In this document: positions 1-64,000 of the stretch, in pieces
Numbering within the stretch: position 1 is the stretch's first letter
Layout: each line of letters begins with the position of its first letter
IMG/VR virus record: IMGVR_UViG_3300025133_009964
Location: 1-64,000 of that record
Length of the DNA: 64,000 bases
From: a virus
Reading direction: 5' to 3' (one strand)
The notes under the pieces: model-generated
The model's database searches: none
What the model was told of the DNA's origin: nothing
The model's input: the letters and a program-made list of their open reading frames with translations, nothing else
Made by a program: the position numbers and the translations under genes

Positions 1-10
1 AAATCTAATT

Positions 11-460
11 ATGCAGAGAGTAAATGATAAAGTTGAAAAATATGCTATGAAATTAAGGCAATATTCCTTAAGAGACGTTACGACTGGAAGTCTCTTCGAA
101 AATAAAAAGAATATTACAAAACAACAATTAAAACGAATTATTAAAGAAGAATTATCAAACGTTTTAAAAGAAGAAGATTATGATTACGCAAGAGACAAGC
201 ATCTTGAGAGAGGCGGCCGATATAGGCCGGCGCCTGCCCGGGGACCATTTCCCGGGACGGACGGCCGCGGTGACGCTATATTGGGAATTCCTAACCGAGG
301 CCAAGAATTATACGGAGATGATGAACATAGTTTGTGGGCCTATAATAATGCATATGAATCCGGTGCTGAGTGGGCGAAAGGTAATCCTTATATAGAGCGA
401 CATGTCGAAAAAATTCTTGCTAAAAGAGCAGGAGATCCTCGCCTAGAGTATAAAGAATAA
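11..460 (+). CDS. Hypothetical protein with amphipathic IIKEEL-type helix
   Basis: A protein of 149 residues that I do not recognise. Residues about 34-54 form a basic/acidic amphipathic helix (ITKQQLKRIIKEELSNVLKE). Helices of this kind recur near the N-terminus of many proteins from marine phages; this is my recollection, not a search. They contain IxE and LxE sites like those cut by T4-type prohead proteases, so head packaging is possible but unproven. Residues about 67-95 are rich in Gly, Pro and Arg and are encoded by a conspicuously GC-rich patch (210-275) with several GC palindromes. The rest is polar with no membrane segment. The start is the first ATG in the window; a true start further upstream cannot be excluded. 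Confidence 0.6.
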   Translation: MQRVNDKVEKYAMKLRQYSLRDVTTGSLFENKKNITKQQLKRIIKEELSNVLKEEDYDYARDKHLERGGRYRPAPARGPFPGTDGRGDAILGIPNRGQELYGDDEHSLWAYNNAYESGAEWAKGNPYIERHVEKILAKRAGDPRLEYKE

Positions 461-475
461 AAAAAGGATGTTATA

Positions 476-664
476 ATGTGTGTAATTTGTATTGATTTGA
501 GAAAAGATAAGTTAACTTCATTGGAAGCTCGTAATAATTTAGGTGAATTATATACTACTTTGACAAAAGAACATATTCATGTGGTACTCAAACTTATATG
601 GAAAAAAGAAGATGAAGAATATCTTCCATATTATGAAGATGAAAGGTTTGGAGATACAGATTGA
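476..664 (+). CDS. Small hypothetical protein
   Basis: An acidic 62-residue protein preceded by an AAAAAGGA-type ribosome binding site 6-10 bases upstream. It begins with a CxxC pair (MCVICIDLRKDK) and ends in a Glu/Asp/Tyr-rich tail. It lies 15 bases after the previous gene and 18 before the tubulin-like gene, so the three are probably co-transcribed. The two cysteines alone do not make a zinc site. Family not recognised. Confidence 0.55.
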   Translation: MCVICIDLRKDKLTSLEARNNLGELYTTLTKEHIHVVLKLIWKKEDEEYLPYYEDERFGDTD

Positions 665-682
665 TTAAAAAGGTAAAAAATT

Positions 683-1720
683 ATGAAAGAATTTGATTTT
701 GTAGAACTCTATGGGGATACTGAAGAGGTTGCGCAGGCTGATCAGCTAGAAGATAATATAGCCACAAGCGCTTTAAATTGTGCTTTTGTTGGAGTCGGTG
801 GTGGCGGCGGAAAATTAGCGAAAGCTTTTTTAGATTTAGGTTTTAATAAAACACTACTCATTAACACAACTAGTAAAGATCAGCCAGATGGTATTGACCC
901 ACAGCATCTAGTACTAATTCCGGAAGCTGATGGTGTAGGAAAGAATGTAGAATTTGGAAAAGGTGTTTTAAAACAACAGGGTGCTGTTGTGGAGGATGCG
1001 CTTCGTACCAAACTCGGCAAAGTTGATTGGTTATTCATATTAGCCGGCGGAGGCGGCGGAACTGGCAGTGCCTGTTTCGCGCTCGACGATGTTTTCAAAC
1101 GCTATTTAAATTCAGTAAGCGCTGAAGGTAAAGTTTTTTATATAGTTACTTGGCCGACTGCTCAAGAATTACTCAACGTAACAATTGCCAAAAATGCTAT
1201 GTCATTGGCGAATGATGTGAAAGATTCTCCACATATAATTTTAGACAACGAAAGACAGGTTAAGTTTCTCAGAGGTAAAGTAGGGATGATGGGATTATTT
1301 CCAACTGCCAATACAGGTTTTGCAAAGCTCTTATCCCAAACATTTAAACTGGCTTCTGAAAAATCACCAATTCAATCATTTGATTCGAAAGATTTAGAAA
1401 GATGTATGAAGGCCGACGGGAGAATGTTAATTGGCTCAACTGTTATAAAAGAACCCAATATGTCAAATTTAGGTTCTGTAGTATTACAGAATTGTTATAA
1501 AAGATCTCCCTGTCCTCCATCAAAAGAAAAATCATCTATTGGTGCGTTGTTATTGGTAGCCAATTCAGAAATGGCTTCTGATCCCGACATAAGCCAACAC
1601 TTAGATGCAGCCATATCTTATGTTGGCGGCCGCACAGAAACGTTATTTTCCGGTGTGTATATTAGAGATAATATACCGGGCCTCATTGCAATATTGCTAA
1701 TGGGTGGCTTAAGCCAGTAA
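683..1720 (+). CDS. Tubulin/FtsZ-like GTPase
   Basis: A cytoskeletal GTPase of the tubulin/FtsZ superfamily, 345 residues, close to the size of the phage tubulin PhuZ and of the FtsZ core. What shows this: an N-terminal glycine-rich nucleotide loop (VGVGGGGGKLAKA, about residues 36-48), the tubulin signature loop LAGGGGGTGSA (about 120-131), which contacts the GTP phosphates, and the alpha/beta pattern between and after them. In jumbo phages such as phiKZ and 201phi2-1, PhuZ filaments centre and rotate the phage nucleus and carry capsids. TubZ of plasmids segregates DNA. Whether this one does either is inference. The C-terminus is short (GGLSQ), without the long acidic tail of tubulins. A Shine-Dalgarno-like AAAAAGG precedes the ATG. 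Divergence from PhuZ is evident from the extra glycines in both loops. Confidence 0.85.
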   Translation: MKEFDFVELYGDTEEVAQADQLEDNIATSALNCAFVGVGGGGGKLAKAFLDLGFNKTLLINTTSKDQPDGIDPQHLVLIPEADGVGKNVEFGKGVLKQQGAVVEDALRTKLGKVDWLFILAGGGGGTGSACFALDDVFKRYLNSVSAEGKVFYIVTWPTAQELLNVTIAKNAMSLANDVKDSPHIILDNERQVKFLRGKVGMMGLFPTANTGFAKLLSQTFKLASEKSPIQSFDSKDLERCMKADGRMLIGSTVIKEPNMSNLGSVVLQNCYKRSPCPPSKEKSSIGALLLVANSEMASDPDISQHLDAAISYVGGRTETLFSGVYIRDNIPGLIAILLMGGLSQ

Positions 1721-1931
1721 TACTATAATAAGAATTAATTATAAAATTTATAATCCGGATTGGTTAGGTGATGGTAAACATGATGTCCCCATATACCTAC
1801 AACAGTTCCTATGATAAACGACACCACTCTGACGTCCTCCCTGAAAGGTCAGTAAAGAAAGATGCATAAATTTATGCACTTCTATTAATAGATATGCTTT
1901 AAGATTGGCAATATTCTTAAAATATTTAAAT
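1721..1931. other. Intergenic region with a 16-bp palindrome
   Basis: About 210 bases without a convincing gene, between the tubulin-like gene and a reverse-strand small gene. It holds a perfect 16-bp palindrome, TGCATAAATTTATGCA (1863-1878), and a weak hairpin with 5-bp stem CTGAC/GTCAG (1829-1833 and 1848-1852). There is no clear terminator T-run. Convergent transcription ends here, so the palindrome could be a bidirectional transcript end or a protein-binding site. I see no tRNA. Confidence 0.5.
1863..1878. repeat. Perfect 16-bp palindrome
   Basis: TGCATAAATTTATGCA reads identically on both strands. It sits at the junction where a forward gene block meets a reverse-strand gene. It may bind a dimeric protein or form a cruciform or a weak bidirectional terminator stem. 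The sequence alone does not decide. Confidence 0.6.
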
Positions 1932-2135
1932 TTAAGAAATTTTTTGAACTGAGCGGTGTGTCCACTTGATTTTTTTTGGGGGTTTGAATGAGAAACAATA
2001 TATCAAATAAACAAAGTCGCCTAAAGCTTTATTGTAGCCTAATAGCTGTATAATAATGCCTTTTAATTTTGGTTTACGTATTTGAATAGTTAATTCAACC
2101 ATATCGCCTAGATTATATTCGTTCAAGTTCTCCAT
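1932..2135 (-). CDS. Small SH3/KOW-like protein
   Basis: A small reverse-strand protein of about 67 residues. Its N-terminus reads YNLGDMVELTIQIRKPKLKGIIIQLLG and its end KIKWTHRSVQKIS. The GDxVxL...GIIxxL...W pattern is shared with the other reverse-strand gene at 2455-2664 and with small phage SH3/KOW-fold proteins of unknown role. That family placement is from general knowledge, not a search. The ATG at 2135 is chosen; a TTG seven codons upstream (2156) is in frame and possible. No strong ribosome binding site is visible for either, so confidence is moderate. Confidence 0.5.
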   Translation of the reverse strand: MENLNEYNLGDMVELTIQIRKPKLKGIIIQLLGYNKALGDFVYLIYCFSFKPPKKIKWTHRSVQKIS

Positions 2136-2171
2136 ACTAATAATTATCTCAAACAACTAATTATTAACGTT

Positions 2172-2474
2172 ATGAAGAGAATAAGATACAAAGAAATCGA
2201 TCGCCACAAACACACAGTAACGTTACCCGATATCCAATCAAAACCAATTGGATATGTTTATCACGATATTAATAAAAAAAGACATTTTTGGTTTATAAAA
2301 CCTTATTTTGTCACTCTCTTTAAAGATAAGGGCGCACTAAATATAGGATATGATGATTTTACAAAAGCCGGCCGAGCGCTAGTAGAAATCTGGGAATATA
2401 CTATGTTTCTTACTTCTAGAGAAGAAACAGATGAGTATCCTATAATTGATATGTTTAAGAATTTGGGACCTTAA
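2172..2474 (+). CDS. Hypothetical protein
   Basis: A forward-strand protein of 100 residues lying between two reverse-strand SH3-like genes. Its last 20 bases overlap the 3' end of the gene at 2455-2664. It is rich in aromatic and basic residues (for example KKRHFWFIKPYFVTLF) and has no membrane segment. I do not recognise it. The coding case rests on length, base composition and position; the lack of a clear ribosome binding site lowers confidence. Confidence 0.5.
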   Translation: MKRIRYKEIDRHKHTVTLPDIQSKPIGYVYHDINKKRHFWFIKPYFVTLFKDKGALNIGYDDFTKAGRALVEIWEYTMFLTSREETDEYPIIDMFKNLGP

Positions 2475-2664
2475 CTCCGTTAATCAACTCTAATTTTTCT
2501 ATAGGCATAATTGCCGGCATTGCCCAGCGCGATGCAATATCTTCGTTTAGCCAATTTACTTTATATTTGTTTAAACCCAAATCAGCCGATATGATACCAT
2601 GTGGTATATCATTGGGATGACTTTGTTTAAAACCTTTTAATTTTACTAGATCACCTATATTCAT
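2455..2664 (-). CDS. Small SH3/KOW-like protein
   Basis: A reverse-strand protein of 69 residues starting MNIGDLVKLKGFKQSHPNDIP. It then shows the pattern GIIsadLGLNKYKVNWLNED and a C-terminal MPIEKLELI strand. This is the usual layout of small phage proteins with a five-stranded SH3-like barrel (GDLVK ... GII ... YKVxW ... EKLELI). It resembles the gene at 1932-2135, so the two may be diverged paralogues. It is divergent from the gene at 2752; the AT-rich spacer 2665-2751 must hold promoters for both directions. Function unknown. Confidence 0.55.
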   Translation of the reverse strand: MNIGDLVKLKGFKQSHPNDIPHGIISADLGLNKYKVNWLNEDIASRWAMPAIMPIEKLELINGVKVPNS

Positions 2665-2751
2665 ATTATAGTACTATTATAAACAAATATTATATAAAGT
2701 AAAATTATATTAAATGTATCACCCTAATTAATTTATAAACGGAGAAAAAAA

Positions 2752-3114
2752 ATGGATATCACCGGTGTACACCCTGTATCTTCTGGCGCGCAGCCGGCAT
2801 TACCAACTAACAATAGTTTAAACCCTGTAGTTGCGCCTGGAGATTCGAATTCTGGTATACAAAATAACGTTGGTTCTACACCAAGTGAAAGTGCGGATGA
2901 GGTACCATATGGCGGTGGCCCTGCTCCGCTCAAAGGTATGTCGACGGCCGATTTTTTAACGTTACATAATTCTGGTATCGATAATGATAATACAAATTTG
3001 ATGAATAAACTATTAAAAATTCTAGAAGCAGTACTGGCTTTAGAGTTACTAGATAAAACGTTAGAGGCCGCGCAAGAAGGAGCAGAAGAAAATAATTTTA
3101 AGGAAATAGCTTAA
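2752..3114 (+). CDS. Hypothetical Pro/Ser/Gly-rich protein
   Basis: A protein of 120 residues with a strong ribosome binding site (GGAGAAAAAAA) before its ATG. The first 65 residues are low-complexity and disordered, rich in Pro, Ser, Gly and Asn (for example GVHPVSSGAQPALPTNN). The last 40 form a probable helix (NLMNKLLKILEAVLALELLDKTLEAA). No family recognised. Its stop overlaps the start of the next small gene (TAATG), showing translational coupling. The disordered N-terminus plus single helix would suit a structural accessory or adaptor protein, but that is a guess. Confidence 0.6.
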   Translation: MDITGVHPVSSGAQPALPTNNSLNPVVAPGDSNSGIQNNVGSTPSESADEVPYGGGPAPLKGMSTADFLTLHNSGIDNDNTNLMNKLLKILEAVLALELLDKTLEAAQEGAEENNFKEIA

Positions 3115-3290
3115 TGTCCCCTTTCTTTGAGGTGAAATATTACTCGAAAGAAGAGGTAGAGGATCTGCTTAAATTATCTATGACAGACAAATTTAATATA
3201 TTTTATGATAGAAATAAAATAATAACAAATTTATGTAGGACTTTACTTAAAGTTTGGAAAGAAGTAGAAAAAGAACAAATAGAAAAGTAG
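3114..3290 (+). CDS. Small hypothetical protein
   Basis: A 58-residue protein read from the ATG that overlaps the preceding stop (TAATG). The sequence starts MSPFFEVKYYSKEEVEDLL and ends WKEVEKEQIEK, predicted helical. It is coupled to the gene before it and followed 7 bases later by the next ATG. The polar, AT-rich coding pattern and the tight overlap argue that it is real. Function unknown. Confidence 0.5.
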   Translation: MSPFFEVKYYSKEEVEDLLKLSMTDKFNIFYDRNKIITNLCRTLLKVWKEVEKEQIEK

Positions 3291-3297
3291 TTATTAT

Positions 3298-3549
3298 ATG
3301 GAAGATTTAGAAAAAGAAACGTATGAAGCATTAAGATCACTTAAAGAAGAAATAGATCTTCTCGTTAAAGAGAATAAATATCTTATCATAAAAAACGAAA
3401 AATTGCAAGATGAAATTGATTCTTTGTGGTCTATGATGGATGAGATGACCAAATCGGATATTGAAAATTGGTCTCATTTAATGAAGGAAATAAAAGCAGA
3501 CGTCATAACCAGATCGCTAATGATTACAAAAAAAGTTGCCAAATGTTAA
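3298..3549 (+). CDS. Small coiled-coil protein
   Basis: An 83-residue, highly charged protein. Residues about 5-50 show heptad-like spacing of Leu and Ile (LRSLKEEIDLLVKENKYLI and onward), so a coiled coil is likely. No membrane segment and no catalytic motif. It may dimerise or act as a small adaptor. It lies directly upstream of the secreted-protein cassette, and an AAGGAG site follows it for the next gene. Function unknown. Confidence 0.55.
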   Translation: MEDLEKETYEALRSLKEEIDLLVKENKYLIIKNEKLQDEIDSLWSMMDEMTKSDIENWSHLMKEIKADVITRSLMITKKVAKC

Positions 3550-3570
3550 TATTAAGGAGTCAATAATGAA

Positions 3571-3831
3571 GTGAAAAAAATCATAAAATTATTTTTATTC
3601 AGTATATTTTTTATGGCGTCGATAATATCGACACAAACTGCAGCTGCGAAGAACATACCTAAATCCAAATTTTATGATTTTTCAGAACAATTGATTGATG
3701 GCGAAAGAAAAAAACCGACCACACTTTATCTAGATTCCAGAGAACAAGTTAGATTTGATAGATTATTAAAGTTGAAGAAAAGTTTTCTTCCAAAATTATT
3801 CTTAACTGCCAAGGAAAAAGTTTTTAAATGA
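3571..3831 (+). CDS. Small secreted protein
   Basis: A protein of 86 residues, starting at GTG with AAGGAG ten bases upstream (an ATG at 3566 in another frame stops at once). The N-terminus is a classical signal peptide: MKKIIK, a hydrophobic core LFLFSIFFMASIIS, and a probable cleavage after TAAA near residue 25. The mature part (DFSEQLIDGERKKPTTLYLD and onward) is basic and ends in KKSFLPKLFLTAKEKVFK. I believe related short exported proteins occur near lipoproteins of Deltaproteobacteria-like genomes and their phages, but cannot confirm this. Its stop overlaps the next start (ATGA), so it begins a coupled cassette of envelope proteins. Role unknown. Confidence 0.65.
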   Translation: MKKIIKLFLFSIFFMASIISTQTAAAKNIPKSKFYDFSEQLIDGERKKPTTLYLDSREQVRFDRLLKLKKSFLPKLFLTAKEKVFK

Positions 3832-4052
3832 AAAAATATAGTAATATATGTCTATTGTTGGGACTAGCGTTAATATTAAGTTTTTTTGTATTTTGCATAT
3901 CTCAGGCAAAAAGTGAAACCTTGTACAGCCAATCAAATAATCAAGTACAAACACAGATACATGTACAGCAGAAACAAATTAAAAATAAATTAGATAGAAT
4001 AGAAAGAAAGATGAAAAAAAGAGAAGAAAGAAGGAAATTAAGAAATAATTAA
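3828..4052 (+). CDS. Membrane-anchored or secreted coiled-coil protein
   Basis: A 74-residue protein with an N-terminal hydrophobic segment (about residues 7-27, ICLLLGLALILSFFVFCI). This is either a signal peptide or a membrane anchor. It is followed by a Gln-rich and then strongly basic helix (KLDRIERKMKKREERRKLR). A short anchor plus a periplasmic helix is the architecture of inner-membrane spanins, which help phages disrupt the outer membrane. No sequence signature beyond layout supports that. It overlaps the genes on both sides (ATGA and TAATG). Confidence 0.6.
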   Translation: MKKYSNICLLLGLALILSFFVFCISQAKSETLYSQSNNQVQTQIHVQQKQIKNKLDRIERKMKKREERRKLRNN

Positions 4053-4276
4053 TGGAATTTAATTTAGATAAAGTTAAAGATTGGTTTACGTTTGTTGTTG
4101 CTGTCATAACTTGTATAGCGGGCATAATATTCTGGGTACAGACTACAGATAATGATAGAATTACCAGAATAGAAATTGATATTACAGAACTACGAAGAAA
4201 TATTGATAAAATCGAGTCAGATAGTCGAGAAATTTTACGAATCGTAGGAAGGTTAGAGGGACTAATTGATAAATGA
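4052..4276 (+). CDS. Small TM plus coiled-coil protein
   Basis: A 74-residue protein with a transmembrane helix (about residues 12-30, WFTFVVAVITCIAGIIFWV). A charged coiled coil follows (ITRIEIDITELRRNIDKIE and onward). The layout resembles phage spanin-like or holin-accessory proteins and small membrane-anchored coiled coils generally. It starts on the stop of the preceding gene (TAATG) and its own stop overlaps the lipoprotein start (ATGA). The whole block 3571-6791 is therefore one translationally coupled unit. Function unproven. Confidence 0.6.
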   Translation: MEFNLDKVKDWFTFVVAVITCIAGIIFWVQTTDNDRITRIEIDITELRRNIDKIESDSREILRIVGRLEGLIDK

Positions 4277-6186
4277 GAAAAAAGCACATACTGCCTGGCA
4301 CGTTATTAGCAATATTGCTGGGAATGTGTCTAACAGTATGTAGCGACTCAAATAATCCCGGGATGACCCTGGCACAAGACGTTAGCGAAGATAGTGAAGA
4401 AGAAGATGTTAATAATGGACCAGATATTGTTCCTTGGGTAATTGAAGATCCGGAACCTGATCCGGAATGTATTGAATGTGCAATGTATTTTTGTCCTCCA
4501 TTAGATGCGATATGGAGAAAAGAAATATGTATGAATATTTGCGATGACCCTCCAACACTTTATTCTGAATCTGAATGTATACAGTATATGGAATGTGATC
4601 CAACGCAGTATCTTATTGATGAAGTCGAATGTGTGACAGAAGACGGGTATCCTGGTACTCAGGAAAAAGTCTGTAATAAAGGATTAATCCAATATACAGA
4701 TTGTACTACGGCCTGTGAAGAAGAATTATGCAATTATGAAGATGATGACTGCGACGGTGAAATTGATGAAGGACAGCTGAATGATTGTGGTGAATGTGGT
4801 ATAATTCCCTCAGAAGAATGTAATGGTATTGATGATAATTGTGACGGGGATACAGATGAAGATTTAATTCAGCCTTGTGCTACAGCTTGTGGCGCTGGAT
4901 ATGAAATGTGTTATGAGGGCAAATGGATATCTTGTACTGCTCCTCCAAAAAATGATGAAATATGTGACGGTTTAGATAATGATTGTGACGGCCAGATAGA
5001 TGAAGGATTAGAGTGCGTCTGCACTATACAAGACATTGGTGTTTTATTCCCTTGTCAAGATGATCCTCTTATTTGTGGGCAAGGCTACAAGACTTGTCAA
5101 TGTTTAGATCCTGATTGTATAAATCTAGCGATGACAGAATGTTATGCTTTGTGTTATTGGGCGCCTTCTGGCGATCCAAATGCTATTTGTGATCCTCTTA
5201 TTGGTATGGAATTAAGTCAAGAAAAATGTAATAATTTTGATGACAATTGTAACCAAGAGATTGATGAAGATCTTTTTGGAGCATGCTATACCGGCCCAGA
5301 AGGTACTCTTTTAGTTGGTATATGTATACCCGGAGAAATGACCTGTGATGCAGGAACTTGGGGTAGCTATGATGAAAGCGAAGTTTTCGTCCCCTACTAT
5401 TGCAAGGGTGAAATAGTCCCACAAGAAGAAATTTGTAATGGCCTCGACGATGATTGCGATGGTATAGCAGATTGGGGCGAAGAGATGAAAGAGACAGATG
5501 TGCTCTTTATTGTCGACTGGTCTGGTTCGATGGGCGACGAAATGAGTGCTGTAATGATAGCATTAAATCAGTTTGCACAAAATTTCAGTGATGAAGATGT
5601 TATTAAGTGGGCATTTATGAGAGGCCCAGTAGCTGTGTTACCTTCAACTTATGATGAACGTTTGGAACTAGTACAAGATTTAATTGGATTTTCCGATTAC
5701 TTAGTTTCATTAGCCGGTATGGATACTAGCATGCAATCGATGAGCACTGCCTATGAGATGCTGTTGGATGCGATTTATATATCAGTTCAAAATATAACGG
5801 CTACACTACCACAACCTATTTCTAGTTTTGTTTGGCCCGGGACAGCCAACTTTGGTACAAGTGTGGTCGAATCGGAACCTCCATTACAAAATTTTGATAT
5901 TAGCTGGCGCTCCGGAGCCGATCGTATAATTATTGTTTTTAGTGATGAAGTACCTCAAAGTTATTTAGAGCCAAACTTGAGTATAGAAAATGTAAAAACA
6001 GCTGTTTCTGGTACGCCACAGCTTAAATTATTTACATTTTCTAGAACAGCCGGCTCATCGCAGTGGGAAGATATAGCTGTTGCCGGCAACGGCGCTTGGT
6101 ATAAATTAACAAATAATCCCACAGAAATGTACGCTAGCTTGATGGAGATTCTAGATGAGATATGCAAAGGTGGGACAGATGAATGA
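4273..6186 (+). CDS. MopE-repeat / VWA-domain lipoprotein
   Basis: A predicted exported lipoprotein of 637 residues. The N-terminus has a signal peptide ending in a lipobox (LTVC, Cys about 23), then an acidic linker. Five copies of the Cys-Asp repeat follow: CNYEDDDCDGEIDEG, CNGIDDNCDGDTDED, CDGLDNDCDGQIDEG, CNNFDDNCNQEIDED and CNGLDDDCDGIADWG. This repeat is the MopE-type putative metal-binding motif common in Myxococcota and related bacteria. The C-terminal third is a von Willebrand A domain with the MIDAS start DWSGS (about residues 415-419). It probably sits on a cell surface and binds metal and a protein or glycan ligand. Such a protein is unusual in a phage and suggests transfer from the host. 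It may alter the infected cell surface (superinfection exclusion, aggregation) or be a virion part; neither is shown. Confidence 0.85.
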   Translation: MRKKHILPGTLLAILLGMCLTVCSDSNNPGMTLAQDVSEDSEEEDVNNGPDIVPWVIEDPEPDPECIECAMYFCPPLDAIWRKEICMNICDDPPTLYSESECIQYMECDPTQYLIDEVECVTEDGYPGTQEKVCNKGLIQYTDCTTACEEELCNYEDDDCDGEIDEGQLNDCGECGIIPSEECNGIDDNCDGDTDEDLIQPCATACGAGYEMCYEGKWISCTAPPKNDEICDGLDNDCDGQIDEGLECVCTIQDIGVLFPCQDDPLICGQGYKTCQCLDPDCINLAMTECYALCYWAPSGDPNAICDPLIGMELSQEKCNNFDDNCNQEIDEDLFGACYTGPEGTLLVGICIPGEMTCDAGTWGSYDESEVFVPYYCKGEIVPQEEICNGLDDDCDGIADWGEEMKETDVLFIVDWSGSMGDEMSAVMIALNQFAQNFSDEDVIKWAFMRGPVAVLPSTYDERLELVQDLIGFSDYLVSLAGMDTSMQSMSTAYEMLLDAIYISVQNITATLPQPISSFVWPGTANFGTSVVESEPPLQNFDISWRSGADRIIIVFSDEVPQSYLEPNLSIENVKTAVSGTPQLKLFTFSRTAGSSQWEDIAVAGNGAWYKLTNNPTEMYASLMEILDEICKGGTDE

Positions 6187-6791
6187 TAAAAAAACTTGCC
6201 ATTTTTTTAATCGTGATATTGTGCAGTATCACCTGCAACAGCCATAACTCAACTATTTTTCTCAACAATGATTATAGAGTAGTTTATAAAAGAGCGCAGT
6301 GCAAACCAGCTGATAATTTTCCTCAAATGATTATAATTCCTTATTTTAGTGAAGCAACTCAAATAGTACCAAATTGTAAAACCTATCCAGTACATAAAAC
6401 TACATTTGCTTTATTTGTTTTTTATCATCAATGGTTAGAATATTTTGAAGATAAAAATATGGCAGTCAGAGGAATGCTTGAAAAAGTAATGATTCAATGG
6501 GATACCGAAAAGCGCACTAGTGGAAAAGGATATGATATACACGGCGATCGTTATGAAGATCGCAATATCATAGGCTTAGTAGAAACAAATAACATTATAT
6601 GGGTTTGGCAAGGATACAATCATAGAATTTCTGAAAGCGCTTTAATTCATGAATTGGTTCATTTGGCTCTGCGCGCCAAAAATGGTACCGCAGACCCCGA
6701 CCACGAAGGTCCTAAATATCGTGGCTGGACTAAAATTCACACACATATGATAGTAGAAACAAAACAAATGTTACGCGCGTTTGAATTATAA
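6183..6791 (+). CDS. Metalloprotease-like lipoprotein
   Basis: An exported protein of 202 residues starting on the stop of the VWA gene (ATGA). The N-terminus MIKKLAIFLIVILCSITC is a signal peptide with a plausible lipobox, Cys at about residue 18. The zinc-binding signature HELVH lies at about residues 156-160 (H156, E157, H160) in the context ESALIHELVHLALRA, followed by an Asp/His-rich stretch (DPDHEGPKYRG) that may supply the third ligand. It is thus a gluzincin/metzincin-type zinc peptidase candidate acting in the periplasm or outer leaflet. Substrate unknown. Its coupling to the VWA lipoprotein suggests that the two are made together. Confidence 0.7.
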   Translation: MIKKLAIFLIVILCSITCNSHNSTIFLNNDYRVVYKRAQCKPADNFPQMIIIPYFSEATQIVPNCKTYPVHKTTFALFVFYHQWLEYFEDKNMAVRGMLEKVMIQWDTEKRTSGKGYDIHGDRYEDRNIIGLVETNNIIWVWQGYNHRISESALIHELVHLALRAKNGTADPDHEGPKYRGWTKIHTHMIVETKQMLRAFEL

Positions 6792-6804
6792 ACTATTTAT
6801 ATTT

Positions 6805-7227
6805 ATGAATATTTTGTTTGAGCGATGGCGCGCCTATTTATTAACAGAGAATAATATGGATACAGATCAGGTATCAAAAGTCGTTCTTCATGATAAGGAA
6901 AACAAAATTTTATTATTGAAAAGTGATATGGGAGACTTTAAAGGAGAATGGGATTTACCGGGTGGACATATCCATAGCGATGAGACCGACGTAGAGGGTC
7001 TTTTAAGAGAAGTTAAGGAAGAGACAGGGCTAGATATAAATAATCCACAAAAGGTCTTTAAAGAGCAGAGAATCACCTATTTTAAAGCTTCTATGCCGTC
7101 GGCCAAGATTACATTAAGCCACGAACATTCTGGCTATGATTTTTTTGAACTTGGTGAAACTCAAAAAGATAATTTCGAAACTTCGAAAAAATTTAAAAAA
7201 GCAATTAAAAAAGCAATGAAAATATAG
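6805..7227 (+). CDS. Nudix hydrolase with capsid-targeting-like N-terminus
   Basis: A Nudix-fold hydrolase of 140 residues. The complete Nudix box GX5EX7REUXEEXGU is present (from GHIHSDE through REVKEETGL, about residues 54-76). It should cleave a nucleoside diphosphate linked to another group, such as ADP-ribose, NADH, a nucleotide sugar or an RNA 5' end. The ATG at 6805 is preferred to an in-frame TTG at 6781 because it gives the N-terminus MNILFERWRAYLLTE. This matches the E6-W8-R9 pattern and the terminal LxE site of eight following genes (see 7237). Packaging in the head and injection are inferred. It opens the cargo cluster, just after the lipoprotein gene. The exact substrate cannot be read from the sequence. 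Confidence 0.88.
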   Translation: MNILFERWRAYLLTENNMDTDQVSKVVLHDKENKILLLKSDMGDFKGEWDLPGGHIHSDETDVEGLLREVKEETGLDINNPQKVFKEQRITYFKASMPSAKITLSHEHSGYDFFELGETQKDNFETSKKFKKAIKKAMKI

Positions 7228-7236
7228 AGGAAAAAA

Positions 7237-7734
7237 ATGAAACTATTACTTGAAAACTGGCGAAAGTATTTGACCGAGGCTATAGGGGCTGATGAAAATC
7301 CAGATCTATCTCAAGATCCTGAAGCTTTTCAAACTGCTAAAAAACCTATTCCTCTTGATTTTAGATATGCTGAAGAGGGCGAAATAATATACACTCGGGA
7401 AAGTCCAGCACCTAAAGGTGTTACTGTCCCTCCCGGCGGCGCAGCCGTTATGACAGGTACTAGGGGCGAAGAATGGCCTATTCCTCTAGAGCACCCCAAG
7501 GATCCTGCGAAAAGTTTTGGAAATACGTATGATATTTTGGAACCCGGGAAGGCATCAAAGAAAAACATACCAGTTTTTGCTAAAGAAATGCAACAGCCAT
7601 TTCAAGTAAAAGTTTCTTGGTCTCCCGATTTGTTACAAGGCGAAGCAGGAGATATCTTGGTGCAATATGGCCCGGGAGATTATGGTGTTGTTGGAGCAGA
7701 AATATTTGGAGAAACATATGAAACTATTACTTGA
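7237..7734 (+). CDS. Unknown protein with capsid-targeting-like N-terminus
   Basis: A 165-residue protein beginning MKLLLENWRKYLTE|A, the type sequence of the shared N-terminus; the bar marks the inferred LxE cleavage point. A ribosome binding site AGAGGAAAAAA precedes it. The body is Pro/Gly-rich. The C-terminus (GDILVQYGPGDYGVVGAEIF, then GETYE) resembles a short domain common in phage proteins with a GDW/GDY...IF..TYE pattern whose function is not known to me. No catalytic motif is evident. Its 3' end overlaps the next gene by 17 bases. Mature size after removal of 14 residues would be about 151. Confidence 0.8.
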   Translation: MKLLLENWRKYLTEAIGADENPDLSQDPEAFQTAKKPIPLDFRYAEEGEIIYTRESPAPKGVTVPPGGAAVMTGTRGEEWPIPLEHPKDPAKSFGNTYDILEPGKASKKNIPVFAKEMQQPFQVKVSWSPDLLQGEAGDILVQYGPGDYGVVGAEIFGETYETIT

Positions 7735-8362
7735 AAACTGGCGACAGTATTTGGAAGAACAAAATACGCCAGTTGCCCAAAATTATTCGTCTGTTAATAT
7801 TGATAATGATGCTGTACAGCTTTTATTATCTAAAGCAAAAGAACATGTCGGTGAAATTCCGGAAGGTTTTAAAGATAAAGAAGGTAAATGGCCGCACCAT
7901 ATGACAATCAATATGGGCCCTTTGTTACAAGGCTGGGAAGAAGGAAGTGAGCTAGTTTTGGAAATTGATGGATGGGGTATTATTAATGATGAATCCGGAC
8001 AAGCCATGGCCTTCCGTGTAAATAAGACAAAATTGCCGGCTCCAACTAAAAATGCAGCTCCTCATATTACAACATTGGTTGGTCCTGGCGGAAAACCATT
8101 TCATTCTAATAAGATTGTAAATTGGGAGCCCATTGAGTCTTTTGGCGTCAAAGGTACAGTAGTGGCCGCTGCACAGCAAAAGAAAAAAGAAAAACCTAAA
8201 AAACAACAGAAGCCACAAGGTCAAGCTAATCCTGTTGAATTTGCTAAAAGTTTAGCGGCCCGCGGGCTACCGGCAGATAAGATTAAAAATATTATAATGA
8301 ACAAATTTAATAAACCAGAAGCAGCTGCTTTGGGAATTATGAGAGGAGCAGGGATACAATGA
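7718..8362 (+). CDS. 2H phosphoesterase-like protein with capsid-targeting-like N-terminus
   Basis: A protein of 214 residues from ATG 7718; an upstream in-frame ATG at 7667 is rejected because 7718 gives MKLLLENWRQYLEE. Two HxT motifs mark the 2H phosphoesterase fold: H61-M-T63 (PHHMTINMG) and H116-I-T118 (PHITTLVG), about 55 residues apart as usual. Members open 2',3'-cyclic phosphates or cut 2'-5' linkages or cyclic oligonucleotides. Fungal tRNA ligase CPD domains, LigT and the phage anti-CBASS protein Acb1 belong here. A Lys/Gln-rich linker (about 155-170) leads to a C-terminal helical segment. The next gene encodes a kinase-like protein, which suits RNA end healing. Acb1-like cyclic-nucleotide cleavage is the main alternative. 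The overlap with the next start is ATGA. Confidence 0.75.
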   Translation: MKLLLENWRQYLEEQNTPVAQNYSSVNIDNDAVQLLLSKAKEHVGEIPEGFKDKEGKWPHHMTINMGPLLQGWEEGSELVLEIDGWGIINDESGQAMAFRVNKTKLPAPTKNAAPHITTLVGPGGKPFHSNKIVNWEPIESFGVKGTVVAAAQQKKKEKPKKQQKPQGQANPVEFAKSLAARGLPADKIKNIIMNKFNKPEAAALGIMRGAGIQ

Positions 8363-9051
8363 AACTATTACTTGAAAATTGGAGAAAATATTTAACCGAA
8401 GGGGAACAAAATAAAAAAATCTTTGTTTTAGTCGGCCCGCCGTCAATTGGCAAATCAACTTGGATAAAAAATACGTTTGAAGAAACACCCTACATTATTA
8501 ATAGAGATGATATTGCAGAAAGTGTTGCTTCTGAATATGGATGGACATACGATGATATGTTTTCTTCTCCACCGCCAGGCTCCACAGTGGGTGAAAAAGA
8601 TTCAAAATATGGCAAAGTAATTGAATCGCCTTCTTGGATGACTTGGCAGCCTCTTTCTTTTGATAAGGTCATAGAAGCCAACAATAAAGTACAGGATCTT
8701 TTTTCACAAAAAGTCGCCGGCGCAGTACCAAGTGGCTTGGATATTGTTATCGATATGACAAATATGAATTCTGGTGCGCGAGCTAGAGCTTTGGAATCTG
8801 TTGAAGGTCGAGAAGAAGAATATGAAAAGATAGCTGTTGATTTTAAATTTGAAGGTGCTGAAGAATTAATTAAAAAGGTTGCTCATAATAGAACAGAAAC
8901 TGCAAAGAGAATGGGTAAAAGTAAAACAATACCGCCGGCCGCATTTGATAGAATGTTTAAAGCTTATGAAAAACCTTCGCCGGCGGAAGGTTTTGATCAA
9001 ATAGTGGATGTTGATAATCGAGATTTATTAAAAGACTTGGCAAATTCCTAG
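8359..9051 (+). CDS. Polynucleotide-kinase-like P-loop protein with capsid-targeting-like N-terminus
   Basis: A 230-residue protein beginning MKLLLENWRKYLTE|G. A Walker A loop GPPSIGKST lies at about 26-34. NRDD (48-51) sits where T4 Pnk-type 5'-kinases have their substrate-contacting Arg-Asp pair, and a basic lid region (RTETAKRMGKSK) lies near 176-190. The family (AAA_33 / zeta-toxin-like kinases) phosphorylates 5'-OH ends of RNA or DNA, or small molecules in the toxin branch. Next to a 2H phosphoesterase, end healing of cleaved tRNA is the best guess. T4 Pnkp does this against PrrC. No separate phosphatase domain is present, in contrast to T4 Pnkp. Start overlaps the previous stop (ATGA). 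Confidence 0.8.
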   Translation: MKLLLENWRKYLTEGEQNKKIFVLVGPPSIGKSTWIKNTFEETPYIINRDDIAESVASEYGWTYDDMFSSPPPGSTVGEKDSKYGKVIESPSWMTWQPLSFDKVIEANNKVQDLFSQKVAGAVPSGLDIVIDMTNMNSGARARALESVEGREEEYEKIAVDFKFEGAEELIKKVAHNRTETAKRMGKSKTIPPAAFDRMFKAYEKPSPAEGFDQIVDVDNRDLLKDLANS

Positions 9052-9060
9052 AGGAAACAA

Positions 9061-10341
9061 ATGATACATATACAAGAAAATTGGCGAACTTTTTTAAATG
9101 AAGCAGAATTAAAACATTCAGAAGCCGCGGCCAATGCGATATATAAAATTGCTGTTAATGCAAAAAATAGTGATAAAGAACACAAAGAAATTATAAAAAT
9201 TCCATCTAGCGAAATTTATTATCTCGATAATAATCTGATCAAAACTGGTGCTATACTGGTATATTATGGAAACATAAAAAATGAAGATTTTAAAAAAATA
9301 GCAAAACCTATTATAAATTATTGGGATGCAGAGACAAATGCTTTTAAATCTGACTGGGTAGATAATATATTAAAAAATTATTCCTTTCCTCTTTTAGTAG
9401 AAATAGGTAAATTTGATTTTCTAGGAAGAGCAGCTACGGCTATGATTACTGGCAAACCAGATCATTTAATTGTACAGCTAAATCCATGGTCTCCAATGTT
9501 AAAGAATGATGATCAATTAAAAGACACTATTAGACATGAACTACAGCATATAACTCAAAAAGTAAATGGCTTGTCATTGAGTTATGGAAAACAAATAGTT
9601 AAAAATAAAGGAGATATTACGAATATTGAACCTTTAGATTTAAAAGATCAAAAATCATTTGGAGAATTTGGCGTTGGTAAAGAAAAAACTGGTCTAAGAC
9701 AAGGTGCAACAAGCGATAAAGATGCACAGGCCGCCGCCCCTGAACCCGGCGAACCGGTCGATCGATCGAGCGAGGATTGGACCTGGAGAGTTTGGAGAGA
9801 GAAAAAATATCTTGGAGATGATTTTGAATATGAAACTTGGTTGTCTGATATATTATCTGATTATGTTAGGTGGATTTTTAATAATGAAAACTTAAAAGAT
9901 CCTTTAAAGAAAAATCATTTAGTTTTTGCCGGCTTCAAAGAAGCATATTCAAATATTTTGATGGAAACCAAAGATGTATCTGAGGGAGTTCTTGATTTTC
10001 TCAAGAGAAAGAGAAAAAAGAAATCAAAAGAAAAATCGTCGAAAGAACCAGCTGGAATGTCAGACAGAAAAAAAATTATTGGATTTGCAAAAGAAATGAA
10101 TATGAATCCAAGAAAATATATAAATTTTTATAAGAAAAAGCTTTCGTATAATCAACTAGCTGTAAAATATACTAAAATGCTAATTAGCAATGATGCAATT
10201 ATAAAACAATTTGATGAAAAAGCAGCGCCAGAAGGAATAGAATATTCAAAAGCAATTAAGATACTTTTAGAATTAAGACCAAAAGAATTCCCAGCTGATT
10301 TTGTAAAAAATTTAGAAATTCGTTTACGTAAAATAAAATAA
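9061..10341 (+). CDS. HExxH protein with capsid-targeting-like N-terminus
   Basis: A 426-residue protein beginning MIHIQENWRTFLNE|A, with a GAGGAAACAA ribosome binding site. A zinc-peptidase signature H159-E160-L-Q-H163 occurs in DTIRHELQHITQ. Upstream of it are beta strands typical of small metalloproteases. A GC-rich linker (about 220-240, APEPGEPVDRSSEDW) separates it from a C-terminal half with a very basic patch (KRKRKKKSKEKSSKE, about 315-330), which may bind nucleic acid. If injected, it could cleave a host protein. The third zinc ligand is not assigned. Packaging is inferred from the shared N-terminus; catalysis is inferred from the motif. Confidence 0.75.
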   Translation: MIHIQENWRTFLNEAELKHSEAAANAIYKIAVNAKNSDKEHKEIIKIPSSEIYYLDNNLIKTGAILVYYGNIKNEDFKKIAKPIINYWDAETNAFKSDWVDNILKNYSFPLLVEIGKFDFLGRAATAMITGKPDHLIVQLNPWSPMLKNDDQLKDTIRHELQHITQKVNGLSLSYGKQIVKNKGDITNIEPLDLKDQKSFGEFGVGKEKTGLRQGATSDKDAQAAAPEPGEPVDRSSEDWTWRVWREKKYLGDDFEYETWLSDILSDYVRWIFNNENLKDPLKKNHLVFAGFKEAYSNILMETKDVSEGVLDFLKRKRKKKSKEKSSKEPAGMSDRKKIIGFAKEMNMNPRKYINFYKKKLSYNQLAVKYTKMLISNDAIIKQFDEKAAPEGIEYSKAIKILLELRPKEFPADFVKNLEIRLRKIK

Positions 10342-10352
10342 GGAAATAAAGA

Positions 10353-10913
10353 ATGGGATCGAAATTTGGAGACTCTGGTGATGACACCTTAATAGATGGT
10401 GATGATGATATTATTCTCGATGCTGCCGGTAACAATATATATTTTGATGCCGCCGGAACTAGAGTTATGAGTATAATGAATATTAGCAGCGACGTTTATC
10501 TCCAGCCAACTGTCTCAAACAAAGACCTTTGTTTAGCGACTCAGGGAGATAACACCGTTCTTACAGTCGATTCTAGTGATAGCGCCCTTAAGATTAATAG
10601 AAATTTTGGCTTGACAGTCAACACCCTGATGAATTCTTCTGCTGCGCTAAGTGCGACTGCGCCATTTAACAAAATGGTTAATACAACAGGCAGCGATATT
10701 ACTGGCACGTTACCAGATCCCACATTTGAAGGCCAGGTACAGATAATTCTTGGTGTACAAACTAGTTCCGGCAACAATATAGTTTCATATAAGAATGCAG
10801 CCGATGGTACCACATCAAAAACCTTAACAAACGGCACCGCGATAACATTAATTTCATTTGATGCCACCGGTGGTGGCGCATATCGGTGGTGTCCAGTAGG
10901 AGACGTCAGCTAA
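10353..10913 (+). CDS. Structural-type beta-rich protein
   Basis: A 186-residue protein with AAGGAAATAAAG before the ATG. It lacks the ENWR N-terminus shared by its neighbours on both sides. The sequence is rich in Asp, Gly, Ser, Thr and Asn (DSGDDTLIDGDDDIILDAAG), with repeated short strands, and ends in GGGAYRWCPVGDVS. This composition is typical of phage fibre, decoration or trimeric beta-structure proteins. Similar ends occur in tail-fibre-like proteins, as far as I recall. It is coupled to the next gene by a TAATG overlap. It may be an outer capsid decoration or an adhesin. Its place inside the cargo cluster is odd. Confidence 0.6.
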   Translation: MGSKFGDSGDDTLIDGDDDIILDAAGNNIYFDAAGTRVMSIMNISSDVYLQPTVSNKDLCLATQGDNTVLTVDSSDSALKINRNFGLTVNTLMNSSAALSATAPFNKMVNTTGSDITGTLPDPTFEGQVQIILGVQTSSGNNIVSYKNAADGTTSKTLTNGTAITLISFDATGGGAYRWCPVGDVS

Positions 10914-12121
10914 TGAAGCTCATAATCGAAAATTGGCGAAAATTCCTAAATGAAGAGATCACAGATGATATTCTTGATACCATAGCAGATCTTGAAAAGC
11001 GTAAAAAAGCAGCACAAGCCGGCTCAAAAACCTGGCAACCAACTGGTGACGAGACAGACTGGAAAAAATTCAAGCAATGGCGTGATTTTACCCGGGCACA
11101 CGAAGCCGGCGTGGCTAGCAGCGGCACCGGGCCGTACGACGACGCGCAGCCGCCAGAACAGCCAGAAGATTTTGAAAAAGCTGTTAAACAAAAAAGTTCA
11201 CAAAAATATGAAGATATTTTACAATATAATTGTGAAATATTTAGAAAAGATCTGCGCCGGCTCTTTCATCATTCAATATCTTGTGATGATTTGAAAAATG
11301 CTACGCAAGGGCTGAACCCGGGTAAAGGCTCCCCAAGTCAAATATTTAGTAATTCTAGATATGTAAAAATAATCGGAACTGGAGGCTTCGGGGTTGCAGC
11401 ATTGTTTGAAAACGACCATATAGTTAAAATATTTCACGGAGGTGTCGGCGCCCGGCGAGAAGATCCATTAAAGGGTGAATTAGAAGGTTATCAAGCCCTT
11501 TTAGATTCGCAACTTGCAGGAGTTGCTAAATCATATGACCTGGCGGTATATGAATTTGGTACCATCCCCACCCACCCGGGCTTTGTTGGATACGCAGAAA
11601 TAGGCAAAGTAATTCCATTTGGAAATTGGTCTAGCGATAATTTTGATATGGACGTCCAAGAGGATATTGAAATTTTTTTATGGTCTGATTTAGCCGTCGG
11701 GTTGGAAGCTGCCTGGCGCGCAGATAAGGTTAAAACATTTGATCAGGTTGATGGTGGTGCAAAAGAATATATAGATTATATAATGAACGGGGATCCAAAA
11801 AAAGAAAAATATCCTACAGCTGGAGGGCCCTGGGAAGGAATAAAAGCCGGCGGCTTAAATAACGTTAGCACAAGTGTACATAATTATGGCTGGAGATCGA
11901 ATCACAAAGATGACCCGGGCTATTATGAAATGCCACCAATTCCGCCGGCACTTCATCGCGGCAAGGGTAAGAAATTTCTTCATTCTTTATTGACTGCAGT
12001 CTATAGAGCTTCGAAACTAAATGGAGGCATATATCTTTATGGGCCCCAAACAAGTGATATACATGAAGGAAACTTTGGAATTTCTTATCAAACAGGCGAA
12101 GTTATAATCTTCGATAGGTAA
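10913..12121 (+). CDS. Kinase-like protein with capsid-targeting-like N-terminus
   Basis: A protein of 402 residues from the ATG overlapping the previous stop (TAATG), starting MKLIIENWRKFLNE|E. A Gly-rich loop GTGGFG (155-160), a VAIK-like lysine (VKIF, K172) and a catalytic-loop-like D382-I-H384-E-G-N387 are present. The protein then ends a few residues later at IFDR, where D401 would be the metal-binding DFG aspartate. So all catalytic residues of a protein- or aminoglycoside-type kinase are there, but the usual helical C-lobe after DFG is absent. It is either a minimal kinase or one with rearranged topology. T4 Alt and T7 gp0.7 set a precedent for early host modification by phage enzymes. 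Target unknown. Codon use is locally GC-rich at 11090-11150. Confidence 0.72.
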   Translation: MKLIIENWRKFLNEEITDDILDTIADLEKRKKAAQAGSKTWQPTGDETDWKKFKQWRDFTRAHEAGVASSGTGPYDDAQPPEQPEDFEKAVKQKSSQKYEDILQYNCEIFRKDLRRLFHHSISCDDLKNATQGLNPGKGSPSQIFSNSRYVKIIGTGGFGVAALFENDHIVKIFHGGVGARREDPLKGELEGYQALLDSQLAGVAKSYDLAVYEFGTIPTHPGFVGYAEIGKVIPFGNWSSDNFDMDVQEDIEIFLWSDLAVGLEAAWRADKVKTFDQVDGGAKEYIDYIMNGDPKKEKYPTAGGPWEGIKAGGLNNVSTSVHNYGWRSNHKDDPGYYEMPPIPPALHRGKGKKFLHSLLTAVYRASKLNGGIYLYGPQTSDIHEGNFGISYQTGEVIIFDR

Positions 12122-12129
12122 TTATTAAT

Positions 12130-12981
12130 ATGAAACTTATAATGGAAAATTGGCGCGGCTATCAAGAAAAAGTACTCTTACAAGAAGGTGTAGTTGATTA
12201 CATAAAATCTGGCTTTGAAAAACTTGTTAACATGCCTAATAAATTTGATCAGCTCGTACAAGCAATCAAGCAAGAATTTGAAAATACTTATATTGAAAAA
12301 TTGAATATTTTAGCCCAATCTGATCAAATGCAAGAAATTGGAAAAGATGTTGCTGATAAGATTATGCAAAATTCTGATATGGAAACGCTGAAAGAAGAGT
12401 GGACATCAGATTCCTCTACAAGGCAATTCTCGTTAGAAGACTTAGCACAAATGGGTGTTGGAAAAGAAACTATTGAGTTAGTTGCTCATACTGTCACAGA
12501 TACCGGCGCAGAAGCTCTTATAAAATCTGCAGAAAATATCGTAGGCAAGGCATTGCCGCCTAATATTAAAGATTGGCTAGTAAGGTTTGCTTCAAAATTT
12601 GTAGGTAAATTTGTTTTTGGCTTTATTGATAATTTTATAATGGTTTTAGCAGGAAGCTTCATAGATACACAATTTGCGGGACTAAGTGCCTCACTAGTTA
12701 GTGCTGCAAATGCAGGACTTATGTCAGCCGGCTTTGGGAATACTGTCTCTGATGCTATAGGGGAATTGGCCGGCCAGAAAATCGAAGATGTACTAAAAGA
12801 TATGGGTTTGGATCCTAAAGATGTAACAGACGAACAAGTTGCTGCTGGGCCAAAATGGATGAGATTTTTAGACAAGAATGCCAGTGTTATTGGAATTATT
12901 TTAGGGTGCTTTGCTGGACTATTTCCATTATTCTTTTTTACGCTGGGGGAAGAGAAAGAAAAAAATGAAACTATTATTTGA
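12130..12981 (+). CDS. Membrane protein with capsid-targeting-like N-terminus
   Basis: A 283-residue protein with N-terminus MKLIMENWRGYQEK and an LxE site slightly later (LLQE|G, residues 16-19). The first 150 residues are helical and polar. Then come three hydrophobic segments: about 155-178 (FVGKFVFGFIDNFIMVLAG), 183-200 (GLSASLVSAANAGLMSAG) and 251-272 (ASVIGIILGCFAGLFPLFFF). If it is packaged and injected like its neighbours, it could enter the host inner membrane from the DNA-ejection path, for example as a pore or anchor. This is inference. The segments are Gly/Ala-rich, as in channel-type or colicin-like helices. Its 3' end overlaps the next gene by 17 bases. Confidence 0.75.
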   Translation: MKLIMENWRGYQEKVLLQEGVVDYIKSGFEKLVNMPNKFDQLVQAIKQEFENTYIEKLNILAQSDQMQEIGKDVADKIMQNSDMETLKEEWTSDSSTRQFSLEDLAQMGVGKETIELVAHTVTDTGAEALIKSAENIVGKALPPNIKDWLVRFASKFVGKFVFGFIDNFIMVLAGSFIDTQFAGLSASLVSAANAGLMSAGFGNTVSDAIGELAGQKIEDVLKDMGLDPKDVTDEQVAAGPKWMRFLDKNASVIGIILGCFAGLFPLFFFTLGEEKEKNETII

Positions 12982-13594
12982 AAATTGGCGAAAATATCTG
13001 ATGGAAGGTTTGGAAGAGCTTAAGCATATTTCTGCAAAACCGTGGGCCGCGGCCGAAGCAAAAAACGAATGGGGTGAAGAAATAAAAACTTCTTTAGATA
13101 ACGGCGATGAATATATTGGTCAACGTTGGCCTGATTTAAATAAACAAGTTATAGAAGAAAAATATCCGTTTATGCTTTCTGCAGAAGATTTTGCAGAAGT
13201 TTTATCAAAAGCACCAATAAAAAATCTTTCGCCATCCCAAATGAAAGATATTCATAATCACGCCCAAGTATATAATATTATTGAAATGTATGAGAAGGAT
13301 AAAAGCCCTGAAGAAGTTGAAAAGGAAATGTTTGAATTCTTTAAAGGACATACTACAGATCCGGATGCTGCTGGAAAAACGTATCCCAAGGAATCAAGCT
13401 ATAAAAGGTGGGTGGATGAATTTGCTAAATCGGATGTGTCAGATAAACCACCAATAGTTTTAGAATTACCAGATGGAAAATTAGCACACATTGGCGGCCA
13501 AACACGACAAACTGGCGCTTTAACAAATAAAAAAATTATTCCATATGCCGTTATTTCGCCAGTGCAAGGAGAGAAAGATGAAACTCCTACTTGA
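12965..13594 (+). CDS. Possible ParB-like protein with capsid-targeting-like N-terminus
   Basis: A 209-residue protein from ATG 12965; the upstream in-frame ATG at 12911 is rejected because 12965 gives MKLLFENWRKYLME|G. Near the C-terminus LELPDGKLAHIGGQTRQTGA resembles the GxxR box of ParB/sulfiredoxin-fold proteins (usual form: DG.Y.L..GNTR...A). That fold hosts CTP-binding or nuclease activity in ParB relatives and kinase-like activity in some phage and plasmid proteins. The preceding 150 residues are helical with no recognisable motif. The assignment is tentative, from a single motif. It overlaps both neighbours by 17 bases, with translational coupling likely. Confidence 0.65.
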   Translation: MKLLFENWRKYLMEGLEELKHISAKPWAAAEAKNEWGEEIKTSLDNGDEYIGQRWPDLNKQVIEEKYPFMLSAEDFAEVLSKAPIKNLSPSQMKDIHNHAQVYNIIEMYEKDKSPEEVEKEMFEFFKGHTTDPDAAGKTYPKESSYKRWVDEFAKSDVSDKPPIVLELPDGKLAHIGGQTRQTGALTNKKIIPYAVISPVQGEKDETPT

Positions 13595-14171
13595 AAATTG
13601 GCGACAGTATCTCAATGAAATTGAATCTATAACTCCGATATTAGACAAAGATGACATAGAAAAGACAATAACTGGCCCAGAATTTAGTTTTAACTCTTTA
13701 AAGACCTCATATCATCGATGGGGATACCAGCGCCCAAAAATTGATTATTATTTTGATGAGCAAAGTAAGGATTGGAAGTATATGGCCTATATTTTAAATA
13801 ATCCGGATAAACCAGACCTAGAGTCCGAAGAAAATGAAACTCTTGAAAACTTTTTGGGCCGTGTAAGAGATTTTCCTCGTCAATTAAAATTCAAATTTGG
13901 AGAATCTCTTTATTATGGTACCTCAACCACTTTTCAACAAGAAATTACCGAAAACGGTATAAAAGCACCTAGTAAATGGGGAAGTTACGGCTTGGCAGAA
14001 GAAAATGCGATGAAAATCGTTGAAAAACACGGCGGGGAGCCAATGGTTATCCAAATACCCTGTTCAGAGTTCAAAAATGATTTTTTACTTGACGAAGCTA
14101 GTGAAAATGGTATAATTTATACTGAGGATTTTTTTATTAATTTAGAAAAACAAGAAAAAACGTTAGTATGA
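13578..14171 (+). CDS. ADP-ribosyltransferase-like protein with capsid-targeting-like N-terminus
   Basis: A 197-residue protein from ATG 13578, starting MKLLLENWRQYLNE|I, with GCAAGGAGAGAAAG as ribosome binding site. The segment GESLYYGTSTTFQQEITENG (about 108-127) resembles the NAD-binding strand of ART-fold enzymes, in which HGT or YGT is followed by a variable loop and a helix. Downstream SYGLAEENAMKIVEKHGG and IQIPCSEF fit the second half of that fold. An Asp/Glu-rich end could supply the catalytic acid. T4 Alt, an ADP-ribosyltransferase, is a packaged and injected head protein, so the context agrees. The key residues are not certain, and an unrelated fold remains possible. It is the last gene with the ENWR start. 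Confidence 0.6.
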   Translation: MKLLLENWRQYLNEIESITPILDKDDIEKTITGPEFSFNSLKTSYHRWGYQRPKIDYYFDEQSKDWKYMAYILNNPDKPDLESEENETLENFLGRVRDFPRQLKFKFGESLYYGTSTTFQQEITENGIKAPSKWGSYGLAEENAMKIVEKHGGEPMVIQIPCSEFKNDFLLDEASENGIIYTEDFFINLEKQEKTLV

Positions 14172-14178
14172 GTAAAAA

Positions 14179-14754
14179 ATGGTTAAAAATGAAGAAAAAA
14201 CACTTCCATATGTGATTTATTGTGATATGGACGGCGTTTTGGTTGATTTATTCGAGAATGGAGTGTATTTAGAGGCAAAAGATCCAAAAATACGCAAAAA
14301 CCTTCAAAAGATCATCAAAATGAACTGGAAATGGTCAAAAGACCACGAAGATCCCGATATTCAAGAGACTTTGGTCTGGATTCGGCAATTATTGGGCGAT
14401 AATCGTCAATTTTGGGCCAATTTAAGGCCTCTTCCGGGTATTTTACCCTTCTGGAAGCATTTGAATAGTGTCGGAACAGTAAAAATCCTTTCTCACCCTT
14501 GGGATGAGGCCTCTGCAGAGGGCAAAAGAGACTGGATTAAGAGATATTTGCTTCCAAATCTTAAAAATGAGGATATTTTGCTTCCATTAGACGGAAAAAA
14601 GGAAATTTGGGCTCAAAATGGTGGAAAACCTTGTGTTTTAATTGATGATTTTACCACATATACGGAGAAATGGGAAGAAAATGGAGGTATTGCTATCTTG
14701 CATACATCAAATCAAACAACAATTCAAGCTTTAAAGAAGCTTGAAACTACTTAA
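14179..14754 (+). CDS. HAD-superfamily phosphatase (5'-nucleotidase-like)
   Basis: A cytosolic HAD hydrolase of 191 residues. Motif I is CDMDGVLVDL (Asp nucleophile and the second catalytic Asp, about residues 14-23), motif II ILSHP (about 98-102) and motif IV LIDD (about 154-157), with a Lys in GKKEIW between them. The DMDGVL form and the small helical cap match phage and bacterial 5'(3')-deoxyribonucleotidase-like proteins, which dephosphorylate nucleotides. Some family members act on tRNA or RNA ends, and an RNA 3'-phosphatase role would complement the kinase-like gene at 8359, but nothing shows this. It lacks the ENWR start, so the cargo cluster ends before it. Confidence 0.78.
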   Translation: MVKNEEKTLPYVIYCDMDGVLVDLFENGVYLEAKDPKIRKNLQKIIKMNWKWSKDHEDPDIQETLVWIRQLLGDNRQFWANLRPLPGILPFWKHLNSVGTVKILSHPWDEASAEGKRDWIKRYLLPNLKNEDILLPLDGKKEIWAQNGGKPCVLIDDFTTYTEKWEENGGIAILHTSNQTTIQALKKLETT

Positions 14755-14766
14755 TAAAGGAATAAA

Positions 14767-14961
14767 ATGAATAAAATGAACGTAAATATTAATGATGCCG
14801 AAGATATGAAATGTCCAGAATGTGAAAATGAGTATTTTAAGCCTGTTTTCAGGGTTAAGAGGATAAGTGCCTTCATTTCGCCCTCCGGAGAAGAAACAAT
14901 GATACCAGTTCAGCTTTTAGCGTGCACAAAATGTGACCATGTAGTGAGTGATATAGAATAA
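14767..14961 (+). CDS. Small zinc-ribbon protein
   Basis: A 64-residue protein with two Cys pairs, CPEC (19-22) and CTKC (54-57), around a beta-rich middle. This is a classical zinc-ribbon layout, as found in small phage transcription or nucleic-acid-binding proteins. An AAAGGAATAAA site precedes the ATG; a second ATG at 14776 is possible. It sits directly against the nucleotidyltransferase gene (stop and next start adjacent). Function unknown. Confidence 0.7.
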   Translation: MNKMNVNINDAEDMKCPECENEYFKPVFRVKRISAFISPSGEETMIPVQLLACTKCDHVVSDIE

Positions 14962-15957
14962 ATGCAACTTCAATACAAGAAATTATGGGAAGAATTCCAA
15001 AAAGATGCTCAAAAAATAGATTTGAGTAGTTTAAAGATTAAAAATACCTTAAATTCTAGTTTTTGGAGTGAAAATAACGACTTTGATCTTTACATTAGGG
15101 AAAGATTACTAGAAATAGCACAAGAATTCTTTGAAAATTTGGGGCTAGAGGGTGTTGAAATTGAAGATATAACACTAACTGGCTCATTAGCTAGCTATAA
15201 TTGGTCTGAATATTCTGATATAGATCTTCATATTGTTATAGATTTTAAAAAAGTTGATGAAAATTTTGATTTAGTGCGTGAATATTTCAACGGAAAGACA
15301 TTTATTTGGAATAATAAACATAAAATTGAGATTTTAGGCTATGAAGTAGAGATTTATGTACAAGATCCGAGCGAAACACACCATTCATTGGGAATTTTTT
15401 CCCTTTTAAGCAACGAATGGGTATCAGAGCCAACGAAAACAGACAAAAAGATCGATTTTGAAGGTACAAAAAAGAAAGCTATACAAGCTATAGACTGTAT
15501 TGAGCGTGTTTTTGATCTTTTTGAGGATAAAAAGTATAAAAAAACACTAGAATGTGGTAAAAATATTAAAGAAAAGATTAAAAATATGCGAAAAACTGGT
15601 CTAGAAACTACCGGAGTTTTTTCAATTGAGAATTTAACGTTCAAAATACTACGAAGAATGGATTACTTAGGGGATTTGAACGAAATAATTGATAAATCTT
15701 ACGACAGAATACACTCTTTGGCAAAGAAATTCACAAAAAAGTTAAAAATATATGTTTCAGAGCCAGAAAAGAACGAAAAACCAGGTTTTTTTGCTTTAAA
15801 TGAGCTTGAAAAATATCAAAAAAAGCTAAAAAGACGCCATAAAAGGCAGAAAAAACGCCTAATTGGACTGGGAAAACAGAAAAATAAGCCCCCATATAGC
15901 CATAAACCGGCCTATAAGAGGGCAAAATCAGCCCCTTCGGGGGCTGGCGGAGCTTAA
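14962..15957 (+). CDS. Pol-beta-type nucleotidyltransferase
   Basis: A 331-residue protein with the nucleotidyltransferase signature LTGSLASYNWSEYSDIDLHI (about 73-92). That is GS followed after ten residues by DxD, the metal-binding pair, with a further acidic strand (YEVEIYV, about 128-134) that supplies the third Asp/Glu. Enzymes of this fold transfer AMP or other NMPs to RNA, proteins or small molecules. MNT-type antitoxins AMPylate toxins, CCA enzymes act on tRNA and others synthesise second messengers. The C-terminal 60 residues are very basic (KRRHKRQKKRLIGLGKQKNK), suggesting an RNA or DNA substrate. The last codons form a GC-rich hairpin (AGCCCC-TTC-GGGGGCT) just before the stop. Substrate unknown. 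Confidence 0.75.
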   Translation: MQLQYKKLWEEFQKDAQKIDLSSLKIKNTLNSSFWSENNDFDLYIRERLLEIAQEFFENLGLEGVEIEDITLTGSLASYNWSEYSDIDLHIVIDFKKVDENFDLVREYFNGKTFIWNNKHKIEILGYEVEIYVQDPSETHHSLGIFSLLSNEWVSEPTKTDKKIDFEGTKKKAIQAIDCIERVFDLFEDKKYKKTLECGKNIKEKIKNMRKTGLETTGVFSIENLTFKILRRMDYLGDLNEIIDKSYDRIHSLAKKFTKKLKIYVSEPEKNEKPGFFALNELEKYQKKLKRRHKRQKKRLIGLGKQKNKPPYSHKPAYKRAKSAPSGAGGA

Positions 15958-15962
15958 AAAAG

Positions 15963-16028
15963 TACTCAAAAATATAGGTATTTATCTTTCTTAGATAAAC
16001 AAAACTAATTATTTTTGAGTATTTTTTT
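15963..16028 (+). terminator. Nested hairpin followed by T-run
   Basis: A 12-bp stem, TACTCAAAAATA (15963-15974) with TATTTTTGAGTA (16010-16021), encloses an inner 7-bp stem, TTTATCT (15981-15987) with AGATAAA (15993-15999). It is followed at once by a run of T (16022-16028). This fits a factor-independent terminator, although AT-rich. The GC-rich hairpin near 15930 at the end of the upstream gene may help. It separates the nucleotidyltransferase from the next gene at 16051. A regulatory RNA role for the nested stem is possible. Confidence 0.55.
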
Positions 16029-16050
16029 AAAAAAGGGAATAAGACAGAAA

Positions 16051-17106
16051 ATGACCTCTGCAAAATATAAAAATCGTATTAAAAATATCATTCTTAGTGA
16101 AACAAAGTCTTATTTCAAGAAATTAAAAGAAGAAGAAGGTGAAGAAGAGGAAGTATCTCCTGCAGAACCAGAAGCCGAACCAGACGAAGATGCCATGGCT
16201 GCGCAAGCGGAAAAAGAAACAGAAAAGAAAGCAGCTGAAACTGGCGAACAAGGGGGTGAAGGACAGCCTGCTGAAAAAGCAGGAAAATCTGGTTCTGGAG
16301 ATTTTATGGCTAAACTTCTTGGTATGCATGTACCTACAACTGGTGGTGGATATTATGGAAGTGAAGAATACTTAAAAAAGTATTATGGTTCGACAGGTTC
16401 CGGACCAAAGTCAGCAGATATCGGTGGATCTGCAGGAGATACTCGTTCTCAAGGATCAACTTCTGGAGGATCGGGTGGTTCATCGACCGGCGGATCCGCT
16501 GGCGGTGATCGCTCTCAAAAATCAACTTCTAAGGGAAAAGACGCCGGCGATCGCGCACTCTCGGACACGCCGAAAACACCTAGAGGCGCTGTACTTAATC
16601 AGTTCGAGTGGGTCTCCATTGATAAGAGATCCAAGAGAACTAAAAAAGATTTGTTTTGGAATAGCGCGTCAGATGTACATTTAGATGATATTATGTTTGT
16701 AACACCAGAGGAGAGATACAAAATTTTTGAAGAGCTTATGGGTCGGTCTCATCCACAAGCAGATTCTGAACAAAAATTAAATCGTTTTATGACACTCCCT
16801 CGACTTTTTCATGACGCACCGGCAGAAGTTATTGGGGCAGTACTTCTTAGTTTCAATAGATATGGTACACAAGATGTTGCGGACGCCTTTAGGAAATATC
16901 ATACAAACTATGAGCCTGGAAAAACCGATGACGAGTGGAAAAGCAAAGAAATGGCACGAAAGAAGGTATTATATCAAAAATACAAACAGATGGTATATAA
17001 AAGATATCTTGAAATTAAGGCCGAGCGAGATCGCGCCAGAGAAGATCCGAGTGATCCCTTCGCATCAAACCCCTATGCGAAGGAAGATTTTTTTATAGAG
17101 GATTAG
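16051..17106 (+). CDS. Low-complexity protein, possible head or core protein
   Basis: A 351-residue protein. The N-terminus (KYKNRIKNIILSETKSYF) is a basic amphipathic helix with an LSE site like those cut by T4-type prohead proteases. Next come an acidic stretch (EEEGEEEEVSPAEPEAEPDE), a Gly/Ser-rich linker (about 125-175) and an ordered C-terminal domain (FEWVSIDKRSKRTKKDLFW and onward) of about 165 residues. Acidic, Glu/Ala/Lys-rich segments are typical of phage prohead core or scaffold proteins. The ATG at 16051 is used; an upstream in-frame start at 16015 lies in the terminator. Family not recognised. The structural role is a guess from composition. Confidence 0.65.
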   Translation: MTSAKYKNRIKNIILSETKSYFKKLKEEEGEEEEVSPAEPEAEPDEDAMAAQAEKETEKKAAETGEQGGEGQPAEKAGKSGSGDFMAKLLGMHVPTTGGGYYGSEEYLKKYYGSTGSGPKSADIGGSAGDTRSQGSTSGGSGGSSTGGSAGGDRSQKSTSKGKDAGDRALSDTPKTPRGAVLNQFEWVSIDKRSKRTKKDLFWNSASDVHLDDIMFVTPEERYKIFEELMGRSHPQADSEQKLNRFMTLPRLFHDAPAEVIGAVLLSFNRYGTQDVADAFRKYHTNYEPGKTDDEWKSKEMARKKVLYQKYKQMVYKRYLEIKAERDRAREDPSDPFASNPYAKEDFFIED

Positions 17107-17130
17107 GGGATTTTTAAGGAAATACACAAA

Positions 17131-17817
17131 TTGGAATATTCAATACAAAATAATTCGAATAAAGATATGGAAAGCGTTACAAATATGGCTGGTAGTTTGT
17201 TACCATATGCCCAAAAGCGTTTGGGGTATAATCGTCCCGTAAGCATTGTTTTTGAATCTGATTTTGAAAATTCTGAAAACATATTGGGAAAAACAGCTTA
17301 TTATAATCCTTCTAGTGATCAAATTACTATTTTTGTTGACCAAAGACATCCAAAAGATATTTTGAGATCTATTTCCCACGAATTAGTACATCATACACAA
17401 AATTGTAGAGGTGAATTTGATGGGAATAAGAGTGTTGGTGAAGGATACGCTCAAGTCGACGAACATTTGAGAGAAATGGAAAGAGAAGCCTATTTAGAGG
17501 GACAATTACTTCTCAGAGATTGGGAAGACGGAATAAAAAAGGAGAATTCTAGGATGAATGAACAAAAAGTTAGGGAGTTGGCTCGTAGTATTTTAAAGAA
17601 GCTTAATGAAAAGTTTGATAATAAGCTGGTTTTAAAACAAGAAGAACAACAAATCGAAGAAGAAGATATTTCTGAAACAGAGGCTGTTGAAGAAGAGGTT
17701 ATTGAGGAAGAAGAAGTCGTTGAGGAAGATTCTCAAAATGAAAACCTCAATGAAAGCTTTACCTCAAAGAAAGAACAAAGACTTTTTAAAGCCCTTATGG
17801 GCAAGTGGTGCAAATAA
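17131..17817 (+). CDS. Metalloprotease-like protein with acidic tail
   Basis: A 228-residue protein starting at TTG with TTTAAGGA upstream. H83-E84-L-V-H87 in SISHELVHHTQN is a zinc-peptidase signature, and EGYAQVDEHLREMEREAYLEG downstream can give the third ligand (a Glu in E..A). Residues after 140 are a basic helix (NEQKVRELARSILKKLNEKF) and a strongly acidic tail (EEEDISETEAVEEEVIEEEE). The helix resembles the N-terminal helices of other proteins in the window, here placed internally. Similar small putative peptidases are found in marine phages. The substrate is unknown. It could process a virion or host protein. It is followed directly by the next start. Confidence 0.72.
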   Translation: MEYSIQNNSNKDMESVTNMAGSLLPYAQKRLGYNRPVSIVFESDFENSENILGKTAYYNPSSDQITIFVDQRHPKDILRSISHELVHHTQNCRGEFDGNKSVGEGYAQVDEHLREMEREAYLEGQLLLRDWEDGIKKENSRMNEQKVRELARSILKKLNEKFDNKLVLKQEEQQIEEEDISETEAVEEEVIEEEEVVEEDSQNENLNESFTSKKEQRLFKALMGKWCK

Positions 17818-18066
17818 ATGGAAGATGATGGTAGAGGTATCGATAAAGATTTTGTAATTCGCCGTCATGAAATTGTTAATTCTGAATGGAAGGCTGATGA
17901 TACATCAATGCGAACTTATTTAGGAGCAAATTGTCGCCGATGTTGGGGACTTGCTTCTGCTTCAGAATTAGATACTCCCAGAGGAGTTCAACAAGTACCT
18001 ATCATAAAATCTGTGCCTGGTGTTGTAAATTTGCATATGTCAGGATACGCAGTTGTTAGAAGCTAA
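17818..18066 (+). CDS. Small hypothetical protein
   Basis: An 82-residue protein starting directly after the previous stop codon. It contains CRRC (about 39-42) in ANCRRCWGLASASELD and ends in NLHMSGYAVVRS. One CxxC pair only, so a zinc site would need a partner. No family recognised. Tight spacing between co-directional genes supports it as real. Confidence 0.55.
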   Translation: MEDDGRGIDKDFVIRRHEIVNSEWKADDTSMRTYLGANCRRCWGLASASELDTPRGVQQVPIIKSVPGVVNLHMSGYAVVRS

Positions 18067-18084
18067 AAAAAAGGAGAAAATATT

Positions 18085-18264
18085 ATGGCTAGCCCAAGAT
18101 TAAGAAGAGCAAGAAAATTAGCAGCGCTTCGCGCAAGAAGAACAACCGAAACAGTTGTAGTAACGCCGCCGGTAGTTGAAGAAACAGTTGTAGTAACGCC
18201 GCCGGTAGTTGAAGAAACACCTAAAGCTAAAGTAAAGAAAAAAATGAGTAAAGCTAAAAAATAA
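18085..18264 (+). CDS. Small basic protein with internal repeat
   Basis: A 59-residue protein with an AAGGAGAAAA ribosome binding site. The N-terminus is extremely basic (MASPRLRRARKLAALRARR). The middle has two identical copies of the 11-residue unit ETVVVTPPVVE, and the end is Lys-rich (KAKVKKKMSKAKK). This looks like a disordered, nucleic-acid- or capsid-associated protein. Small basic proteins of this style occur beside head genes in marine T4-like phages, as far as I recall. Histone-like DNA condensation or a prohead core role are both plausible. The exact repeat implies recent duplication. Confidence 0.65.
   Translation: MASPRLRRARKLAALRARRTTETVVVTPPVVEETVVVTPPVVEETPKAKVKKKMSKAKK
18148..18213 (+). 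repeat. Perfect 33-bp tandem duplication
   Basis: Two identical 33-base units (18148-18180 and 18181-18213) encode ETVVVTPPVVE twice in the small basic protein. A six-base remainder of a third unit (GAAACA) follows. The copies do not differ at any synonymous site, so the duplication is recent or maintained by recombination or slippage. Confidence 0.85.
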
Positions 18265-18275
18265 GGATTTAAACG

Positions 18276-21266
18276 ATGGGCTATAAACATATGTCCCACA
18301 TATACGAGAATCCAGATCTCAAATTCTCTGAGATAAAGGATATCTTTATAAAGGCGTCAGAAGGAAAGTTGGAAGGAACTGAGAAAACTGATGGCCAAAA
18401 TATGCACGTTTCTTTTTCTGTTGTAGACGGAAAAGCACGAGCTTCTAGAAATGATTCTATGCTTAAAGGCGTGTATGCTGTTAAAGATATGGGAAAGGTT
18501 CGCAAACACCCTCCCGGCGGCGTCGACGCAGTTGGCTGGGCTGAAAAATGGGCCGAGCATCCTTCAAAAACCGTTAGGGCTGCTTTTGCGGAGGCTTTTG
18601 AGATCTTTGAAACGGCAGCAAAATCTTTATCTCCAGAAGAGCAAGAAAAGATATTCGGTGATGGTGTCAATTACTTGATTTTTTATAATTGCGAAGTTCA
18701 AGATCCTAGAAATATGAACACAATTCGCTATGATAAAAAAACCCTAACAGTTCATAGGGTTGGACACCTATACATTGATTTAAAAGATGGTACGGTAAAT
18801 GAAAATATAAGTGTAGAAAACTATGCATATGCTTTACAAAATTCTTTAAGAACAATGCAGAAAAGTATCGAAAATAGTGAATTTGCTTTCGAAATAAATG
18901 CGATTAGGCAACTCAAAGCCTTAACAGATAAAAAACCACTAGATACTGCTCTCCGCGGATTAGAAAGTGTAATTAACGATGCAGGAGTGGCCGATTCTGG
19001 CACTGTTGGAGATTATACAATTGTAAGATTATTAGGAATGATTAGACCTTACGTTAGTTTACCAGAAGAAAAAGAAAAATTATTATTAAAGAAGATATTA
19101 GGACACAAAGGTCTCAAGATTAATTTAGTTAAAAAAGATTTATCGCCTGAAGATAGAGAAGCAGTTGGCCAACTATATTCTGATCGTCGGAAGCTGTTAA
19201 ATAATGCCATTAGACCAGTTGAGAATGTAATACATGATTTTGCTGTTGAAATGTTAAAGAGCTTTGAAAGTGCGTTTGTATTAAATCAAAAAGAAGAAGT
19301 TCAAAGATTAAGAAAAGCCGTTGAAAAAGAAAGAAAAGAAATTGAAAAATCCGGCAGTGAAGAAAAGATGGCCATATTGCTAAGGCATATGGAAAAAATT
19401 AAAGATATTGAAAATATTTCATCAGCTGCCGAAGGATTTGTTTTTGATTATGATGGAAAAACTTATAAATTTACCGGCAATTTCGCACCAATAAATCAAA
19501 TTCTCGGAATTCAAAAATATGATAGAGTATCTACTCCACAAGAAGGAATGGAATATAAGCGTGATGATTCCAATAAAGAATTATCAGAACACGAAGAATA
19601 TCAAGAAGAAACACTGTATGCTATATTTCCAGGAAAATTTAAGCCCCCGCAACGCGGTCACTTAAATGCTGTTGAGCATTATAGTAGAATTGTCGATAGT
19701 ATGGCTGGTTCGAATGGAAAAGTTGTTATTATGGTTTCACCAAAAGAAAAAGAATATGGTGAAAATAATGAAAAGAAAATTACCTGGGATCAATCAATTG
19801 CAATTTGGAAACTTTATATAGAAGACGCGCACCTGAATAATGTCGACATAATTAAATCCCCAAAAATGTCTCCAGTGGCCGCGGCCATTGATTTCGCTTC
19901 AGATATCGCAGAACCAGGCGATCGAATAATATTGGCCGGGAGTACCAAAGGCGGCGATCACCAAAGATTTGCCGGAGATGTTAAAAAACACGCAGCTTTT
20001 GGAGTTGAAGTTTTAGATCCTATGGAATTTATTTATAAACCAGAAGAAATGGGTGGTGATCCAGATATGCACGCTACTGGTTTTCGTGATGCTTTAGCTG
20101 CTGGCGAAAATATAATAGGCTTTATACCAGAAACCTCAGCTTTTAGAGAAGAAGAGATAAGAAATATTTTGTCAGGAGAAGAAAAAAAAAGTCTGACTAT
20201 GGAGTCCCTATTTTCTTTGGTTGAAGAGGCTCTAAGTGAAGATAAAAAACCAAATCCTTGGGCTATATGTACTTCAAAAGTCGGCAGAGAGGACAAAGAT
20301 AAATATGAAAGATGTGTTAAAAGTATAAAATCAAAACATAATATTGACGAAGATCAATTAGAAGAAGAAGAATTAGAAGAAATTTCTGCAGTTTCTGGAG
20401 GGGGTATGCAAGGATCTCCTGGCACAAGAAAAAATAAGGAAACACTAATTAGAGAAATACTACAGACAGGAGTAGCAACAATGTATAATGACAGAGAAGC
20501 ATTAGTTCAAGAAACGCGTTTAAGAGGACTAATTCGTAAAGGCATAAAAATAGTTTTAGAAAGACAAGATAAAGAAAAACAAAAATCTCTTTTAGAAGAA
20601 AAAAAGTTAAGAAAAGTTATTCGTGATTTGATTCTTGAAACCGCTACAGGCGATAATGATCCTACTCCTCATGCATCTACTGGAATTAATGTCTTGGAAG
20701 ATCTTCTTAAAAAGATTATTCCTGTCATAGAAATGGATTTTAAAAAATTAACCTCTAGTGATGACCAGAGAGTTTCATACAGAGCACATATGATACAAGC
20801 AGTTGAAGATACATTGGCGCCAGCAATTGCTTTGACCCACACTGGTCAAGAAGAAACACAAGAATTAGAAGAGCAGGAAGTTGATATTAATGTAGGGGAG
20901 ACTCCACAAAATGATCCATCTTTTATTGATATTCGAACCGATAAAGAAAAATCTGCCGAAGAAGAGATTGAAGAGCCTGATGAAAAAGACGATTTTGGGA
21001 TTGAAGGACAAGACCAAACAGGCAGAAATGTTGCTTTTGATACTTTTAAGAAAATTGGTACAAATATTGTCGATGCATATGATATTTTATCGGCCGATGA
21101 AGATAGAGAACTATTTTATGATTATTTAATCACAAATCTCAAGCTTTATTTTGATAAATTTGAAAACGATATGGGAGTCGTACAAGAACCTACTACTGAT
21201 GAATACGAAGCTGAAGTCGGCCAGAAAGCTGAACCAGAAGCTGAATTGTCTCAACTGCCTCTATAA
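18276..21266 (+). CDS. RNA-ligase-like / NMNAT-like fusion protein
   Basis: A 996-residue multidomain protein. The N-terminal part has nucleotidyl-ligase motifs: motif I K37-T-D-G (EGTEKTDGQNMHVSF), a motif III-like NYLIFYNCEVQ (about 132-142), motif IV E386-G-F-V and motif V YKFTG (about 396-400). A long helical insert lies before motif IV. Next is a nucleotidylyltransferase domain (about 445-620) with FPGKFKPPQRGHLNA, the HxGH-type loop of NMNAT/cytidylyltransferases (QRGH variant), and a late GD.RIILAGS strand. The C-terminal 350 residues are helical and acidic (NPWAICTSKVGREDKDKYE, then LRKVIRDLILET). The pairing suggests sealing of nucleic acid plus NAD or nucleotide chemistry. The C-terminal part may be for virion or complex assembly. 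The first ATG with AAGGA is used. Confidence 0.75.
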   Translation: MGYKHMSHIYENPDLKFSEIKDIFIKASEGKLEGTEKTDGQNMHVSFSVVDGKARASRNDSMLKGVYAVKDMGKVRKHPPGGVDAVGWAEKWAEHPSKTVRAAFAEAFEIFETAAKSLSPEEQEKIFGDGVNYLIFYNCEVQDPRNMNTIRYDKKTLTVHRVGHLYIDLKDGTVNENISVENYAYALQNSLRTMQKSIENSEFAFEINAIRQLKALTDKKPLDTALRGLESVINDAGVADSGTVGDYTIVRLLGMIRPYVSLPEEKEKLLLKKILGHKGLKINLVKKDLSPEDREAVGQLYSDRRKLLNNAIRPVENVIHDFAVEMLKSFESAFVLNQKEEVQRLRKAVEKERKEIEKSGSEEKMAILLRHMEKIKDIENISSAAEGFVFDYDGKTYKFTGNFAPINQILGIQKYDRVSTPQEGMEYKRDDSNKELSEHEEYQEETLYAIFPGKFKPPQRGHLNAVEHYSRIVDSMAGSNGKVVIMVSPKEKEYGENNEKKITWDQSIAIWKLYIEDAHLNNVDIIKSPKMSPVAAAIDFASDIAEPGDRIILAGSTKGGDHQRFAGDVKKHAAFGVEVLDPMEFIYKPEEMGGDPDMHATGFRDALAAGENIIGFIPETSAFREEEIRNILSGEEKKSLTMESLFSLVEEALSEDKKPNPWAICTSKVGREDKDKYERCVKSIKSKHNIDEDQLEEEELEEISAVSGGGMQGSPGTRKNKETLIREILQTGVATMYNDREALVQETRLRGLIRKGIKIVLERQDKEKQKSLLEEKKLRKVIRDLILETATGDNDPTPHASTGINVLEDLLKKIIPVIEMDFKKLTSSDDQRVSYRAHMIQAVEDTLAPAIALTHTGQEETQELEEQEVDINVGETPQNDPSFIDIRTDKEKSAEEEIEEPDEKDDFGIEGQDQTGRNVAFDTFKKIGTNIVDAYDILSADEDRELFYDYLITNLKLYFDKFENDMGVVQEPTTDEYEAEVGQKAEPEAELSQLPL

Positions 21267-21628
21267 TGTGGGAGCCGAAACGAAGAACATATTCGAAGCC
21301 AAATCAAGAATATTATTCAGTATCTAATAAATTAAAATCAGAGGGTAAAATTACTAATGATTTTGAAGTTATGTTGTCTTCTCTGACACTAGAAGATATT
21401 ATAGCCCTTCGTTTGGAGCTAGCCGCAAAAGCGGTTAATGGAAAGCTTTATGGTTTAAAAATTTGGGAGTCAATTCCCAAGATTGTCAAAGAATCGGTTT
21501 TAAAATACACATATTCAGCCGCTAGAACTAAAAATGAAGCAGCTGCTTTTCTTGGAATAAACAAGAATGATTTTCGAAAATTACTTAAGCAGTTCGATAT
21601 TACTAATTTTTTTCAAAAAAATACTTGA
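21266..21628 (+). CDS. Fis-like helix-turn-helix protein
   Basis: A 120-residue protein. The C-terminal 40 residues (SAARTKNEAAAFLGINKNDF, then RKLLKQFDI) match the pattern of a Fis/NtrC-type DNA-binding helix-turn-helix: helix, A..LG....L turn, recognition helix. The N-terminal part is helical and contains LEDIIALRLELAAKAVNGKL. It probably binds DNA as a dimer. The start overlaps the stop of the ligase fusion (TAATG) and the gene ends 47 bases before the tmRNA, so it might regulate that RNA or late genes. Fis-like domains also occur in phage terminase-like or structural proteins, so regulation is not certain. Confidence 0.6.
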   Translation: MWEPKRRTYSKPNQEYYSVSNKLKSEGKITNDFEVMLSSLTLEDIIALRLELAAKAVNGKLYGLKIWESIPKIVKESVLKYTYSAARTKNEAAAFLGINKNDFRKLLKQFDITNFFQKNT

Positions 21629-21675
21629 CTTTATATATTATATTCTTATAATTAAAAACAGCTCTTTAAAATTAT

Positions 21676-21988
21676 GGGGATGAATTGGTATCGACTGGAT
21701 ATCGAGAATATTAAGTGCAAGACTGTGTGGGTAGGCACAGTAAAAAAACCCAAACTTAAAAACGCCAACGATAATAGCGTTAATTTTGATTACGCCCTAG
21801 CGGCATAATCACGGGGCGGCAACAGCCTTGTTAATAAAAGTTGCATTTAGTGTTTAACAATTTGAGAAAAAATGGTTATCCTGTTTGCAACAGGTGGGTG
21901 TTGAAAGGCTGGTAATTCAACTATTCTTGTGAATGACTTAATATTTAAAATATTTAGGACTCGGGTTCGACTCCCGACATCTCCACCA
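21676..21988 (+). ncRNA. ssrA: Transfer-messenger RNA (tmRNA)
   Basis: A complete one-piece tmRNA of about 313 bases. The 5' GGGGATG pairs with 3' CATCTCC to form a seven-pair acceptor stem with one GU. The T-arm carries GGGTTCGACTCCC, and A plus encoded CCA end the molecule. The tag frame starts with resume codon GCC at 21764 and reads ANDNSVNFDYALAA, with TAA at 21806-21808. The YALAA end is the ClpXP/ClpAP-type degradation signal. tmRNA with SmpB rescues stalled ribosomes and tags nascent peptides. A phage copy could sustain translation when host mRNAs and tRNAs are cut. No SmpB gene is in the window, so host SmpB is presumed. Pseudoknots were not folded here. Confidence 0.95.
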
Positions 21989-22012
21989 AGTACAAATTAA
22001 ATGGAGGCCAAA

Positions 22013-22201
22013 ATGGCAACAGTAAAAACTACGAATGAGAACAATAAAGAATTAAGCGAGACAGTCAACAAACTAAGTACTAGAATAAGTGTCTTAAGAG
22101 ATGAGTTAGCTAGTATGAAAAATGATGTACATCTGTTCAAGGAATCTGTTAGCAAAGATCTTAAAAATATTGTAACATTTCTTGGTAAGAATAAAAAATA
22201 A
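22013..22201 (+). CDS. Small coiled-coil protein
   Basis: A 62-residue protein. The ATG at 22013 is chosen because GGAGG lies just 5 bases upstream; an ATG at 22001 overlaps that site. Residues about 12-55 form a helix with heptad-like hydrophobics (ELSETVNKLSTRISVLRDEL), a probable coiled coil. It starts 24 bases after the tmRNA and its stop overlaps the next start (TAATG). Function unknown. Confidence 0.6.
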   Translation: MATVKTTNENNKELSETVNKLSTRISVLRDELASMKNDVHLFKESVSKDLKNIVTFLGKNKK

Positions 22202-22512
22202 TGACAAATACAGAAGAAAAGCCTATTATAAACAAGCCCTGGAAAAATGAATCTTTTCATTCATCTTATGAATCTGCAGATGCTAAAAGAAATAAATTAA
22301 TACGCATATGGGATGACGATGAAAAACACAAAGGAATGCAGGTAAAAGTAAAGCGTCTTTCTTCTAGAAATCAATTTGTTGTTAAAACAAGATTACATCC
22401 GGATTTTGAACAGAAGCAAGATAAGGAGAAAAAAAAGAAAAATGCCAAACGTAATAAAAAAAATAAAAGAGCTAATGAGGGAGGAAAATATGACCCTCAA
22501 GCAACTTCTTAA
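22201..22512 (+). CDS. Small basic hypothetical protein
   Basis: A 103-residue protein with an ordered middle (RNKLIRIWDDDEKHKGMQVK and VKRLSSRNQFVVKTRLHPDF), resembling a small SH3/beta barrel or RNA-binding protein. A very basic end follows (KKKKNAKRNKKNKRANEGG). It is coupled to the gene before (TAATG) and overlaps the next start by 23 bases. The composition suggests nucleic-acid contact. Family not recognised. Confidence 0.55.
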   Translation: MTNTEEKPIINKPWKNESFHSSYESADAKRNKLIRIWDDDEKHKGMQVKVKRLSSRNQFVVKTRLHPDFEQKQDKEKKKKNAKRNKKNKRANEGGKYDPQATS

Positions 22513-22636
22513 AAAATATCCACATTTGGCAGAAATGCACATAGAAGAATCTATGGATTTGGATGAAATACAAGAAAAACAAAGTTGCGCTAGCGGCAGA
22601 AAACAAAATAAAAAGAAAAAATTGCTATTGGATTAA
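22490..22636 (+). CDS. Very small hypothetical protein
   Basis: A 48-residue protein starting at an ATG with a strong GAGGGAGG site 4-10 bases upstream, overlapping the 3' end of the preceding gene in another frame. The sequence starts MTLKQLLKKYPHLAEMHIEE and ends in a Lys-rich tail. The ribosome binding site is the main support. Function unknown. Confidence 0.45.
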   Translation: MTLKQLLKKYPHLAEMHIEESMDLDEIQEKQSCASGRKQNKKKKLLLD

Positions 22637-22637
22637 A

Positions 22638-22838
22638 ATGAAAACTAAAATATATTATTTCACCTTTTTTGACTCGTTTACACAACGAAGTGAAAATCTT
22701 AAAGTGGAAGCAAAAACATTTGCAGAAGCTGTTAGTCCAGCTTATATACATCGTCAAACCTTGAATAGACAACATACCAAAAGTAATTGGGATATAATTA
22801 GGCTAAAGAGCAAAGATATCAAAGCTAAACAAACCTAA
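22638..22838 (+). CDS. Small hypothetical protein
   Basis: A 66-residue protein starting one base after the previous stop. An upstream in-frame ATG at 22563 is rejected because it lies within the preceding gene. The sequence MKTKIYYFTFFDSFTQRSEN begins with a beta strand, and AKTFAEAVSPAYIHRQTLNR follows. The layout resembles small phage proteins that modulate host enzymes, but nothing specific is recognisable. Confidence 0.5.
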   Translation: MKTKIYYFTFFDSFTQRSENLKVEAKTFAEAVSPAYIHRQTLNRQHTKSNWDIIRLKSKDIKAKQT

Positions 22839-22979
22839 ATTATAGTCTTTAGGCCCAGGTACCAGAAAACACCCCAAAAATCGATTTTTATAAAAAAGCA
22901 GGTATATCCTTGAGTTAACAAATAGAATCGATTAAAGATACCTTAAATATCAAGGATAAGGCATTAGAGCGACGCTACC
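22839..22979. other. Intergenic region with inverted repeat
   Basis: About 140 bases between two small genes. It contains a 9-bp inverted repeat, TATCCTTGA (22905-22913) with TCAAGGATA (22950-22958), enclosing 36 bases. A second partial pairing AGGTAT/ATACCT overlaps its arms, so alternative RNA foldings are possible. No T-run follows, which argues against a plain terminator. The next gene at 22980 has no clear ribosome binding site. A small structured leader or RNA is possible but unproven. Confidence 0.4.
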
Positions 22980-23273
22980 ATGACATCTAGGCAAGAATTA
23001 GATCGTTTAAAACAAATCTATAAAGAAGAATCGATCAAGATCTTAATGGACCACGATGTAATTTTTCATATGAAAGGGCTTGATTCGGATATAAAAATAG
23101 TTTTTGTTGAACAAGATGAATATTCGCCCGAAGAGGTTACGTTTGAGATGTTGGAAAATTTTAAGCAAAGAATACAAAAAGAGATTAACCCCACGTGGTA
23201 TGTGGGAATATTTTTTACAGATATTGAGGCCGCGGATACAGCTAATAGATCAGAAGAAGAATATCAATTATAA
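22980..23273 (+). CDS. Hypothetical protein
   Basis: A 97-residue acidic protein with mixed alpha/beta pattern (VIFHMKGLDSDIKIVFVEQD, then INPTWYVGIFFTDIEAADTA). It ends exactly at the 3' end of the reverse-strand protease gene, so transcription converges here. No ribosome binding site is obvious. Family not recognised. Confidence 0.5.
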   Translation: MTSRQELDRLKQIYKEESIKILMDHDVIFHMKGLDSDIKIVFVEQDEYSPEEVTFEMLENFKQRIQKEINPTWYVGIFFTDIEAADTANRSEEEYQL

Positions 23274-24032
23274 TTAATGTAAAAAATTCCACAAAGCTTT
23301 ATACGTTGATGATACAGAAATATGATGGAAATATATCAAAACAGAATGTGTAACGCCAACAATTCTACCTTCACTATTTAATAGTGGTGATCCGCTAGAT
23401 CCACCAGCTGCTGGTACTGTATAGTAAGCACGATTAAACTTGTTCCCAGCAAAGCGGCCTTCTAAGATCGGCACCATTCCCTCCTCTGCTACTCCGATCG
23501 GCGAGGCAACTGAATATATATGTTCTGCATATTCAGGCTCTCTGCTGCTAATTTTTAGTATTGGATCCCCTACCATATCCAAATAATCAACGCTCTTCAA
23601 TAAGCACAGATCGTTCTCTTTATCTATTTTTACTACGGCAAGATCATACTTATCGCTACTATAGCCTTCCTTAAGGCTAAAAAGATCATAATTAACAGTT
23701 GCAGCTGCCAACATAGCTTTAAATTCTAATTCTTCGTTGGAACAGACGTGTGCAACTGTTAAGATGTGCTTTTTACCTCTATATTTAACAATAGATCCAG
23801 ATCCTGATGCAGTACCAACTAATTGTTTAATACATTCTTTTTTCCCATTATCTTCTTCTGTACAATGTGTGAGAAAAGCAGAAACCTCTATTTTAACAAA
23901 AGATCTTTTCGCCTCTCTTAGCATATTATCAATACCGGCAGCAGAAGTAATTTGTGTTTTAGTTCCTGTTACGCAACTAGTTATTAACATAAACAGAATT
24001 AAAGAGAGAGAAATATAGTATCTCCTTGCCAT
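23274..24032 (-). CDS. Trypsin-like serine protease lipoprotein
   Basis: A reverse-strand protein of 252 residues. A signal peptide with lipobox LITSC (Cys20) would export it and anchor it in the envelope. The trypsin/HtrA-type catalytic triad is visible: H95 in LTVAHVC, D130 in DKYDLAVV and S213 in GGSSGSPL. The length fits a protease domain without a PDZ domain. It might cleave envelope or defence proteins, mature a virion protein outside the cytoplasm, or act in superinfection exclusion. It is the only large reverse-strand gene in the window and has its own promoter space (24033-24064) shared with the PIN-PhoH gene, which suggests separate timing. Substrate unknown. Confidence 0.82.
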   Translation of the reverse strand: MARRYYISLSLILFMLITSCVTGTKTQITSAAGIDNMLREAKRSFVKIEVSAFLTHCTEEDNGKKECIKQLVGTASGSGSIVKYRGKKHILTVAHVCSNEELEFKAMLAAATVNYDLFSLKEGYSSDKYDLAVVKIDKENDLCLLKSVDYLDMVGDPILKISSREPEYAEHIYSVASPIGVAEEGMVPILEGRFAGNKFNRAYYTVPAAGGSSGSPLLNSEGRIVGVTHSVLIYFHHISVSSTYKALWNFLH

Positions 24033-24064
24033 ATTATTAACTACTTTAAATTATAGGAAAACGA

Positions 24065-25375
24065 ATGAAAAAAATTTATGTTTTGGACACAAATGTGTTT
24101 TTGACGAATGCTGAGTCGATATTTTCCTTCAAAAATAATGATGTTATTATACCTCTTAAGGTCCTGGAAGAAATTGATAAACATAAAAAAAGACAAGATG
24201 GAGTTGGCTTAAACGCACGCCACACAATTCGCCTTCTTGACGATTTAAGAAGCAAAGGCTCATTGTACAAGGGAGTAAGAATAGCTAAAGGCAAGGGAAT
24301 ATTATCTGTTCGAGGATATGATCCCGAAGATCTTCCTAGGGGCGTCGATATACAGAGCCCAGATAATGAAATTATTACAACAGCAATAACTGAGCATAGA
24401 AAAAACCCCAAAAGAAAAGTGATTGTTGTTACACGCGATATTAATATGCGCGTAAAATGTGATGCCTTACAGATGCCAACAGAAGATTATGTGTCTGAAC
24501 ACATTGTGACAGATACAAATGAACTTTATACTGGTTTTACAAAATGTCTCGTGGATGATCAAATAATAGATAGATTTTATTCCGATGAGGAGGTTATCCT
24601 AGAAGAAGAAGAGCACGAAAAATTATTTCCAAATGAATTCATTATTTTAGTATCGAGTACCGACCAGAAAAAAACTGGGTTGGCAAGATATTATGGACGC
24701 AATAAACCAATTGGAAAAGCAAAAGATTATAAAAAAGGTATATGGGGTCTTTTCCCCAGAAACAAAGAACAATCATTTGGTTTAAACTTATTATTAGATA
24801 AAAATATATCAGTAATTACTATGATAGGAAAAGCAGGTTGTGGCAAAACACTCTTGGCTATAGCGGCCGGCTTAGAGCAGGTTTTGGAAACACATATTTA
24901 TAAAAAATTAATTGTTTCTAGACCGGTCCAGCCCCTTGGCAAAGATATAGGATATCTTCCTGGCACTTTAGAGGAAAAAATGAAGCCTTGGCTGGCGCCA
25001 ATACAAGATAATATTGATTTTCTTTTAAATGGTAAAAAAAGCCATATGGAAATGTTTTTTGAAGATGGCACAATTGAAATAGAAGCCCTGACTTATATCA
25101 GGGGACGTTCTATATCCAATGCTTTCATCATCATTGATGAAGCTCAAAATCTCACGGTTCACGAATTAAAAACCATTATTACAAGAGTTGGAGAAAATAC
25201 AAAAATTATTTTGACTGGAGATATAGAGCAAATTGATAATACCTATTTGGATTCAACCTCTAATGGTCTTTCCTATGCGATAGAGAAATTAAAAAATTAC
25301 GAAATCTCCGGACATATAACCTTGATGAAAGGGGAAAGATCGAAAGTTGCGACGTTAGCAGCAAAAATATTGTGA
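24065..25375 (+). CDS. phoH: PIN-PhoH fusion (PhoH2-type RNase/helicase)
   Basis: A 436-residue protein. The N-terminal PIN domain (about 1-140) shows the acidic metal site: VLDTNVF (D7), a middle Glu/Asp (DNEIITTA) and VTRDINMR. The C-terminal PhoH ATPase has Walker A IGKAGCGKTLLA (about 255-266) and Walker B AFIIIDEAQN (about 355-364), followed by LTGDIEQID. PhoH2 proteins of this layout are reported to unwind and cut RNA. phoH genes are common in marine phages, where their role is debated (phosphate stress or RNA turnover). Lying near a tmRNA and RNA-end enzymes, an RNA role is attractive here. An ATG with TAGGAAAACGA upstream. Confidence 0.92.
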   Translation: MKKIYVLDTNVFLTNAESIFSFKNNDVIIPLKVLEEIDKHKKRQDGVGLNARHTIRLLDDLRSKGSLYKGVRIAKGKGILSVRGYDPEDLPRGVDIQSPDNEIITTAITEHRKNPKRKVIVVTRDINMRVKCDALQMPTEDYVSEHIVTDTNELYTGFTKCLVDDQIIDRFYSDEEVILEEEEHEKLFPNEFIILVSSTDQKKTGLARYYGRNKPIGKAKDYKKGIWGLFPRNKEQSFGLNLLLDKNISVITMIGKAGCGKTLLAIAAGLEQVLETHIYKKLIVSRPVQPLGKDIGYLPGTLEEKMKPWLAPIQDNIDFLLNGKKSHMEMFFEDGTIEIEALTYIRGRSISNAFIIIDEAQNLTVHELKTIITRVGENTKIILTGDIEQIDNTYLDSTSNGLSYAIEKLKNYEISGHITLMKGERSKVATLAAKIL

Positions 25376-25560
25376 TTAAAGAGATTTTAGGCTTTACAAT
25401 TATGTTACTTGCTTCTATATTAATAATAATGATTTTTATAGATTTAGTCATATTTGGAGGAAAAATCAATGGATATTACAGAGCCAACGGGCATCGAGGA
25501 AAACACTACATTAAAAGAAACGGTAGAGCCAGAAAACGATCTAAAAAATCTATTAGTTGA
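25372..25560 (+). CDS. Possible small membrane protein
   Basis: A possible 62-residue protein starting at GTG that overlaps the PhoH stop. It has one strong hydrophobic segment (GFTIMLLASILIIMIFIDLV, about 7-26) and a basic tail (KRNGRARKRSKKS). The last 92 bases overlap the better supported gene at 25469 in another frame, and no clear ribosome binding site is seen. It could be real, as phages often carry such proteins, or an accident of AT-rich sequence. Confidence 0.3.
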   Translation: MIKEILGFTIMLLASILIIMIFIDLVIFGGKINGYYRANGHRGKHYIKRNGRARKRSKKSIS

Positions 25561-25771
25561 ATATGTAGGAGAAAAACTCAATCCAGAGAATTTGGATATT
25601 ACGGTCGAAATGATTGTGGAAATTGTAGCAAAAGAATTTCCAGAATTTTTATTAGCCATAGCAGAAGAAAATTTTATAAGAGGATATCAACAGGCACTAG
25701 AAGATGCCGAAATTGGTAGAAAATTATTTGAAGAAGATATGAAGAGGCTAGCCGATGACAAATCAGAATAA
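25469..25771 (+). CDS. Hypothetical acidic protein
   Basis: A 100-residue protein. The ATG at 25469 is chosen over a TTG at 25454 because TTTGGAGG lies 9-16 bases upstream of the ATG and would be inside the coding part otherwise. The protein is acidic and helical (LKNLLVEYVGEKLNPENLDI, then NFIRGYQQALEDAEIG). The GYQQAL helix recurs in small proteins of marine phages, from memory. It overlaps the next gene by 17 bases. Function unknown. Confidence 0.6.
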   Translation: MDITEPTGIEENTTLKETVEPENDLKNLLVEYVGEKLNPENLDITVEMIVEIVAKEFPEFLLAIAEENFIRGYQQALEDAEIGRKLFEEDMKRLADDKSE

Positions 25772-26435
25772 AATAGTTAATCTTATTAAAGAATCTTCAG
25801 AAAACAAAAGAGAATATAAATTATATAATATTTCGATATGGATAAAAGATTCTCTACCAAAAAACATAAGAATAGAAAATATAATATCTTCTCTGCAGGA
25901 AAGATTGCCTAGGCATACTCTAGGGCACGTCGATATAATTTATATTGGTCAATTTGATCACCTTAAGTCTAGACAGGTTAATTCATCTTATATGGATGCA
26001 TCAATATATGTAACCAACGAACAAGACAATGAAGGTGATATTATTGATGATATTGTTCACGAAATAGCACATTCTTTAGAAGAAAAATACAATTATGAGA
26101 TTTATTCCGATGATCAGATTAGAGATGAATTTCTTAGGAAAAGAAAAAGAATGAAAAGAGTATTAAGTTTCCAAGGAGTGGAGACAGAAACTCAAGATTT
26201 TTTCAATACTGAATACAGTATTGAATTTGATAAATATTTGTATAAAGACACAGGCTATGAGACATTACACAGGCTAGTTGGAAGAATATTTAATTCTCCT
26301 TATGCAGCCACTTCTTTACGAGAATATTTTGCCAATGGCTTCGAAGCATATTATTTGGGTAATAGAGAAAGACTGTTAAAAATTAGCCCACTATTATTTG
26401 CAAAAATAAAAGAAATAGACGAGATAGGAGAATAA
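25755..26435 (+). CDS. HExxH metallopeptidase-like protein
   Basis: A 226-residue protein. The zinc signature H102-E-I-A-H106 lies in DDIVHEIAHSLEE, and a downstream helix SLREYFANGFEAYYLG (about 187-202) contains acidic residues able to give the third ligand. This arrangement occurs in the anthrax-lethal-factor-like family of small peptidases (HExxH ... E), known in phages and mobile elements. No signal peptide, so it acts in the cytoplasm or virion. It is the fourth of five HExxH proteins in the window. The substrate is unknown. Confidence 0.72.
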   Translation: MTNQNKIVNLIKESSENKREYKLYNISIWIKDSLPKNIRIENIISSLQERLPRHTLGHVDIIYIGQFDHLKSRQVNSSYMDASIYVTNEQDNEGDIIDDIVHEIAHSLEEKYNYEIYSDDQIRDEFLRKRKRMKRVLSFQGVETETQDFFNTEYSIEFDKYLYKDTGYETLHRLVGRIFNSPYAATSLREYFANGFEAYYLGNRERLLKISPLLFAKIKEIDEIGE

Positions 26436-26436
26436 A

Positions 26437-27222
26437 ATGTCACATATATCATTTTCAGAGCTTAAGATTTGGGATGAATGTTCTTTTAAACATAAATTAG
26501 TTTATGAGGATAACATAAAAGAATTTTTAGGAAATGAACACACTGCCTTTGGTACAGCGGTACACGAAGTCTGCGAAAAGTCTGTATTGGGCGAAATTGA
26601 CACAAGCTTTGCTGTGTTAAATGATTGCTTCAATAACAAGTTTTTAAAAGAAATAAAAAGCTTAACTGAAAAAAATGTAAATTTAAATAAAAACCTTATA
26701 AAGGATATGAGAACTCAAGCTTATACATTGCTGCCTTATGTCATTCCATCCCTTGTAACTTATTTTGGTGAATACGAGGTTTTTTCGGCAGAAGAAAAGC
26801 TCTATGAAACTATTGAAAATTCTAAAAAAATGTATAAAGGCTACATCGATCTTGTTTTAAAAACAAAAGATGGCAAGTACCATATTATTGATTGGAAAAC
26901 TTGTTCTTGGGGATGGAATTCCAAAAGAAAGGCCGATCGAATGACAACATATCAGCTGACATTCTACAAATATTTCTTTGCAGCGAAGCACAACATAGAT
27001 CCAAAAAATATTGAAACTCATTTTGCTTTATTAAAAAGAACAGCCAAAACAAATAAAGTAGAAATATTTCGTGTTACCAGTGGCGCGCGAAAAACTGAAA
27101 ATGCCCTTAACTTACTGGATAAAGCAGTATATAATATTTCGAAGAAGAGGTCTATTAAAAATAGACTTAGCTGTACAGCTGGTTATGGCTGCGAGTTCTA
27201 TAAAACAAAACATTGTCCGTAG
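26437..27222 (+). CDS. RecB/Cas4-like PD-(D/E)XK nuclease
   Basis: A 261-residue protein with a full PD-(D/E)XK core: FGTAVHEV (H about 44), YIDLVLKTKDGKYHIIDWKT, which gives the metal-binding D and D-x-K (about 134-153), and a downstream YQ..FY helix. Four cysteines, one near the N-terminus (WDECSF) and three at the end (LSCTAGYGCEFYKTKHC), match the 4Fe-4S arrangement of Cas4/AddB-type exonucleases. It likely degrades or trims DNA ends, in phage recombination or host DNA breakdown. It has a good ribosome binding site (GGAG). No CRISPR array is nearby, so a Cas role is unlikely. Confidence 0.85.
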   Translation: MSHISFSELKIWDECSFKHKLVYEDNIKEFLGNEHTAFGTAVHEVCEKSVLGEIDTSFAVLNDCFNNKFLKEIKSLTEKNVNLNKNLIKDMRTQAYTLLPYVIPSLVTYFGEYEVFSAEEKLYETIENSKKMYKGYIDLVLKTKDGKYHIIDWKTCSWGWNSKRKADRMTTYQLTFYKYFFAAKHNIDPKNIETHFALLKRTAKTNKVEIFRVTSGARKTENALNLLDKAVYNISKKRSIKNRLSCTAGYGCEFYKTKHCP

Positions 27223-27231
27223 GAGGAAAAA

Positions 27232-28491
27232 TTGGATAAAATAAAGATTTTTACTATATCAGATCATCCATTATCGCCCTCTGGAGTAGGCATCCAGACG
27301 CGTAATATGATTAAATATTTACTTGAGACCGGAAAATATAAATTTATATGTTTCGGTGGAGCAATCAAACATAGAGATTATCAGCCCGTCAAGGTGGAAC
27401 CATATGGAGATGATTGGGTTATATATCCCATCGATGGATATGGAAATCACGATATGGTGCGTTCATTATTACGCAATGAAAAACCAGATATGTTGTGGTT
27501 TATGACAGATCCTAGATTCTATACTTGGTTATGGGAAATTGAAGACGAGATTCGGCCCCTGGTACCAATGGTTTATTACCATGTATGGGATAACTATCCA
27601 TATCCAAATTATAATGCAAATTATTATAACTCTACAGATGCGATCGCATCTATTTCAAAAGTTACATATGATATTGTTTCCACAGTGGCCCCCGGCGTAA
27701 AAGGTGCCTATCTTCCACACTCAGTAGATTCGAGTATTTTTAAAATTCTAGAGCAGGAAGAGATAGAAGAAATTAGAAAAGAACATTTTCCGGAAGATGA
27801 AGAAAATAAAAAATATTTGTGTTTTTGGAATAGCAGAAATGCCCGCCGCAAACAAAGTGGATGTTTGATATTCTGGTTTAAGGAATTTTTAGATAAAGTA
27901 GGACATGATAACGCTAGGCTAGTAATGCATACAGATATTAGAGATCCCAATGGACAAGACTTAATGGCTATTGTTGAAAATCTAGGCCTCACGGACGGTC
28001 AGGTACTTTTTTCACAAAAGAAGCTTCCACCAGAAGCTATGTCTGTGATGTATAATATGGCTGATTGCACAATAAGCATTTCAGACGCAGAAGGTTTTGG
28101 ATTATCTACTTTAGAATCGCTTTCTTGCGGTACACCAATAATTGTGAATATGACGGGTGGCCTACAAGAACAAGTTACGGATGGCGAAGAGTGGTTTGGT
28201 ATAGGAATTGAACCAACATCAAAATCTATAATTGGATCGCTAGACGTACCATACATTTATGAGGATAGGATGTCTAAAGAAGATTTTCTCGATGCAATGA
28301 TGAAAATGTATAATATGTCAGACGAAGAAAGAAAATCTCTCGGTCAAAGAGGGAGAGCCCATGTGGAAAAAAATTATAATTTTGAAGATTATGGAAAAAA
28401 ATGGGATGAACTGTTAACACAAATTTATGAAGAGATGGGTTCTTGGGATAATAGAAAAGGATATAAATCTTGGGAGTTATTAGAGGTATAA
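27232..28491 (+). CDS. Glycosyltransferase, GT4-like
   Basis: A 419-residue GT-B glycosyltransferase, with a TTG start behind a perfect AGGAGG. The N-terminal half begins with a nucleotide-sugar-fold strand, TISDHPLSPSGVGIQTRNM. The C-terminal half has the GT4 E-x7-E box AEGFGLSTLESLSCGTPII, the signature for UDP/GDP-sugar binding. It opens a 12-gene block of sugar genes and is probably co-transcribed with them. Donor and acceptor cannot be read. No membrane segment, so it acts on the cytoplasmic side. Confidence 0.88.
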   Translation: MDKIKIFTISDHPLSPSGVGIQTRNMIKYLLETGKYKFICFGGAIKHRDYQPVKVEPYGDDWVIYPIDGYGNHDMVRSLLRNEKPDMLWFMTDPRFYTWLWEIEDEIRPLVPMVYYHVWDNYPYPNYNANYYNSTDAIASISKVTYDIVSTVAPGVKGAYLPHSVDSSIFKILEQEEIEEIRKEHFPEDEENKKYLCFWNSRNARRKQSGCLIFWFKEFLDKVGHDNARLVMHTDIRDPNGQDLMAIVENLGLTDGQVLFSQKKLPPEAMSVMYNMADCTISISDAEGFGLSTLESLSCGTPIIVNMTGGLQEQVTDGEEWFGIGIEPTSKSIIGSLDVPYIYEDRMSKEDFLDAMMKMYNMSDEERKSLGQRGRAHVEKNYNFEDYGKKWDELLTQIYEEMGSWDNRKGYKSWELLEV

Positions 28492-28492
28492 A

Positions 28493-30469
28493 ATGAAGAA
28501 AAAATTATTAGTTAGAGGGCCGGCCCTTTCACGATCTGGATATGGTGAACATTGTAGATTCTTGTTGCGATCATTAAGAGAATATAGCGAATATTTTGAA
28601 ATATTTCTTTTTAATACCAATTGGGGACAGACTAATTGGCTTCATGAGGACAATGAAGAGAGAAGATGGCTAGATGGTATCATAGGAAAAACTTCTGCCT
28701 ATCTTCAGCATTGCAAAACAATAAATCAAAATCCAGACTTTGATATGTCTGCACAAGTTACCATTCCAAATGAATGGGAGAAATATGCTCCCGTAAATAT
28801 TGGAGTAACTGCCGGTATTGAAACAACACAAGTAGCTCCGGAATGGTTGCAGAAGGCTAACATAATGGACAAAATTATTGTAGTCTCAAATCATGCAAAA
28901 GAAATCTTTGAAAGAACGGTTTATGAAACAGAAAACAAAGGAACGAAAGAAAGTGGACCAAACTTAACTTGTGAAGTACCGATTGAAGTTATACATTATC
29001 CGGTAAAAAACATTCTTTTAGAAGAAACTAATATTGATTTAGAAAATGATTTTAATTTTCTTACTGTAGCACAATGGGGCCCGAGAAAAAATCTAGATAA
29101 TACCATCCGCTGGTTTGTCGAAGAATTTATTGATATCAATGTAGGATTGATTGTGAAAGTTTCCATTGCTAGAAACAATATCACAGATCGGTCTTTCGCT
29201 AAAAAACGCCTGGAAAATATATTAAATGATTATCCCAACAGAAAATGCAAGGTGTACTTGCTTCACGGAAATATGTCTGAAGGAGAGATGGCATCACTAT
29301 ATAAGCATCCAAAAATAAAAGCTTTGATATCATTATCCCACGGTGAAGGATTTGGATTACCTTTATTCGAGGCAGCTTATAGTGGTATGCCCGTGATTTC
29401 AACAGAATGGAGCGGCCAAATCGACTTTTTGACTGCGCCAGTAAAAGATAAAAAAGGAAAAGTAAAAAATAAAAATCTTTTTGCTGATGTTAAATTTAGT
29501 ATTATGCCAATTCAAACAGAGGCTGTATGGGAAGGAGTACTCCAGGCAGAATCTTCTTGGGCATATGCAGATCAAGGTTCATATAAAATTACCTTAAGAG
29601 AAATATACAAAGATTATGGAAGATTCAAAAAACAAGCCAAGACCTTACAAAAACATATATTAGAAAATTTTGAACAAAATGGTCAATATAAGAAATTTGT
29701 ACAAGCAATTTTGGGACAAGATGTCAAAAAGATCAATATAGAAGAAATACCAAAAGTTTCTATCATAACATCTGTATATAATGGAGATGAATATATAAGA
29801 CCATTCCTAGAAGATATCACGCGACAGACAATTTTCGAAGATAAATGTGAATTAGTTATAATAAACGCCAATTCACCGGGAAATGAAGAAGAAGTCATCT
29901 TGGAATATAAGGAAAAATATCCAGACAATATTGTATATCGCAGGCTAGAAGAAGATCCTGGAATTTATGGAGTTTGGAATATGGGTGTTGAAATGGCATC
30001 CGGAGAATATTTGACTAATGCCAATTTGGATGACAGAAAGGCGCCTTGGGCCCTGGAGCTGCATGCAAAAAGCCTATATATGAATGAATCGATTGATTTG
30101 GTTTATGCTGATATGTTTATAACAGATCAGCCAAATGAAACTTGGGAAGTTAATTCTGCAAAAGATAGAAGATATAATTTTCCAGAATTTTCATATGAAA
30201 ATCTCAAGATGGCCAATATGCCCCATGCTTCTCCTATGTGGCGGCGCCAAATCCATGAAAAATATGGCTTTTTTGATGCAAAATATAGATCCGCCGGCGA
30301 TTGGGAGATGTGGCTTAGGGCCGCCTCACAAGGATCGAAATTTAAGAAAATTGATGGCGCCCTAGGTCTATACTATTTCAATCCGACTGGCATCTCTACA
30401 AATCCGGATAATTTCTCTTGGAAGCAAGAGGAAGAAAGTGAGATTTATGAGAAATATGCAGAAAAATAA
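28493..30469 (+). CDS. Two-domain glycosyltransferase (GT4-like + GT2)
   Basis: A 658-residue protein fusing two glycosyltransferases. The first 410 residues are GT-B with HGEGFGLPLFEAAYSGMPVI (E-x7-E box, about 284-300). From about 420 a GT2-like GT-A domain begins, VSIITSVYNGDEYIRPFLED, with a donor-site DDR (LTNANLDDRKAP) where GT2 enzymes have DxD, and W/EMWL near the end (SAGDWEMWLRAA), the ED/QxxRW-like region. It probably adds two sugars in sequence. It follows the previous gene by one base. Acceptor unknown: tail or capsid protein, modified DNA, or a cell-surface glycan. Confidence 0.87.
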   Translation: MKKKLLVRGPALSRSGYGEHCRFLLRSLREYSEYFEIFLFNTNWGQTNWLHEDNEERRWLDGIIGKTSAYLQHCKTINQNPDFDMSAQVTIPNEWEKYAPVNIGVTAGIETTQVAPEWLQKANIMDKIIVVSNHAKEIFERTVYETENKGTKESGPNLTCEVPIEVIHYPVKNILLEETNIDLENDFNFLTVAQWGPRKNLDNTIRWFVEEFIDINVGLIVKVSIARNNITDRSFAKKRLENILNDYPNRKCKVYLLHGNMSEGEMASLYKHPKIKALISLSHGEGFGLPLFEAAYSGMPVISTEWSGQIDFLTAPVKDKKGKVKNKNLFADVKFSIMPIQTEAVWEGVLQAESSWAYADQGSYKITLREIYKDYGRFKKQAKTLQKHILENFEQNGQYKKFVQAILGQDVKKINIEEIPKVSIITSVYNGDEYIRPFLEDITRQTIFEDKCELVIINANSPGNEEEVILEYKEKYPDNIVYRRLEEDPGIYGVWNMGVEMASGEYLTNANLDDRKAPWALELHAKSLYMNESIDLVYADMFITDQPNETWEVNSAKDRRYNFPEFSYENLKMANMPHASPMWRRQIHEKYGFFDAKYRSAGDWEMWLRAASQGSKFKKIDGALGLYYFNPTGISTNPDNFSWKQEEESEIYEKYAEK

Positions 30470-30485
30470 TTTAAGGAAAAAATTT

Positions 30486-31286
30486 ATGAATTTAGTTGAT
30501 GCCCGGACACTTAATACAGAGACTAAAAGAGAGGTACCTTCGGGCCTGTATTTGGATCTTAAAGATGGTCCAATTTTAAAAAAATATCTAGAAGCAATTG
30601 ATGTTGAAAATCATTTTTATATTGATATTGGTGCTAGCTACCATTTCAATATGCCCGAAGAGACAGTTAAAAAATCAGATTTGACAATTTTTTTTGAAGC
30701 TGATCTAGAAAAGATATCGCGTTATAATAACTGGAATTTAGATAATTTTCATTTAATAACAGAAAAAGCTACTCCGGATAATGTAGTTGGATTAATCAGA
30801 AATATAACAAATAATTCAAATCCAAAATTGCTTGATTTAGATATTGATGGATATGATTTTTTTGTTTTAGAATCTTTATTAAAAGAAATAACTCCTTCGT
30901 TGATCGTTGCAGAAATTAATGAAAAAATTCCTCCACCTATAAAATTTTCTGTTAAATACGATCCAGATTATTGGTGGGATACTTCTCATTTTTATGGTAT
31001 GAGTTTATCGAAATGTTGTGAATTATTAAATGAACACGGATATGAATTAATAAATTTGACTTTTAATAATGTATACGCGGTACGAAAAGATAAAAATCCC
31101 GGCTTTAAGGCCTATAGTGCTTCTGAGGCATATAACTTGTTTTATCGATATGCCGGCTGGGAAACATATTTTCATAGTAATGAAAATATGCGTCCTCTTT
31201 TAAGGCTCGGTCCAGAAAAAGGCGTAGAATGGCTGCAGGATTTTTTTAAAGATTATGATAAAGATAAATACGATTTATATATCTAA
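30486..31286 (+). CDS. FkbM-like methyltransferase
   Basis: A 266-residue protein. The ATG at 30486 is chosen (TTTAAGGA upstream) because the earlier in-frame ATG at 30438 lies inside the previous gene. SAM-dependent methyltransferase features: HFYIDIGASYHFN (motif I, with IGA for the usual GxG), an acidic end to the second strand (FFEADLE) and LDLDIDGYDFFVLESL, typical of FkbM-like enzymes that O-methylate sugars. It starts the methylation part of the glycan cluster. Substrate unknown. It may also be a non-catalytic relative, as the glycine-rich loop is weak. Confidence 0.65.
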   Translation: MNLVDARTLNTETKREVPSGLYLDLKDGPILKKYLEAIDVENHFYIDIGASYHFNMPEETVKKSDLTIFFEADLEKISRYNNWNLDNFHLITEKATPDNVVGLIRNITNNSNPKLLDLDIDGYDFFVLESLLKEITPSLIVAEINEKIPPPIKFSVKYDPDYWWDTSHFYGMSLSKCCELLNEHGYELINLTFNNVYAVRKDKNPGFKAYSASEAYNLFYRYAGWETYFHSNENMRPLLRLGPEKGVEWLQDFFKDYDKDKYDLYI

Positions 31287-31954
31287 TGAGATTAATAGCA
31301 TTTACAGTTTGGGGAAATGATCCAAAATATCTTTTAGGCGCTACCAAAAATGCTATTTTGGCCAAAGAAATATATCCAGGCTGGATATGTAGATTTTATG
31401 TTTCGCAAGAGACACCATATCCCTGGAAATATAATTTAAAAAAATTACATAATGTTGAGGTAGTAGAAGTACCAAAAATAGGTGATTGGACTTTTTCTTT
31501 TAATCGCTTTCTCGCGATGTCAGAAGATGAGGTAGAAGTCGTGGTTTCTAGAGATACTGATTCTAGACTAACTTTGAGAGAAAAAGCTGCTGTTGATGAG
31601 TGGCTAGCTAGCGATAAGAATTTTCATATTATGAAAGATCATCCCTGGCACTATACATATCCTATTTTAGCTGGTATGTTTGGGTGTAAGAGGGGCACTA
31701 TTAAAAATATATCTGCAGATATTGATTCTTTTAAAAAAACTGATTGGTATCATTCGGATCAAGAATTTTTGAAACAAGTCATATATCCACAAATACAAAA
31801 TAATATAATGATTCACGATGATTTTAACCAGAGGCCATTTCCAACTAAGAGAATTGGATATGAATTTATCGGTCAAGTTTTTGATGAATATGACAATACA
31901 ATAATGGAACATGTAGAAATATTGAAAACAAAATTAATAAAAGATAAAATATGA
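31286..31954 (+). CDS. Putative glycosyltransferase (DxD type)
   Basis: A 222-residue protein starting on the preceding stop (TAATG). It begins with a GT-A strand, LIAFTVWGNDPKYLLGATKN, and has SRDTDSR (about 89-95), a DxD-type metal and nucleotide-sugar site, then MKDHPWHYTYPILAGMFG, as found in small family-unassigned phage and bacterial glycosyltransferases. Cytoplasmic. Donor and acceptor unknown. Confidence 0.7.
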   Translation: MRLIAFTVWGNDPKYLLGATKNAILAKEIYPGWICRFYVSQETPYPWKYNLKKLHNVEVVEVPKIGDWTFSFNRFLAMSEDEVEVVVSRDTDSRLTLREKAAVDEWLASDKNFHIMKDHPWHYTYPILAGMFGCKRGTIKNISADIDSFKKTDWYHSDQEFLKQVIYPQIQNNIMIHDDFNQRPFPTKRIGYEFIGQVFDEYDNTIMEHVEILKTKLIKDKI

Positions 31955-31982
31955 ATTATATATATGAAAAAAAGGTAAAAAG

Positions 31983-32615
31983 ATGGGTGGACAAATAAAC
32001 CGCGGTACAGAATTCGGGGAAATAATATATCAGTTAGCATGCAACCGAAATTTCAATACATATGTTGAAATTGGCACCTGGAACGGGCAAGGAAGCACAA
32101 AATGTTTTATTGATGGTTTATTCTCTAGAGATGATATTTCGAAATTAATTTCTTTAGAAACAGATCCAAAATTTTATAAACAAGCTAAAGATTATTGGAA
32201 AATGCAGTCTCTTGTTTATAAGAATCTGTCTAAAAAATTAATATTAATCCACGGCAGAATTGTTGAAAATGATGAAATTTTCGATGAAAAAGATATACAA
32301 AATTTCAACAAGCCCTTATATTCTGATGAACAATATTATCAATGGCTAGATAACGATAAAGAAAATTATAGATTATGTGAAAATATTTTAGACAAAATAC
32401 CTAGCAATATAGACGTTCTATTATTGGACGGTGGTGAGTTTTCTACATATAAAGAATTTTTAATTTTGAAAGATCGTGCAAAGATTATTTTACTGGATGA
32501 TACGAAAGAATTAAAATGTGAAAAAGTTGTAGTTGATTTAGAATCTAGTGATGAGTGGGTATGCGCGCATTCTTCTAACTCAAGAAATGGTTGGGCGGTA
32601 TACGAAAAGAAATGA
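31983..32615 (+). CDS. Class I SAM-dependent methyltransferase-like
   Basis: A 210-residue protein. Motif I is YVEIGTWNGQGSTKC (E-x-G-x-x-x-G, about 24-38), followed by LISLETDPKF, the acidic second strand that binds the SAM ribose, and LLLDGGEF (about 142-149). This matches small class I methyltransferases of glycan gene clusters. Ribosome binding site AAAAAGG. Overlaps the next start by ATGA. The substrate is unknown but probably a sugar or a glycan precursor. Confidence 0.7.
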   Translation: MGGQINRGTEFGEIIYQLACNRNFNTYVEIGTWNGQGSTKCFIDGLFSRDDISKLISLETDPKFYKQAKDYWKMQSLVYKNLSKKLILIHGRIVENDEIFDEKDIQNFNKPLYSDEQYYQWLDNDKENYRLCENILDKIPSNIDVLLLDGGEFSTYKEFLILKDRAKIILLDDTKELKCEKVVVDLESSDEWVCAHSSNSRNGWAVYEKK

Positions 32616-33697
32616 AATTTTTTAATATAGATTTACACATAGCTGTCATCGCAGACATAAAGAAAATATTTAATGATCTTGGGCACCAAGTTGATGATTG
32701 GACTTTATCTGGACATAGCTGGGCGTTTGGTAGAGAAAGAGATAAAGTTGATATCATAGATCATACAAATTGGCAGAATTTAGATAAAAATATGTGTGAC
32801 GCTTTTTATGAGCGCTATAAAGATGAATTAAGTCATTATGACGGCTTTATTTGTACTTATGCTCCAAGTTTTTGTTTATTATATGAAAAATTTAAAAAAC
32901 CAATAATAACAGTGGCTCCTATAAGATATGAGACTCCCTTTTGGAACGATAAACAAAAGTGGCTATGGCTGAACAACTACCTACAGAAAGGTATTGATAG
33001 TAATCTCATAATACCAATTGCAAACAGTAAGCTTGATAAGAAATATTGCGAAATTCACACTGATCGAGAATGGAAACACATCCCCAGTTTATGTGAATAT
33101 ACAAATTCTTCATATGATCCAAGACAAAATATATTTATTTATTCTTCCTTGTTTCCAATGCAAACAATGCATTATGACGTAATGATTGAAGAAAAACGAA
33201 AAGTCTTGAAGCCGGGTTATGATTGGCAAGACATAGCAGAATTTAAAGGAATTATACATATTCCTTACAATGGTTCATTGATGTCAATATTTGAACAATA
33301 TACTGCCAATATCCCTTTATTTTTCCCTTCATATGAATTTATGTTAAAATTGAGAAAATCTTTCGGACCCAGAGGCGTATTAAATCAACTTTCCTGGAGG
33401 GAGGTATATGGTCTTTCTTCTGGTAAAATTATTGAATATGATGATAACAATAAAACAATTGGTGATATTAATAACTATGGAAACATCGAAGACGAAAAAG
33501 AGTGGATAAAATTATCTGATTTCTATGATCAAGAGTGGATGCCATATGTACAATATTTCGACTCCTTTCAACATCTTTCGTATATACTGAGAGCGCTAGA
33601 CACTGATGATATTAGTCGTAAAATGAGTGATTTTAACAAAACAAGAAAACAAAAAATTTATGATTTATGGAAAGAAGTATTGAGAGATCTTGCATGA
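32612..33697 (+). CDS. Putative glycosyltransferase
   Basis: A 361-residue protein whose ATG at 32612 overlaps the previous stop (ATGA); the in-frame ATG at 32591 lies within the previous gene. Two GT-B-like halves are visible: N-terminal VIADIKKIFNDLGHQVDDW with DGFICTYAPSFCLLYEKFKK, and a C-terminal part with GIIHIPYNGSLMSIFEQYTA and IPLFFPSYEFM, where the donor site should be. No classical E-x7-E box is seen, so the family is not assigned. The position inside the cluster is the main support for function. Confidence 0.55.
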   Translation: MKFFNIDLHIAVIADIKKIFNDLGHQVDDWTLSGHSWAFGRERDKVDIIDHTNWQNLDKNMCDAFYERYKDELSHYDGFICTYAPSFCLLYEKFKKPIITVAPIRYETPFWNDKQKWLWLNNYLQKGIDSNLIIPIANSKLDKKYCEIHTDREWKHIPSLCEYTNSSYDPRQNIFIYSSLFPMQTMHYDVMIEEKRKVLKPGYDWQDIAEFKGIIHIPYNGSLMSIFEQYTANIPLFFPSYEFMLKLRKSFGPRGVLNQLSWREVYGLSSGKIIEYDDNNKTIGDINNYGNIEDEKEWIKLSDFYDQEWMPYVQYFDSFQHLSYILRALDTDDISRKMSDFNKTRKQKIYDLWKEVLRDLA

Positions 33698-34650
33698 AAA
33701 CTGCCTTTATAACTGGAATTAACGGACAGGATGGCTACTATCTTTCTGAGTTTTTATTATTGAAGGGGTATAGAGTATATGGAATGTCACAAAGTGGTTT
33801 GGGATCCCGCAGGCTAAACAAGAGTATCATATGCTTAAAGGGAAATTTGACAGATAAGGATTCTTTAACTAGATGTATAGAAGAATCTAACCCGGATGAA
33901 GTTTATAATTTGGGTGGAATTTCTTCAGTGAAGGAAAGCTGGCGCCTCCCAGAGCTTACAAATGATATTAATGGTGTGGCTGTCCTGCGATTACTTGAGG
34001 CGATAAAAAAATATAATAAAACAATAAAGTTCTATCAAGCCTCCACCAGCGAAATGTATGGAAAACCTGCTACTGCGCCACAGAATGAAACAACACAGTT
34101 TTATCCAAGAAGTCCTTACGGGGCATCGAAATTATTTGGTCATTGGATAACAAAAAATTATAGAGAATCTTATGGCATATATGCTTGCAGCGGAATCCTG
34201 TTCAATCATGAATCAGAGATAAGACCAGAAAAATTTGTTACTAGAAAAATATCAAAAGGGGTGGCTAAAATATTTTTAGAATTGGAGGATTATATTGTCT
34301 TGGGAAATATCGATGGCCACCGTGATTGGGGCTATGCTCCTGATTTTGTTGAAGCAATGTGGTTGATGCTACAGCAAGATAAGCCAGATGATTATGTGAT
34401 TGCTACTGAAAAAAGCAGATCTATCAAGGATTTTGTGATCGCTGCCTTTTCAAGTGTTGGAATTGATGATTGGGAAAAGCACGTTAAGCAAGATAAAAAA
34501 TATATGCGCCCGCTAGACATTGATAATGTAGTTGGTGATTGTACAAAGGCAAAAAAAAATTTGGGCTGGAAACCTAAAGTTACTTTTGAAGCCATGGCCG
34601 CAAGAATGGTTATAAATGATATAAAACTATTAAAACAAAAAATATTTTGA
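33694..34650 (+). CDS. gmd: GDP-mannose 4,6-dehydratase-like SDR
   Basis: A 318-residue short-chain dehydrogenase. NAD(P)-binding TGINGQDGYYLSEFL (about 7-21) is the Gmd form of GxxGxxG. Catalytic STSEMYG (T/S, E) and YGASK (Y-x3-K) follow, with LFNHES and the C-terminal LGW.P. It converts GDP-mannose to GDP-4-keto-6-deoxymannose, the branch point to GDP-fucose, GDP-rhamnose and GDP-perosamine. A second copy lies at 37766. It is slightly shorter than E. coli Gmd and somewhat diverged (SKEESW region SSVKESW), so it might be a GDP-6-deoxy-sugar reductase or epimerase instead. Start overlaps the previous stop (ATGA). Confidence 0.8.
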   Translation: MKTAFITGINGQDGYYLSEFLLLKGYRVYGMSQSGLGSRRLNKSIICLKGNLTDKDSLTRCIEESNPDEVYNLGGISSVKESWRLPELTNDINGVAVLRLLEAIKKYNKTIKFYQASTSEMYGKPATAPQNETTQFYPRSPYGASKLFGHWITKNYRESYGIYACSGILFNHESEIRPEKFVTRKISKGVAKIFLELEDYIVLGNIDGHRDWGYAPDFVEAMWLMLQQDKPDDYVIATEKSRSIKDFVIAAFSSVGIDDWEKHVKQDKKYMRPLDIDNVVGDCTKAKKNLGWKPKVTFEAMAARMVINDIKLLKQKIF

Positions 34651-34666
34651 GGTCGAGAATTTAATA

Positions 34667-35536
34667 ATGCTAAAATATATTTGCTACAACTGGATGCCAT
34701 TGGCTGCAGATCACATTCTAGACCATCCGGAAGACTATTATAAAGAAGCCGGCACCAGCCGGCTCCACACAAAAAACAATTTTAATCCTTTTGATGTGAA
34801 AGAGAATGAACTAATATTTGTCAAAACAGATTTTATTTATTGTAAGCTTTTTCAACTATTTCATTTATCTAAAATTTCTAAAAAGTTTAATCTTATAACT
34901 GGTATATCCGACTACCAGTTAAAGAAAAATGATTATGAGACGATATTAAATCACCCTAAACTAAATAAATGGTTTTGTGCTAACCCTCCGGATGTTCAAG
35001 ATTCTAGAATTATTCCAATACCAATTGGTTTTACAGAGCCGGATAGACCTTGTGGAAAACAGGATGCTTTGAAACAACAGTGTAAAAAAAGACTACAATT
35101 CGGACAAAAAGAGGATTTGATATTTTTACCTTATCATAATTTCAAAACAAACACAGATAGGAAAGAAACATATAACTATTTGAAAACATTACCTTTTGTG
35201 CATGCCGCTACGGAAAAACAGGATTTCAAAGAATATTTAGATACAATCAGCAAATACAAATTTGTCATAAGTCTAGAAGGCAATGGCCCAGATGCGCATA
35301 GAAATTACGAAATTATGTTAATGAATTCAATACCAGTTGGTATAAAGAATGTAATATCTTCGATGTTCGAATACCATAATCTAGAGGGGATATTTTTGAA
35401 TAGTTGGAAAGAACTAGATTCTTCTTATTTCAAGAAAATTTGTAATAAAGACTACTCTCTAGATAATAATTTAGATTTTCTCTCCTTGCAGAGAAATATA
35501 GATTTTGTAAGAAATGCTATTTTAGAGGATAAATGA
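34667..35536 (+). CDS. Putative glycosyltransferase (exostosin-like)
   Basis: A 289-residue protein. The segment KYKFVISLEGNGPDAHRNYE, then IMLMNSIPVG (about 200-230), resembles the donor-binding part of exostosin/GT47- and GT10-like enzymes (KF.isfEG....yrnyEa...gsIPV). The N-terminus has no signal peptide. It lies immediately before the fucosyltransferase-like gene and overlaps it by ATGA. Precise family and donor uncertain. Confidence 0.62.
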   Translation: MLKYICYNWMPLAADHILDHPEDYYKEAGTSRLHTKNNFNPFDVKENELIFVKTDFIYCKLFQLFHLSKISKKFNLITGISDYQLKKNDYETILNHPKLNKWFCANPPDVQDSRIIPIPIGFTEPDRPCGKQDALKQQCKKRLQFGQKEDLIFLPYHNFKTNTDRKETYNYLKTLPFVHAATEKQDFKEYLDTISKYKFVISLEGNGPDAHRNYEIMLMNSIPVGIKNVISSMFEYHNLEGIFLNSWKELDSSYFKKICNKDYSLDNNLDFLSLQRNIDFVRNAILEDK

Positions 35537-36261
35537 TTAAAGTAAATTATATGGGAAGAATGGGAAACAATATGTTTCAATATTCCTTTGGAAGAATTCT
35601 GGCCGAAGAGCTAGGAATGCATTTAGTTTCTAACCCCATTCCAGGATTTCGCACAACTTATCAGAGCGTGTTTGGAAAAAGTAATAATGCTGATGTTCTA
35701 ACAGTTGATGATTCTAACTGTAGGAATATTTTGAACCAAAAGGAGCTTTTAAAAGATAAGTCTTTATTTTTAAATGGCTTTTTTCAATACTATGATCTGT
35801 ATAAACCTTATAAGAAAAGATTGCGGCAATGGTTTAAGCCAAAAAATATGTTTGAAGAGGCAAGAGAAGCAGACATCGTAATTCATATTAGACTAACTGA
35901 TTATATGAATATGCCTGATTATTGGGCTTTACCGGCAAAATATTACCTAAACTGCATAGAAATGAGTAATGCCAAAAATATTCATATTGTTACTGATGAT
36001 CCAGATCATTCGTTTTTAAACAATTTTTCTAAATTTAATCCAAAAATTATCAATGGCGATATGATACGAGATTTTACTTACTTGACATCTGCGAAAAAAA
36101 TGATTTTATCTAGAAGCAGCTTTTCTTTTTGGGCTGGTTTCCTATCAGACGCCGAAGAGATATATTTCCCCAATCCAAATAAGGGTTTTTTGTCTGAAGG
36201 CAACCAAGATCTTTTTGTGGAAGATGAAGAAAGATATAAATCAGTCTCAGTAGAGGTATAA
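35533..36261 (+). CDS. GT11 alpha-1,2-fucosyltransferase-like
   Basis: A 242-residue protein with the GT11 family marks: N-terminal GRMGNNMFQYSFGRILAEEL (G.lGNq.fQya.g..la), the HxR-xx-DY motif I IVIHIRLTDYMNM (about 115-127), and the C-terminal SRSSFSFWAGFLS (motif SsSSfsWWgA). These enzymes move fucose from GDP-fucose to a galactose 2-OH. With the GDP-mannose 4,6-dehydratases on either side, fucosylation is coherent. A GDP-fucose synthase is not clearly present in the window unless one SDR fills it. Cytoplasmic. Starts on the previous stop. Confidence 0.82.
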   Translation: MIKVNYMGRMGNNMFQYSFGRILAEELGMHLVSNPIPGFRTTYQSVFGKSNNADVLTVDDSNCRNILNQKELLKDKSLFLNGFFQYYDLYKPYKKRLRQWFKPKNMFEEAREADIVIHIRLTDYMNMPDYWALPAKYYLNCIEMSNAKNIHIVTDDPDHSFLNNFSKFNPKIINGDMIRDFTYLTSAKKMILSRSSFSFWAGFLSDAEEIYFPNPNKGFLSEGNQDLFVEDEERYKSVSVEV

Positions 36262-36888
36262 ATGTTAATTTCTCTCAAAGAAATAAAAGAAAAATACAAT
36301 TTAGAATTTAAAAATATTATTCACATAGGCGCACACAAAGCAGAAGAATTAAATGATTATGTGTCTGCTGGTATTAAAAAAGTAGTTTGGGTTGAAGCTA
36401 ATCCTACTTTGGTGAATTATTTAAAAACTATTTTAAGAGGACCATATGCCACTGTTTTGCATGCTGCAGTTTCGAACAAAGACGATGAAGAGATACATTT
36501 CAAAATAACGAACAATGGACAATCTTCTTCGATATTAGAATTGGGAATTCATAAGAGTCTATTTCCAGGCGTATCTGTTGCTGAAACGATCATGATGAAG
36601 ACGAAGACACTGAAGACTCTTTTCGAAGAAAATAAGATAGATATTCGAAACTATGATTTCATGAATATCGATATTCAAGGTGCAGAGCTAATGGCCTTAC
36701 AGGGCCTGGGAGAAGATTTAAAACATCTAAAAGCAATATATACTGAAGTTAACACAGATTATGTATATAAAGATTGTTCTTTAATAAATGAAATTGATGA
36801 TTATCTTAGTTTATATGGCTTTAAAAGAATTGCAACAGAAATGTGGCCAGGTCATCCTTGGGGCGACGCCCTATACGTAAAGGAATAA
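36262..36888 (+). CDS. FkbM-family methyltransferase
   Basis: A 208-residue protein with the clear FkbM layout: IIHIGAHKAEELNDYVSAGI (motif I), VVWVEANPTLVNYL (acidic strand), LHAAVSNKDDEE, DFMNIDIQGAELMALQGLG (post-I catalytic region) and the end LYGFKRIATEMW. It should O-methylate a hydroxyl of a sugar in the glycan made by its neighbours. The start directly follows the stop of the fucosyltransferase gene, with TAGAGG upstream. Confidence 0.85.
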   Translation: MLISLKEIKEKYNLEFKNIIHIGAHKAEELNDYVSAGIKKVVWVEANPTLVNYLKTILRGPYATVLHAAVSNKDDEEIHFKITNNGQSSSILELGIHKSLFPGVSVAETIMMKTKTLKTLFEENKIDIRNYDFMNIDIQGAELMALQGLGEDLKHLKAIYTEVNTDYVYKDCSLINEIDDYLSLYGFKRIATEMWPGHPWGDALYVKE

Positions 36889-36890
36889 AT

Positions 36891-37787
36891 ATGAAAGCGT
36901 TAGTAACTGGGGGAGCTGGATTTATTGGCAGCAACTTAGTTGATCAATTGCTGGAAGAAGGTAATCAAGTAGTTGTAATAGATAATGAATCTGCTGATTC
37001 AAATGAACAATTTTATTGGAATAATTTAGCAGAGAACTATAAATATGATATTTGTGATTATGAAAGAATCGCGCCTTTGTTCGAAGGAATAGATGTTGTT
37101 TTTCATTTGGCAGCTGAAGCTAGAATTCAAATAGCAATAAAAAATCCTCTTTTGGCTACAAGAACAAATGTTTTAGGAACTTGTAATGTATTACAAGCTT
37201 CACGAGAAGCTGGAGTTAAGAGAGTTATCTATTCGTCGACGTCTTCAGCATACGGCTTGGCCAATAAGCCTCCACTTAAAGAAAACATGCAGAGAGATTG
37301 CTTAAATCTCTATTCTGTAACCAAATGTGCCGGAGAGGATCTAAGTCTCATGTATAACAGAATATATGGTTTAGAAACTGTCGTATTGAGATATTTTAAC
37401 GTTTATGGAGAAAGACAGCCGCTCAAGGGACAGTATGCCCCTGTAATAGGTATTTTTATGCGCCAGAGCGCCGTTAACGAGCCGATGACTATAGTTGGTG
37501 ACGGAGAGCAAAGAAGGGATTTTACGCACATCTCTGATGCTGTCAGAGCAAACGTTTTAGCTGCTAATTTAGAAAATAGTAGATGTGTAGGGGAAGTGTT
37601 TAACATTGGCACTAGTATAAATTATAATATGTTTGATTTGGTAAAGATTATTGGTGGAGATCACATACATATTCCACCTAGAATTGGAGAATCCAGAGAG
37701 ACTTTAGCGGATATCCATAAGGCCAAAAAAATATTAGATTGGAAACCAAGGATTAATTTAGAAAAATGGATAAAACAGCAATTGTAA
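36891..37787 (+). CDS. NAD-dependent sugar epimerase (SDR)
   Basis: A 298-residue SDR. The ATG at 36891 (AAAGGA upstream) is preferred over an in-frame ATG at 36843 inside the preceding gene. It has the Rossmann start ALVTGGAGFIGSNLVDQLLE, an STSSAYG serine, a YSVTK catalytic Y-x3-K and LRYFNVYG, typical of UDP-glucose/UDP-glucuronate 4-epimerase-like enzymes. It interconverts nucleotide sugars in the cytoplasm. It lacks the longer C-terminal part of GalE; the exact substrate (UDP-Glc, UDP-GlcA or GlcNAc) cannot be read. Overlaps the next gene by 22 bases. Confidence 0.86.
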   Translation: MKALVTGGAGFIGSNLVDQLLEEGNQVVVIDNESADSNEQFYWNNLAENYKYDICDYERIAPLFEGIDVVFHLAAEARIQIAIKNPLLATRTNVLGTCNVLQASREAGVKRVIYSSTSSAYGLANKPPLKENMQRDCLNLYSVTKCAGEDLSLMYNRIYGLETVVLRYFNVYGERQPLKGQYAPVIGIFMRQSAVNEPMTIVGDGEQRRDFTHISDAVRANVLAANLENSRCVGEVFNIGTSINYNMFDLVKIIGGDHIHIPPRIGESRETLADIHKAKKILDWKPRINLEKWIKQQL

Positions 37788-38770
37788 CGGGTGTTACGGG
37801 ACAAGATGGGTCTTATCTTTCAGAGCTTTTGTTATCGAAAGGATACAAAGTTATTGGCTTAAAAAGAAGAACGTCTTTAATAAACACGGATAGAGTCGAT
37901 CACATATACGATCATAAGAATTTTAAATTAGAATATTTTGATTTAAATGATACCGGAAGCATATACAAAATGTTGCTTACTTATAAGCCAGATGAATTTT
38001 ATAATTTAGCTGCGCAGTCACATGTGAGAGTCTCTTTTGATATTCCAGAACATACTGTAGATGGTATTGCTATGGGTACTTTGAGAATTTTGGAAGCCAT
38101 AAGAAATACCAATCCGGAAATAAAATTTTATCAAGCATCTTCTTCGGAAATGTTTGGTGACAATCCAGATTGTGAAAACGGATTCAATGAGGAGTCTAGA
38201 TTAATGCCTGCTTCGCCATATGCTTGTGCAAAAGTATTCGCTCACAATTTGGTTAGAAACTATAGAAAATCATATAATCTATTTGCATCGTCTGGAATCT
38301 TGTTTAATCATGAATCGCCAAGAAGGGGCGAGACTTTTGTAACAAGAAAAATTACAATGGCAGCTGCCAGAATTAAGCTAGGAATACAGGATAAATTATT
38401 TTTAGGTAATTTAGAGGCAAAGAGAGATTGGGGATTTGCTGGCGATTATGTAAGCGTAATGTGGCTAATGTTACAGCAAAAAAAAGCAGATGATTTCGTA
38501 ATTTCAACTGGCGAAACACATACAGTAAGAGAATTTTTAGAATATGTTTTTGAATATGCTGGATTAGGATCTTATGAAAAATATGTAGAAATTGATCCTA
38601 GATTTTATCGACCTCAAGAAGTACCATTTCTTTTGGGTGATTCTACAAAGGCTCAGAAGACTTTAAATTGGGAGCCAGAGGTAAAATTTAAAGATTTGGC
38701 AAAGATGATGTATGATTATGATTACAGATTAATAAAAGGAGATAAAAATGACGTTGCAAAGTGGCTTTAA
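37766..38770 (+). CDS. gmd: GDP-mannose 4,6-dehydratase
   Basis: A 334-residue SDR, a clearer Gmd than the copy at 33694. It has TGVTGQDGSYLSELLLSKGY (cofactor loop), GLKRRTSLINTDRVDH (NADP 2'-phosphate contact loop), LAAQSHVRVSF, SSSEMFG (S/E catalytic), YACAKVFAH (Y-x3-K) and LFNHESPRRGETFVTRKI, all standard for Gmd. Product: GDP-4-keto-6-deoxy-D-mannose. It closes the glycan cluster and its 3' end overlaps the next small gene by 23 bases. Confidence 0.92.
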   Translation: MDKTAIVTGVTGQDGSYLSELLLSKGYKVIGLKRRTSLINTDRVDHIYDHKNFKLEYFDLNDTGSIYKMLLTYKPDEFYNLAAQSHVRVSFDIPEHTVDGIAMGTLRILEAIRNTNPEIKFYQASSSEMFGDNPDCENGFNEESRLMPASPYACAKVFAHNLVRNYRKSYNLFASSGILFNHESPRRGETFVTRKITMAAARIKLGIQDKLFLGNLEAKRDWGFAGDYVSVMWLMLQQKKADDFVISTGETHTVREFLEYVFEYAGLGSYEKYVEIDPRFYRPQEVPFLLGDSTKAQKTLNWEPEVKFKDLAKMMYDYDYRLIKGDKNDVAKWL

Positions 38771-38936
38771 ACTATCCAACGAGGCTTTAACATGCCTTAT
38801 GATGTGTTTACAAAAATCATTATTAGAACAAACAGACATTGTACCGGTTTTGAAAAATTTAAAATTTAGTACTTTGGATGGAGAACTATTTGTGCTTAAC
38901 CCGCCAATAGTAAAAATTCCAGAAGAAGATCTTTAA
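38748..38936 (+). CDS. Small hypothetical protein
   Basis: A 62-residue protein with AAAAGGA before its ATG, overlapping the Gmd gene by 23 bases. Helical N-terminus (LSNEALTCLMMCLQKSLLEQ) and a C-terminal beta/extended part ending NPPIVKIPEEDL. Short proteins of this shape occur next to late genes in marine T4-like phages, from memory. Function unknown. Confidence 0.6.
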   Translation: MTLQSGFKLSNEALTCLMMCLQKSLLEQTDIVPVLKNLKFSTLDGELFVLNPPIVKIPEEDL

Positions 38937-38939
38937 AAG

Positions 38940-39197
38940 ATGCCAAGGTACGTATATAGATGCCAAAAGTGTGAAAATATTTTTTATGCAACACATTCTA
39001 TAAAAGACAAGTTAACAGATTGTCAAGAATGTAAATTAACGGGCTCATTAGAGCGTTTGCCGACAAATTTTAATATTAAAAGTAATAATATTCAAGAAAA
39101 ACACAAAGTTGGCGATATCGTAAAATCGAGCATTGAAGACATCAAAGAAGAGCTTAAAGAAGAAAAGAAGAGATTAAAAACGACGGAGCACAAATAA
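38940..39197 (+). CDS. FmdB-type zinc-ribbon protein
   Basis: An 85-residue protein. It starts MPRYVYRCQKCENIFYATHS, then DCQECKLTG: two CxxC pairs (C8/C11 and C28/C31 approximately) with the Y.Y.C..C..F pattern of the FmdB/putative regulatory zinc-ribbon family. The C-terminal half is Lys/Glu-rich (IEDIKEELKEEKKRLK). Likely a nucleic-acid or protein-contacting ribbon. Its proximity to the late sigma factor makes a role in late transcription possible. The end overlaps the next start (TAATG). Confidence 0.75.
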   Translation: MPRYVYRCQKCENIFYATHSIKDKLTDCQECKLTGSLERLPTNFNIKSNNIQEKHKVGDIVKSSIEDIKEELKEEKKRLKTTEHK

Positions 39198-39568
39198 TGA
39201 AAGTAATGCAATATGGTCTGGCAATTTCAATGTTAGCCAATGGTGTCTTGTTGGCGACCGTCGTTGGCGTGCTGCCATTTTTTTTATACTTATCGACAAT
39301 AATAATTATTGCAATGGGCTGGTATGTGGGTGTATCGTTGCGAGAATTAAATCAATATAATAATGATATGGTGGGGCTATTAAACTCTTTTTCCGATTTA
39401 CAAACTCATTTAAATTCGATTTATGAAATGGAGATGTTTTATGGAGAGCCAACTTTACAAGATCTGATTAACCATATTAAAGACATGAGCATCGAAATAG
39501 ACTTTTATATACAAAAATATTCCTTGTTGGAAGAAGAAGATATTGAGGAAAAAGTTGGCACCACCTAA
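39197..39568 (+). CDS. Small membrane protein with coiled coil
   Basis: A 123-residue protein with one or two hydrophobic segments (about 9-47: LAISMLANGVLLATVVGVLP and FFLYLSTIIIIAMGWYVGVS). A polar helical part follows with DLQTHLNSIYEMEMFYGEPT. Similar membrane proteins of unknown function occur beside the late sigma gene in T4-like marine phages, from memory. Starts on the previous stop; its 3' end overlaps the sigma gene. Confidence 0.65.
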   Translation: MKVMQYGLAISMLANGVLLATVVGVLPFFLYLSTIIIIAMGWYVGVSLRELNQYNNDMVGLLNSFSDLQTHLNSIYEMEMFYGEPTLQDLINHIKDMSIEIDFYIQKYSLLEEEDIEEKVGTT

Positions 39569-40241
39569 ACAAAAGAAAAAAAGATATTTTACTATTGATC
39601 ATGAGAATGCAATCATCGCATATACATCAACTGATGATATCAAGGTGAGAACTGATTTATATATTATATATATACAGCCAGCCTTTAATGAGATGGTAGA
39701 TAAGATAGTATACACATATAAGTTTACAAATCTTCCAAATATAGATTATTTAAAAGATGAATGCAAAATTTGGCTTACCACAATTCTAGAAAAATATAAT
39801 CCTGATACCGGCTCAAAAGCTTTTTCATATTTTAGTGTTATCACTAAAAATTGGTTTATTGCCAAAGTAAAGAAGAACTCCAAAAGAACAAAAAAAGAAG
39901 TTCAATATGATGATCTCCCTCTAAATTTAGAAGAGGAATATTTATCTGTTGAGAATAATTATATTAGAAGAAGAGAGCAAGAGGAATTTTGGCAACACTT
40001 ACAAAAAGAAATAGATTCCTGGAAAAAACTTAAATTAAAAGAAAACGAGAGAAGAGTTTTACAAGCAATCGATATTCTTTTCGAGAATGCCCAAGAGATA
40101 GAAATTTTTAATAAAAAAGCTATATATTTATATGTCCGCGAAATTACCGGCTTGAACACAAAACAAGTTGTTAATAATTTAAACAAGATACGAATAAAAT
40201 ATCGCGTATTTAGAAAACAATGGCAAAACGAAATAAAATAG
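39555..40241 (+). CDS. Late sigma factor, T4 gp55-like
   Basis: A 228-residue sigma-factor-like protein. Sigma region 2 pattern: YLKDECKIWLTTILEKYNPD, then KAFSYFSVITKNWFIAKVKK (about 72-105), which matches sigma-70 regions 2.1-2.4 in small phage sigmas (G.k.FnYl.ii.kN.l....k). T4 gp55 binds host RNA polymerase core and recognises the late promoter TATAAATA with the sliding clamp. The C-terminal helical part (EIDSWKKLKLKENERRVLQA and onward) is longer than gp55 and may contain region 4-like or clamp contacts. TTG at 39555 is chosen: GAGGA lies 6-10 bases upstream; another TTG at 39543 overlaps that site. It just precedes the late structural genes it would transcribe. Confidence 0.72.
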   Translation: MAPPKQKKKRYFTIDHENAIIAYTSTDDIKVRTDLYIIYIQPAFNEMVDKIVYTYKFTNLPNIDYLKDECKIWLTTILEKYNPDTGSKAFSYFSVITKNWFIAKVKKNSKRTKKEVQYDDLPLNLEEEYLSVENNYIRRREQEEFWQHLQKEIDSWKKLKLKENERRVLQAIDILFENAQEIEIFNKKAIYLYVREITGLNTKQVVNNLNKIRIKYRVFRKQWQNEIK

Positions 40242-40522
40242 AAAAATTAGAAAATTTTATACAAGAAAGTATTGAAAATATCAGAAACGATAGGGCTATA
40301 GCTTCTGATTTATTGTATGATTTGCTAGCACATATTAAAGAATCAAACGATAGACATGAAAGAAGTGGACCAGTTGCAGCCAAATATTTAGAAACCTTAC
40401 AGAGATCAAATGAACAATTGGTTAAAATAACCGCTCTTTTGCATAAAAAGAATTCCTCGACGGCCAACTTAACAGAATCTGATAAAAATGAAATTTATGA
40501 TTTAATTGGAGGAAAGAAGTGA
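40220..40522 (+). CDS. Small helical protein
   Basis: A 100-residue helical protein overlapping the sigma gene by 22 bases. It contains ENFIQESIENIRNDRAIASD and SGPVAAKYLETLQRSNEQLV. No motif for catalysis. Related small helical proteins follow the gp55-like gene in several marine phages as far as I recall. A packaging adaptor or transcription cofactor are possible but unsupported. A strong GGAGG near its end serves the next gene. Confidence 0.6.
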   Translation: MAKRNKIEKLENFIQESIENIRNDRAIASDLLYDLLAHIKESNDRHERSGPVAAKYLETLQRSNEQLVKITALLHKKNSSTANLTESDKNEIYDLIGGKK

Positions 40523-40523
40523 A

Positions 40524-43500
40524 ATGCCTAAATTTGACTATCCCGCGGGATCATTAAACGACATTCAGATAGAATCGATAAGAAGATCTTTCGATCCAAA
40601 TCAAACTAGCTTGTGGGGCTCTATAGGACAGGCTATTAACGAATTATTCACACCAGATATAACAAAAAATACTGGACCCTATAAAGCCGTTATTCTTCGA
40701 GTTGAAGATATTAATGCAGAAGACCCGCCCGCAGAAGGATTTTTAAATTTTTTAAAAGATATGGTTGGGCTTGGGGCCGACGGGGATGCCACAACAACAG
40801 GCGCCTTAAAGAAAATGGTGGCGATTAAGGCAAGAATACCAGAATTGCATGGTCATCTGCCGATACCAACAGAAGTTGGCGACCCACAAGGTCAATCTTA
40901 TCCAGATCACTATAAAATTGATGCTTATCCAACATTTACTGCTCAGAGTGATAGGCAAGAGTTTTCAAAAGTAAAGCCCGGCGACGTCGTTGTTGTAGAT
41001 TATGTTGATAAAAAGAATTTTCTAGAACCAATATTTGTAACGCCAATTGCAGTACAACAATTTATGCCTGTCCCCGGCGCTCACGGCCCGGGCTCTGGTT
41101 TGTTTAATCCAAATTGTCCTCCTTTCGCCGGTACCAAATTGGCAGGAAATGGTCTAGCGGACGCTGCTCTTACTAATTTGCACACAGGATTAAGCGCTGC
41201 AAATACTAGAGCCCGCAACTCTGGTGCAAAAGCAGTTTTATTTGGCGACAGTCAGTGCGCGGGTAATCTTGGTGCAGCCCTAGAAGAGTATATAACAAAA
41301 AGCTTGGGATATATAATGATTAAACCAGCCAGCTGGGCAAAAAAAAATAATAAACGAATGGGACAATCTGGTGCAAGTATGAGTTCTTGGCTTCTCGACG
41401 GCCGCGGAAGCTTGGCCGAGATTGGTGCTGGAAAATTTGGATATTTAGAAGATGCCCTCTCTAAAGAAGTTGATCTTGTTGTTGCCGTTGGTAGTGCCAA
41501 TGGAGGATATGATAATGATACTCCTGCAAAATTAGTAAAAAGAATTAGAAATAGGGCTCCAAATGCTAGCATAGTTTGGATTGGTCCTCCTCCTGCGGTG
41601 ATGGTTACAAGGAAAACAGGAGCGGGATGGAGTTTGGAGCACCTCGCCGCAAATCACTGGTTAGTAAAGAAACGCAGAAATGGTATGCTATATGCCGATT
41701 GGCGCCAGGCGGTAAATTCAAAAATTAGAGCTTCAGTTTCTTCTTTACCTGGTGTAACTTTTGTTAATCCAAAAGATTTAGTACCTAGATATATCTCTTC
41801 TCCAGGAAAATCCTGCGATGGTATCCATATGTCTTTAGAAGGTTCTATTGAATTTATTAATAATTTGAAAAAAACGGCTAGCCCCGCCCCCGGCGGAAAA
41901 AATATGGAAGAGTTAAACGCTCAAATAAAAGTTGCTGAGGACAAGGTGGCTGCTGCACTTTCTAAAGCTAAGGAAGGATTATCCAACTTATTAAGCCCGA
42001 TATCTAAACAAGTACAAGATATGGCAAAAATCGCATATGAGTCATTCATTACAACATACGAAAATTCAGAGATAGCAACTGAATTTTTAAAAGAAAGGGC
42101 GGCTCTTTTGTATGATACAGGCTATGTTCCTTATGCCCTCCCGGGCGAACCCCAGCCAGAAAGTACCGGTACAGATAAAGAACAAGGCATCAATGCGATA
42201 TTTGTTAGTTTTTTAGTGAGAGATTGGGTTAGTGGTTTTTTGCTAGAAGATGGGCATATTTCAGCAATGACTGTGGATGAGTCATTGTGGATGCCAGGCC
42301 GCGCCGAGGAAATGCAGGTATGGGGTAACTTTTCATCGATACCTCATACAACCTTAGATCCCGAAAGGGATCCATATGGCCCAGAAACGCTCAATCTCAT
42401 ACCGCAGCTTTACGGCGTTGCCTTGGGCCCCGGTCCGCCAGCAGACGCCTCGTTTGTTGATGATAATCCATTTCCCCCGGGCCAAGAGGGTGTGGATATA
42501 CTCAAGCAGGTTAGTTATGAAATGGCTGCAGCAGTATATATGCAAAAATATGGTACAGCGCAGCCCACACCAGATACCACATCGCCATCCAGCGCACCGA
42601 CAACGCCAAAGCCGTATTGTCCACCAGCCGGAACTGGTGCATATGCCGGCTTAGGTGGAGTAGGAGGAGGACCTATTGAGCTTCCTGCAGATGGAGTAGT
42701 ATATTTTATACCGTCTATAGAAGATGCGATCAACAAAGCAGCAACAGCAGTATCTCCTCTGATTGGAATGGATTATTTGGAACTAAAAACATATTTGCGC
42801 ATGAGTTGTAAAATCGAATCAAACGGTACTTTTAATTCAACAAATTGGGGTGGATATTCTGGCTTGTTTGCAATAGGTGCTTATGTGTGGGCTGAATATA
42901 GTCAAAAAACTACTGGAAAATTATACCAGCAGGCAACAAATGAAGTAATGGGTCCATATATTAGAGACTATAATTATGCTTATGATCCATACAAGCAAGC
43001 AATGGTGGTCGCCTGTGCTACGCTTGGTAAGATAAATGCGCTTAAGAGAGCGGGTATACCGCCCACATTACAGCATTTATATATGTGTCATAATCAAGGA
43101 TTGGCCGGATTTAAAAATATTTATAAAAGAGCCAAGGCCGGCACCGGTTGGGGCCAAACATCCTGGACTCCAAAAATAAAAGATGTCAACAGCTCCAATC
43201 CTAAAGCTACCATTACATTAAGTCTGTCGCTCACATCACCCGGCGGCTCTATACCGCCGAAGCCAGGATGGTCAGACTGGAACAACGCTTGGTCCAATGC
43301 AGCTGGAAATAAAAGACTTGGAGGCACGAGGCTTCGTGAACTCTTCCATGGAAATTATTATGCCAATCCACAAGCTCAGCGTCCATGGGAAATTGTTACA
43401 CCAAAGGTTTTTTATGATATTTGGGCAAGAATCACCAGAAATCAAATAAGCAATGTCGGGAAAACACAAGCAACTCCAGTTGGAGGCTGGTCAACAAGGG

Positions 43501-43712
43501 CCAAATATAGATATAAAATGTCCGGCGCGCCGCCCCATGAAGAAAACGGAAATAAAGGAGGATCTGGCTGGGGTAGGACAAGCGGATACCGCGCAAAAGA
43601 AGATCCACTTGATTCACCGGGCGGCCCAAATGGGGGAGGCCCAGCGCTGATGGGCTATTGGAATCCTGGGGGCCCACCCGACAACCCCATTTTTCCCAAG
43701 AAAAAACGCTAA
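40524..43712 (+). CDS. Baseplate hub-like protein with SGNH esterase and transglycosylase domains
   Basis: A 1062-residue virion protein; the ATG at 40524 has GGAGGAAAGAAG upstream. The N-terminal 180 residues suit an OB-type domain as in T4 gp5 (KPGDVVVVDYVDKKNFLEPI). Then an SGNH hydrolase: LFGDSQCAG (G241-D-S243), VAVGSANGG, VWIGPPP and CDGIHMS (D432, H435). These are the block I, III and V residues of GDSL esterases, which deacetylate glycans. After a linker, a lysozyme-like/SLT domain starts at about 745, with catalytic Glu E765 in CKIESNGTF and NWGGYSGLFAIG. The C-terminal 150 residues are Gly/Pro-rich. It likely punctures the cell wall by local deacetylation and glycan-strand cleavage at injection. 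Confidence 0.82.
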   Translation: MPKFDYPAGSLNDIQIESIRRSFDPNQTSLWGSIGQAINELFTPDITKNTGPYKAVILRVEDINAEDPPAEGFLNFLKDMVGLGADGDATTTGALKKMVAIKARIPELHGHLPIPTEVGDPQGQSYPDHYKIDAYPTFTAQSDRQEFSKVKPGDVVVVDYVDKKNFLEPIFVTPIAVQQFMPVPGAHGPGSGLFNPNCPPFAGTKLAGNGLADAALTNLHTGLSAANTRARNSGAKAVLFGDSQCAGNLGAALEEYITKSLGYIMIKPASWAKKNNKRMGQSGASMSSWLLDGRGSLAEIGAGKFGYLEDALSKEVDLVVAVGSANGGYDNDTPAKLVKRIRNRAPNASIVWIGPPPAVMVTRKTGAGWSLEHLAANHWLVKKRRNGMLYADWRQAVNSKIRASVSSLPGVTFVNPKDLVPRYISSPGKSCDGIHMSLEGSIEFINNLKKTASPAPGGKNMEELNAQIKVAEDKVAAALSKAKEGLSNLLSPISKQVQDMAKIAYESFITTYENSEIATEFLKERAALLYDTGYVPYALPGEPQPESTGTDKEQGINAIFVSFLVRDWVSGFLLEDGHISAMTVDESLWMPGRAEEMQVWGNFSSIPHTTLDPERDPYGPETLNLIPQLYGVALGPGPPADASFVDDNPFPPGQEGVDILKQVSYEMAAAVYMQKYGTAQPTPDTTSPSSAPTTPKPYCPPAGTGAYAGLGGVGGGPIELPADGVVYFIPSIEDAINKAATAVSPLIGMDYLELKTYLRMSCKIESNGTFNSTNWGGYSGLFAIGAYVWAEYSQKTTGKLYQQATNEVMGPYIRDYNYAYDPYKQAMVVACATLGKINALKRAGIPPTLQHLYMCHNQGLAGFKNIYKRAKAGTGWGQTSWTPKIKDVNSSNPKATITLSLSLTSPGGSIPPKPGWSDWNNAWSNAAGNKRLGGTRLRELFHGNYYANPQAQRPWEIVTPKVFYDIWARITRNQISNVGKTQATPVGGWSTRAKYRYKMSGAPPHEENGNKGGSGWGRTSGYRAKEDPLDSPGGPNGGGPALMGYWNPGGPPDNPIFPKKKR

Positions 43713-43822
43713 GGAAAGGATTTAAGTTTCCATAAGCTATCGCAATATTAGCCCGGAATCAAATGTTTGGATGGAAATCTTTTTAATTTTAATAAATATT
43801 TATTGTAAAATAGGAAAATATT
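43713..43822. promoter_or_regulatory. Intergenic spacer with late-promoter-like palindrome
   Basis: The 110-base gap between the hub and spike genes holds the 14-bp palindrome AATAAATATTTATT (43791-43804). It contains AATAAATA, one base off the T4 late promoter TATAAATA and matching the relaxed NATAAATA of marine T4-like phages. It lies about 25-32 bases before the ATG at 43823, which would suit a gp55-like sigma. Palindromic symmetry would let it work both ways. Support is by similarity only. Confidence 0.5.
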
Positions 43823-45007
43823 ATGCACGAAGGTAAAATACACGACAAGCATGCTAAAAAATTTGGAATGACACAATCCGAACTTGATGCGGCCCGTTTG
43901 GATCAAGATCCAGGAACTCCAGGCATTCAACATGAACCAGCTGATATTCAGGCTAGCCCAGAATTTGATAAAGTCAAGGCACAGATAGAGGCTCAACAGA
44001 ATGCCTCACGCGCAAAAGAATCGGCCTGGGCCAAGAAAAAATTAAAAAACTATGATGTAGAAAATTTAGATGAAAGTCTAAGTGCCTCCTTAAAAAGACT
44101 AACAGAAGAAGAAAGAATTCTTTCTACGTCTGGTTTGGGCGGAAGTCCTTTAATCGAATCCAATCCAGAATTTCGTAAATTAAAGGGGGAAAATATAATA
44201 AAAACCCCCAATAATGCATATATTGTTTTAGGCCGCGACCGCCCCGGACAAACAATATATGATTTAGAAAGAGATGATCCAGAAGAGGATAAAAGTGGTT
44301 ATGGCGGCCGCGGCCACACAAGTAGTGCTGCTATTGATCTTGTTGTCGGCCGAAAAGGACCCCCAGAATATTCTGGAGATCCTCCTGGTCAAAATAAGGT
44401 TAATCCTAATTTTATATCAGACTCTGCTAGAATCTATATAAGTCAAAAAACAGATATTGATGAGAATTTTGACTTATTACCTGGACCAGGAAGTCCTGCA
44501 ACTGAAGCTAAATCTGGCATTGGTCTCAAGGCAGATACTATTAGAATCATAGGTCGCGAAAGCATTCGTTTGGTTACGATGGGCCCGGGAACAAGAACTT
44601 CTTTTGATAGCGAAATAGTTAGCACAGGCGGTATTGATTTGATGGCGGGAAATGATGATGAAGATATGCAGCCACTAGTAAAGGGAGATAATTTATCTGA
44701 GGCTTTGGAAGCTATGGTTGATTTAATTAGCGATACTGCAGGCATAATAAGTGGTTTTTTGCAGCATCAAATGGAACTAGATAATGCACTAACAACGCAC
44801 TTTCATAATTCACCGTTCTTTGGGTTACCGACAACCCCATCTCAGACTATTTTACCAGTTGGTAATAAAACTATGATGAATCTTTTTAGCAAAACTAAGT
44901 TAGACTTGGTTATGTTTAAGTTGTCTTTGGTCGAATATAAATTTAAATATTTAAGCCCAAATAATGAAAAAGATTATATTAATAGTAAATTTAACAGTAC
45001 GAATTAA
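43823..45007 (+). CDS. Tail spike-like structural protein
   Basis: A 394-residue protein. The middle holds NAYIVLGRDRPGQTIYD, GRGHTSSAAIDLVVGRKGPP and SDSARIYISQKTDIDENFDL, followed by short beta repeats (GLKADTIRIIGRESIRLVTM). Repeats of that type form the beta-helix needle of T4 gp5 C-terminal and VgrG/gpV spikes. Residues about 290-320 are helical and the end contains a His-rich THFHNSPFFG that could bind metal. It is probably the central spike or hub component beneath the hub protein before it. The ATG is preceded by TAGGAAA. Confidence 0.72.
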   Translation: MHEGKIHDKHAKKFGMTQSELDAARLDQDPGTPGIQHEPADIQASPEFDKVKAQIEAQQNASRAKESAWAKKKLKNYDVENLDESLSASLKRLTEEERILSTSGLGGSPLIESNPEFRKLKGENIIKTPNNAYIVLGRDRPGQTIYDLERDDPEEDKSGYGGRGHTSSAAIDLVVGRKGPPEYSGDPPGQNKVNPNFISDSARIYISQKTDIDENFDLLPGPGSPATEAKSGIGLKADTIRIIGRESIRLVTMGPGTRTSFDSEIVSTGGIDLMAGNDDEDMQPLVKGDNLSEALEAMVDLISDTAGIISGFLQHQMELDNALTTHFHNSPFFGLPTTPSQTILPVGNKTMMNLFSKTKLDLVMFKLSLVEYKFKYLSPNNEKDYINSKFNSTN

Positions 45008-45029
45008 TTATATATAATAGAGAGAATAA

Positions 45030-48000
45030 ATGCCAATTAAAGACTATAATGCAATAGATAATTTTTATGTCACAGTAACTGCCGATTCGGGTATAAAGTA
45101 CTCCGGCCTTGAAGCCAACGACGCCGGCGCACAAGCGACCATTGATGCCACAAGAAGATCTGTATGGCTGCATACTCTCAATGAAGAGTTTCAGGATTTT
45201 TTGCAGGATGGAGAATCACTTAATCCGTGGCTATTTCTCTCCGACTCTCAGGGTAACCCTCACTGGAAAATGAATGGAGCACTTGAAACTCTCTTGCAAA
45301 CTTCAGCGGCTGAATATCCGGATATCTTTACGTTTGAAGACATCGGTATCGGTGACGAAGGCGCGCAGGTGATCTGGGATGAGGACACCGGTAAATTTAG
45401 TGCAATTATAACTTATGTCGTACAAACAGAGGCATTTCGTGGAAAGTTGGCAGAATGGTCAGCTGAATTAAATAATGCGGCGAACTGGCCCGAAGATCCA
45501 CCACCAGGTTGGATTGAGCAATTTTGTCCGGACCCGACAATAGATTGTACTTGGCCACCCCCAACGGGCTGGAATATAATAATTCCTGCCGACGACGGTA
45601 TTCCTGCTTCTCAAGCGGCGATGACTACGGAGGCGCCCCAGTCTGCTGAAATTTATGATGGGATTCCTTTACCGGACGATGATCCCGCCATGACTCCAAC
45701 TGCAATGGCGATTCGCGGCGCGCTAGCTAACGTTACAACGGTTGTAGAGAAGGACGATAAAAAAATTGCTTTTGTAGCCAAAACTGATGTTTTAGCACAG
45801 TTGGCGGATCACGTTGTAAAAGCTATTACCGGTACTGGCTCCGGCCAAATCCCAGTGGGTACCATGGCCAAACTGAGATCAAAGCCAAAATATTCTGGTG
45901 CAGAATCAAAACCCTGGACTAATTTGCCTAATGGAACTTTGGTTAAAGTACTTAATCATGTACCTAAATCTAGATTTTATAAAATAAAAGTTCATGCCGG
46001 CCCTAATGATGGAAAAATTGGATTTATTAGATCTGCATTTATTAAACCTTTGTGGGAAGGTACGATGCTGCCGGCTATAGTAATCAATTCCAGCGGCGAA
46101 TTAAGATCGGGAATTGATGTAAGTGTGCCAAGTGATTGGAAAAAAAGAGAACCATTTCTTCCAGTCCCTATTGTAAATAGTGCCGAGCCCGGTGACAGTC
46201 GTTATGAAATTGTTATAAAAAAAGATTGGTCTAAACCCACAGGCGCTGATTCACAAAAAAATGCAGTACTTAATACTGCTTTGGAAGAAGCAGTTGTAGA
46301 GGGTATTTTAAGGACTCTTAGATATTATAATAAAGATTTTAAAGGGCCGTCCGAGACCGAATTGGATATGGCGCGCCATCTTGCATCCCGCGGCATGGCA
46401 GATTTGCCACTGTCACCCGATTGGGTACCACCCGATGCATCCACCCCAGATAATTTTTCGATGGCGCTTGCAGAACAGGGATCCGTACTCCCAGCTGGTA
46501 TTGTCCTGCGGCCAAATTGGCAGTTAGATACCAGAACAAAACAATCAAATCTTCTTGTTTTGGTTAGTATGCCCATAGCTTATGTTGATAGATATCCTAA
46601 AAAATTAGAAACGTTTGAATTTGACAAGGTTTTAGAAGGCGTCGAAATTAGTGATTTTGTTCCTTTATATACTAGTACTTTTTCATTTGGCCAATTGAAA
46701 GAAAATATTGTTTCTTTGAAAAAAATACTTGTTCACTATGATAAGGCTATAAAATCAGATTCGCAGAAGCGTGTAGTAACTTTTCCACGCGGACCTCTGC
46801 GCGCCCCGCTAGATTTAAAAAAGGAAAGTCAAAATCTTGAAAGCTGGAAAACATCTTTTATAAACTTTTTATCCATCAATGATTATGATTATAGAGGAGA
46901 AGCCTGCGCAACTCCGGAACAGACATCCCGGCCTAATGATCCCAAGGATGACGATATTCTAGAAATAGGGTGGAATGAAGGTTTTCAAATTTTATATATT
47001 CTTTTTAATGGGCAGCCCTTACACATAGGAATAGAATATTTTGCTGAAAAAAGCTATCTAAACCTAAGAAGAATAAATAGTTTTATTCATTATTCGCTCG
47101 ACGCTCCAGTGAGAGATCCGTCAGGAAAAATTATAAGACATGACCCGGGCCTAATAACAGAATTTGCCGCCGAATCGAGTCAAAAAACGTGGACACAGTG
47201 GGTTATGGCTCGTGTTTATAAAAATCCAGTGATTATGCCTTCTGATGCAAAAGCAGACCAAAACAGGGAGAATGACAAGCCTCCCCAACCAGCTGCGTCT
47301 AAAGAAAAAAAACCAGATCTTCTTGCGGAAAAGAAAAAAGCTTCTACTGAGGCAAAAACATCAACATTTTTTTCGACTGATGGTTTTATAGAAAATGTTG
47401 AGTGGTCTGCAAGACAAATAAAAGACATAGAAGATGCATATAATTATATAATGAATAAAATCGGCATCCAGGCGCTGGTTGACGCTGCGATGAATTGTAT
47501 AATGAAGTCTATTCCCGACTGGGAAGCTTTTTTCTGGGAAATAGGTCTTGGCGAAGCGTTTAAAGCCTATGAAGACGTCTCCGAAGTCCTTGTGCCCATT
47601 CTTGAAGAAATGGATGATGCTCTTGATTGTATATATCCTATTTTGAGGAAAAATTTTGTATTGGTATATTCCACCCCCGATACTTATTTGCCCGAGACCA
47701 CGTTCGATCTTGGTGACGCTGGCGAACTGCAAGGCGCTCTGGCTGCAGTCGCCCCACCGGCCGCGGCACCCGAGGAGGAAGCCGCCGATGAAGCCGGCAC
47801 ACCAGATACTAATAAACAGATTATTGCTATGCGAAAGTCTAAAATTAAAGTATATTTTCCGAAGGAAGAGGATGCGAAAGCATGGGGAATAGATTATAAA
47901 TTTAAAAATGATAAAGAAAAAGTTAAGATATGGCAACAGATTTTAATCGATGCACCGGGGAACGCTTATACTTTGGCCGGCGGCATCGGCTCTGGTGAGG

Positions 48001-51000
48001 TTGATGGTCTTTTCTACAATAAAACAGAAAAAGCAACAGCGAAGTACTTGAATGATATATTGTATGCAGATATAGACGAGCCGCCCGAGCACCCGGCAAA
48101 CGGCCAAGCTGTAACACAATATGATTTTGATCAAGCGCAAGGCGGCACAGATCCCCTTGAATCGGATACAGCACCTCCAGACCCCAAAGATCCTTGGGCT
48201 ATTCTTCTTAAAAAAGGCAGCAAAGACAAAAAAGCCGGCCTTAAAGATGAAGTAAGAACTTGGCAAAAATTCTTAACATCAACTGGTTTTGCGCTTTTGC
48301 ATGCACAATCAGAAAGTTATGTAATACCTATAAAAAATACCGGCATTAAGGATGAAGATGGGACGTTATATTTTTATAAAGATTTCACTCCATCTGGTGA
48401 TATGACTTCGGGAGGCACCCATTCTGGTCAAAAAACAAAATTTCCTATCGATGGTATATTTGGCTGGAGAACAGAAGGTGCTACTAAATTCTGGCTTGAT
48501 TTTATGTATGAGGCACTAGTGACGCCCGGCATCGATCCTGACGGCGGCGACGAGTTGTCCCTTTGGCCTCCAAATGTCGGCTCTGAAAATGTGGTAACAA
48601 ACGGTCAGTATAAGCTGGCTAAACGATTTGTTCAAGAAACAGAAAGTCAAATCGGCGCATTTGATGTTAATGAATTGGCAAATCCAGATATTGCCAACCG
48701 CATAAGATTTTTGGGCCCCCGCCCGCCCGCGGGATTTTATTGTAAGTTAGGAAAGCCCGGGAAATGCGATAAACTATATTCAGATCTTTTGAGAGAAGGC
48801 CGCCGTCTGGCAATAATAGAGATGTCTGACCAGGGGGGAGATATAGGCCCAATTATACAAAAACAAAATGAATTAAAAATTAAATATTCAGATTGTATGA
48901 AGGCGGTTGCAGATGAGCCAGTCACGGGCGAAGGTGGAACTCACTATTCAGGAAAAGATCCTAGTTCAGAAGAGGCTATTGAGGAGCGCGCAAGAGAAAG
49001 AGTTTCAGCGAAAGGATTGTGTGGTGATGAACAGAAGAATTTGCTCGCTGCAATGCAAGAAGGTAAATTGGTTCGCAAAGAGCTTACCATATGGGCAATA
49101 CTCGACAAAGCAAGCAATGGTGCAAATAGCCATGGAATACGATTGGCTGAACTAATCGATAAAGCTGCAGAAACGAATGATGATTCTATCGTTCCGGTAG
49201 AATATAGAAATTTGATAAACTTGCATAAAACTGGTCCAAATTCAGTAAAACTTCCTCTAGCTCCCGGGCTCACCCCCGCAGCTATAGGAGGAGATGCAGA
49301 TCAGTGGAAATATCCAGGTAATTTATTTGCTACGAAAACCGAAAGAGAGGCGCTATCGGCATATACTAGTTGTCTGGATCTGCAAATAACAAACGAAAGA
49401 GGTAATATTACAATTTCAGCCGGCGCAGCCGGGGCAGTTGAAGAGGGAACGACGGAAATATATCCATTTCCAAAGTCCCTGGAGGAAGCTTGGCAACTCT
49501 TTAAGCAAACAAAAACCTGGCCGTCAACTGTGAGCGTAAAAGATGATGTTACCGCTGCATCATTTTACAAACATATGGTTGCTCTGCCAGCTTGTCAAGA
49601 ATTGATGGCAAAAATTTTAGAAGAAGTTGTGATGAAGCATATACCGGTCGGCGCTCGTGCAATAATGGATGGAATGATGACACGAATATTTGGCGCCGAT
49701 ACGAAGGCCTTCATGACAACCCCCAGACTCCCCCAGGTCGTCGATGAAATATCACAGGCGGTTCAAGCGCCTTGGGATCCCGAAAGAGCAACCTACAAAA
49801 ATCTTGAAAAAACATTCTTTAAAGTTTTGGACGATGTGGTTAAAGAACTCATTAAATCGTTAGTACAATTGATAAACGATGCTTGTGCAGACAATGAATC
49901 AGATGGAGACGGTCGAAATTATGGCGCTATATCTGCATCTGAAATATTTGCCGGGACAACTCAAGATGATATAAATGGTAGATTCCCAGATCTTGGAGCA
50001 ATTCAACAACAATTGAACAGCTTGCAAGATGCTGTAAATAATTGGAATTTGCCATTAGATGTCACCCCGGGTGGCTCAACAACATCTGAATTTTCAATAG
50101 ATTTTTGGAAACTAGCAGATGATATATCTAGTATTTTGACACCTATGCATGCCTGTTCAGTCTTTAATGGAGAGGCTAGCTTATCTATGAAGGTGATTGT
50201 TAAGGATTACTTAGAAAAAAAATATCCAGAATTAATGTTTTATTTTGTTGTTGACGAGGATTTATTTGAATTTTTGACATTAATTGGCCAGTATGCAGAT
50301 CCAACCTTGTGTATGGAAATCAATGATGGTAAACATTCAAAACCACTTCTGGATCCAACCCAAAAGGTGTGCATATCAGATGTAATCACCCTTCAGTGTG
50401 TGGAAAAAGCCATTGAGGCTGGCTTGACAGAACAAGAAGCAGAAGATATGTGCAAAAGAAAAGCTAATGAATCTAAAGATTTAGCAACAAAAGTTATGAA
50501 TCCACCGACGACCGTGATACCTGATTTGTGTTTACAAATGGCAAAAGCAAAAACAGACCTTCCAGCCGTAAATCATATGCTTGATCAAGTGTTGGATGGT
50601 TTATTCACTTCAGTATCAATGATTTTCAATGGAGATACGGGCTATTTTATTCCTGCTTTGTTAGATGCAAATAAGGTTACAGATATAAATTCTCTTGAAT
50701 CTATGACGAAAGTTGCATCCACAGAGGAGGATGTTCTTGACCGCATTCTCGCCGCGAGCGAAAATGAAGACGTCCCCGCCTTAAAGCAGGCTTTTGGTAC
50801 TTGGGATGATATCTTAAGTATGCTGGGAGGTCTTTTTTCTCATATGGGTCAATCTAGTAGCGAATTGGCCGAGATGATGAATCCGGGAAGCCAGAACGAC
50901 GACGACCACGCGGTGAATTTGGAAACATTTAAGGACAGAATGTCCGGTAAAATGGAGGAAATTTCACTCGGCAAGGCTAGCGGTAAGCAATATATAGCGC

Positions 51001-54000
51001 ATGCCGTGAAGGAGCACCTACGCGACCCGGCACGAGTTTTTACTAATTTAGATCAATCTTCTGCTAATTTTGGAAAAGTTAGTTTTATGAAGGCGCTGAA
51101 AGATCCGAACCTCACAGGCCCGGGCGAGACAGCAACCACTGCGATTAATTTGATATATACTCAGCCTGATATTGATATGTTGGCAGATTCTTACAAAGTG
51201 AACATTTTTGAATCTGGAGAAACGATTATTTTAGAAAATTCAAAATTTGTTGAGGAAGAAGTTGAAATATATGCGACAAAAGAGCTTTTAGAAAATGAAG
51301 AAGCTCTAGAGGGTGCCGAGTCACCACAAGAAATACTTTTTCAGTTATATATGGCTAAAAAATTAGATTTAGCAGAAGAAGGGTTTCAATCCCCAGGCAT
51401 TAAACAACTATATCATCAGATTAAATCAGATTTAATACAAAAGTTTAGAAGACAAATATCTGCTTCGATTTTATTTGAAATAGATCAGATAAGTAAACTT
51501 AAAATAACACCAGGTGTTCAAGAGACGAAAGATGAATGTGGTATACCTTTGAATGTCTTCGGCGATGTAGAGGCGTCCAACTTGCTAAACACAAGAGGCT
51601 TCATGAGCGAGGCGAAAGAAGAATATAAAAAGCTAACACGAGAACAATGTACAGATGATGATAACCCGTCTGAAAATCCCCTACAAGATGCACTAAAAGA
51701 AGCGATACTCAGAATGTTGGTAAGAGTTTATGCTATTGAACATGTATTAAATTCAATATTTGTATTATCTTCTTTTCACGCGAAAGATTGTTTTAGTGAT
51801 GATTCGTTACTTGAATATGTAATAACGGCTTTCAAAAGAGAAATGTTAGATAGAAAGTTATATAAAATAACAAAAGACATAGCAAAGGGTTATGTTGCGA
51901 AGAGAATGAAGCGAGGAGATAAAGTTTATTCAGGCCTGTCGTCGGATAAAATTACGTCAGAGCCAACGGGAATTCACTCTGGCTTTGAGTGCTTGAAATA
52001 TATAATGAAGGAACAGATAGACAATGTTTCGAAAGAATTTGATAAAATTATAAAGTCGACCATTGATATGAGTCTTTTTCCAGATCAAGATAAAGATGGG
52101 TTTTTCAGCGCTACTTCTTTACCTGGCATAATGGATGTATTTCCATATGATCAATATTACAATATGATGCAATCTGCAAGGTCCGATCTAAGCCACCATG
52201 GTACTTTTTGGAATTGGGAGAATTACGATGAGGCCTGGGCGTCGCACTTCAGTATCAATGATGAATTCAATTTCTGGTACGGAAGTGGCGGCTCCCAAGC
52301 AGATGGCCAGATGTTTTGGGTCGCTTCGCATGCCCGTGAGTATGCTACCGAAGTCAATCCGGATACCGGTGTCGCAACAGGTTGGAAAACGTTTCCAACA
52401 CCAATAGTAGCACTTAACACTCGTATCCCATCATATATTGCTGAAAAATTGACTAACGAGACCTTCCTCCCCGCGGCCATTGGAAATGTATTGGACGAGT
52501 TCGGCGGCGGCACCGGCGGGGCCGGGTACTGGCAGACCGGCCGGAATAGCAGAAATTTTAGATTTATGCAAGAGTTTCCAGATTATAAAATCAAGCACCC
52601 GGCGCGCCAAGCACGTTATTCGCGATCGCTGAAAAATTTGGGATTTAGTGATGTTGCTGAGGCCTCAAATTTTTATGGAATCGTTCCAGATTCTGTCGAA
52701 GCCATCGAAGCCGAGACCGAGTTGGTTTTTAACAAAGCAGTAAGGCTAGGAGATACTATTAATAGACACGGATCTTTTAGGTTAGAGAGGTTCCTTGCTG
52801 TTGATGATATACTTGGATCGTGGGCAGCTGCAGCGACCTCCTTTGCCGATACTATCCCCACAGCCGTGCGAGATCCCTATTATGGGAGCGTCATCAGCCA
52901 AGACAGTCATCCCGTCGCGTTGACCGACTTACAGGGGAATAATGGGTTTATCAAAAGGCCCGGCACTAACGATTTCAAACTTCCTGGTATAATACATGAT
53001 ATGGTTAGCCACTTTAAGGATACTCATGACATCGGCCCGGGCGACGAGGCCGCTGTTATAGCACCCCTGATGGCCGGCTGCGCAACGCTTTGGAATCCTA
53101 CTCACCATGAGGCATTCAGGGGTCTAGATGGTTATGTTAATATCGAGTCTTATCTGAGTTTTATTAGGGGATTAATAGGGGTATATATGGCTGCCCATGG
53201 CTTAGTCGTGGGTGATGTAAGTTATGACACCGACTTCATCACAGAAGTTCAAAACAATTGGCAGCACTGGGCCGATCAGTCATCAAACACATCCGCTGCT
53301 TGGAAAGTAGATCCCGACCCTAGGTCTTGGGGCGGATTTGTTCTTGATGCCGCGCCAAGTGCATATTTCGGCACTCAGCAGGGAACGGTAGTTATAAATG
53401 GAGAAGAAGTTCAGGTACCAAATTCTTCTATGATTGCAGACTGCTTTAATATAACTTGGGGTGAATATAAAAAATTCTGGCAATCTTATTGCAAGGGGGA
53501 TTGGGAAGAGATCGGTCAGGGTGAAAATTTATACCCCCCCGGCGCCTCGGCTGGCTTCGAGGCCTCGTTGAAAGTGGGCATCTCCACTAAACAATATCCC
53601 GGGATTGAACCGGTAGACGCCCCAGGCGGTTCGCACGTCGATCATAGCTTCCAGCAGTGGATAGATCTCGCAGCCGGCTTCGGCCACTCTTCCGCTGCAG
53701 AGTGGATGGACAGCGGCGACACGACCGGGGGTTGGTCGGCGGCCGGCGCCATTTGGACTGGCAAGGTTCACCACGATGCAGCCCGCGCGTGGGCGTATTT
53801 AGCGCAGGTGAAAAATAAGTTTATTTTTCATGACCCCGGACAGGGCCCCCTCACCGCCGCGCACTATTCGGGATATATATATACCGAAGGCAGCACCTGG
53901 GGCGGTGAAGATAGCGGCTTCTCCATCTCGATCGACGGGAACGTGCACCCGGAACTCGGCGGCGCCGGATTGACACTGTGGGGCACGGCCACGTCGCATG

Positions 54001-56390
54001 GCGGCCCCGGCCTTAAATGGCCATCTATCGGTATTCAAGGATCATATACGGGTGAAATGTTTTATGATTATGGACCAGCCTCGACCGCGGTCAATCGACC
54101 CAATGAGGGCTTCGCCGGCCTAGGTATCAGCCCGGCCTCCTCTCTTGAAGCTGCATACGGCTCCGGCGTCACCGCCACCGGCCATAAGATAGATTATGCA
54201 AGTTGGCTTCCAAGTATTTTTGGACTTCAGTATTATAAGCCTCCATCCTGGGTTCAGGGGATGAAGGACTGGCATACACAAACGCCCGGGTTTTTTAATG
54301 GAAATCATTATGATGGCGGTAAGTGGAAGTGGGAGGTTGATTTTGCATACGGCGACGCAGCTGCCGAGTTGAATTTGTCGTCAGAAGAGTACTACCGCAC
54401 CGTCGTCGCGCCGGCATCGTCCTATATGCACAATTGGGATGATTACCATCATGCTATGATGCAAGGCACATTCGACGCCGGATCGGCGTGGGGCGGCAAC
54501 GGCGGCCTGGCCGCCACAACGCCGCAGCCCCACTGGGTCCATTCAGACGTCATGAAAGTTTATAATCTTCAATGGAGCAAGTCCTATTGGGAAACTTTTG
54601 AGGAATGGGCCCATGCTCTTTTTACTCATCGCTATGGCGCCGAGGGCGTCGAGGTTGGCTCACCCGGGTCAATTATGGAAGCATTCAACTCTATGGTAGT
54701 ACAATCCCAAGAACGTTATACACGTTATATGGAGGCCGCCCGGGCCTTTTTATATCCAATAATTCAACATAAATTAGATAAAATTAATCCTTGGAAGAGT
54801 TACCCCAGCGAGATACTCGATGACTCGACCAGCTTGACCAGCGAGCACGGCCTCGCCTTCCAGATTGCTTTGTACGAAGAGCAGGCCGACGCGGAGATGA
54901 CAGCGGCCTTATGGGCTGAAAGCGCTTTGAGTGCCATTGAGGGCGGTACTGCCACCTCCACGCAGCTGTCGGTGTTACCTCCGGTATTAAGATCACCACT
55001 GAAGACTTTAACTTGCTACAATTCATTAAAAGTGGGCTTAAGAATAATATATATTCCTTCAAAAGAGGATTTAATACAAAATAAGGAATTAAAAGCTAGA
55101 TTAAACTTTTTGGCACATCAAGAACACATGTCGACTTCAAAATTTAAGCAACACTATAAAGAATCTAATTTTACGACCTCACAAGTTAACAACGACGACT
55201 ACGAGAACGAAAACTTTCCAACATACTACTACGAGGCCAACGACAAGGCCCTCGCGATGGACCCGTACTCGACGACGCGCTTGCTGGGTGGATATGAAGA
55301 TATTTATATGATTCCGCTGATGGAAATATCAAAAGAGATAAGCACCACTGATATAGCATCAGATTCGTGGCAAAAGCTTGCTTTTTCCACCGGAACTAGT
55401 ATGGCGGAGAAAGTCGATGTCGTTGATCAAGAAATATTACAAGAAATGAAAACTTCTGAAGAATATGTAACTTTAATGAATTATATATTCACACCACAGC
55501 GCTATGTTTCTTTGAATTCTTTAAATATTATAGCGGCAATGAAAGAGATTGGCCCGGGCCCGCAATTATATAAAAGTACTAAAGACCATCTAGAGTCTAT
55601 GCTGTTGACAGCTCTCTACGGAATGGGGGAAAATTATGCCTATAAAGATCCATTGATTACATCTCTGGGCGATGTAGATGGTATGTTCCAAGATTCTATT
55701 AATCCATCTGATAGTTTCAATCCAAGAAGTATGCCCTTGGGCACAATGATTCTTCGAATGTTTTTGGAGACACCTTTCTTAATCTTGAAAGGCCTTACAG
55801 AAGCTTTTGATCCTGTGATAGGAATAGTAAAAACACTAATGAACGTGATTAAGGTGGTCGTCGAGGCATTACCAGAAAAAACTCCCGTTGAAATAGTTGA
55901 TCAACAGCGAACCATAATTACACAGACAATGGTGGGCGACGACCCCGCCGGCGTAGATCCACAAAAAATGAAAGAAATTGAAGCCGCAATTGATGAAAAA
56001 ATAGCGGAATTAGATCAAGGATTCTTAGACACAAAAAATGAAGCTAGAGAATTTCTTCTAGATTTAAATGATTATTTCCCGCTATTATGTGTGGCGATGC
56101 TGCCGAACATGCTGCCATTTGGCGTTGGTTTTCCGCCGCCCATTATGCTCCCTGTGTTTATGGGTGGAATTGGTATTGGGCCACCGATGACACCTTTCGG
56201 TGCAGCATATTTGGTGCTGCAGCTTTATAAAGATCGACAGCTTCTTTATGATCCGGCGAGGATGAGAAAAGAACCAGAACTACCAGCAGTATTTGATGAA
56301 TTATGCAAAGAAAAACTACAAAACTGGCAAGAAACAAAAGCCTTGGGCCTAATTGGTAGTGGCCCGGGAGAAACAGATACAGATTCTTAA
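45030..56390 (+). CDS. Giant baseplate/tail-associated protein
   Basis: A 3786-residue protein, possibly the largest gene of the phage. Residues about 265-345 form an SH3-like domain (MAKLRSKPKYSGAESKPWTN ... GKIGFIRSAFIKPLWE). Two peptidoglycan-binding-like units lie at about 963-1007 (SGEVDGLFYNKTEKATA) and about 1075-1160 (FPIDGIFGWRTEGATKFWLD). Residues about 2385-3315 are rich in Gly, Ala, Trp, Ser and His and encoded by clearly GC-richer DNA than the flanks. Near the C-terminus, about 3685-3740, lies a hydrophobic, Pro/Gly-rich segment (LPFGVGFPPPIMLPVFMGGI) that may insert in a membrane. Position between hub and gp25 suggests a baseplate or tail-tip component; size and the wall-binding units suggest it helps breach the envelope. 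A tape-measure role is the alternative, but extended coiled coils are lacking. Confidence 0.8.
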   Translation: MPIKDYNAIDNFYVTVTADSGIKYSGLEANDAGAQATIDATRRSVWLHTLNEEFQDFLQDGESLNPWLFLSDSQGNPHWKMNGALETLLQTSAAEYPDIFTFEDIGIGDEGAQVIWDEDTGKFSAIITYVVQTEAFRGKLAEWSAELNNAANWPEDPPPGWIEQFCPDPTIDCTWPPPTGWNIIIPADDGIPASQAAMTTEAPQSAEIYDGIPLPDDDPAMTPTAMAIRGALANVTTVVEKDDKKIAFVAKTDVLAQLADHVVKAITGTGSGQIPVGTMAKLRSKPKYSGAESKPWTNLPNGTLVKVLNHVPKSRFYKIKVHAGPNDGKIGFIRSAFIKPLWEGTMLPAIVINSSGELRSGIDVSVPSDWKKREPFLPVPIVNSAEPGDSRYEIVIKKDWSKPTGADSQKNAVLNTALEEAVVEGILRTLRYYNKDFKGPSETELDMARHLASRGMADLPLSPDWVPPDASTPDNFSMALAEQGSVLPAGIVLRPNWQLDTRTKQSNLLVLVSMPIAYVDRYPKKLETFEFDKVLEGVEISDFVPLYTSTFSFGQLKENIVSLKKILVHYDKAIKSDSQKRVVTFPRGPLRAPLDLKKESQNLESWKTSFINFLSINDYDYRGEACATPEQTSRPNDPKDDDILEIGWNEGFQILYILFNGQPLHIGIEYFAEKSYLNLRRINSFIHYSLDAPVRDPSGKIIRHDPGLITEFAAESSQKTWTQWVMARVYKNPVIMPSDAKADQNRENDKPPQPAASKEKKPDLLAEKKKASTEAKTSTFFSTDGFIENVEWSARQIKDIEDAYNYIMNKIGIQALVDAAMNCIMKSIPDWEAFFWEIGLGEAFKAYEDVSEVLVPILEEMDDALDCIYPILRKNFVLVYSTPDTYLPETTFDLGDAGELQGALAAVAPPAAAPEEEAADEAGTPDTNKQIIAMRKSKIKVYFPKEEDAKAWGIDYKFKNDKEKVKIWQQILIDAPGNAYTLAGGIGSGEVDGLFYNKTEKATAKYLNDILYADIDEPPEHPANGQAVTQYDFDQAQGGTDPLESDTAPPDPKDPWAILLKKGSKDKKAGLKDEVRTWQKFLTSTGFALLHAQSESYVIPIKNTGIKDEDGTLYFYKDFTPSGDMTSGGTHSGQKTKFPIDGIFGWRTEGATKFWLDFMYEALVTPGIDPDGGDELSLWPPNVGSENVVTNGQYKLAKRFVQETESQIGAFDVNELANPDIANRIRFLGPRPPAGFYCKLGKPGKCDKLYSDLLREGRRLAIIEMSDQGGDIGPIIQKQNELKIKYSDCMKAVADEPVTGEGGTHYSGKDPSSEEAIEERARERVSAKGLCGDEQKNLLAAMQEGKLVRKELTIWAILDKASNGANSHGIRLAELIDKAAETNDDSIVPVEYRNLINLHKTGPNSVKLPLAPGLTPAAIGGDADQWKYPGNLFATKTEREALSAYTSCLDLQITNERGNITISAGAAGAVEEGTTEIYPFPKSLEEAWQLFKQTKTWPSTVSVKDDVTAASFYKHMVALPACQELMAKILEEVVMKHIPVGARAIMDGMMTRIFGADTKAFMTTPRLPQVVDEISQAVQAPWDPERATYKNLEKTFFKVLDDVVKELIKSLVQLINDACADNESDGDGRNYGAISASEIFAGTTQDDINGRFPDLGAIQQQLNSLQDAVNNWNLPLDVTPGGSTTSEFSIDFWKLADDISSILTPMHACSVFNGEASLSMKVIVKDYLEKKYPELMFYFVVDEDLFEFLTLIGQYADPTLCMEINDGKHSKPLLDPTQKVCISDVITLQCVEKAIEAGLTEQEAEDMCKRKANESKDLATKVMNPPTTVIPDLCLQMAKAKTDLPAVNHMLDQVLDGLFTSVSMIFNGDTGYFIPALLDANKVTDINSLESMTKVASTEEDVLDRILAASENEDVPALKQAFGTWDDILSMLGGLFSHMGQSSSELAEMMNPGSQNDDDHAVNLETFKDRMSGKMEEISLGKASGKQYIAHAVKEHLRDPARVFTNLDQSSANFGKVSFMKALKDPNLTGPGETATTAINLIYTQPDIDMLADSYKVNIFESGETIILENSKFVEEEVEIYATKELLENEEALEGAESPQEILFQLYMAKKLDLAEEGFQSPGIKQLYHQIKSDLIQKFRRQISASILFEIDQISKLKITPGVQETKDECGIPLNVFGDVEASNLLNTRGFMSEAKEEYKKLTREQCTDDDNPSENPLQDALKEAILRMLVRVYAIEHVLNSIFVLSSFHAKDCFSDDSLLEYVITAFKREMLDRKLYKITKDIAKGYVAKRMKRGDKVYSGLSSDKITSEPTGIHSGFECLKYIMKEQIDNVSKEFDKIIKSTIDMSLFPDQDKDGFFSATSLPGIMDVFPYDQYYNMMQSARSDLSHHGTFWNWENYDEAWASHFSINDEFNFWYGSGGSQADGQMFWVASHAREYATEVNPDTGVATGWKTFPTPIVALNTRIPSYIAEKLTNETFLPAAIGNVLDEFGGGTGGAGYWQTGRNSRNFRFMQEFPDYKIKHPARQARYSRSLKNLGFSDVAEASNFYGIVPDSVEAIEAETELVFNKAVRLGDTINRHGSFRLERFLAVDDILGSWAAAATSFADTIPTAVRDPYYGSVISQDSHPVALTDLQGNNGFIKRPGTNDFKLPGIIHDMVSHFKDTHDIGPGDEAAVIAPLMAGCATLWNPTHHEAFRGLDGYVNIESYLSFIRGLIGVYMAAHGLVVGDVSYDTDFITEVQNNWQHWADQSSNTSAAWKVDPDPRSWGGFVLDAAPSAYFGTQQGTVVINGEEVQVPNSSMIADCFNITWGEYKKFWQSYCKGDWEEIGQGENLYPPGASAGFEASLKVGISTKQYPGIEPVDAPGGSHVDHSFQQWIDLAAGFGHSSAAEWMDSGDTTGGWSAAGAIWTGKVHHDAARAWAYLAQVKNKFIFHDPGQGPLTAAHYSGYIYTEGSTWGGEDSGFSISIDGNVHPELGGAGLTLWGTATSHGGPGLKWPSIGIQGSYTGEMFYDYGPASTAVNRPNEGFAGLGISPASSLEAAYGSGVTATGHKIDYASWLPSIFGLQYYKPPSWVQGMKDWHTQTPGFFNGNHYDGGKWKWEVDFAYGDAAAELNLSSEEYYRTVVAPASSYMHNWDDYHHAMMQGTFDAGSAWGGNGGLAATTPQPHWVHSDVMKVYNLQWSKSYWETFEEWAHALFTHRYGAEGVEVGSPGSIMEAFNSMVVQSQERYTRYMEAARAFLYPIIQHKLDKINPWKSYPSEILDDSTSLTSEHGLAFQIALYEEQADAEMTAALWAESALSAIEGGTATSTQLSVLPPVLRSPLKTLTCYNSLKVGLRIIYIPSKEDLIQNKELKARLNFLAHQEHMSTSKFKQHYKESNFTTSQVNNDDYENENFPTYYYEANDKALAMDPYSTTRLLGGYEDIYMIPLMEISKEISTTDIASDSWQKLAFSTGTSMAEKVDVVDQEILQEMKTSEEYVTLMNYIFTPQRYVSLNSLNIIAAMKEIGPGPQLYKSTKDHLESMLLTALYGMGENYAYKDPLITSLGDVDGMFQDSINPSDSFNPRSMPLGTMILRMFLETPFLILKGLTEAFDPVIGIVKTLMNVIKVVVEALPEKTPVEIVDQQRTIITQTMVGDDPAGVDPQKMKEIEAAIDEKIAELDQGFLDTKNEAREFLLDLNDYFPLLCVAMLPNMLPFGVGFPPPIMLPVFMGGIGIGPPMTPFGAAYLVLQLYKDRQLLYDPARMRKEPELPAVFDELCKEKLQNWQETKALGLIGSGPGETDTDS

Positions 56391-56410
56391 TTTAAAAAGG
56401 AGGGCAAAAA

Positions 56411-56809
56411 ATGCCAGGATATTCACCAGTTTTACCGCTAACTCTTGATCCAAAAGATGGTATACTTCTCAATAAGACGTATGCCAGTGTTGGTAAACAA
56501 AATTTAAAAATGTTAATTTTAACGGTCCCGGGCGAGAGAGTAATGGATCCTGAATTTGGTGTTGGCGCTGCCACATTTTTATTTGATAACGATAATCCAA
56601 GTTATTTGAAAAAAATTAATGCAACTATACGAACACAGGTTTCAAAATATTTACCATATATTACAATTGTAGATATTAGAGGATCCAGCGACGCTGCAGC
56701 AACTGGCGATCCTAATAGTTATAGTTTACAAATTGAATATATAATTCAATCACTTAATATTTCCGATATAGTAAAAATTAATTTTGATTTAATGCCAAAT
56801 TTATTATGA
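56411..56809 (+). CDS. Baseplate wedge protein gp25-like
   Basis: A 132-residue protein of the GPW/gp25 family, the sheath-initiating baseplate component of contractile tails. Signature: LKMLILTVPGERVMDPEFGV (about 32-51), then ATFLFDNDNPSYLKKI and a C-terminal strand pattern IVDIRG...YSLQIEYII. The pattern with PGER and DPEFG is standard. It has a perfect AGGAGG upstream. Followed by gp6, the same order as in T4 and in T6SS TssE/TssF loci. It shows this is a myovirus. Confidence 0.92.
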   Translation: MPGYSPVLPLTLDPKDGILLNKTYASVGKQNLKMLILTVPGERVMDPEFGVGAATFLFDNDNPSYLKKINATIRTQVSKYLPYITIVDIRGSSDAAATGDPNSYSLQIEYIIQSLNISDIVKINFDLMPNLL

Positions 56810-56869
56810 TAGTTAATCAAAATATTATTTAAAACTAATTATTTAGGAATATTTTAAAGGATTAGTATT

Positions 56870-58660
56870 ATGCCAAAAAGAATTGTTCCTATTAAGTACA
56901 CCGACCGCGATTTTGATTCTATCAAACGAGGCTTGGTAGAACATATAAAAAGATATTATCCCGAAACGTTTCAAGATTTTAATGAAGCTTCCTTCGGATC
57001 GCTTATGTTAGATATGGTTTCTTACGTCGGCGATGTATTATCATTTTATTTAGATTATCAAGCAAATGAATGTTTTTTAGACACAGCAATTGAATATAAT
57101 AATATTGTTAAAATATCAAAACAGCTGGGATACAAGTTTAGAACGGCAGCATCGTCAACTGGAATTTTATCGTTTTATGCAGTTGTTCCAGCCACAGCAA
57201 CTGGCTATGGGCCAGATCCAGATTATATACCAATTTTAAAAAAAGGTAGCGAAATTTTAAGCACTGGCGGCGCAAAATATCTTCTTAATGAAGACATTGA
57301 CTTTTCAAGAGAAAATAATGAAATAATTGTTGCTCGTACCGATTCGGATTCTGGCGCCCCCCTAGAATATGCTATTAAAACATATGGCCAGGTTGTTTCT
57401 GGAATTATATCAGTAGAAGAGGTAACTGTTGGAAACTTCCAAAAATTATTAAGAATTCCCCTTGAAAGTAACAGAATAGTAGAAATCATATCTGTTTTTG
57501 ATTCTGAAGGTCATGAATATTATGAAGTTGATTATTTATCACAAGACGTGATATATAGAGAAATTTTGAATCCTACTTCGGATACAACTGAACCAACGGT
57601 TAGATTACGCCCTCAAGTAGTTCCTAGAAGATTTATTGTTGAAGAGGCCGACGGCGTGTTATATTTACAATTTGGATATGGTTCTGAATCATCCATAAGG
57701 GAAGAAACTTTGACACGAGCATCAGAAATTACATTAAAATTCCATGGAAAAAATTATTCAACTTCTACTAATTTTGATCCATCAAATTTAAATGAAATGG
57801 ATAAACTGGGTGTTGCCCCCGCAAGTACAACATTAAGAATAGTTTATAGAGTCAATACTGCTACTAATGTTAATTCTGCCACCGGTACTGTCACAATAAT
57901 AACAAATCCAATTGTAGACTTTCCAGAAACTGGCTTGGTGCAAAATAAAATTGGAGCAGTAGTTAATTCTTTAGAGTGCAATAACGAAGAGCCAATTTTA
58001 GGACAAGTAGCCAGAATGACGGCCGGAGAAATAAAACGATATGCAATTGATGCATATGCAAGTCAGAATAGGGCAGTCACTGCACAGGATTATGAAAGTG
58101 TTGTTTATCGCTTACCTCCGAAATATGGAAAAGTTTCAAGATGTAGAGCCCTGCAGGATACGAGATCTTTAAAAAGAAATATAAATTTGTTTGTTGTTTC
58201 TACAAATGATAGGGGACTTCTTACACAGACGAATCGAGCAGTAAAAGAAAATTTAAAATTTTGGGTTAATGATTATAAAATGATTAATGACACGCTTGAT
58301 ATATTAGATGCTAAAATATTAAATATTGGAATTGATTATGTGGTAAAATCAGAGTATGGGTTTGATAAATTTCAAGTTTTAGAAAAAACCAGATCCGGAC
58401 TGGCTAAATATTTTGAGGACTTGTTTGATATTGGCGAGCCGCTTTATATAACAAAATTACAAAAAATCCTAAAAGACGTTCCTGGAGTATTAGACGTAAT
58501 GAGTTTAAAAATTAAATCAAAACAAGGAAGTGGCTATGCAACCACTTACTTTAGTATTGAAGCTTCGACTTCTGATGATGGAAGAATTTTATACGTTCCG
58601 GAGGATTCTATTTTGGAAGTAAGGTACGGTGCAATTGATATTGCAGGAACAGTTAAATAA
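56870..58660 (+). CDS. Baseplate wedge protein gp6/J-like
   Basis: A 596-residue protein of the baseplate J/gp6 family. The N-terminal segment YTDRDFDSIKRGLVEHIKRY, then DFNEASFGSLMLDMVSYVGD and VLSFYLDYQANECFLDTAIE, is the hallmark (fDe....l......p..dvtdGS....ll...a....l..yq). Middle beta domain (PVVE-type PRRFIVEEADGVLYLQFG), then RYAIDAYASQNRAVTAQDYE (gp6 core) and a C-terminal part with GIDYVVKSEYGFDKFQV. It forms the wedge ring around the hub and moves during sheath contraction. Size fits T4 gp6 (660). Start has AAAGGA upstream. Confidence 0.92.
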   Translation: MPKRIVPIKYTDRDFDSIKRGLVEHIKRYYPETFQDFNEASFGSLMLDMVSYVGDVLSFYLDYQANECFLDTAIEYNNIVKISKQLGYKFRTAASSTGILSFYAVVPATATGYGPDPDYIPILKKGSEILSTGGAKYLLNEDIDFSRENNEIIVARTDSDSGAPLEYAIKTYGQVVSGIISVEEVTVGNFQKLLRIPLESNRIVEIISVFDSEGHEYYEVDYLSQDVIYREILNPTSDTTEPTVRLRPQVVPRRFIVEEADGVLYLQFGYGSESSIREETLTRASEITLKFHGKNYSTSTNFDPSNLNEMDKLGVAPASTTLRIVYRVNTATNVNSATGTVTIITNPIVDFPETGLVQNKIGAVVNSLECNNEEPILGQVARMTAGEIKRYAIDAYASQNRAVTAQDYESVVYRLPPKYGKVSRCRALQDTRSLKRNINLFVVSTNDRGLLTQTNRAVKENLKFWVNDYKMINDTLDILDAKILNIGIDYVVKSEYGFDKFQVLEKTRSGLAKYFEDLFDIGEPLYITKLQKILKDVPGVLDVMSLKIKSKQGSGYATTYFSIEASTSDDGRILYVPEDSILEVRYGAIDIAGTVK

Positions 58661-60660
58661 TGGCAATTAAAAGATATTTTTCCAACAAGGACAATACAAT
58701 AACAAATGCTTATAAACAAGATTTAGCCACCAGAGGTACCGGCTCAAATATGGGCGAAGCAGATGTTTTAGAAGTATTTTCTGTTTATGGACAAACTTTT
58801 ACATCTGCTTCACACAATGCAACGCTTTATTCTACCGAGCTATCGAGAGCATTGATACAATTTCCCGTTTCCGGAACCGCGGCCGGCGAAATTAAGGCAG
58901 ATAGATTAGCTGGTACAATACCAGATTCTGGGAGTGTTAAGTTTTTCTTAAGGCTCTTTAATGCGAAGCACGGCCAAACAGTACCCGAACAAGCAATATT
59001 TAATATTTTAGCAGTATCATCATCTTGGAGAGAAGGCCGCGGCCTCGATATGGATGAATATATAGATAAAGATTCTTCTAATTGGATAGATGCCAAAAAT
59101 ATTTCTAGCTGGACTGCAGCAACTGCAACAATAAAAGTTATTTCTGCAGATCCTGCTGATTATGAATCCGGTGGGGTGACAGCCTTTACACTAGTTTCTG
59201 CTGATGGCACAACAAGAACTTACCAATTTGCCAATGGCGGAGCTTTGGCCAACGGCGCTGTTGTTTCTGGTACAACAATTCGTGTACAAGTTAGTGGAGA
59301 TTCTACTCAAGGAGAAATCGCTGCCAAGATTAAAGATGCCATTGAAAATTCCAATGGCCATGGCACTGCTAAACTAATTTGTGCTTTAAGTACAGTTAGT
59401 CAGACGAATGATACGATTACGATAACTCAAGTTACAATCGGTACCGACGGAAATACTACAATTCCTGCCGTAGCAAATGGAAACACTGGTGATTTGACGA
59501 TAAACGGAGGAATTGTTGAAACTTCATTTTTTGGAGGTAGTGGTACTTGGACATCTCCAGGTGGCGATTATCATACTAGTCTTTATGTTCCTGACACAAC
59601 CATGCCGCTGTATACAACATCCTTAACCACCGCAGATCAAGATATTGAAGTTGACGTTACTAGTACAATTGAAGAATGGATAACAGGAACTAAAGAAAAT
59701 TATGGATTTGGTATATTTTTAACCGCCAGTCACGAAGCTTATTTTTCCTCTTCAAGTGGACTAAATTCAGGATCCGTTTTACATAATATTGAAGGTGCTA
59801 CAAAATCGTATTTTACAAAGAAGTTTTTTGGTAGAGGAACAGAGTTTTTCTTTAAAAAGCCGACTATAGAGGCAAGGTGGGATTCTTCTATTAAAGATGA
59901 TAGAGGAAACTTTTATTTAAGCAATTCTTTAGCTCCGGCTTCAGATAACGTTAATAGTTTGTATATGTATAATTTTGTCCGAGGCCAACTTCAAGATATT
60001 GGAGGTAACTCTAGTACAGTTCCAACCTTGAAGTTGTATGGTGGCACTAGTGCAGTTCCAGATAATAGTATTACGCTGCAAATGAAGCATACTTCAACTG
60101 ATGCGCTCGTTTCCAGTGTACAGGCGAACAGGATAGAAAAAGGAATTTATAGTGCATCTTTTGCCATTACATCTTCATCAGATACGGGATATTTATGGGA
60201 TGTTTGGGAGGTTGCCGGCACACAAGCACATACTGGTTCTGTTATAATTCCTAAAATATATGGTTCATCTGATTATAATCCATACACAAACTGTATAACA
60301 AAAATTACTAATTTAAAATCAGCGTATTCTACAGATGAAAAAGCCGCTAGATTTAAGTTATTCGTAAGATTAAAAGATTGGCTACCAAATAATTATACAG
60401 TTGCTTCAGGTGATATAGAGAATCTTATAATTGAAAATGCTTTTTATAAACTTTTTAGAGTATACGATAATGAAGAAATTATAGCATATGGTACAGGAAG
60501 CGACTCTTATACTAGAATGTCTCATGACGTATCCGGAAATTACTTTGATTTAGATATATCTCTTTTGGAATCCGATCGAATGTATGGTTTAAAATTTATA
60601 TATAAAATTAATGATACTTATAAAGAACAAAAACAAATATTTAAATTTAGAGTAGAATAA
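58660..60660 (+). CDS. Structural protein, likely baseplate or fibre-associated
   Basis: A 666-residue protein starting on the gp6 stop (TAATG). The N-terminus (AIKRYFSNKDNTITNAYKQD) and a beta-rich body (ALIQFPVSGTAAGEIKADR) suit a virion protein, possibly a DNRLRE-like carbohydrate-binding fold. Residues about 165-285 look like an inserted domain with ADGTTRTYQFANGG and DSTQGEIAAKIKDAIENSNG, a pattern I associate with adhesins and fibres. The C-terminus has IYSASFAITSSSDTGYLW and ends KQIFKFRVE. Position corresponds to T4 gp7/gp8, but I see no sequence identity to them. Function is inferred from context. Confidence 0.68.
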   Translation: MAIKRYFSNKDNTITNAYKQDLATRGTGSNMGEADVLEVFSVYGQTFTSASHNATLYSTELSRALIQFPVSGTAAGEIKADRLAGTIPDSGSVKFFLRLFNAKHGQTVPEQAIFNILAVSSSWREGRGLDMDEYIDKDSSNWIDAKNISSWTAATATIKVISADPADYESGGVTAFTLVSADGTTRTYQFANGGALANGAVVSGTTIRVQVSGDSTQGEIAAKIKDAIENSNGHGTAKLICALSTVSQTNDTITITQVTIGTDGNTTIPAVANGNTGDLTINGGIVETSFFGGSGTWTSPGGDYHTSLYVPDTTMPLYTTSLTTADQDIEVDVTSTIEEWITGTKENYGFGIFLTASHEAYFSSSSGLNSGSVLHNIEGATKSYFTKKFFGRGTEFFFKKPTIEARWDSSIKDDRGNFYLSNSLAPASDNVNSLYMYNFVRGQLQDIGGNSSTVPTLKLYGGTSAVPDNSITLQMKHTSTDALVSSVQANRIEKGIYSASFAITSSSDTGYLWDVWEVAGTQAHTGSVIIPKIYGSSDYNPYTNCITKITNLKSAYSTDEKAARFKLFVRLKDWLPNNYTVASGDIENLIIENAFYKLFRVYDNEEIIAYGTGSDSYTRMSHDVSGNYFDLDISLLESDRMYGLKFIYKINDTYKEQKQIFKFRVE

Positions 60661-60678
60661 AATCGAAGTGGAAAAAAT

Positions 60679-63600
60679 ATGAGCATTAAAAAATTATTTG
60701 ATCAAGAAAAAGATTTAAGAATAGTCTCTTCTACTGACGCTATCTCTATCAAGGAAGAATTGGAATCTCTTGATTTTGTGGCGGAAAAAAATATAGATAT
60801 AAGTCGTTTTGTTCCGGCTATTGATTATGGTTTTCCGAAAGAGTTTGCCCATTACGGTCTAGCGGAAGAATATTATGAAAAATCTTTTGACTATATCCGG
60901 CAATCTTATCCATATGATGGTTCTTTCTCAGAAAGACAAAAATGGCACAATAGTGCTAATAATTTAGATATTTTTATTTTTGATAAAAAATATCCAAGAT
61001 CAACTGGTTATGTAAGTTTTTCGAGCGGTGCGGCCGGAAATAGTGGATGGTCAGCGCGCTCCAACTCAATGAGGCCAACGTCTTATGGCGGCATAACTAT
61101 TGCTGAACCTACTTCTAAAGAATATATTTTAATAAAAGGTGGCCCAAATACAGATCCAGACTATAACTACAAGTCAATTCTTTCCAAAGCGAACATTTAT
61201 GAAGATGATAAATTAAGAAGTACGAATCTAGATTTAGATTTTGATAGGGGCGTTACTGTAGAATTTTGGTATAAAGGTCCAGAAGATAATTGGCCTACTG
61301 GTTCTGAAACAACAGATATTCCTGTTATTTTTGACGTATGGAATGGAATAACAGGATCGAGTAGATCATATGGGAGAATGACTATTTTCTTCAAAAACTA
61401 TAAGGATTCAGCGAATCCAGGTGGTTTTATGATCAATTGTGTTAGCGGTACCACGAATCCCGCCGTTGGACAGATAAATGGTTGTGATCTGACTTCTTCC
61501 CTTGACAAGGGCATCGGCACATTTAATTTGTTCCTCTCTTCGTCGATTTTGGATAACGAGTGGCATCACTACGCTTTTACTGTACAAAATTACCTCAATA
61601 ATTTAAACTTAATCGCGTATAAAGATGGCCATTTCGTCCAGGACCGAACCATCGCCGGCGGCGCAGTGGGCCCAATCACCCTAGATGGATCTCCAACTAG
61701 TTCAGGAATGATTGCAACAATTGGTGCTTCTGTTGCTCATCCTTTCGCCACAAGCGACACAGATCCCGGCACCCTTACATCTACAAATGGCCTAGGCTGG
61801 AATAAAATTTCTGGTTCCATTGATGAATTCAGATTTTGGAAAGTAGCCAGAACAGCTAAACAAATTGGTAGAAATTTCTTTTCTCAAGTTGGAGGGGGCA
61901 CTAATACAGATATTAACAATGTTGGTTTGGGCGTATATTACAAATTCAACGAAGGGATTTCAGAAAATATTTCTTTAGATGCATCTATATTAGATTATTC
62001 TGGTCGAATAACTAATGGTTTATTTGTTGGGTATAACACCTCTTCCTATGTTCAAAGAAATACGGGCTCCGCGATTGTTGATTCTGGCTATCTTGAAAAA
62101 ACAGATCCAATTATTTATTCTTCACATCCGGATTTCAAAGCCATTAAAGCCGAGATGATGGCTTCTGGAAGCTTGTGGGATAAAGTAAATGTTAGCTCTA
62201 TGTATAATCATTTTCCCGAGTGGGTTGTATCTGAAGATGATGGTAACAAAAATTTAAGAAATATAACCCAAACCATGGCATCATATATGGATTCTTTGGT
62301 TGCTTATATGAAAGCGCTGCCAAATTTAAGAAATATGGAATATTCCAGCGGCAGCACAAAACCAATACCGTTTACAAACAAAAAATTAGAATCTTTAGGA
62401 TTCAGTGTTTATGATTTATTTGATCATGCTACGATAATTGAAAGATTTTTGGATAAAGATGAAAAGACTACATACTCTGAAAAGCTTCACAATATAAAGA
62501 ACTTTATATATGATAATATTTATAATAATTTAACCACAATTTATAAATCAAAGGGCAACCAACGATCTTTAGAAAAACTTCTACACTCGATGGGCTTAGA
62601 TGAAGATTTATTTAAAATTAATTTATATGTAAATGACATTACTTATGAACTTAAAGATACCTTCAGAGACACGTATGTAAAGAAAAAATCAATTGATTTT
62701 AATCGCCAAGCCAATTATGAGGCCACCATATATCAGTGGACGTCATCTGCAGATGTAAGTTCTCTTTCTTATATTTCGGGCGCAACCATCAACGCGGAAA
62801 CAGGATACGTAGCGGGAGAAAGAACGTATGAAGCAAACGTATATTTTCCAAAATTAATTGATATTTCCACTCCCCCATATAGAAACTTTAGGCAGCTTAC
62901 ATCATCAGTTTTTGGTGGCCACACTCACAAGGATGGTTCTGTTGCAACTGATGCAACCTGGAATAATCCGGATATTGCTAATTTTCAAATCTATACCGTA
63001 AGAAATGTAGTAAATTCTGAAAAAGCAAGATTTGTGTTAACTAGTTCTCTGGGCGGCGTAATATCCGAGCTGACAAGTAGTCTTTTTAGAGTTTATAATA
63101 ATGAAAAGTGGAATTTATCTTTTGCGATGCATCCGACAAAACACGAAGTATATGATTTTGTAGAAGGCGCAACAAAAGTCGACGATTCAGCAAATAATGT
63201 ATTTAAATATACATTTAGAGGCTATAATATAAATTCTAATATACTAGAAAATAGTTTTAATTTAACAGGTACAATATCACTAACAAACGGAAATAATTTT
63301 TTAACCAGTTCGATTCGCTTATATGCCGGCGCCGAGCTACAAAATTTCACTGGGAGTACACTTAATCAATCTGATGTTAGGGTTTCTTCTTTAAGGGCGT
63401 ACGCCAAGCGCCTGTCTGATGATGAGCTGAAATATCATGCTTATAGTATGGAAAATTATGGCACAATTAATGTTTTAGAAAATATTGCATCTAAAAACAA
63501 AGCATACCAAGATTCTTATTTATCTTCATTCGATACACTTTTATTGAATTGGGAATTTTCAAAATTATCTGGCTCTGATTCAAGCGGCGAGTTTTCTTTT

Positions 63601-64000
63601 GATGATGTTTCCTCGGGATCATTGAGCAAATATTCGCTCTATGGTGGTACTGGTAGTATTTTTTATCGTCATTATGCCGGCTATGGAAGAAACTTTCCCG
63701 CAAACTCTGAAAAAATATATGATATTGATTATATCCCTGTTGCAAAACAGCGGTTGCCAGAAGTCCTAAATAGCATTGATATGGTTCAAATTCTTAACGA
63801 AGATGATGAGAATTTTCCATCGAGTAAGAATATACCAATTACATATTTGTTGGCGATCGAAAAAAGTATGTATCAAACAGTATCAGAAGAAATTTTAAAT
63901 GCATTTGGTACTATAAAAGAATTTAATAATTTTATTGGCCATCCTGTAAGTCGCTATCGTCAAGAGTACAAAGATTTAGAAAAACTTAGACAAATGTTTT
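60679..64000 (+). CDS. Large adhesin-like structural protein (partial)
   Basis: A gene starting at the ATG at 60679 and still open at the window end, at least 1107 codons. The N-terminal part (MSIKKLFDQEKDLRIVSSTD) is followed at about 190-400 by a concanavalin-A/LamG-like domain: GVTVEFWYKGPEDNWPTGSE, DNEWHHYAFTVQ, LIAYKDGHFVQ and ISGSIDEFRFWKVARTAKQI, the standard LamG_3 pattern that binds glycans. Downstream are helical (YKSKGNQRSLEKLLHSMGLD) and beta parts (IYTVRNVVNSEKARFVLTSS), typical of a large baseplate or tail-fibre component. It may bind host surface polysaccharide. It follows the previous gene after 18 bases and the 3' end is outside the window. Confidence 0.8.
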   Translation, partial: MSIKKLFDQEKDLRIVSSTDAISIKEELESLDFVAEKNIDISRFVPAIDYGFPKEFAHYGLAEEYYEKSFDYIRQSYPYDGSFSERQKWHNSANNLDIFIFDKKYPRSTGYVSFSSGAAGNSGWSARSNSMRPTSYGGITIAEPTSKEYILIKGGPNTDPDYNYKSILSKANIYEDDKLRSTNLDLDFDRGVTVEFWYKGPEDNWPTGSETTDIPVIFDVWNGITGSSRSYGRMTIFFKNYKDSANPGGFMINCVSGTTNPAVGQINGCDLTSSLDKGIGTFNLFLSSSILDNEWHHYAFTVQNYLNNLNLIAYKDGHFVQDRTIAGGAVGPITLDGSPTSSGMIATIGASVAHPFATSDTDPGTLTSTNGLGWNKISGSIDEFRFWKVARTAKQIGRNFFSQVGGGTNTDINNVGLGVYYKFNEGISENISLDASILDYSGRITNGLFVGYNTSSYVQRNTGSAIVDSGYLEKTDPIIYSSHPDFKAIKAEMMASGSLWDKVNVSSMYNHFPEWVVSEDDGNKNLRNITQTMASYMDSLVAYMKALPNLRNMEYSSGSTKPIPFTNKKLESLGFSVYDLFDHATIIERFLDKDEKTTYSEKLHNIKNFIYDNIYNNLTTIYKSKGNQRSLEKLLHSMGLDEDLFKINLYVNDITYELKDTFRDTYVKKKSIDFNRQANYEATIYQWTSSADVSSLSYISGATINAETGYVAGERTYEANVYFPKLIDISTPPYRNFRQLTSSVFGGHTHKDGSVATDATWNNPDIANFQIYTVRNVVNSEKARFVLTSSLGGVISELTSSLFRVYNNEKWNLSFAMHPTKHEVYDFVEGATKVDDSANNVFKYTFRGYNINSNILENSFNLTGTISLTNGNNFLTSSIRLYAGAELQNFTGSTLNQSDVRVSSLRAYAKRLSDDELKYHAYSMENYGTINVLENIASKNKAYQDSYLSSFDTLLLNWEFSKLSGSDSSGEFSFDDVSSGSLSKYSLYGGTGSIFYRHYAGYGRNFPANSEKIYDIDYIPVAKQRLPEVLNSIDMVQILNEDDENFPSSKNIPITYLLAIEKSMYQTVSEEILNAFGTIKEFNNFIGHPVSRYRQEYKDLEKLRQMF

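Follow-up and report, generated by a model that had tools for sequence, protein, structure and literature searches.

A 64,000-nt stretch of DNA (here the window) from a 68,145-bp IMG/VR virus record carries what looks like a tmRNA with a peptide tag of its own, and the question that this raises is whether the phage keeps it as a working gene and, if so, how it is transcribed and from which lineage it came.

Identification of the tmRNA gene

The earlier note on this DNA had read a complete phage tmRNA with its tag from the letters alone, and this was borne out by two programs that return identical coordinates. ARAGORN calls a single gene in the window, a tmRNA at 21676-21988 on the plus strand (the strand of all features below unless stated otherwise), with the tag ANDNSVNFDYALAA*, and the Rfam tmRNA model RF00023 matches the same stretch at 116.7 bits (E 6.5e-45; gathering score 47 bits) over its full length, model positions 1-374. 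The covariance-model search that the note had proposed thus confirms a full-length one-piece tmRNA gene (ssrA), the only one in the source record. The acceptor stem, T-arm, encoded CCA, resume codon GCC and tag ending in YALAA that had been listed are all present, followed by the stop codon UAA, and the folding energy is far below that of shuffled sequences (z = -3.9, 0/100). The phage is contractile-tailed, as region 56870-58660 matches baseplate wedge families, and its record is probably a fragment since related records reach 185-191 kb. The PIN-PhoH protein is less than 40% identical to that of any named phage, which suggests that the phage belongs to a group with no close relative among those named.

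Structure and covariation

Relatives in IMG/VR were collected by way of the PhoH gene and of two parts of the tmRNA, its tag and its 5' end; their contigs hold about 48 distinct one-piece tmRNAs, which are 305-434 nt long. The structure scored in 22 of these comprised the acceptor stem, T-arm, H2, PK1, H5, PK2 and the 3' hairpins; 86.9% of the cells are paired against 39-46% when the partners are slid, and double-change cells number 146 against 54 after shuffling. The tRNA-Ala-like domain is intact. Its acceptor stem GGGGAUG/CAUCUCC (5' strand 21676-21682; 3' strand with the encoded ACCA 21978-21988) holds the G3-U70 wobble, the alanine-identity pair, which is GU in 22/22 relatives, and the T-arm UCGGG-UUCGACU-CCCGA (21961-21977; helix 12 of the alignment) is 100% paired, with compensatory changes in its stem. 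Six tmRNA genes of relatives (L034, L040, L045, L025, L112 and L028) end in CCT, CTT or CTA in place of an encoded CCA, so that CCA addition by the host would be needed there.

The four pseudoknots that the note had anticipated are found in part. PK1 (21722-21751, ACUGUG/CACAGU and GGGU/ACCC; helices 4 and 5 of the alignment, 97.7 and 100% paired with compensatory changes) and PK2 (21811-21844, ACGGGGC/GCCUUGU and GCAAC/GUUGC, with counterparts UAGUC/GACUA, GCAGC/GCUGC and others in relatives) are well supported by clear covariation. Between them a helix 5 hairpin (21788-21810; helix 6 of the alignment, 90.9% paired) encloses the tag end and the stop codon. PK3 and PK4, which are not universal among tmRNAs, look degenerate in the window's own copy: their region (21880-21921) forms two hairpins, CCUGU/ACAGG and GUUGA/UCAAC (helix 11, 96.4% paired, compensatory), and no pseudoknot was found there either in this copy or in its sister L083. 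The PK3/PK4 helices were sought in near relatives, the Rfam alignment being unreliable in this region (low posterior probability), and PK3 is a covarying pseudoknot-like element with a 7-bp stem in L089, L092, L095 and L261. Since Escherichia coli tmRNA stays active when its pseudoknots are replaced (PMC2481249), the missing PK3 and PK4 do not exclude function.

Tag and resume context

The tag reading frame (21764-21808, GCC to TAA, encoding ANDNSVNFDYALAA) has a pN/pS of 0.14 over 36 distinct relatives, that is, purifying selection. Residues A1, V5 and A10-L11-A12-A13 are invariant as amino acids while the codons vary at most of these positions; because some tag codons pair in H5, the constraint is partly structural. 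Tagging itself, and not only ribosome release, nevertheless appears to be selected, as a role in rescue alone would not demand conservation of the tag. Around the resume site, the frame-setting A at -4, equivalent to E. coli A86 whose loss destroys tmRNA activity (PMC2481249), is present in 48/48 phage tmRNAs; the window copy has an Ala resume codon, A at -4 and an ALAA end followed by a stop. It carries A at -5 instead of the usual U, and the change U85A impairs E. coli tmRNA (PMC2481249); as with the replaceable pseudoknots, we do not read this as excluding function.

The commonest phage tag is ANDNVEFDYALAA, and the general pattern, ANDN-(S)V-x-F-D-YALAA, has residues between ANDN and YALAA. 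Two calls of ARAGORN differ from the sequence. It miscalls the tag of L129, where the usual one is present, and in L256 (IMGVR_UViG_3300025133_000038, a related phage tmRNA at 38-358) the frame open from GCA gives a 35-residue tag with an internal repeat, ANLNVSVMTGALAGTSRSLTGTKTRSLTGTFALAA, of which only the last 25 residues are called.

Locus, neighbours and partner protein

In most relatives the tmRNA occupies the same locus. The order g18276 - g21266 - tmRNA - trypsin-like gene (minus strand) - PhoH - g25755 - exonuclease recurs in more than 40 contigs and ends, after the exonuclease, with two glycosyltransferase-like genes (named by eye). Directly upstream of the tmRNA, here as in most relatives, lies the conserved 120-aa gene g21266 (21266-21628), and the PIN-PhoH gene (24065-25375) follows 2.1 kb downstream. 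The 996-aa product of g18276 (18276-21266) shows by eye a KTDGQN ligase-type motif and a GKFKPPQRGH cytidylyltransferase-like motif; it has no Pfam or PHROG family, and a PDB search gave nothing beyond a weak match to phosphopantetheine adenylyltransferase (E 0.088). Elsewhere in the window, three GDP-mannose dehydratase/epimerase-type genes (33667-38770) form part of a sugar-modification cluster.

Phage tmRNAs had been called known but rare. This holds for phages at large, with tmRNA in 402 of 18,146 in a 2021 survey (PMC9004378), and fails for the present group, in which the gene is common and syntenic. It is missing from the locus in the relatives closest by PhoH (L005-L009 and L011), and three of the closest-by-PhoH records (G006, G007 and G008) carry it elsewhere; its absence at the locus in L005, L006 and L011 indicates that it is not essential for the group. 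In these same three the order g21266 - trypsin - PhoH is retained, so nearness to PIN-PhoH is no evidence of a shared pathway. A functional pairing of PhoH with the tmRNA is accordingly unsupported, and the link to PIN-PhoH and RNA end-healing genes drawn in the earlier note is weak, the kinase-like gene (8359-9051) also lying 12.6 kb from the tmRNA. Its remark that no SmpB gene is in view was correct and extends from the 68,145-bp record to 30 related records, five of them of 185-191 kb. The phage tmRNA must therefore use host SmpB, if it works, and we infer the host protein as its partner.

A promoter and boxA-like element in the leader

Upstream of the tmRNA lies a sigma70-type promoter (21625-21652, TTGACT-16 nt-TATAAT, 11/12), at the same position in the sister L002; promoters scoring at least 11/12 occur in 9/48 phage leaders against 6/960 random windows. 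Unexpectedly, this putative promoter is followed, before the tmRNA start, by a boxA-like element (GCTCTTTAAAA, 21661-21671), and the two appear to form the tmRNA leader. BoxA is the binding site of NusB/NusE and is otherwise known from ribosomal-RNA genes. The element matches exactly GYTCTTTAANA, the published consensus of the boxA that serves the Nus-factor complex (PMC5725501). By itself the match is weak, because the window holds three where 0.74 are expected.

Leaders were therefore compared for the pattern G(N)TCTTT[TGA] at 8-30 nt before the tmRNA, for which the random rate is 2.1%. Treating leaders as independent, it is found in 14/45 distinct phage leaders (p 2e-13), in 13/48 Myxococcota (p 3e-16) and in 9/31 others (p 7e-10), all nine of the latter being Ignavibacteria/Chlorobi records. 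After clustering at 70% identity it is kept in 9/29 independent phage leader clusters, alongside 13/50 Myxococcota and 9/32 other leaders. The reversed motif, used as a control, occurs in 0/48 phage, 2/50 Myxococcota and 2/32 other leaders, the complemented and reverse-complemented motifs in 0/48 phage leaders, and the boxA-like motif itself in 0/64 phage tRNA leaders. In three of the four Myxococcota genomes with a 16S leader examined, the rrn boxA ([GTC]TCTTTGAAAACT), which lies 122-218 nt before the 16S start site used, has its core in common with the genome's own ssrA leader.

These leaders may indicate that ssrA transcription in the phage group and in some bacteria (Myxococcota, Ignavibacteria) runs through a boxA leader of the rRNA type, which would couple tmRNA synthesis to the Nus antitermination/folding complex, and that the phage carries this control together with the gene and would make tmRNA in the manner of ribosomal RNA during infection. 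We put this forward tentatively, at somewhat less than an even chance; as the element lies close to where the transcript is predicted to begin, a role in initial transcription or in processing is also possible. The boxA leader is the novel part of our findings: in a literature search on boxA and ssrA, the paper likeliest to connect the two does not do so, and the boxA survey cited above states that non-coding RNAs were not considered (PMC5725501). Through this leader, a connection between ribosome rescue and the machinery that transcribes rRNA can be tested directly, in bacteria as well as in phages.

Donor and host lineage

The suggestion that the tag may reveal the host finds some backing in part of the tag only. 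Among 84,980 bacterial and archaeal genomes not one has the full phage tag, which closes this route to the donor. Its degenerate form VxF[DN]YALAA, present in 34 viral contig stretches, is likewise missing from these genomes; a looser ANDN..YALAA pattern served as a working positive control for the search. The ANDNVE part of related tags points to Myxococcota. Among the three phyla searched the pattern ANDNVE..AA is specific to this one (27/284 genomes; phylum of two Myxococcales records), with 0/398 in Pseudomonadota (phylum of a Rhizobium) and 0/297 in Desulfobacterota (phylum of Halodesulfovibrio), and two Myxococcota tags, ANDNVEHDLALAA and ANDNVEHNLALAA, agree with the commonest phage tag in length and pattern. 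By the RNA body without the tag, Myxococcota also rank first but are not separated from the others (p 0.11), and this comparison does not settle the donor. A Myxococcota-like donor or host is thus a lead, not proof, and the tag a lead towards the host lineage. At 4273-6186 the window encodes a protein of 637 aa in which a MopE metal-binding motif is found (PF11617, E 3e-11), a motif that is frequent in Myxococcota proteins.

Proposed function and alternative explanations

Taken together, the full Rfam and ARAGORN match, the covarying structure, the invariant G3-U70 and A(-4), the low pN/pS of the tag, the conserved locus, and the promoter with its boxA leader make it probable that this is a functional one-piece tmRNA gene maintained by the phage. 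The A at -5, the lack of a clear PK3 and PK4, the absence from the locus in the three close relatives and the lack of an SmpB gene in the record speak against function. The RNA would be transcribed from its own sigma70-type promoter through the short boxA-bearing leader, both seen in the sequence, and, following established tmRNA biology, would be processed by host RNases and, given G3-U70, charged with alanine by host AlaRS. During infection, host SmpB and EF-Tu would load it onto ribosomes that have stalled on truncated mRNA; the tag would then be appended, and its LAA end would direct the product to host proteases such as ClpXP. The phage may gain recycled ribosomes and clearance of truncated proteins when the host supply of tmRNA is limiting. 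There is a precedent in mycobacteriophage Wildcat, which expresses no lytic gene more highly than its tmRNA (PMC7474061).

The sequence could instead be a recently captured host ssrA without any role, a neutral passenger from integration or recombination at the host ssrA locus. That ssrA is a frequent integration site and that some close relatives lack the gene or carry it elsewhere would fit, but a passenger would hardly leave about 48 diverged copies that keep the tag amino acids, A86 and the base pairs at a locus conserved over many contigs, with a full tag absent from all the bacterial and archaeal genomes searched. These observations argue for an old phage lineage and not a fresh capture, and leave the passenger reading very improbable. 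(Integration at ssrA is discussed in PMC9004378.) We give equally little credence to a decoy that titrates SmpB and so inhibits trans-translation in the host, a role that has been suggested for the TLD-only RNA of phage DS6A (PMC4131195): a decoy needs no tag, and in these copies conservation extends to the entire tag, its stop codon, the resume context and PK1/PK2. In favour of such a decoy, a possible parallel to the DS6A RNA exists in the viral contig L258 (IMGVR_UViG_3300009149_004092, minus strand near 1733), where a tmRNA 5' end and an acceptor 3' end lie about 140 nt apart with no tag and a degenerate T-loop, as in a TLD-only relic or decoy.

Slightly less remote, yet still unlikely, is that rescue works and that the longer tag shifts the choice of protease or adaptor to the benefit of the phage. 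The residues between ANDN and YALAA, in a form that no bacterial or archaeal genome searched shares, would suit such a re-aimed tag; against it, the protease-recognised LAA end is unchanged, and Myxococcota tags such as ANDNVEHDLALAA share length and pattern, so that length alone is not phage-specific. We thus retain a functional tmRNA that the phage maintains. For at least one large group of presumably environmental myophages, tmRNA would then be a long-kept gene with both its structure and its tag under selection. This argues that tagging, and not ribosome release alone, is of profit to phages.

Comparison with known tmRNA systems

Phage tmRNAs are already established, with ten listed in 2014 (PMC4131195) and some huge phages carrying tmRNA together with SmpB (PMC7162821); the window copy adds one more, from a group that seems to have no close named relative. 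Mycobacteriophages Bxz1 and Wildcat, Bacillus phage G and Streptomyces phages likewise have a complete tmRNA with a tag of its own. Annotated phage DNA matches the window tmRNA in Streptomyces phages only (LukeCage and Yaboi; tag ANSNVASAYALAA), which belong to an unrelated group and differ in tag, no more than 27% of the query aligning, at 72% identity. Melnitz and the pelagimyophages (PMC9004378) are also large environmental myophages whose tmRNA has its own regulatory leader, but theirs is a glutamine riboswitch before a two-piece RNA of alphaproteobacterial type, whereas the window phage has a one-piece RNA and a boxA-like leader. Two unrelated viral contigs, L262 and L264, found through a shared 5' motif, give a permuted tmRNA call with the tag GTYEYRLAA.

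With the bacterial one-piece tmRNA (RF00023) the phage copy shares the acceptor stem with G3-U70, T-arm, CCA, H2, PK1, PK2, the resume codon GCC and a tag ending in YALAA. It is AT-rich and, at 313 nt, shorter than the bacterial copies compared (about 340-410 nt), has PK3/PK4 reduced to hairpins, and its tag is absent from bacterial genomes. The ANDNVE tmRNAs of Myxococcota (L207, L237, L312 and L313) are GC-rich and longer, and in the RNA body no more similar to the phage than some Firmicutes or Ignavibacteria; they share with it the tag start ANDNVE, within the 13-residue pattern ANDNVEH[DN]LALAA, and two of them (L312 and L313) have a boxA-like leader, as the phage does.
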